Of a stretch of 21,881 nucleotides of DNA, positions 1 to 21,881 are shown piece after piece (position 1 is the stretch's first letter; every line of letters begins with the position of its first letter). The notes beneath the pieces were generated by a model. It was not told the DNA's origin and searched no databases. It worked only from the letters and a program-made list of their open reading frames with translations. A program made the position numbers and the translations under genes. The stretch is from Clostridia bacterium (GTDB lineage Bacteria; Bacillota_A; Clostridia; Lachnospirales; Cellulosilyticaceae), in contig JARBTY010000030.1 in the NCBI GenBank assembly GCA_029239935.1, forward strand, positions 1 to 21,881. The letters run 5' to 3'.

Positions 1-122
1 CTTGCATCAGATTCTTTTACAATACCTGTGCTGCTGTCAGTACCTGCATCAGGTTTTGCGGCGCATCCAGTAAAGGCCATTAAAGAAAGTAGTGTTACGG
101 CAGTCCAAATTTTTAATTTCAT
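1..122 (-). CDS. Lipoprotein, N-terminal fragment (gene continues beyond the window)
   Basis: Reading the minus strand from an ATG at 122-120 gives an open frame to the window edge. It starts with a lipoprotein signal peptide: MKLKIW, a hydrophobic stretch, then a lipobox F-T-G-C with the lipidated cysteine at residue 20. A low-complexity linker rich in Ala, Asp, Ser, Thr and Gly follows. A GGAG ribosome binding site lies about 8 bases before the start. The protein is therefore a membrane-anchored extracytoplasmic lipoprotein. The mature domain is outside the window, so the function cannot be named; a solute-binding protein is the commonest type in such genomes. It is divergent from the gene at 248. 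Only 40 complete codons are present. Confidence 0.82.
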   Translation of the reverse strand, partial: MKLKIWTAVTLLSLMAFTGCAAKPDAGTDSSTGIVKESDA

Positions 123-196
123 ATGAATCACTCCTGTATTTTTAATTTAGTTTTATTTTTGATTACCCTCATTTGACGTATACCTATTAAAAGAAG

Positions 197-225
197 TTCC
201 ATCCTCTTAAAATTGATAGTATAAT
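197..225 (+). promoter_or_regulatory. Putative sigma-A promoter of the UlaG-like gene
   Basis: A perfect TATAAT lies at 220-225 with a weak -35 hexamer TTCCAT at 197-202, spaced by 17 bases. The start codon follows at 248 behind a GGAGG site at 233-237. The -10 is convincing, but the -35 matches only three of six consensus bases. Confidence 0.45.
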
Positions 226-247
226 GAAGCATGGAGGTGTATGACTA

Positions 248-1063
248 ATGGATTTAAATAAAAGCACTATTGAAAAGTTACAGTCAATGAATTTAGAAAA
301 AGACCAATGGATGATCAACTGGATAGGACAAGGTGGATTTGTATTTAAGACATCAAAAGGCAAAGTGATTTGTATAGACCCCTATCTTTCTAATTCAGTA
401 GAGAAATTTGAAGGGATAGGGACGAGACGCATGTGGTTTCCATCTTTTCCATTGGCCGTTTTTAGACCCGATGTAGTCATCTGTACCCATGACCATTTGG
501 ATCATACAGACCCTGAAACACTACCGCTTATAGCTGCTTATAGTAAAGCTTTATTTCTAGCACCGACAACTTCTTATGAGCATATGAAAGCGATGAACAT
601 AGACGAAGCAAGGCTCAAGGTATTTAATAGGGAAGACATCTATCAAGGAGAGGATTTTAAACTCAGAGCTGTATATGCTCAGCATACATCAGATAGTATC
701 GGTATACTCCTTGAGACACATGATCTTAAAATTTATATTACAGGAGATACAGAGGAAAGTGAAAGGCTGTATGCCTTAAAGGATGAAAAAATAGATATTT
801 TGATTACCTGTATAAATGGTAAATTAGGAAATATGAATGCTCAAGAGGCCTGTAAGTTAGCACAGCATTTAGAGGTAAAACATGTGATTCCTATGCACTA
901 TGGTTTGATACCGTCTAATACAGTGGACTTGGATGAGTTTAATAGAATTTGCAGCGAAAAGGGTTTAAACCAGTGGCTGTTGGTGCCGGAGATTAATTAT
1001 ATTTGCAAAATGGCAACCATCAGGCAAGGTGTTCAGGGATTAACAATAGAAAGAATTTATTAA
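248..1063 (+). CDS. UlaG-like metallo-beta-lactamase-fold hydrolase
   Basis: Cytoplasmic metal-dependent hydrolase of the beta-lactamase superfamily, closest by motif to UlaG/L-ascorbate-6-phosphate lactonase-like proteins (271 residues). The N-terminal WIGQGGF (25-31) resembles the family opening. The metal site is clear: T-H-D-H-L-D-H at 80-86 (H81, H83, D85, H86), H146 as a third histidine, D167 in TGDT and H217 in PMHYG. All expected ligands are present, so the enzyme should be active. There is no signal peptide. True UlaG is about 350 residues and sits in ascorbate operons; this protein is shorter and no ula genes are near, so the substrate is open. It has a GGAGG site ten bases upstream and appears to be its own unit. 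I see no terminator between it and the promoter at 1076. Confidence 0.8.
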   Translation: MDLNKSTIEKLQSMNLEKDQWMINWIGQGGFVFKTSKGKVICIDPYLSNSVEKFEGIGTRRMWFPSFPLAVFRPDVVICTHDHLDHTDPETLPLIAAYSKALFLAPTTSYEHMKAMNIDEARLKVFNREDIYQGEDFKLRAVYAQHTSDSIGILLETHDLKIYITGDTEESERLYALKDEKIDILITCINGKLGNMNAQEACKLAQHLEVKHVIPMHYGLIPSNTVDLDEFNRICSEKGLNQWLLVPEINYICKMATIRQGVQGLTIERIY

Positions 1064-1075
1064 AGTATAAAAATA

Positions 1076-1104
1076 TTGACAAAATAGAAAATCAATAATA
1101 CTAT
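1076..1104 (+). promoter_or_regulatory. Sigma-A promoter of the ECF importer operon
   Basis: A perfect TTGACA at 1076-1081 and TACTAT at 1099-1104 are separated by 17 bases. It starts 13 bases after the stop of the preceding gene and lies just before the riboswitch, so the transcript would begin at about 1111 and carry the whole aptamer. An additional TATAAT occurs at 1110-1115 but lacks a properly spaced -35. Confidence 0.75.
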
Positions 1105-1130
1105 ATAAATATAATTTCAATAAACTGAAT

Positions 1131-1228
1131 CTTATCAAGAGTGGTGGAGGGAATGGCCCTATGAAACCCAGCAACCTGTATAGGCGTATAAGGTGCTAAT
1201 TCCAGCAGTGGAGGAGCTGCAAGATGAG
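1131..1228 (+). ncRNA. SAM-I (S-box) riboswitch aptamer
   Basis: The conserved S-box core is present almost letter for letter: CTTATCAAGAG, GGTGGAGGGA, TGGCCC(T)ATGAAACCC.GCAACC, and AAGGTGCTAATTCC(A)GCAG. The P1 helix pairs CUUAUC (1131-1136) with GAUGAG (1223-1228), including one G-U pair. In this family, binding of S-adenosylmethionine stabilises P1 and switches off downstream genes. It precedes an ECF importer, so uptake by that importer should be repressed when SAM is abundant. Confidence 0.95.
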
Positions 1229-1270
1229 TATAACTCGCAGAATGAGCCTGAGTCTATACTCGGGCTTCTT
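1226..1270 (+). terminator. Riboswitch expression platform: terminator with mutually exclusive antiterminator
   Basis: Terminator stem: GCCTGAG (1246-1252) pairs with CTCGGGC (1259-1265) over a six-base loop, followed by a U-rich run TTCTTT. Antiterminator: GAGTATA (1226-1232), which overlaps the 3' strand of aptamer helix P1, is exactly complementary to TATACTC (1255-1261), which includes part of the terminator's 3' strand. With SAM bound, P1 holds 1223-1228, the antiterminator cannot form and transcription stops. Without SAM, read-through occurs. This is the standard S-box OFF-switch arrangement. Confidence 0.88.
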
Positions 1271-1340
1271 TGTCGTTTGAAAAAGAAAGTTTAATTGGAA
1301 TAAATCAAATGGATGATGAGAAAAGGGGAGGGAAAAGAAA

Positions 1341-1895
1341 ATGAATAACAAAGCATTATCTGTTAAAACAATTGTTGCAGTGGGTATCGGAACGGCTGTC
1401 TTTTATATTTTAGGCCGCTTTGCTGCAGTACCTACAGGGGTTCCTAACACTGAAGTTCAAACGGCCTATGCCTTTTTAGCGTTAATGGCCATACTTTATG
1501 GACCCGTGGCAGGAGCAGCCATAGGTTTTATAGGTCATACCTTAAAGGATCTAATCGCCTATGGATCACCATGGTTTAGCTGGATTATAGCTTCGGCGGT
1601 AATGGGTTTAATCATTGGATTAGGCTGGAAAAAACTCCGTGTCAATGAGGGGGAATTTGGAAAAAAGGGAATCATTGTTTTTAATATTTATCAGGTCATT
1701 GCCAATATTGTTGCATGGGGAATTGTAGCACCAACACTGGATATACTCATTTATGCAGAACCAGCTAACAAAGTTTATTTACAAGGTTTAGTTGCGGGCA
1801 TATCCAATGTTATTACAGTAGGTGTGCTGGGTACAATACTCCTCGTTGCCTATAGTAAGACCCGAACTAAAAAAGGAAGTTTAGATATTGAATAA
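1341..1895 (+). CDS. ECF importer substrate-binding (S) component, UPF0397 family
   Basis: Integral membrane S component of an energy-coupling factor importer; it binds the substrate and works with the ATPase and T component encoded next. The 184 residues are strongly hydrophobic with about five or six membrane segments. They carry UPF0397 hallmark motifs: PTGVPNT (31-37), AYAFLAL (42-48), GHTLKD (65-70), YGSPW (74-78) and EPANKV (140-145). Length is normal for the family. A GGGGAGGG ribosome binding site lies just upstream. Many databases label UPF0397 as a riboflavin transporter component, but the SAM riboswitch in its leader points to methionine or a sulfur precursor. This agrees with the MtsT-type methionine prediction from comparative genomics, as I recall it. 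The family call is firm; the substrate is inferred. Confidence 0.88.
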
Positions 1896-1900
1896 TATCA

Positions 1901-1932
1901 AAAAAACCGAAGCATTTAGTCTTCGGTTTTTT
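1901..1932 (+). terminator. Rho-independent terminator inside the ECF operon
   Basis: A 12-bp perfect stem, AAAAAACCGAAG (1901-1912) with CTTCGGTTTTTT (1921-1932), has an eight-base loop and ends in six T. It lies between the S component and the ATPase gene, so it probably reduces rather than ends expression of the downstream genes. A smaller 7-bp hairpin, ATCTCTT/AAGAGAT, follows at 1956-1972. No separate strong promoter is visible in the 72 bases before the ATPase gene. Confidence 0.88.
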
Positions 1933-2004
1933 ACATACGATACGCTAAAAAATGAATCTCTTTATAAGAGATATTAAAAATGTAATCAATGAGGGAAAAT
2001 AAGC

Positions 2005-3711
2005 ATGAAAAAACCTATTATAGTATTTGAAAACTTTAGTTTTCGATATAGAGCACAAAAGCAGCCCACATTAAAAAATATAAACCTAACCATTTATGAA
2101 GGGGAAAAGGTCCTTATCGTTGGGCCATCAGGTTCGGGAAAAAGCACGCTTTCTAACTGTATTAACGGCCTTGTACCTTTTTATTATGAGGGAGAAATAT
2201 CAGGAAGTTTAAAAATTAGAGGAAAAGAAACCAAGCAAATGAGTATTTTCGAACTGTCTCATTACGTAGGGACCGTTTTACAAGACTCAGACAGTCAGTT
2301 CATTGGGTTGACTGTGGGAGAAGATATTGCATTTAAACTAGAAAACGAATGTATAGGTCAAAAGATGATGAGAGAAAAGGTTGAAGCAGTTTCTAAGCTG
2401 GTAGAGATACACAGTCACTTAGAAGAAGAGCCCCATGACTTATCAGGGGGACAAAAACAGCGGGTAACCTTGGCAGGCGTCATGGTTGGAGGAGGAGATA
2501 TCCTTTTATTTGATGAACCCCTTGCGAGTTTAGATCCTGCCACTGGGAAAACAGCTATAGAACTTATTGATAGGCTCCAAAGTGAAGGACATAAAACTAT
2601 TATTATTGTAGAACATCGCTTAGAAGATGTACTGCATTGTGGTGTGGACAGAGTAATCGTTGTGAGTGAAGGAGAAATTATAAAGGATGAGAGGCCAGCA
2701 GAGTTATTCGCTACAAATATTTTACCACAAATAGGCATAAGAGAGCCCCTTTATATTACTGCCTTAAAATATGCCGGTTGCAAGATTATACCTGAAAGAA
2801 GTATAGAACGTGTAGAAACATTAAAAATAAATGACTATAAAACCCAGATGATAAAATGGCTGAAAGAAATACCAGAAGAGAAACAACAGAAGAAAAGCAG
2901 TACACTCTTGAAATTTGAAGAGGTAAGGTTTGCCTATGCTGAACAAAAAGAGACACTTCATGGTATAAGTTTTGAGGTGAATAGGGGAGAGATGATCAGC
3001 ATTGTTGGAAAAAATGGAGCAGGTAAGTCCACACTGGCTAGACTAATATGTGGATTTTACAAACCAACTAAGGGGCGAATTGTATTTGAGGGAAGAGATA
3101 TGGTGGGTGATACCATCAAAGAAAGAGCCACCAAAATAGGCATGGTGATGCAAAATCCTAATCAAATGATTTCTAAAACAATGATTTTTGATGAGGTGGC
3201 TTTAGGCCTTAGGATAAGGGGCGTTAAGGAGTCAGAAGTGATAGAACGAGTTGCCGAGGTGCTAAGGATATGTGGTTTGTATCCATTTCGCAAATGGCCC
3301 ATTTCGGCTTTAAGCTTTGGGCAAAAGAAACGGGTGACCATTGCATCTATCTTGGTGTTAGCGCCAGAGCTTCTAATTGTGGATGAACCTACTGCAGGTC
3401 AGGATTTTAAGCACTATACAGAAATTATGGAATTCCTTAAGACACTTAATCAAGCAGGGTTGACCATTATCATGATTACCCATGACATGCATTTGATGTT
3501 AGAGTATACGGACAGGGCCATTGCACTGGCAGATGGCTGTAAGATAGCGGATGATAAGGCCTATCGTGTGTTGACAGAAAAAGTTGTGATAGAACAGGCC
3601 AACCTCAAAGAAACATCCTTATACGAACTGGCTATTAAAGCAGAATTAGAGCATCCCAGGGCTTTTGTAAAAGGGTTTGTTGAATATGACAGGAGGACAA
3701 GAAGCGGATGA
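2005..3711 (+). CDS. ECF importer double ATPase (two fused ABC domains)
   Basis: Cytoplasmic energy-coupling ATPase of the ECF importer, with both ABC domains in one 568-residue chain (YkoD-like layout). Domain 1: Walker A GPSGSGKST (40-48), Q-loop near VLQD (91-94), signature LSGGQ (146-150), Walker B LLFDEP (167-172), switch histidine H204. Domain 2: Walker A GKNGAGKST (335-343), MQNPNQ (382-387), variant signature LSFGQ (436-440), Walker B LLIVDEP (456-462), and ITHD after it. A linker of about 45 residues joins them. All catalytic elements look intact, so both halves should bind ATP. A GAGGG site precedes the ATG. The stop overlaps the next start (ATGA), so translation is coupled to the T component. 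Confidence 0.93.
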   Translation: MKKPIIVFENFSFRYRAQKQPTLKNINLTIYEGEKVLIVGPSGSGKSTLSNCINGLVPFYYEGEISGSLKIRGKETKQMSIFELSHYVGTVLQDSDSQFIGLTVGEDIAFKLENECIGQKMMREKVEAVSKLVEIHSHLEEEPHDLSGGQKQRVTLAGVMVGGGDILLFDEPLASLDPATGKTAIELIDRLQSEGHKTIIIVEHRLEDVLHCGVDRVIVVSEGEIIKDERPAELFATNILPQIGIREPLYITALKYAGCKIIPERSIERVETLKINDYKTQMIKWLKEIPEEKQQKKSSTLLKFEEVRFAYAEQKETLHGISFEVNRGEMISIVGKNGAGKSTLARLICGFYKPTKGRIVFEGRDMVGDTIKERATKIGMVMQNPNQMISKTMIFDEVALGLRIRGVKESEVIERVAEVLRICGLYPFRKWPISALSFGQKKRVTIASILVLAPELLIVDEPTAGQDFKHYTEIMEFLKTLNQAGLTIIMITHDMHLMLEYTDRAIALADGCKIADDKAYRVLTEKVVIEQANLKETSLYELAIKAELEHPRAFVKGFVEYDRRTRSG

Positions 3712-4538
3712 AACAAATTCTATTAGGTTATTTAGAAAGGGAGTCTCCAGTCCATCAGTTAACAGGAGCTACAAAACTCATCTGTCTCATACTTTGTTCA
3801 TTTACAACAATGCTGACATATGATACGCGGGTACTGATGGGAATACTTATATTTAGTGTGATTATTTTTAAAATATCTAAGATTAAATTTGGGGAGATAG
3901 CCCTGGTATTTTATTTTATACTGGTATTTTTAGCTCTCAATAACCTAGCCATTTTTATCTTCTCGCCCTATGAAGGGGTCAAGATATACAACAGCCGAAC
4001 AGAGCTCTTTAAAATAGCAGGTCACTACAGTATGACCGCTGAGCAGCTTTTTTATCATTTAAATATAACTCTAAAATATTTAGCACTTGTGCCTATGACA
4101 CTTTTATTTATGGTAGCTACCCAACCCAGTGAGTTTGCAGCCTCCCTGAACCGTATTGGAGTGAGTTATCGCATAGCTTATGCAGTGGCTATTGCCCTAA
4201 GGTATATACCAGATGTACAGAGGGACTATCAAAATATTGCTTTTGCTGCACAAGCCAGGGGAATAGACATGTCCAAAAAAGAAAAAGTGATAAAACGTCT
4301 TAGAAATATAACCTCTATTTTAATACCACTTATATTCTCAAGCCTACAGCGAATAGATACCATAAGCTGTGCAATGGAGCTTAGAGCATTTGGAAGTCAT
4401 AAGAAGCGTACATGGTATCGGAAAAAAAACTTTGCAACCGGTGACTATATTGCTCTTGCAGTTGTGACTGTCCTTTTCATACTATCGCTATTTATCACAG
4501 CTAGTAATGAGGGAAGGTTTTATAATCCTTTTCATTAG
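3708..4538 (+). CDS. ecfT: ECF importer transmembrane coupling (T) component
   Basis: Membrane scaffold that links the S component to the ATPase. The 276 residues carry several hydrophobic segments (about 22-58, 64-87, 120-137, 199-212 and a last one near 248-264). The T-component coupling motifs are visible: AAQARG at 180-185, and a second, weaker one, AMELRAFG, at 222-229. These short helices dock into the grooves of the ATPase domains. The ATG overlaps the upstream stop by four bases, confirming operon membership. Length is normal. It is the last gene of the riboswitch-controlled unit and is followed directly by the strong terminator at 4539. Confidence 0.9.
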   Translation: MKQILLGYLERESPVHQLTGATKLICLILCSFTTMLTYDTRVLMGILIFSVIIFKISKIKFGEIALVFYFILVFLALNNLAIFIFSPYEGVKIYNSRTELFKIAGHYSMTAEQLFYHLNITLKYLALVPMTLLFMVATQPSEFAASLNRIGVSYRIAYAVAIALRYIPDVQRDYQNIAFAAQARGIDMSKKEKVIKRLRNITSILIPLIFSSLQRIDTISCAMELRAFGSHKKRTWYRKKNFATGDYIALAVVTVLFILSLFITASNEGRFYNPFH

Positions 4539-4598
4539 ACAATACAAACACCCCTTATGACACTGAAATATATGTGCCATAAGGGGTGTTTGTATTGT
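4539..4598. terminator. Long bidirectional terminator between converging genes
   Basis: A perfect 21-bp inverted repeat has arms 4539-4559 and 4578-4598. Three further pairs (CAC/GTG) sit inside after one mismatch. It starts one base after the ecfT stop and ends two bases before the prfC stop on the other strand. Both arms give T-rich tails on their own strand, so one hairpin can end both transcripts. Confidence 0.9.
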
Positions 4599-4600
4599 TG

Positions 4601-6205
4601 CTACTGTTTGAGAAAAGTTTCGCGTAGAGTGGCTTTTGGGTTACGTTCAGCAACTTGTCTGATGGCCCATTCATATTGACAAAGTAAAACGGGATCACCG
4701 TCTTCAGTTTCTGCCAGCATAGAATCCATTGTAAGAAAGAAACTTGAAGGGTCAAAGTTTTCCATCTCAATCCATCTGATAAAGCGATAGGGAAGCATTT
4801 GCTTTTTAATCTCTACACCATATTCGTGGCTTAGTCGGTATTCAAGCACTTCAAATTGGAGGACACCCACCACACCTACAATAAGTTCTTCGGTTCCAGT
4901 AAAATGACGTTTATAAACTTGTACGGAACCTTCTTCGGCAAGCTGTGTAATGCCTTTTAGAAATTGCTTTCTTTTAAGTGCACTGATAGTAGAAATCTTC
5001 ATAAAGTGCTCAGGAGCAAATTGAGGGATGCCTTCATACTGAAGTTTTAAGTCACTGCTGCATAAAGAGTCTCCGATGTTAAAAATGCCGGGATCATGAA
5101 GGCCTATAATATCACCGGGATAAGCCGTTTCAACAAAAGCACGGTCTTGGGCCAAGAACTGTTGAGGCTGTGCCAGTTTTATTTTTTTTCCTTTTTGGAC
5201 ATGATTGACCATCATTCCTTTTTCAAACTTCCCAGAACAAATGCGCAAAAAGGCAATACGGTCTCTATGAGAAGGATTCATATTGGCTTGTATCTTAAAG
5301 ATAAAGCCAGAAAAATAGTCTTCTTCCGGACTAATAGAGCCTAAATTGCTAAGCCTAGGTTGAGGTGGTCTGCTGATTTCAAGAAACGTCTCTAAAAAAG
5401 GTTCAACACCAAAGTTAGTGAGTGCACTTCCGAAAAAAACAGGGGTAAGTTCGCCGCTAAGGATTTGATCTAAGTGATAATCATCACCGGCAATATCTAA
5501 GAGCTCAATATCTTCTAATAATTTTTCATGGAGGTCTTCACCTAATAAACCCTTAAACTTTTCATCCGTGATATCTCCTTTTACTGAGCGGGCAATATCC
5601 TGGCCGTGTTTGCCGTCATTGAAAAGTTCTACTTGTTTTTTCAGACGATTATAAACACCTTTAAAATTTTTCCCCATACCAATGGGCCAATCCATAGGAT
5701 AGGAACGAATGCCCAGTACATTTTCAATGTCTTCCATAAGTTCAAAGGGGTCTTTGCCTTGAGCATCCATTTTATTGATAAATGTAAAGATAGGGATGCC
5801 ACGCATCTTACAAACTTTAAATAATTTCTTTGTTTGCTCTTCTACACCTTTAGAACAGTCGATAACCATAATAGCACTATCTGCTGCAACTAGGGTTCTA
5901 TAGGTGTCTTCACTGAAATCTTGATGCCCGGGGGTATCTAATATATTAATGCAAAAGCCGTCGTAATCAAATTGAAGTACACTTGAAGTAACAGATATTC
6001 CCCTTTGTTTTTCAATTTCCATCCAGTCTGATACTGCATGTTTTTGAGATCTTCTTGATTTTACAGAACCTGCCGAACGAATAGCGCCTCCATATAAAAG
6101 GAATTTTTCAGTAAGCGTTGTTTTACCTGCATCGGGATGTGAAATAAGGGCAAAGGTTCTTCTTCTTTGTATTTCCTGGGTATAACTTGTATTCTCTGTT
6201 GACAT
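4601..6205 (-). CDS. prfC: Peptide chain release factor 3 (RF3)
   Basis: Ribosome-associated GTPase that removes RF1/RF2 after peptide release. The 534 residues match the family length. GTPase motifs: G1 HPDAGKTT (23-30), G2 RGISVTS (68-74), G3 DTPGHQDF (90-97), G4 NKMD (144-147), followed by EF-Tu-like and C-terminal RF3 domains. The nearby 'SRRSQKHAVSDWM' segment is typical of RF3 rather than EF-G. I chose the ATG at 6205 because AAGGA lies eight bases before it. An in-frame ATG at 6238 has no ribosome binding site and would add 11 residues unlike the family N-terminus. It is a single gene on the minus strand, unrelated in function to its neighbours. Confidence 0.95.
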   Translation of the reverse strand: MSTENTSYTQEIQRRRTFALISHPDAGKTTLTEKFLLYGGAIRSAGSVKSRRSQKHAVSDWMEIEKQRGISVTSSVLQFDYDGFCINILDTPGHQDFSEDTYRTLVAADSAIMVIDCSKGVEEQTKKLFKVCKMRGIPIFTFINKMDAQGKDPFELMEDIENVLGIRSYPMDWPIGMGKNFKGVYNRLKKQVELFNDGKHGQDIARSVKGDITDEKFKGLLGEDLHEKLLEDIELLDIAGDDYHLDQILSGELTPVFFGSALTNFGVEPFLETFLEISRPPQPRLSNLGSISPEEDYFSGFIFKIQANMNPSHRDRIAFLRICSGKFEKGMMVNHVQKGKKIKLAQPQQFLAQDRAFVETAYPGDIIGLHDPGIFNIGDSLCSSDLKLQYEGIPQFAPEHFMKISTISALKRKQFLKGITQLAEEGSVQVYKRHFTGTEELIVGVVGVLQFEVLEYRLSHEYGVEIKKQMLPYRFIRWIEMENFDPSSFFLTMDSMLAETEDGDPVLLCQYEWAIRQVAERNPKATLRETFLKQ

Positions 6206-6264
6206 ATTAACCGTCCTTATCTTTATTAATCGTGACATGTATAATATAAGGTTATAACTAATAA

Positions 6265-6293
6265 ATGTTATGCTTATATGAGGGAAATGTCAA
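6265..6293 (-). promoter_or_regulatory. Sigma-A promoter of prfC
   Basis: On the minus strand, TTGACA (6293-6288) and TAACAT (6270-6265) are separated by 17 bases. The chosen prfC start lies about 60 bases downstream. The -35 is perfect and the -10 matches four of six consensus bases. Confidence 0.65.
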
Positions 6294-6303
6294 GTGAAAA
6301 ATG

Positions 6304-6336
6304 TTTTTTAAAAAAATTATATTTTTTAAAAAAATT
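6304..6336. repeat. Short direct repeat of opposed T- and A-tracts
   Basis: The 15-base unit of six T, seven A and two T occurs at 6304-6318 and again at 6322-6336, a period of 18 bases. It lies between two divergent promoters, just upstream of both -35 elements. Phased A-tracts of this kind bend DNA and act as UP-like elements in AT-rich Firmicutes. Such a role here is inferred. Confidence 0.5.
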
Positions 6337-6359
6337 TATATAATTGTTTTTAGTAGTAT

Positions 6360-6390
6360 TTGTCATGAAAACAATGAAATATGTTATAAT
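6360..6390 (+). promoter_or_regulatory. Putative sigma-A promoter of the UPF0303 gene
   Basis: A perfect TATAAT at 6385-6390 has TTGTCA at 6360-6365 upstream. The 19-base spacing is longer than ideal. The gene begins about 20 bases downstream of the -10, giving a very short leader. Confidence 0.5.
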
Positions 6391-6413
6391 AAGATAAAAA
6401 ATAGGAGGGTATG

Positions 6414-6896
6414 ATGGATATTAGGGCATTGCAGCAAGAAATTATTAAACAAGAAGAACTTTTAAGGTTTGAACATTTTTCCAATGAAGATGCTTTAGAA
6501 ATAGGCATGCTGCTCATAGAAGAAGCTAAAAAAAGAAATGCAGTTATTGCAATTGATATTATTATAAATGGTTATAAGGTGTTTAGGTATGGTTTTACGG
6601 GAACTAATTTACACAATGATATGTGGCTTAGGAGAAAAATGAATACCGTCCATACTGTGCAAAAAAGTTCTTTACATGTTTATACGCTTTTGCAGGAAAG
6701 AAATCAAGATTTACAAAAAGATTGGTTTCTTGATCCTATGGAGTATGCCTGCATGGGAGGAGGCTTTCCTATTCATGTAAAGGGCACTGGGGTAATAGGA
6801 TGCATTGGTGTGTCAGGACTTCCACATCTAGAGGATCATCAGCTGATTGTGGACACCTTATGCAGCTATCTAAAGGTTACACTTACTGATCAGTAA
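6414..6896 (+). CDS. UPF0303 / haem-degrading-domain family protein
   Basis: Small soluble cytoplasmic protein of about 160 residues, resembling the UPF0303 branch of the GlcG/HbpS-like (haem-degrading domain) fold. Recognisable stretches are the AIDI...G..VFRYGFTGTN region (about 47-65), N-D-M-WLRRKMNTV (68-80) and the glycine-rich GGGFPIHVKGTGVIGCIGVSGLPH (about 134-157) near the C-terminus. No enzymatic function is established for UPF0303 and I do not assign one. Two ATGs are adjacent at 6411 and 6414. The AGGAGG at 6404-6409 is one base from the first and four from the second, so the second is preferred. The gene is short, monocistronic in appearance and followed by a 92-base gap. Confidence 0.75.
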   Translation: MDIRALQQEIIKQEELLRFEHFSNEDALEIGMLLIEEAKKRNAVIAIDIIINGYKVFRYGFTGTNLHNDMWLRRKMNTVHTVQKSSLHVYTLLQERNQDLQKDWFLDPMEYACMGGGFPIHVKGTGVIGCIGVSGLPHLEDHQLIVDTLCSYLKVTLTDQ

Positions 6897-6937
6897 GCGG
6901 CAGTATATATTAAGGCGTTAAAACATGGGATATTATT

Positions 6938-6959
6938 TTATAAGAGTCTTATCTTATAA
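6938..6959 (+). other. Small hairpin between UPF0303 and DUF342 genes
   Basis: An 8-bp perfect stem pairs TTATAAGA (6938-6945) with TCTTATAA (6952-6959) over a six-base loop. It is AT-rich and has no clean T-run after it, so it is a weak terminator at best. The remainder of this 92-base gap shows no clear promoter. Confidence 0.3.
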
Positions 6960-6988
6960 GCATTTATAAAAGACTAAAGGTGGAGTAT

Positions 6989-8572
6989 ATGATACTTGTA
7001 CAAAATGAATATTTTTCTATTACAGAAACAGAGGAAACACTATTTATACAGGTTTTTAAGTTGGGGTTTTCAATTAGGGATTTTCAGATCATAATGGAAA
7101 AATATCCTCGGATTGCCATAACAAAATTTTTAGTTCTCAGAGAGGCTCTAGAAAATGGCACAAGCGAGGAAATAGAGTTTGGCAAGCTTAAATCCAAAAT
7201 CAATCTGACGATCTCTTCAGACTATTTAGAAGCTAAGATTCATATTAGTTTAGAGCAGCATCTATACGAAACGACAAAACAGGCAGTTAATGAGGAAATA
7301 TTGCAGCTGCTTAAAGAAAAGGGAATTACCTATGGCATTTTATATGATGTTATCAATAAAGAACTAAAGACTCAAAAGGACATCATAGTGGCTAAAGGGG
7401 TCTTACCAAAGGATGGTACAGATGCCATAGTAGCCTATTTAGAAATGCCGGAGAAGCAACCGGCACTCCATGAAGATGGGCGGACTAATTATTATGATAT
7501 GAATTTGTTTAAATATATACATAAGGGTGATTGGTTGGGGGAGAAACAGGCCGCAAGCCCCGGCGTGCAAGGGATGAATATTAAAGGAGAGAGGCTGCCA
7601 GGCAAGCAGGGTAAAGATAAACAGCTAAGATTTGATGAAAGCAGTGTGGAAGCAACTCAAAGAGGGGATAAAATCATACTTTTGGCCAAAACTGATGGGG
7701 CCCTGCAGATTAAAGAGGGCAGAATTGGAGTTGTTAAGCATTTGATTATCAGTGGTGACATTGGCAATGAAACAGGTAATATTGATTTTGATGGGTCCGT
7801 TACTGTTAAAGGAACAATAGAAGATGGGTTTTCAGTTGTGGCAGAGCATGATATCTCTATACTTGGAGAGATGGGGCTTGGGGCAGTAGACAAAGTATAC
7901 TCTAAATCAGGGAATATCTATGTCAAAGGCGGCATCTCCGGAAAAGGAAAATCTCTTATAGAAGCAAGGGGAGGCAGTGTCTTTGTTAAATACGTTAATG
8001 CCTGTACGATTAAAGCAAAGGATACCATTGATATAGGGTATTATGCTTTAGACAGTGAGCTAGAGGGGGGCAGTATTTTTGTACAAGCTAAGCATGGGCG
8101 TACCATCGGGGGTACAATCCGGGCCAAAACAAAAGTATCTTTGCGTATGGTAGGAAATATTTATGAAAAAGAGACTTATATCAATGTAGAGGGCTTTGAC
8201 AGAAAAACAATCAAAAAGAAATTAGACGATTTATTAGTAAAGTATAAAGAATTACTGATAAAAGCAGAGCAAAATGAAAGAGAACTTAGAGTGTATGAAA
8301 ATACATTAACCCAGTTTGGCAGAATTAAGAGTCAGGAAGACTATAAAAGTTATCACAAAATCCATCAGGTTGTAATAGATGAAATTTATTCTTTAGAAGA
8401 GCAAAGAAAAGAACTGATTAATATTTTATCCTCTAAAGGAGAGGGTCAAGTAACGATATATGAGAAGGCCTATCCAAGGACGCTGGTGCAGATTAAAAAT
8501 ATTCAAAAACGCATCAAGCATATTACTACGGGTACCTTTTATGCACAAGACAATCAAATGATGTTTGATTAA
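6989..8572 (+). CDS. DUF342 / FapA-type beta-helix protein with C-terminal coiled coil
   Basis: A protein of about 527 residues of the DUF342 (FapA-like) family. The centre (about 160-230) has the family signature of spaced glycines and prolines: G-D-W-L, A-S-P-G..G-M, G..LPG..G. A repetitive beta-rich region of about 235-400 follows (G-I/V-x-V-K-G and G-x-I rungs such as SGDIGNETGN and SGNIYVKGG), expected to form a beta-helix. About 408-480 is charged and heptad-like, a likely coiled coil. There is no signal peptide or membrane segment. FapA-like proteins have been linked to polar/flagellar assembly or polymer scaffolding, but no flagellar gene is near here. I chose the ATG at 6989 over the GTG at 6980 because GGTGGAG at 6979-6985 fits it. 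Translation runs into the next gene's ribosome binding site, so the two are co-expressed. Confidence 0.78.
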   Translation: MILVQNEYFSITETEETLFIQVFKLGFSIRDFQIIMEKYPRIAITKFLVLREALENGTSEEIEFGKLKSKINLTISSDYLEAKIHISLEQHLYETTKQAVNEEILQLLKEKGITYGILYDVINKELKTQKDIIVAKGVLPKDGTDAIVAYLEMPEKQPALHEDGRTNYYDMNLFKYIHKGDWLGEKQAASPGVQGMNIKGERLPGKQGKDKQLRFDESSVEATQRGDKIILLAKTDGALQIKEGRIGVVKHLIISGDIGNETGNIDFDGSVTVKGTIEDGFSVVAEHDISILGEMGLGAVDKVYSKSGNIYVKGGISGKGKSLIEARGGSVFVKYVNACTIKAKDTIDIGYYALDSELEGGSIFVQAKHGRTIGGTIRAKTKVSLRMVGNIYEKETYINVEGFDRKTIKKKLDDLLVKYKELLIKAEQNERELRVYENTLTQFGRIKSQEDYKSYHKIHQVVIDEIYSLEEQRKELINILSSKGEGQVTIYEKAYPRTLVQIKNIQKRIKHITTGTFYAQDNQMMFD

Positions 8573-8585
8573 AAGGAGAGAGTTC

Positions 8586-10415
8586 ATGCAAGAAAGTAAA
8601 TCATTAAATGAAGGGTACCGCTATGAAGTTTTGCTGCAGGCAATAGATTTTTTTACTCAAAGGTTTAGTTTGGAACAAATTGAAAACTATGCTTTTGAAT
8701 TTGCAAATGAGATTTTAACGCTGCATTCCTCAGCACTGTTTGTATACGAAGAAGAGGCGTATGTGCTGAAAAACAGCAGATTATATGAAGAAAAGGCATA
8801 CAGCATTCCCCTAAGCCAGGCATTAGAAGAAATTCCAGTCCTTCATGGAGATATTATTATTGATCAGATGAATCGTTTTTTTAGTCAGGAAACAATAGAG
8901 AAATTTAATATAAAACTTGTTATTCCGCTCATTATGGATGACTTTCTTTATGGGTTTATTATTTCAAATGGTAAAATACTAAGTCAGTTTGATGAAGATG
9001 ATTGGATTATTGCAAGAACGCTAACAAAGCTTTTTGGCAGCTCTTTTGAAAATAGCAGACAACTGACGGAACTCAATCAAAAAAATAAGCAGTTAGATCA
9101 AAAAATATTTAATTTATTTGCCATTAACCAAAGTGCAAAGTCATTGCTTTCAGAAGTAGATATGAACCGCCTTTATATTCTGGCGACAGATATATTCAGT
9201 GAAATTACATGTAGTAAAGTAACTTCTTTTGGTATCTATGATACGCATTCAGGTAGTATTAAGGTATTAGGGTATAGAAATGTGTCTAATTATTTATCAA
9301 TTTCTACAGAGCTTCGTCTTTGTGATACGGCCTATAAAGGCAAACATTTAGTACTGCATTTAGAAAGAGATTTGGAAATAGTTAAGTCGATTTTTGAAAA
9401 TTGGCAGGAATTTTATGTACTTGAGACAAAATATATTGTTTTATTAGTTAAAGATACCATTCTTGGGGTTGTTACTTTAAGTGAGGCGGTTAATGAGAGA
9501 ATCTATGACGAATCCACTTTTGAATTGGTTGAAACCTTAGCTTCTTTTACCCATATTGCTATTTCTAACGCCTTAATGTTTAAAGAATTAGTCACTCAGC
9601 ATGAACGTGTAGAGAAGAAGTTCAATATTTTGGATATGCTGAACAAAACCATTCAAAATATCAATGCTGGGGTGACTATAGAAGAAATATCCAGGTTGAC
9701 TTTAAAAGTTCTAGAGCTGAATTTTGGGATTACTAAAGCTTTTTTTGCCTATAAGCAGCCAGAGGGTTATAAGGCAAATTATACATTAGGTCTAAAGGAA
9801 CAAACCAAAGTGTTTATTTTAAATGACAATTGGGAAAAGGCTTGCTATGGAGAAATGATTTTGGATTTTCAGCAAGATACGCTGCATCATTTTTTTGACA
9901 GAGATTTTGCAGAGGAAGTGGGGAGCTCCAACTGCGTGGTTATTGCTCCGATTTTTAGTGCGTATGGAGGTACAGAAGAAGATACTTATCCTAAAGGCTT
10001 TTTGGTAGTGCTTGAGACCTATGACAGTCTTAAGGAAGAAGAAATTTTGTTAATTGATACGATTACTAAAAATATTTCACCGGTCATCTATCAAATGGAC
10101 AGCAATAAAAAGCTTCAAGAGGAGTATATTAAAGATCCTTTACAGCAATTCATAGATGCCACGGCTATAAAGTTAGAAGAAAAACGGGACTATGAACTAG
10201 ACTTTTACCTTTATTATAAAGTAGTTGCTATAAATCCTTTTAAAAGGGCAGAGGACTTTTTTGTAGAAGGGGAAGCGTGTTATCAAATCAATAATTTTAT
10301 TTTTGTCCTAACCTATGATGAACTTGAGGATAAAAGTTTTTGTAGATGTCCTGACTTTGAGACGATAGAAGAAGTAATAGATTTTGATTATTTGGTACAT
10401 TATATCCCTAGATAA
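8586..10415 (+). CDS. Triple-GAF sensory protein without a recognisable output domain
   Basis: A soluble protein of 609 residues. I see three GAF-like blocks: about 10-158 (ending in the paired-helix 'FDEDDWIIARTLTKLF'), 185-338 ('ILGVVTLSEAVN..YDESTFELVETLASFTHIAISNA') and 355-515 ('GFLVVLETYDSLKEEEILLIDTITKNISPVI'). Helical linkers join them, notably the glutamine/lysine-rich 157-178. The last 85 residues recall a shrunken GGDEF domain: DPLQQF for DPLTGL, YYKVVAINPFKRAED for the metal-site strand, and NNFIFVL where GGDEF should be. No catalytic residues survive. It has no membrane segment, kinase or HTH. The ATG at 8586 is preferred because AAGGAG lies seven bases upstream; an earlier in-frame TTG has none. 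The gap from the DUF342 gene is 13 bases. The ligand is unknown. Confidence 0.72.
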   Translation: MQESKSLNEGYRYEVLLQAIDFFTQRFSLEQIENYAFEFANEILTLHSSALFVYEEEAYVLKNSRLYEEKAYSIPLSQALEEIPVLHGDIIIDQMNRFFSQETIEKFNIKLVIPLIMDDFLYGFIISNGKILSQFDEDDWIIARTLTKLFGSSFENSRQLTELNQKNKQLDQKIFNLFAINQSAKSLLSEVDMNRLYILATDIFSEITCSKVTSFGIYDTHSGSIKVLGYRNVSNYLSISTELRLCDTAYKGKHLVLHLERDLEIVKSIFENWQEFYVLETKYIVLLVKDTILGVVTLSEAVNERIYDESTFELVETLASFTHIAISNALMFKELVTQHERVEKKFNILDMLNKTIQNINAGVTIEEISRLTLKVLELNFGITKAFFAYKQPEGYKANYTLGLKEQTKVFILNDNWEKACYGEMILDFQQDTLHHFFDRDFAEEVGSSNCVVIAPIFSAYGGTEEDTYPKGFLVVLETYDSLKEEEILLIDTITKNISPVIYQMDSNKKLQEEYIKDPLQQFIDATAIKLEEKRDYELDFYLYYKVVAINPFKRAEDFFVEGEACYQINNFIFVLTYDELEDKSFCRCPDFETIEEVIDFDYLVHYIPR

Positions 10416-10435
10416 GTCATCTAGGGATATAATAT
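10401..10435 (+). terminator. Terminator overlapping the end of the GAF gene
   Basis: A perfect 13-bp stem has arms 10401-10413 and 10419-10431 with a five-base loop. The left arm includes the last four codons and the first base of the stop codon. The downstream ATATTTCATTATTA is only moderately T-rich, so termination may be partial. Confidence 0.65.
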
Positions 10436-10465
10436 TTCATTATTATCACAATAAGATTACAAATA

Positions 10466-10506
10466 TTTACAAATGCTATAACTTAAACTATAATTTAAAC
10501 TATAAT
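10466..10506 (+). promoter_or_regulatory. Promoter with tandemly repeated TATAAT element
   Basis: TTTACA at 10466-10471 and TATAAT at 10489-10494 are spaced by exactly 17 bases. The 12-base unit TTAAACTATAAT occurs twice in a row (10483-10494 and 10495-10506), so a second perfect -10 lies 12 bases downstream without a good -35. It drives the GHL10 gene, whose start is at 10547. Confidence 0.68.
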
Positions 10507-10546
10507 TTGAACAAACAATGGATGACAAAACAAGGAGGAAGTTAGA

Positions 10547-12157
10547 TTGATAAAAATACTCTCAATGATTATGACAGTTATGTTGGTAGTAAGCAGTTTT
10601 ACTACAACAACTTTTGCGGCTGAATCTGGACAGGATATAAGAGCGGCGTGGATAGCTACAGTTTTTAATATAGACTTTCCAAGCACTAAAAATGATATAA
10701 CAGCTCAAAAAGAAGAATTCATAAGTAAAATAGAACAGCTTCAGGCTATAGGTATCAATACTGTAGTTGTTCAGGTAAGACCGAAAGCTGATGCTTTATA
10801 TCAGTCAGCTATTAACCCTTGGTCAGATGTTTTAACAGGTACACAAGGCAAAGACCCTGGATATGACCCTATGGCCTTTATGATAGAGGCCGCTCATAAC
10901 AGAGGCATGGCTTTTCATGCTTGGCTTAACCCTTACCGGGTGACCACTTCAGGGACAGACATCAATGCACTTAGCAGCAGTCACCCGGCCAGAAACAATC
11001 CAGAGTGGGTGATGAGTTATAATAATGCCTTATACTATAATCCAGAGGTTGCAGGGGTAAAGAAACATATTGCTGATACTGTAAAAGAAATTGTAGATAA
11101 CTACGATGTAGACGGTATTCACTTTGATGATTATTTTTATCCGTCAAACTATCCTTTGCCACAGGGAGAAGGTAAGGACGGAGTGGCTGCCAATGCAAGA
11201 AGAAACCATGTGAATGAAATGGTCAAACAGGCCAGCGAAGCTATTAGAAGCAGCAATAAAAACGTTATGTTTGGCATCAGCCCCTGCGGTATTTGGAAGA
11301 ACAGTACTTCTGATTGGACTGGCTCAAATACAGGAGGTAATCAGGGTTACTATTCAGTTTATGCAGACGCAAGAACTTGGATAAAAAATGAATGGATAGA
11401 TTATATTGTTCCTCAGATTTATTGGGAAACCGGACATAAACTGGCAGACTATGAAACGCTGGTAAAATGGTGGTCAAATGAAGTAGAGGGCACGGGTGTA
11501 AAGTTATACATAGGACAGGGAATCTACAGAGATGTGGTGGCAACGCAAATCGATACACAGCTTAAAATCAATGAGAAGTATAGTGCAGTAAAAGGAAGTT
11601 TTTATTATAGTACAAGAGATTTATTAAACAATAGAGCAGGTTCAAAGGATAAAATAAAAGCGTATCATGCAGCCACCCCTTTGACAGCGAAGCTCCCTTT
11701 GCAGACAGGAAGTGGCAATACCACACAAAATGCGGGGAAAATAGGGACGGTTGCTGCAAATCCCTTAAATATTAGAAGCAAGGCTGGAACAAGTTACCCC
11801 ATCGTCACAAAAGCCTCACAAGGCACAAAGGTAACGATCCTAAATAGTCAAGATGGCTGGTACAATATCAAGTTATCTAATGGGCAGACAGGATGGGCAA
11901 GTGCCGCCTATATTAAAACAGAGGCAGTAACAAGTAAACCTCATGTAGCAGCGGCCCCACCCGCATCGACTAAAGTAGGAACAGTGACAGCAAATCCCCT
12001 GAATATCAGAAGTGGTGCAGGGACAAGTTATGCGCTGATGGCTAAAGCACCTAAAGGGTCTAGAGTGACCATCTTAGGGAGCAGTTCAGGCTGGTATAAA
12101 ATAAAACTAGCGGATGGCACAATCGGTTGGGCAAGCGGAAGTTATATTAGTTTCTAA
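10547..12157 (+). CDS. Secreted GHL10/DUF187 glycosidase-like protein with two SH3b repeats
   Basis: Exported protein of 536 residues. A signal peptide spans about 1-24 (hydrophobic core, then TTFAA). A GHL10 (DUF187, YngK-like) domain occupies about 28-375, a TIM-barrel family of predicted glycoside hydrolases. Visible motifs are RAAWIATV (32-39), VVQVRPKADALY (74-85), AWLNPYR (125-131), the acidic GIHFDDYFYP (190-199), FGISPCGIW (242-250) and VPQIYWE (288-294). Two bacterial SH3 repeats (about 398-456 and 477-536) follow, each with the NPLNIRS.AGTSY and GWASxxYI pattern, joined by an Ala/Pro linker. SH3b pairs usually bind peptidoglycan, so a wall-associated hydrolase is likely; the exact bond is unknown. 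Start is TTG at 10547, eight bases after AGGAGG; no better in-frame ATG keeps the signal peptide. Confidence 0.87.
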   Translation: MIKILSMIMTVMLVVSSFTTTTFAAESGQDIRAAWIATVFNIDFPSTKNDITAQKEEFISKIEQLQAIGINTVVVQVRPKADALYQSAINPWSDVLTGTQGKDPGYDPMAFMIEAAHNRGMAFHAWLNPYRVTTSGTDINALSSSHPARNNPEWVMSYNNALYYNPEVAGVKKHIADTVKEIVDNYDVDGIHFDDYFYPSNYPLPQGEGKDGVAANARRNHVNEMVKQASEAIRSSNKNVMFGISPCGIWKNSTSDWTGSNTGGNQGYYSVYADARTWIKNEWIDYIVPQIYWETGHKLADYETLVKWWSNEVEGTGVKLYIGQGIYRDVVATQIDTQLKINEKYSAVKGSFYYSTRDLLNNRAGSKDKIKAYHAATPLTAKLPLQTGSGNTTQNAGKIGTVAANPLNIRSKAGTSYPIVTKASQGTKVTILNSQDGWYNIKLSNGQTGWASAAYIKTEAVTSKPHVAAAPPASTKVGTVTANPLNIRSGAGTSYALMAKAPKGSRVTILGSSSGWYKIKLADGTIGWASGSYISF

Positions 12158-12191
12158 ATAAGTATTATAACAAAAAAAATATATCAGGGAT

Positions 12192-12222
12192 AAGGGCAGG
12201 TCGTAAAGACTTGCCTTTTTAT
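12192..12222 (+). terminator. Rho-independent terminator after the GHL10 gene
   Basis: An 11-bp stem pairs AAGGGCAGGTC (12192-12202) with GACTTGCCTTT (12208-12218), with two G-U pairs and a five-base loop, and ends in a run of T. It ends the monocistronic GHL10 transcript. Confidence 0.85.
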
Positions 12223-12251
12223 TATTTGTAAATGGACCTATAAAATAGATG

Positions 12252-12308
12252 CCAATTGGTGGTTTTAAATATCAAGAAACGTGATATGATAAAAATGGAT
12301 GGTACCAT
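12252..12308 (+). promoter_or_regulatory. Control region of the MocR gene with two short palindromes
   Basis: A probable -10, TATGAT, lies at 12285-12290 without a convincing -35. Two perfect palindromes flank it: CCAATTGG at 12252-12259 and ATGGTACCAT at 12299-12308. They sit where an autoregulator could bind, and a weak or activator-dependent -35 would fit. Their use as operators is inferred. Confidence 0.35.
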
Positions 12309-12343
12309 TAGGAATATAGTATAGCGGTGAAGGAGGAAGCTCC

Positions 12344-13864
12344 ATGCGTATTACAGTTAATAAAAACAGTGCTGTTCCTATTTATTTGCAAATCAGGAAT
12401 CAAATCAGGGATATGGTTTTAGATGGGATTTTAGAATCCGGATTTAAGCTGCCTTCTGAACGGAAATTGGCAGAAATCTTAGGGGTGAACAGAAGTACAG
12501 TCTTAAATGCCTATAGGGATCTTAAGGCAGATAATTTGATAGGTTCCCATATTGGTCAGGGAACTATTGTGTTGATGCCAAAGGTTGCTAAAGAACGAGA
12601 GCAACTAAGTCAAAAGGTTAATCCGCTGCCTTGGATACAGCTTTTAGGGGGATGTGCCCAAAGGATGCAGCAGCCACTGGTCAGTGATATACTCAAAACA
12701 GCTAACAGAAAAGATGTTATATCTTTTGCAGCAGGTTTTTTGGCTCAGTCCAAAGATCCAGTAGATGAACTGCTTGAGACCCAGAGTAGGCTCCTTAAAG
12801 ATTATGGCAGTACGATGCTGCAATATGGTGCAACCCAAGGTTATTTGCCGTTAAGGGAGAGCTTGTCCCATTTTATGAGAAAGCGGGGAATTCAGGCAAA
12901 CCCAGAGGAAATTATTGTGCTTTCAGGTTCACAGCAGGCCATTGATCTCACAGCCAGAATACTTATAGACCCAGGAGATGTGGTTATTGTAGAGGAACCT
13001 ACATTTTTTTCGGCCTTGCAAATATTTCAAAGTTTGGGAGCAAGGGTTATAGGGGTACCAATAGACGAACAAGGAATGAAAATAGATTTTTTAGAGCCGT
13101 TGCTCCAGAGGGTAAAACCCAAACTCATCTATACTATTCCCACCTTTCAGAACCCTTCAGGAACTGTTATGAATCTCAAAAGGAGAAGGCAGCTCTTAGA
13201 TATGGCCTATAAATATCAGATTCCTATTTTAGAGGATGATCCTTATGGAGAACTGAGATATGAAGGTGAACATCTCCCTTCTTTAAAGGCTTTAGATCAG
13301 CATGGCTATGTGATTTATGCAAGCACCTTTTCTAAAATAATGTTCGGAGGTATGAGAATTGGATGGGCCATAGCAAGCCATGAAATGATTAAACAGCTTA
13401 TTTTGGCTAAACAAATGGCAGACCTTCATACTAACACTCTTGGCCAGTGGATTATGGATGATTTTTTGAGGAGAGATGTTTTGGAGAAACGGCTTGAAGC
13501 CGTCATCCTGGAAAATAAGGAAAATAGGGACTTGATGGCGGAGGCTTTAAAGAAGTATGCAATAAAAGATTTGAAGTGGCAGATTCCAGAGGGGGGACTG
13601 TATTTTTGGTGTCAGCTGCCAGAGCAAATAGAGCCAGAACGGTTGATTGTAAAGGCTCAGGAAAAAAAGGTCATCTGTGTGCCAGGGCATATTTTTTATC
13701 CAGGCTATGCAAAAAGTCATTTTATACGCCTGAGTTTCTCTTCTCCTCCAAGAGAACTTATTACAAAAGGTATCAAACTGCTGGCAGAAGCTGTTCAAGA
13801 GATGAGCGAAGAAGAAAAGTCAAAAGTGTATTTGAATGAATGTGAAATCAAACCTATATTATAG
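12344..13864 (+). CDS. MocR-type (GntR family) transcriptional regulator with aminotransferase-like domain
   Basis: DNA-binding regulator of 506 residues that fuses a GntR winged helix (about 11-80: VPIYLQIRNQIRDMV, LPSERKLAEILGVNRSTVLNAYRDL, GQGT) to a fold-type-I aminotransferase domain. The PLP site is complete: N270 in FQNP, D298 in LEDDPY, K331 in STFSK as the Schiff-base lysine, and a C-terminal arginine in FIRLSF. PLP binding is therefore expected. In this family the PLP domain senses an amine or amino acid rather than catalysing turnover. It has GGAGG about nine bases before the ATG. The next gene is a PLP aminotransferase, paralogous to this protein's C-terminal domain, starting 28 bases after the stop; it is the likely target and shares the ligand class. 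Confidence 0.93.
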   Translation: MRITVNKNSAVPIYLQIRNQIRDMVLDGILESGFKLPSERKLAEILGVNRSTVLNAYRDLKADNLIGSHIGQGTIVLMPKVAKEREQLSQKVNPLPWIQLLGGCAQRMQQPLVSDILKTANRKDVISFAAGFLAQSKDPVDELLETQSRLLKDYGSTMLQYGATQGYLPLRESLSHFMRKRGIQANPEEIIVLSGSQQAIDLTARILIDPGDVVIVEEPTFFSALQIFQSLGARVIGVPIDEQGMKIDFLEPLLQRVKPKLIYTIPTFQNPSGTVMNLKRRRQLLDMAYKYQIPILEDDPYGELRYEGEHLPSLKALDQHGYVIYASTFSKIMFGGMRIGWAIASHEMIKQLILAKQMADLHTNTLGQWIMDDFLRRDVLEKRLEAVILENKENRDLMAEALKKYAIKDLKWQIPEGGLYFWCQLPEQIEPERLIVKAQEKKVICVPGHIFYPGYAKSHFIRLSFSSPPRELITKGIKLLAEAVQEMSEEEKSKVYLNECEIKPIL

Positions 13865-13891
13865 AAATCATTGTGTAAGGAGAGGTGCCAA

Positions 13892-15079
13892 ATGCCTATG
13901 ACATTTGCAAAAAGAATGCAGGATATGAAAGCGTCAGAGATCAGAGAAATATTAAAAGTAACCGAAGACCCAGAGATTATTTCTTTTGCTGGAGGGATTC
14001 CGGCTCCAGAACTTTTCCCAGTCAAAGAGATTGTTAAAGTCACAGAAATAGTACTAGAAGAGGCTGGGGAACAGGCGCTTCAGTATGGTACAACAGAAGG
14101 GTATACACCTTTAAGAGAAAAAATAGCCAAACGTATGAATGAACGATTTAAGACAGATTTCTCCTTAGAAAATATTTTAATTACCAATGGTTCTCAGCAA
14201 GGGCTGGACTTCTCGGGAAAGATATTTATTGATGAGGGAGATGTTATTTTATGTGAAAGTCCTACCTATCTGGCAGCAATCAATGCTTTTAAGGCATATC
14301 AGCCCCAGTTTATAGAGATTCAGACGGATGAAGAAGGCATGGTTATAACGCATCTTCAAAGAGTACTTGAGAGCACAGAAAAGATAAAGTTTATTTATAT
14401 CGTACCGGATTTTCAAAATCCTTCCGGTGCATCGTGGTCCCCACAAAGACGAGAACAATTCATGGCGGTTGTAAAAAACTATGAGGTGATGGTCATTGAA
14501 GACAATCCCTATAGCGAAATCAGATTTGAAGGAGAGAGGCCCTTTTCAGTGAAAGCGCTGGATGAAAAAGGGCAGGTAGTTTGTCTTGGGACTTTTTCCA
14601 AAACTTTTTGTCCAGGTCTGCGGATTGGGTGGGTAGCGGCTGAAAAATCTATTTTAGAAAAATATATACTGGTAAAACAAAGCGCAGACCTGCACAGCTC
14701 TACGTTAAACCAAAGAACAATCTCAAAGTATATAGACCTCTATGATTTTGATGCCAATATCGATAAAATTAAAGCAGTTTATAAAAAAAGAAGAGATGTG
14801 ATGGTCAAGACGATGGAACAAACATTTCCTCAGCAGATCAGGTTTACCCGTCCTAGCGGAGGTTTGTTTTTATGGGTTGAACTTCCGGAATCAGTTGATG
14901 CAAAAGAGGTGCTGGTTAAAAGTCTTGAGTATAAAGTAGCCTTTGTACCAGGAGAAGCCTTTTTTCCTAACCAAGGCAGGAAAAATACCTTTAGACTGAA
15001 CTACTCTAATATGTCAGAGGAAAGAATTATGGAAGGCATCAAAAGGCTGGCAGTAGTCTTGGAATCATACTGCAGTTAA
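13892..15079 (+). CDS. PLP-dependent aminotransferase (class I/II, 2-aminoadipate/MocR-like branch)
   Basis: Cytoplasmic aminotransferase of 395 residues, normal for the family. PLP residues: Y65 in LQYGTTEG, N176 in FQNPSG, D204 and Y207 in IEDNPY, K237 in GTFSKTF, R244 in GLRIGW, and the substrate-carboxylate arginine R368 in FRLNYS. The closest recognisable group is the LysN/2-aminoadipate and KAT-like branch, which accepts several amino acids; I cannot fix the substrate. It is strikingly similar to the C-terminal half of the upstream MocR protein, for instance both have KQ.ADLH..TL.Q. I chose the ATG at 13892, nine bases after AAGGAG; an in-frame TTG at 13871 precedes that ribosome binding site. 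It is co-transcribed with the regulator and is followed by a terminator. Confidence 0.9.
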   Translation: MPMTFAKRMQDMKASEIREILKVTEDPEIISFAGGIPAPELFPVKEIVKVTEIVLEEAGEQALQYGTTEGYTPLREKIAKRMNERFKTDFSLENILITNGSQQGLDFSGKIFIDEGDVILCESPTYLAAINAFKAYQPQFIEIQTDEEGMVITHLQRVLESTEKIKFIYIVPDFQNPSGASWSPQRREQFMAVVKNYEVMVIEDNPYSEIRFEGERPFSVKALDEKGQVVCLGTFSKTFCPGLRIGWVAAEKSILEKYILVKQSADLHSSTLNQRTISKYIDLYDFDANIDKIKAVYKKRRDVMVKTMEQTFPQQIRFTRPSGGLFLWVELPESVDAKEVLVKSLEYKVAFVPGEAFFPNQGRKNTFRLNYSNMSEERIMEGIKRLAVVLESYCS

Positions 15080-15103
15080 AATAAAAGAGGTGAATAGCCA
15101 GGG

Positions 15104-15140
15104 AGCTGAGTTTACGTATTGAAGTAGACTTAGCTTTTTT
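15104..15140 (+). terminator. Rho-independent terminator after the aminotransferase gene
   Basis: A 12-bp stem pairs AGCTGAGTTTAC (15104-15115) with GTAGACTTAGCT (15124-15135), two of the pairs being G-U, and is followed by six T. It isolates the MocR/aminotransferase unit from the Pho-type promoter that starts 12 bases later. Confidence 0.88.
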
Positions 15141-15151
15141 ATTTACGATAT

Positions 15152-15201
15152 TTAAGACAATGTTAACCCAACATTTACCATAAATTAACCTGTAGTTAAT
15201 A
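15152..15201 (+). promoter_or_regulatory. PhoP-box array (phosphate-starvation control)
   Basis: Five TTAACA-like hexamers lie in exact 11-base phase: TTAAGA (15152), TTAACC (15163), TTTACC (15174), TTAACC (15185) and TTAATA (15196), each separated by five bases. This is the direct-repeat architecture bound by PhoP dimers in Bacillus and relatives (TT-hexamers, about 11-bp period). A further TTTACG at 15142 is one base out of phase. The array ends nine bases before the -10. No sigma-A -35 is present at the right position, as expected of an activator-dependent Pho promoter. Confidence 0.85.
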
Positions 15202-15207
15202 CGCCCT

Positions 15208-15233
15208 CTGTAGAATACAGCTGTAAATGACAG
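15208..15233 (+). promoter_or_regulatory. -10 element embedded in a tandem CTGTA...ACAG motif
   Basis: The -10 TAGAAT (15211-15216) lies inside a perfect inverted repeat CTGTA-GAA-TACAG (15208-15220). Immediately after it comes a second 13-base copy of the pattern CTGTAnnnnACAG (15221-15233). It may be a repressor site covering the transcription start, or a chance pairing. Confidence 0.45.
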
Positions 15234-15273
15234 AAAATAAAGTCAAAGTTAATCGTACAGGGGGATATAGGCA

Positions 15274-16368
15274 ATGAACTTTAAAAAGATTTTTTTAGTA
15301 GGTCTTATAGCGGCTTTAACTGTTACAGGGTGTGCATCAAGTGATACAAAAAAGGAGATTGATCTTAATGCTGTATCTTTAGAAGATATGGTTAAAAAAG
15401 CTAAGGAAGAAGGCGAGGTTAATTCGGTAGGCATGCCAGATTCATGGGCCAACTGGATACAGACATGGGAAGAAATAACGGCGGAATACGGTATTAAGCA
15501 TACGGATGTAGATATGAGTTCAGCAGAAGAATTGGCTGTATTTGAAGCTGAAAAAGATAGTGCAACAAAAGATATTGGAGATGTAGGACAGTCTTTTGGT
15601 CCTTTAGCAGAAGAAAAAGGACTAACCCTCCCTTATAAAACCACAAACTGGGACAAAATACCAGATTGGGCCAAAGATGACGATGGGGATTGGATCATAG
15701 GGTATTATGGCACGATGGCGATTATAACAAATAAGCAGTTGGTACAAGAAGCACCCAAATCATTTGCGGATTTATTAGAAGGTGATTATAAAATCGCAGT
15801 GGGAGATGTGACTAAAGCCACTCAAGCGCAAAGTGCTGTTCTGGCAGCAGCCATTGCTATGGGCGGAGATGAAACCAATATTAAGCCGGGGATTGATTTT
15901 TATAAAAAGCTGGCAGAGGCAGGCAGACTGGACAAAGGAGAACTCTCTCTGACACGACTTGAAAAAGGAGAAATAGAAGTGGCTCTTTTATGGGATTTTA
16001 ATGCCCTTGGTTATAAAGCTCAGTTTGAAGCCAACAACAGCAATGCACAGTATGAAGTACATATTCCAGTAGATGGTTCTGTTCAATCAGGTTATGCAAC
16101 GGTGATTAATGCGTATGCACCTCATCCTCATGCAGCTGCCTTAACAAGAGAATATATCTTAAGTGATAAAGGGCAGATTAATTTAGCCAGAGGGTTTGCA
16201 AAACCTATACGTAGCGATGTTGTCCTTCCAGAAGATGTAAAAAGCAAAATGATACCCGATGAAGAATACGTAAAAGCTGTTCCTATTAAAGATTTCAAGG
16301 CTTGGGAAAATACAGTTAAAGAACTTGGGGCACTTTGGCAGGAAGAAGTTATGGCCGGTGCAAAATAG
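15274..16368 (+). CDS. ABC importer substrate-binding lipoprotein (Pho-regulated)
   Basis: Extracytoplasmic solute-binding lipoprotein of 364 residues. The signal peptide ends in lipobox V-T-G-C with the lipidated cysteine at residue 20. The mature part resembles the periplasmic-binding families of polyamine, ferric-iron and 2-aminoethylphosphonate importers: a GYYGTMAIITNK strand near 145-156, 'SFADLLEGDYKIAVGDVTKATQ' near 164-185, and 'ALLWDFNALGYKAQ' near 237-250. It delivers substrate to the two permeases encoded downstream. An AGGGGGAT site lies about seven bases before the ATG. It is first in an operon controlled by a PhoP box, so an organophosphorus ligand, or a phosphate ester or diester, is the best guess. 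The binding-protein call is strong; the ligand is inferred. Confidence 0.88.
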   Translation: MNFKKIFLVGLIAALTVTGCASSDTKKEIDLNAVSLEDMVKKAKEEGEVNSVGMPDSWANWIQTWEEITAEYGIKHTDVDMSSAEELAVFEAEKDSATKDIGDVGQSFGPLAEEKGLTLPYKTTNWDKIPDWAKDDDGDWIIGYYGTMAIITNKQLVQEAPKSFADLLEGDYKIAVGDVTKATQAQSAVLAAAIAMGGDETNIKPGIDFYKKLAEAGRLDKGELSLTRLEKGEIEVALLWDFNALGYKAQFEANNSNAQYEVHIPVDGSVQSGYATVINAYAPHPHAAALTREYILSDKGQINLARGFAKPIRSDVVLPEDVKSKMIPDEEYVKAVPIKDFKAWENTVKELGALWQEEVMAGAK

Positions 16369-16374
16369 TATAGA

Positions 16375-16405
16375 ACGACTCACCTGTTAAAGGTGGGTTG
16401 TTTTA
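16375..16405 (+). terminator. Intra-operon terminator after the binding-protein gene
   Basis: An 11-bp stem pairs ACGACTCACCT (16375-16385) with AGGTGGGTTGT (16391-16401), with two G-U pairs and a five-base loop, followed by TTTAT. It would let only part of the transcripts continue into the hydrolase, permease and ATPase genes. No other convincing promoter is seen in the 60 bases up to the next start. Confidence 0.78.
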
Positions 16406-16464
16406 TACATTGTACTTTAAATCAGCTTTTGGCGTGAAGAAGAACTAGGAAGAGGGCGGAAAAA

Positions 16465-17292
16465 ATGACTAAAACAATCATGGTTTTATTAGATGGATGT
16501 ACTTATCAAGAGGCTAGTGAGAGCATGGGGTATCTAGAACATTTGTGTGAAGTAAAATGGGGCGCTAAATATAAAATAAAAAGTGAGCTGCCAGCTATGT
16601 CAAGGCCGCTCTACGAAACCCTTATGACAGGACTTGCAGTTTCAAAACATGGGATTTTTAATAATTTGATATGCAGGGAATCTGCTTATGAAAATATTTT
16701 TTCTATGTGTAGGGAAGCGGGATTGGTGACAGGGGCCGCAGCTTATTTTTGGATAAGTGAACTGTACAATAAAGCCCCTTTTGACTATGTGGAGGATAGA
16801 ATAGCGCTAGAAAGAAATGAAGGCATTACTCATGGGATTTATTATTATGAAGATAGTTATCCAGATTCCCATGTTTTTAGCGACGGAGAGTTTATACGCC
16901 GCACCTATCATCCAGATTTTTTACTTATCCATTCGATGAATATTGATTATGAGGGGCATTTAAATGGAAGTAGCAGTAAGGCTTACACCAAGGCAGTGAT
17001 CAAAGCAGATGTGCTGCTCTCAAGTTTTGTAAGCTTGTGGATGAGTGAAGGATATGACATTGTTATAACAGCTGATCACGGCATGACTAAGGAGGGTTTT
17101 CATTGCGGCAACACAGAGCCAGGCAGGACAGTTCCGCTCTACATTTTGAGTCAGAGGATAAAAGGCGGGGTATTTACTGATAAGGAAATCTCTCAATTGG
17201 CTATAGCACCTCTATTGTGTTATCTGTTAGGCATTAAGCCTGCCGCAGAGGGTATGGATTTGACGGAGGCGGGGGTGGCATTTAAATGTTAA
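16465..17292 (+). CDS. Alkaline-phosphatase-superfamily phosphodiesterase/phosphonate hydrolase, cytoplasmic
   Basis: A 275-residue metal hydrolase of the alkaline phosphatase superfamily, resembling the nucleotide pyrophosphatase/phosphodiesterase and phosphonoacetate hydrolase branch. The two-metal site can be read off: D10 (LLDG), nucleophile S46 in AMSRP, D161 and H165 (NIDYEGH), D204 and H205 (TADHGM), and H213 (FHCGN). All expected ligands are there, so it should be catalytic. The nucleophile is serine, whereas threonine is usual in this branch. There is no signal peptide, so it acts inside the cell on something already imported. It sits between the binding-protein and permease genes and overlaps the first permease gene by seven bases. 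It is short for the superfamily (usually 300-450 residues), with no large cap domain. Substrate unknown. Confidence 0.82.
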   Translation: MTKTIMVLLDGCTYQEASESMGYLEHLCEVKWGAKYKIKSELPAMSRPLYETLMTGLAVSKHGIFNNLICRESAYENIFSMCREAGLVTGAAAYFWISELYNKAPFDYVEDRIALERNEGITHGIYYYEDSYPDSHVFSDGEFIRRTYHPDFLLIHSMNIDYEGHLNGSSSKAYTKAVIKADVLLSSFVSLWMSEGYDIVITADHGMTKEGFHCGNTEPGRTVPLYILSQRIKGGVFTDKEISQLAIAPLLCYLLGIKPAAEGMDLTEAGVAFKC

Positions 17293-18131
17293 AAGATAAG
17301 AAAAGATTCCTAGTGCTTTTGCCGGTACTGCCTTTTGTAATGATTGTACTTATCTATCTCATCATACCCATTATCCATTTGATTATAAAAAGCTTTTTGA
17401 AAGAAGATGGAATAGGTTTTACTTTTAAGCATTATCTGACTATTTTTTCAAAAGATTATTATCTTCAAGCTATCTCCAACAGCTTATGGATTTCTGTTAT
17501 ATCTGCGGTAATCGGTATCCTTATTGCACTCTTTGCCGCCAATGCCGCCAATCACCTGACAGCAAACTCTAAAAACAGGTTTTTGGCTATGCTGAATATG
17601 ACCTCCAACTTTTCGGGGGTTCCATTGGCTTTTGCGTATATTATTCTTTTAGGTCATACAGGGATACTTGTGATATTAGGCAAACGATTGGGTATAGAAA
17701 GCTTAGGCAATTTTAATATTTATACCACTATAGGACTTATTATCACCTATATTTATTTTCAAATCCCCCTAGCCACGTTGCTTCTTATACCTACCTTTGA
17801 AGGCTTAAGAAAAGAATGGCGGGAAGCAGCTATGCTGCTTAAGGCCAATGGCTTTCAGTACTGGATGTATGTAGGGATTCCTATCGTATTGCCTTCAGTT
17901 TTTAGTACACTCAGTGTGCTTTTTGCCAATGCACTGGCGGCTTATGCTACAGCCTATGCACTGCTTGCAAGTAATTTTTCACTGCTGCCTATTAGGATAT
18001 CAGAAATGTTTGTAGGCGATGTCTATCAAAGGCCAGAACTGGGCTCAGCACTTTCAGTAGTGATGATGATTTTAATGGTGGGTGCAGTGCAGCTAAACAC
18101 TTATTTACTCAAAAAAGTAAAAGGACGGTAA
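17286..18131 (+). CDS. ABC importer permease, first subunit
   Basis: Inner-membrane permease of 281 residues with about six membrane segments (roughly 8-33, 64-88, 108-131, 147-169, 204-226, 246-272). The EAA cytoplasmic loop that contacts the ATPase is at about 180-200 (EAAMLLKANGF...GIPIVLP). It belongs to the binding-protein-dependent family of polyamine, ferric-iron and aminoethylphosphonate importers. The ATG overlaps the end of the hydrolase gene (ATGTTAA), so translation is coupled. A G-rich stretch inside the hydrolase gene serves as ribosome binding site. It pairs with the second permease, which starts four bases after this stop. Confidence 0.9.
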   Translation: MLKDKKRFLVLLPVLPFVMIVLIYLIIPIIHLIIKSFLKEDGIGFTFKHYLTIFSKDYYLQAISNSLWISVISAVIGILIALFAANAANHLTANSKNRFLAMLNMTSNFSGVPLAFAYIILLGHTGILVILGKRLGIESLGNFNIYTTIGLIITYIYFQIPLATLLLIPTFEGLRKEWREAAMLLKANGFQYWMYVGIPIVLPSVFSTLSVLFANALAAYATAYALLASNFSLLPIRISEMFVGDVYQRPELGSALSVVMMILMVGAVQLNTYLLKKVKGR

Positions 18132-18135
18132 AGAC

Positions 18136-18918
18136 ATGAAGAAGTTCAATTTTGCCCAAATCATTACAGGGATTGTCTATCTTTACTTGCTGATCCCACT
18201 TGTTTTAACCTTTTCCTATTCATTGGCTTCAGAGTGGATAGATATTTTGCCTACGGGGCTCACGTTCAAGTATTATATGAGAATTTTGCCAAGACAAGAC
18301 TTTTATAGTGCGATCAGCAGAACGCTTATACTGTGTGTAGTGGCTGTTGTATTATCTGGGGCAGTCATGTTATTTACCATGTATGTAGTGATTGTGCATT
18401 ATCCTAAACTGGATAGGTATGTTCAAATAGTCTGCATGGTTCCTTACGCCTTGCAAGGGATTATTATTGCAATCAGTATCTTGACACTTTACTCTGGTTC
18501 AAAAGGGATACTGGGTAATAGGATGATGATGTTAATTGGAACCTATTGTATCATTATTTTACCGTATATGTATCAAGGCATTAGAAATTCCTTAAGGACA
18601 GTCAATGCCAAACAGCTTATAGAAGCAGCACAGATTTTAGGAACGACTAAGCTGTATGCATTTTTGAGAGTGGTGGTACCCAATATTTTGTCAGGGGTTA
18701 TTATTTCTTCAATGTTGTCTATGGGGATCATTTTTGGAGATTTTGTAGTAGTTAACATTATTGCAGGGAGCTCTTATCAGACCGTCTCTATGTTTTTGTA
18801 TAAGATGATTGCACAATCAGGACAAACAGCCAGCGTGATTATTGTTGTGATGTTTATTGTGACGTTAGTTTTGTCACTGATTACTTTTAAGTTGAGAAAT
18901 AAAAATCATTCATCCTAA
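18136..18918 (+). CDS. ABC importer permease, second subunit
   Basis: Inner-membrane permease of 260 residues with about six hydrophobic segments. It has an EAA loop at about 163-183 (EAAQILGTTKLYAFLRVVVP) and a conserved C-terminal 'GSSYQTVSMFLYKMIAQSG' stretch typical of the second permease of this importer class. It would form a heterodimeric channel with the preceding gene product. Its ribosome binding site (AAAGGA) lies at the end of the preceding gene. The gene is followed by the ATPase gene after a 12-base gap, with AAAAGGAG in between. Confidence 0.9.
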   Translation: MKKFNFAQIITGIVYLYLLIPLVLTFSYSLASEWIDILPTGLTFKYYMRILPRQDFYSAISRTLILCVVAVVLSGAVMLFTMYVVIVHYPKLDRYVQIVCMVPYALQGIIIAISILTLYSGSKGILGNRMMMLIGTYCIIILPYMYQGIRNSLRTVNAKQLIEAAQILGTTKLYAFLRVVVPNILSGVIISSMLSMGIIFGDFVVVNIIAGSSYQTVSMFLYKMIAQSGQTASVIIVVMFIVTLVLSLITFKLRNKNHSS

Positions 18919-18930
18919 AAAGGAGAAGTT

Positions 18931-19947
18931 ATGGCTTATATTAGATTTGATAACATTCATAAATCATTTGAAGACAATCATGTTTTGAAAAATGTTGAGT
19001 TAACTATAGAAAAGGGCAAATTTGTAACACTGCTCGGTCCATCAGGCTGTGGCAAGAGTACACTACTCAGGTGCTTGGCAGGACTTGAAACAGTGGATAG
19101 CGGAACTATTTTATTAAATGATGAGGACATTACATACAAATCTGCACAAAATCGTGAGATTGGCATGGTCTTTCAGCATTACAGTCTTTTTCCTAACATG
19201 ACAGCAGAGCAGAATATAGCTTTTGGATTAAAGATAAAAAAAATGCCCCAGGAGCTTATTAAACAAAAAACAAAAGCAATCGTGGAATTAGTCCATTTGA
19301 CAGGCAAAGAAAAGCATTACCCGGCGCAGCTTTCCGGTGGGCAGCAGCAGAGGGTGGCTTTAGCCAGAGCTATTGTAACAGAACCAAAAGTTTTATTGTT
19401 GGATGAGCCCCTTAGTGCCATTGACGCACAGCTTAGAAGGCTGCTCCAGATAGAGATTAGAAAAATACAAAAAGAGTTTAACATTACCACGCTATTTGTG
19501 ACCCATGATCAGGATGAAGCGATGATTATGTCTGATGAAATTCATTTGTTTAATGAGGGGCAGATTGAACAATCAGGGACACCGGTACAACTGTATACAC
19601 AGCCCAAAACAAAATTTGCTGCCAGCTTTATGGGGCATTACAATGTGATAGATACAGAAAAGTTTGACCAGACAAGAGGACTTTCCTTTAAAAGTGAAAC
19701 AATAGCTATAAGGCCGGAGGTTATACATGTTTCAGAAGAACAGCCACCTCAAAATGAGGGCTATATACAGAGAGAAGGGACAATTGAAGATTTAGTTCCT
19801 AGAAGCAATATCTTGCGTTATCATATCAGTATCAATGAAGCCATTACACTCAAAGCAGATGTACTCTTTAGAACTCATGCCTTATTTGACATCGGACAAA
19901 AGGTATGGTTAAGTATAGAGAAAAGAAACTGTATCGAATTAACATAA
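18931..19947 (+). CDS. ABC importer ATPase subunit
   Basis: Cytoplasmic ATPase of 338 residues that powers the importer. Walker A GPSGCGKST (36-44), Q-loop FQHYSLFPN (81-89), signature LSGGQQQR (134-141), Walker B LLLDEP (155-160) and the switch histidine in VTHDQDE are all intact. After about residue 235 it has a TOBE-like regulatory region (IAIRPEVIHV, then a beta-rich tail), as in PotA and FbpC-type subunits. Length is normal. It is the last gene of the Pho-controlled operon and is followed three bases later by a terminator. The sequence places it in the polyamine/iron/aminoethylphosphonate subgroup but does not settle the substrate. Confidence 0.92.
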   Translation: MAYIRFDNIHKSFEDNHVLKNVELTIEKGKFVTLLGPSGCGKSTLLRCLAGLETVDSGTILLNDEDITYKSAQNREIGMVFQHYSLFPNMTAEQNIAFGLKIKKMPQELIKQKTKAIVELVHLTGKEKHYPAQLSGGQQQRVALARAIVTEPKVLLLDEPLSAIDAQLRRLLQIEIRKIQKEFNITTLFVTHDQDEAMIMSDEIHLFNEGQIEQSGTPVQLYTQPKTKFAASFMGHYNVIDTEKFDQTRGLSFKSETIAIRPEVIHVSEEQPPQNEGYIQREGTIEDLVPRSNILRYHISINEAITLKADVLFRTHALFDIGQKVWLSIEKRNCIELT

Positions 19948-19949
19948 TG

Positions 19950-19980
19950 AAATGGAGTCCTTTATGGCTCCATTTGTTTT
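19950..19980 (+). terminator. Rho-independent terminator of the Pho-regulated operon
   Basis: A 10-bp stem pairs AAATGGAGTC (19950-19959) with GGCTCCATTT (19966-19975), with one G-U pair and a six-base loop, followed by GTTTT. It closes the transporter/hydrolase operon and separates it from the chemotaxis gene. Confidence 0.85.
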
Positions 19981-20002
19981 ATATGAAAATATTTAAAACT
20001 AT

Positions 20003-20033
20003 TTGAAAAAATGCAGCAATAGGTGTACGATAT
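20003..20033 (+). promoter_or_regulatory. Putative promoter of the chemotaxis receptor, possibly sigma-D type
   Basis: Two readings are possible. As sigma-A: TTGAAA (20003-20008), 17 bases, TACGAT (20026-20031). As sigma-D/sigma-28: an A-rich -35 (AAAA, 20007-20010), 15 bases, then TACGATAT (20026-20033), which matches six of eight bases of GCCGATAT. The second is attractive for a motility gene, but the -35 is imperfect. Confidence 0.4.
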
Positions 20034-20079
20034 AAAGACTATAAAATTTACAAATCATAAAAGATAAGGAGAAAAGAGG

Positions 20080-21881
20080 ATGAAAGGGATTAAACAACTT
20101 TCGGTTTTAGTGCTCATGATTTTAGTCATAACATTTTTTGCAGTCCAAGCAGCAGTGAGTTTATATCTGTTTAATCAAAACAACTATAAGGAAATACAAA
20201 ACTCATTGAGTTTGAGAGCAGAAAAAGAAGCTTTATATGTCAATTCAGAACTTATTAAAATGGAAGAGGCATCGATAGGTTTTGCAGCGGCGACAGCTTC
20301 GGTACCTGATTACAATCAAGATATATTGTTTGAAATGCTTGAGAAATATATCAATAAAGAAGAGCTGATCGTAGGGGCAGGTTTTTGGCTGGAGCCTTTT
20401 GAATATGATAAGAGCCAAAAATATTTTGGACCTTATATGTACAAAGAGGGACAAGACGTAGTATTGACATGGGATTACTCCAATGAAAAAGAGGATTATT
20501 TTCAGTATGCTTGGTATACTGATGGAGTGGAGACAGATAAAAACGCTGTTTGGAGTGAACCTTATGCCGATGCAGTGACAGGGGTGCCTATGATTACAAC
20601 AACAGCACCTATTCACAAGGGTGGAAAGGTCAGAGGTGTAGTAACTTTTGATGTGGGTCTTGAACAACTGCAACGTTACATATCTGAGATAAAAGTTGGC
20701 GAACAAGGGTATGCGCTGCTTGTGACACAGGAAGGTTACTATTTAGGTCACAGAGATGAAGATAAAAACTTGAAAATCAAGATGAATGAGGATGAAAATA
20801 CCCAATTAGCTGAAATCGGGAAACGTCTCATAGAGGGAGAAAAAAGTATATCTGCCCTTTCAATAATAGAGGGAGAAAAGCACTTCGTCATTTCGAAACC
20901 TGTAGGTGACTCAGGACTTACACTGATTATCATGCTGCCTACAAAAGAGGCTTATGCATCTGCAAACAGTGTGATGGTTATACTTATTATCATATTAGTG
21001 ATCAGTTTAGTTGTTTTTTCAGTTTTGTTAGAAAGATTGGTTGCAAGATATATTGTGACTCCTGTAAATCATATCAAACAAAGTATCAGCATCATGGCAA
21101 AGGGAGATTTTTCATCACCAATAGATACAAATAAAATGAATCATATTAGGGAGTTCAGTGAAATACAGGGGCACCTCGGCCAGATGCGGGATGCTGTAAG
21201 CAGTATTGTCAAAAATAGTACAGATGCAGCCCATCAAGTAGCAGCATCATCAGAACAATTAAAAACAATCAGCAGAGAGTCGGTAACAGCTGCGGATGAA
21301 ATAGCCAGAACAATAGAAGAAATCTCAGCAGGAGCAAATAGCCAGGCTACGGAGACGAGTCAGGGTACAAAACATATGGGCAGTCTAGGGCAGTTAATTG
21401 CAGAAAATGATAAATCTATGGAAAAACTTAATGATGCTGCTGATGAAGCCGGCCGGTTAAAAGATGAAGGGGTAAAAGACTTAGATGATTTAGAGGATAA
21501 AGCAAAAGAGAATGCCAAAGCAGCTGAAGAGGTAAGAGATATTATTGCTGCAACCAATCAAAGTGCAGACAAGATTGAAAAGGCCAGTCAAATGATTAAA
21601 AATATTGCTAAGCAAACAGATCTTTTGGCGCTTAATGCAGCTATTGAAGCAGCCAGAGCTGGGGAGTCCGGTAGGGGATTTGGAGTGGTAGCAGAAGAAA
21701 TAAAAAAACTTGCAGAGCAATCTAATGACTTTACCGATGAAATCGCCTCAGTTGTGAAAGAACTCTCGACTCAAACCATAAGAGCAGTACAAACCATAGA
21801 GCAGGTGGTAGTTATTGCCAAGGCCCAGACTGAAAGAGTTAATCATACCCATATTAAATTTCAAGGCATTAGTACAGCCAT
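20080..21881 (+). CDS. Methyl-accepting chemotaxis protein, 3' end outside the window
   Basis: Transmembrane chemoreceptor; 600 codons are open to the window edge without a stop. TM1 is at about 8-30. An extracellular sensor follows (about 35-290), of dCACHE type by its strand pattern ([15 protein letters not shown]...[17 protein letters not shown]..., [19 protein letters not shown]). TM2 is at about 297-318, then a HAMP linker ([19 protein letters not shown]). The cytoplasmic signalling domain includes the conserved hairpin tip '[16 protein letters not shown]' and [11 protein letters not shown] (about 514-541), which binds CheA and CheW. AAGGAG lies eight bases before the ATG. The return half of the coiled coil is missing only because the window ends. 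The ligand is unknown; the WY...PY.D pattern hints at a small molecule such as an amino acid. Confidence 0.93.

What the first reader, a model, noticed from the sequence alone, without database searches (positions are those of the whole stretch)
15152..15216. Five-repeat PhoP box in exact 11-bp phase in front of an uncharacterised importer operon
Hexamers TTAAGA, TTAACC, TTTACC, TTAACC and TTAATA start at 15152, 15163, 15174, 15185 and 15196, with no drift. They end nine bases before a -10 (TAGAAT) that has no -35. PhoP dimers in Firmicutes bind such direct repeats to activate promoters under phosphate starvation. Four repeats are the usual core, so five in perfect phase is a strong site. It assigns the whole operon to the Pho regulon without knowing its substrate.
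Basis: partly seen in the sequence, partly recalled or inferred. Interest (0 to 1): 0.72.

Follow-up and report, generated by a model that had tools for sequence, protein, structure and literature searches.

The report
Phosphate-starvation switch before organophosphate importer
This is a conserved DNA switch that very probably turns on, when phosphate is scarce, an importer and a cutting enzyme for an unidentified phosphorus-containing nutrient; the switch is of a known type and the operon it controls is poorly described.

Summary
The five hexamers are exactly where stated, in strict 11-bp phase, ending nine bases before TAGAAT at 15211-15216 with no -35. A matrix built only from seven pstS boxes of other genomes gives the window site 22.3 bits; the next separate hit on that strand has 9.8. 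Upstream of orthologous importers on 80 other contigs, 49 of 80 carry such an array (12 bits or more), against 0 of 336 upstream regions of other genes on those contigs. Other spacings give at most 3 of 80. A TAnnnT hexamer lies exactly nine bases after the array in 35 of 42 distinct sites, window included, and in 6 of 7 pstS sites. So the PhoP-box reading holds. The fifth repeat (TTAAGA) is weakest and rare (4 of 50 sites). The operon encodes a phosphonate/polyamine-type ABC importer and a compact NPP-type phosphodiesterase. I predict uptake of an organophosphate, most likely a phosphodiester, cut inside the cell under phosphate starvation. Regulation is untested, the window's own genome is not held, its six closest sampled relatives lack the importer, and only 1 of their 11 pstS loci has a box. 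New member of a known kind.

The parts
15152..15157 (+). repeat 1, TTAAGA (weakest, 4.3 bits; outside the conserved four-repeat core)
15163..15201 (+). core PhoP-box array: TTAACC, TTTACC, TTAACC, TTAATA at 15163, 15174, 15185, 15196 in 11-bp phase
   Evidence: conserved in orthologous loci
15211..15216 (+). -10 hexamer TAGAAT, nine bases after the array; no -35
   Evidence: predicted start of transcription near 15223 is inference
15274..16368 (+). solute-binding protein, 364 aa (PF13343); 402.8 bits to PDB 5t1p, PhnS-like below NCBIfam cut-offs
16368..16408 (+). 18-pair hairpin between the binding-protein gene and the next gene
16465..17292 (+). compact NPP-type phosphodiesterase of the alkaline phosphatase superfamily, 275 aa (PF01663); N-terminus reads as cytosolic (no signal-peptide predictor was run)
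17286..18131 (+). ABC permease A (PF00528)
18136..18918 (+). ABC permease B (PF00528)
18931..19947 (+). ABC ATPase with TOBE domain; best NCBIfam model PhnT2, 368.6 bits against a cut-off of 457.7
19950..19975 (+). terminator-like hairpin at the operon's end

Best explanation
15163-15216 is a PhoP-dependent promoter: phosphorylated PhoP binds head-to-tail on four 11-bp repeats that replace the -35 and contacts RNA polymerase at a -10 held exactly nine bases downstream. Under phosphate starvation it switches on a five-gene operon. The binding protein captures an organophosphate outside, two permeases and the ATPase import it intact, and the compact NPP-type enzyme cuts it in the cytosol, yielding phosphate or a phosphomonoester. 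Shown by computation: repeats, phase, -10 distance, conservation, gene families. Inferred: PhoP as the regulator, activation, the substrate class, the cytosolic site, the order import then cut. The confidence given is for the PhoP promoter and Pho control; for a phosphodiester as cargo it is lower (see the phosphonate rival and the novel case).
Against: No expression or binding data. 26 of 80 orthologous loci score under 10 bits. Of 30 pstS-like loci looked at first, 23 gave no clear box and were not used for the matrix. Of the 11 pstS loci of six close relatives only one has a box, with a different -10 distance. Box presence does not track the phosphodiesterase: 43 of 59 with it, 8 of 14 with the alternative PHP enzyme, 3 of 7 with neither. 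Ortholog sites are not phylogenetically independent. No substrate of this subfamily is named in any call.
Confidence: 0.85

Rival explanations
1. Same PhoP promoter, but the cargo is a phosphonate (2-aminoethylphosphonate, phosphonoacetate or similar) and the AP-superfamily enzyme is a phosphonoacetate-hydrolase-like or phosphonate-ester hydrolase.
For: Binding protein and ATPase are most like PhnS/PhnT2 in NCBIfam. AepX and AepS share Pfam PF13343, and the AepX-type binding protein of Pseudomonas putida BIRD-1 was induced in low phosphate through PhoBR (PMC8316502, passages; its abstract calls the three Aep transporters phosphate-insensitive). The enzyme profile scores phosphonoacetate hydrolase 1ei6 at 38.7 bits, level with NPP at 40.8.
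Against: The NCBIfam Phn cut-offs shown are all missed. No PhnW, PhnX or PhnA model is among the rows shown for the eight window proteins tested from 12344 on (the lists of three of these proteins were cut at 25 rows). The accessory genes of relatives are phosphatases. The best structural matches are NPPs.
Confidence: 0.35
2. The array binds another OmpR-family regulator with 11-bp direct repeats, not PhoP.
For: 11-bp direct repeats are general for this family (recalled). Three hexamers end in C, and the close relatives' pstS loci mostly lack the box (1 of 11).
Against: The matrix comes only from pstS upstream regions, and the -10 distance is the same as at 6 of 7 pstS sites. In 4 of 6 box-bearing genomes searched, a PhoB-like regulator (below the model's cut-off) lies within 3 kb of a pstS gene.
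Confidence: 0.1
3. The repeats are AT-rich coincidence in an intergenic region.
For: The region is 66% AT.
Against: 0 of 3000 Markov sequences; strict phase and -10 distance conserved in distant species.
Confidence: 0.02

Closest known systems
PhoP boxes of the Bacillus type (for example pstS, phyL/phyC)
   Same: TTWACA-like direct repeats, 11-bp period, upstream of a -10; seven pstS boxes of other genomes share the motif and six of them the nine-base gap
   Different: three of five hexamers end in C; a fifth, weaker upstream repeat; the regulated operon is an organophosphate-type importer, not Pst or phytase
AepXVW / PhnSTUV 2-aminoethylphosphonate ABC importers
   Same: PF13343-type binding protein, two permeases, PhnT2-like ATPase; AepX of P. 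putida BIRD-1 is PhoBR-dependent (PMC8316502 passages)
   Different: below the NCBIfam Phn cut-offs; a phosphodiesterase gene sits inside the operon; no Phn catabolic model among the rows shown for the eight proteins tested
NPP-type phosphodiesterases (Xac NPP, ENPP6) and phosphonoacetate hydrolase
   Different: 275 aa against about 380-430; the stretch between the DH and GxHG motifs is nearly absent (NPP numbering recalled); N-terminus reads as cytosolic
Ugp glycerophosphodiester importer with UgpQ
   Same: works like it: Pho-controlled import of an organophosphate plus a diesterase (Ugp and UgpQ named in PMC4415409, section 4; the rest recalled)
   Different: different binding-protein family and unrelated diesterase (recalled; not compared here)

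Membership tests
Firmicute PhoP box | direct repeats of a TTWACA-like hexamer | tested here: met
   five hexamers; 22.3 bits with the pstS matrix
Firmicute PhoP box | 11-bp period | tested here: met
   exact in the window; only 11 bp works in orthologues
Firmicute PhoP box | array replaces the -35, fixed distance to a -10 | tested here: met
   nine bases, as in 35 of 42 distinct sites (window included) and 6 of 7 pstS sites
Firmicute PhoP box | kept upstream of orthologues | tested here: met
   49 of 80 at 12 bits or more; 0 of 336 controls
Firmicute PhoP box | phoPR in the same genome | tested here: inconclusive
   own genome not held; PhoB-like regulator within 3 kb of pstS in both of the 2 close relatives searched, not over the model's cut-off; the kinase was not looked for
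Firmicute PhoP box | same box at pstS of the same lineage | tested here: inconclusive
   1 of 11 pstS loci from six close relatives
Firmicute PhoP box | PhoP binding and phosphate-dependent expression | not testable with these tools
   needs footprint and transcript data
PhnSTUV / PhnT2U2 2-AEP importer | curated NCBIfam scores | tested here: not met
   binding protein 62.8 of 310 and 52.7 of 395.3; ATPase 368.6 of 457.7; permease A 61.5 of 593.25
PhnSTUV / AepXVW 2-AEP importer | 2-AEP binding | not testable with these tools
   needs a ligand-binding assay
Type I phosphodiesterase / NPP (AP superfamily) | PF01663 over gathering score and AP-superfamily fold | tested here: met
Type I phosphodiesterase / NPP (AP superfamily) | metal ligands and nucleophile | tested here: met
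   D10, S46, N67, D161, H165, D204, H205, H213 invariant in 24 sequences; assignment to NPP residues by spacing from recalled numbering
Phosphonoacetate hydrolase | specific relation over NPPs | tested here: inconclusive
   profile 38.7 bits to 1ei6 against 40.8 to NPP 2gsn

The most novel reading that the evidence does not exclude
A widespread but undescribed Pho-regulon system of Firmicutes and some Synergistota imports intact phosphodiesters and hydrolyses them inside the cell. One of two unrelated enzymes does the first cut, a compact NPP-type phosphodiesterase or a CehA/McbA-like PHP enzyme, and these never occur together in the 80 loci.
Probability: 0.4. Interest if true: 0.55.

Novelty: new member of a known kind. 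Interest (0 to 1): 0.42.

Why it matters
It places a poorly described importer operon in the phosphate-starvation response by a promoter architecture that recurs across Bacilli, Clostridia and two Synergistota loci, and gives a simple rule (four 11-bp repeats, nine bases, -10) for finding such promoters. It also points to an organophosphate, not phosphate itself, as cargo, which is directly testable with one purified binding protein and one small enzyme. Nothing here is unexpected in kind: Pho control of organophosphate importers is known.

Tried and rejected
Chance origin was rejected. Tight linkage of the box to the phosphodiesterase was rejected: the box also occurs with the PHP alternative and with neither. 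Pho control of the downstream chemoreceptor gene: its upstream region scores -4.4 bits at best, so not supported. A genome-wide rank of the site could not be made. Naming the cargo from sequence failed: the closest models are below cut-off, and 5t1p carries no substrate name in the output. Phosphonoacetate hydrolase is not among the 50 structural rows shown, which does not exclude it. Campylobacter jejuni Cj0727-Cj0733 as a Pho-regulated relative is recall only; the passages opened did not confirm it. Literature searches bearing on Pho control of this operon in Firmicutes (listings cut at 10 or 20 rows) listed no paper that I recognised from title and abstract as describing it; subscription journals are largely absent from that library. 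In a sample of 196 genomes around the genome of L001 only 2 have a close orthologue, one of them that genome itself (20 more have only weak matches), and 0 of 6 close relatives by release factor 3 have any match (the same query rang), so steady vertical inheritance in the window's lineage is not supported.

Full report
WHAT IS THERE. The hexamers TTAAGA, TTAACC, TTTACC, TTAACC and TTAATA start at 15152, 15163, 15174, 15185 and 15196. TAGAAT at 15211-15216 follows nine bases after the last, and the promoter scan finds no two-hexamer sigma-70 promoter there. If transcription starts about seven bases after the -10 (near 15223, inferred), the four core repeats lie at about -60 to -22. The five-repeat score is not reached in 3000 Markov versions of the intergenic region.

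THE OPERON. 15274-19947 encodes a solute-binding protein, a type I phosphodiesterase/nucleotide pyrophosphatase family enzyme, two permeases and an ATPase. NCBIfam places the binding protein and the ATPase nearest to 2-aminoethylphosphonate importers, and the permeases near those and polyamine permeases, always below cut-off. A long hairpin follows the binding-protein gene and a terminator-like hairpin lies after the last gene at 19950-19975; such scans alone are weak evidence, with 3 terminator-like sites found and 3.5 expected. The next gene, a chemoreceptor, has no box.

IS IT A PHOP BOX? I took 30 pstS-like loci (26 over the family cut-off) from 22 genomes that carry importer relatives and looked upstream for four TTAACA-like hexamers in 11-bp phase. 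Seven of the 30 had a site with a shuffle fraction of at most 0.02; the other 23 were not used. A hexamer matrix from those 28 hexamers gives the window array 22.3 bits for its best four and 26.6 for five; the best separate hit in the window on that strand is 9.8.

CONSERVATION. Within 250 bp upstream of the match, 54 of 80 score at least 10 bits and 49 of 80 at least 12. Controls were 25 and 6 of 3619 tiles elsewhere in the loci, and 2 and 0 of 336 regions of 250 bp upstream of other ORFs with a gap of at least 100 bp. Both exceptions at 10 bits, and five of the six highest of the 336, are upstream of a gene that clusters with a PHP phosphatase, the second gene downstream of the importer in Sedimentibacter and four Trichococcus loci, which looks like co-regulation rather than noise. 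Changing the period from 11 bp collapses the count from 49 to at most 3 of 80. 26 of 80 loci score under 10 bits; I did not establish why.

THE NINE-BASE RULE. The -10 is not part of the matrix. Among 42 distinct sites of 12 bits or more (identical sites counted once, window included) 35 have TAnnnT exactly nine bases after the array; the next offset has 6. After grouping similar sequences, 20 of 26 groups, window included, keep it; the next offset has 4. Six of the seven pstS sites share it. Bacilli, Clostridia and two Synergistota loci (L009, L065) are included (class and phylum names recalled from the record titles). The fifth repeat is not conserved: 4 of 50 sites, window included, have an upstream hexamer of 4 bits or more, each time TTAAGA.

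NEIGHBOURS IN RELATIVES. 59 of 80 loci encode the phosphodiesterase, 14 a CehA/McbA-like PHP enzyme and no phosphodiesterase, none both, 7 neither (tblastn with one query each; some of these contigs are cut short). For random placement, no overlap has probability 8e-11, but the loci are related. By clustering, a DeoR regulator has 38 members, a PHP (HisJ-like) phosphatase 22 and a Cof-type HAD phosphatase 13; one representative of each was checked by profile. A diesterase followed by a monoesterase fits import of a phosphodiester; the window's operon has no such second phosphatase among the eight proteins tested.

LIMITS. No genome is held for the window. Its release factor 3 is 91% identical to that of Cellulosilyticum sp. 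I15G10I2. The six best release-factor matches in a sample of 392 genomes of one order (82-91% identity) lack the importer. Two of them, the only two searched for it, have a PhoB-like regulator within 3 kb of a pstS gene. Only 1 of 11 pstS loci from these six has a box, and its -10 distance differs. The operon looks patchily distributed: 2 of 196 genomes of the order sample have a close copy, one of them the genome the sample was centred on.

LITERATURE SEEN. PMC4415409: section 4 in full (11-nt direct repeat units, Pho regulon members). PMC6327384: passages (TT(T/A/C)ACA boxes). PMC8316502: passages (AepX of P. putida is PhoBR-dependent, PF13343; the abstract calls the three transporters phosphate-insensitive). 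PMC4744853, PMC3197622, PMC2527321, PMC6250842: passages only, not used for the main claim. Other papers: search listings only.

VERDICT. The PhoP-box interpretation holds at about 0.85. The cargo is an organophosphate, more likely a phosphodiester than a phosphonate. The finding is a well-supported new target of a known kind of switch.

Noticed in passing
L052, L053, L055, L056, L057, L074, L076, L080, near the predicted start of transcription: A 10-bp element GTAAYAAACA lies in the 150 bp upstream of the binding-protein match: no mismatch in 11 of 38 DeoR-encoding loci and in 0 of 43 others, window included (places read). Probably the operator of the operon's own DeoR regulator.
   Followed up: partly
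L017, L021, L023, L025, L026, second gene downstream of the importer, minus strand: A gene that clusters with a PHP phosphatase has its own weak PhoP-like array (8.7-11.7 bits).
   Followed up: partly
80 importer loci L001-L080: The phosphodiesterase and a CehA/McbA-like PHP enzyme never occur together (59, 14, 0 both, 7 neither), as if one replaces the other.
   Followed up: partly
window 1129-4538: A SAM riboswitch (80.5 bits) at 1129-1230 precedes genes that read like an energy-coupling-factor importer (1341-4538, my reading of the translations), perhaps for methionine.
   Followed up: no
window 12344-15079: A MocR-like regulator (over the PdxR cut-off) followed by an aminotransferase, just upstream of the importer. 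The 186 bp upstream of the MocR gene hold no box.
   Followed up: no
window 16368-16408: An 18-pair hairpin between the binding-protein gene and the phosphodiesterase gene, possibly keeping the binding protein's message in excess.
   Followed up: no
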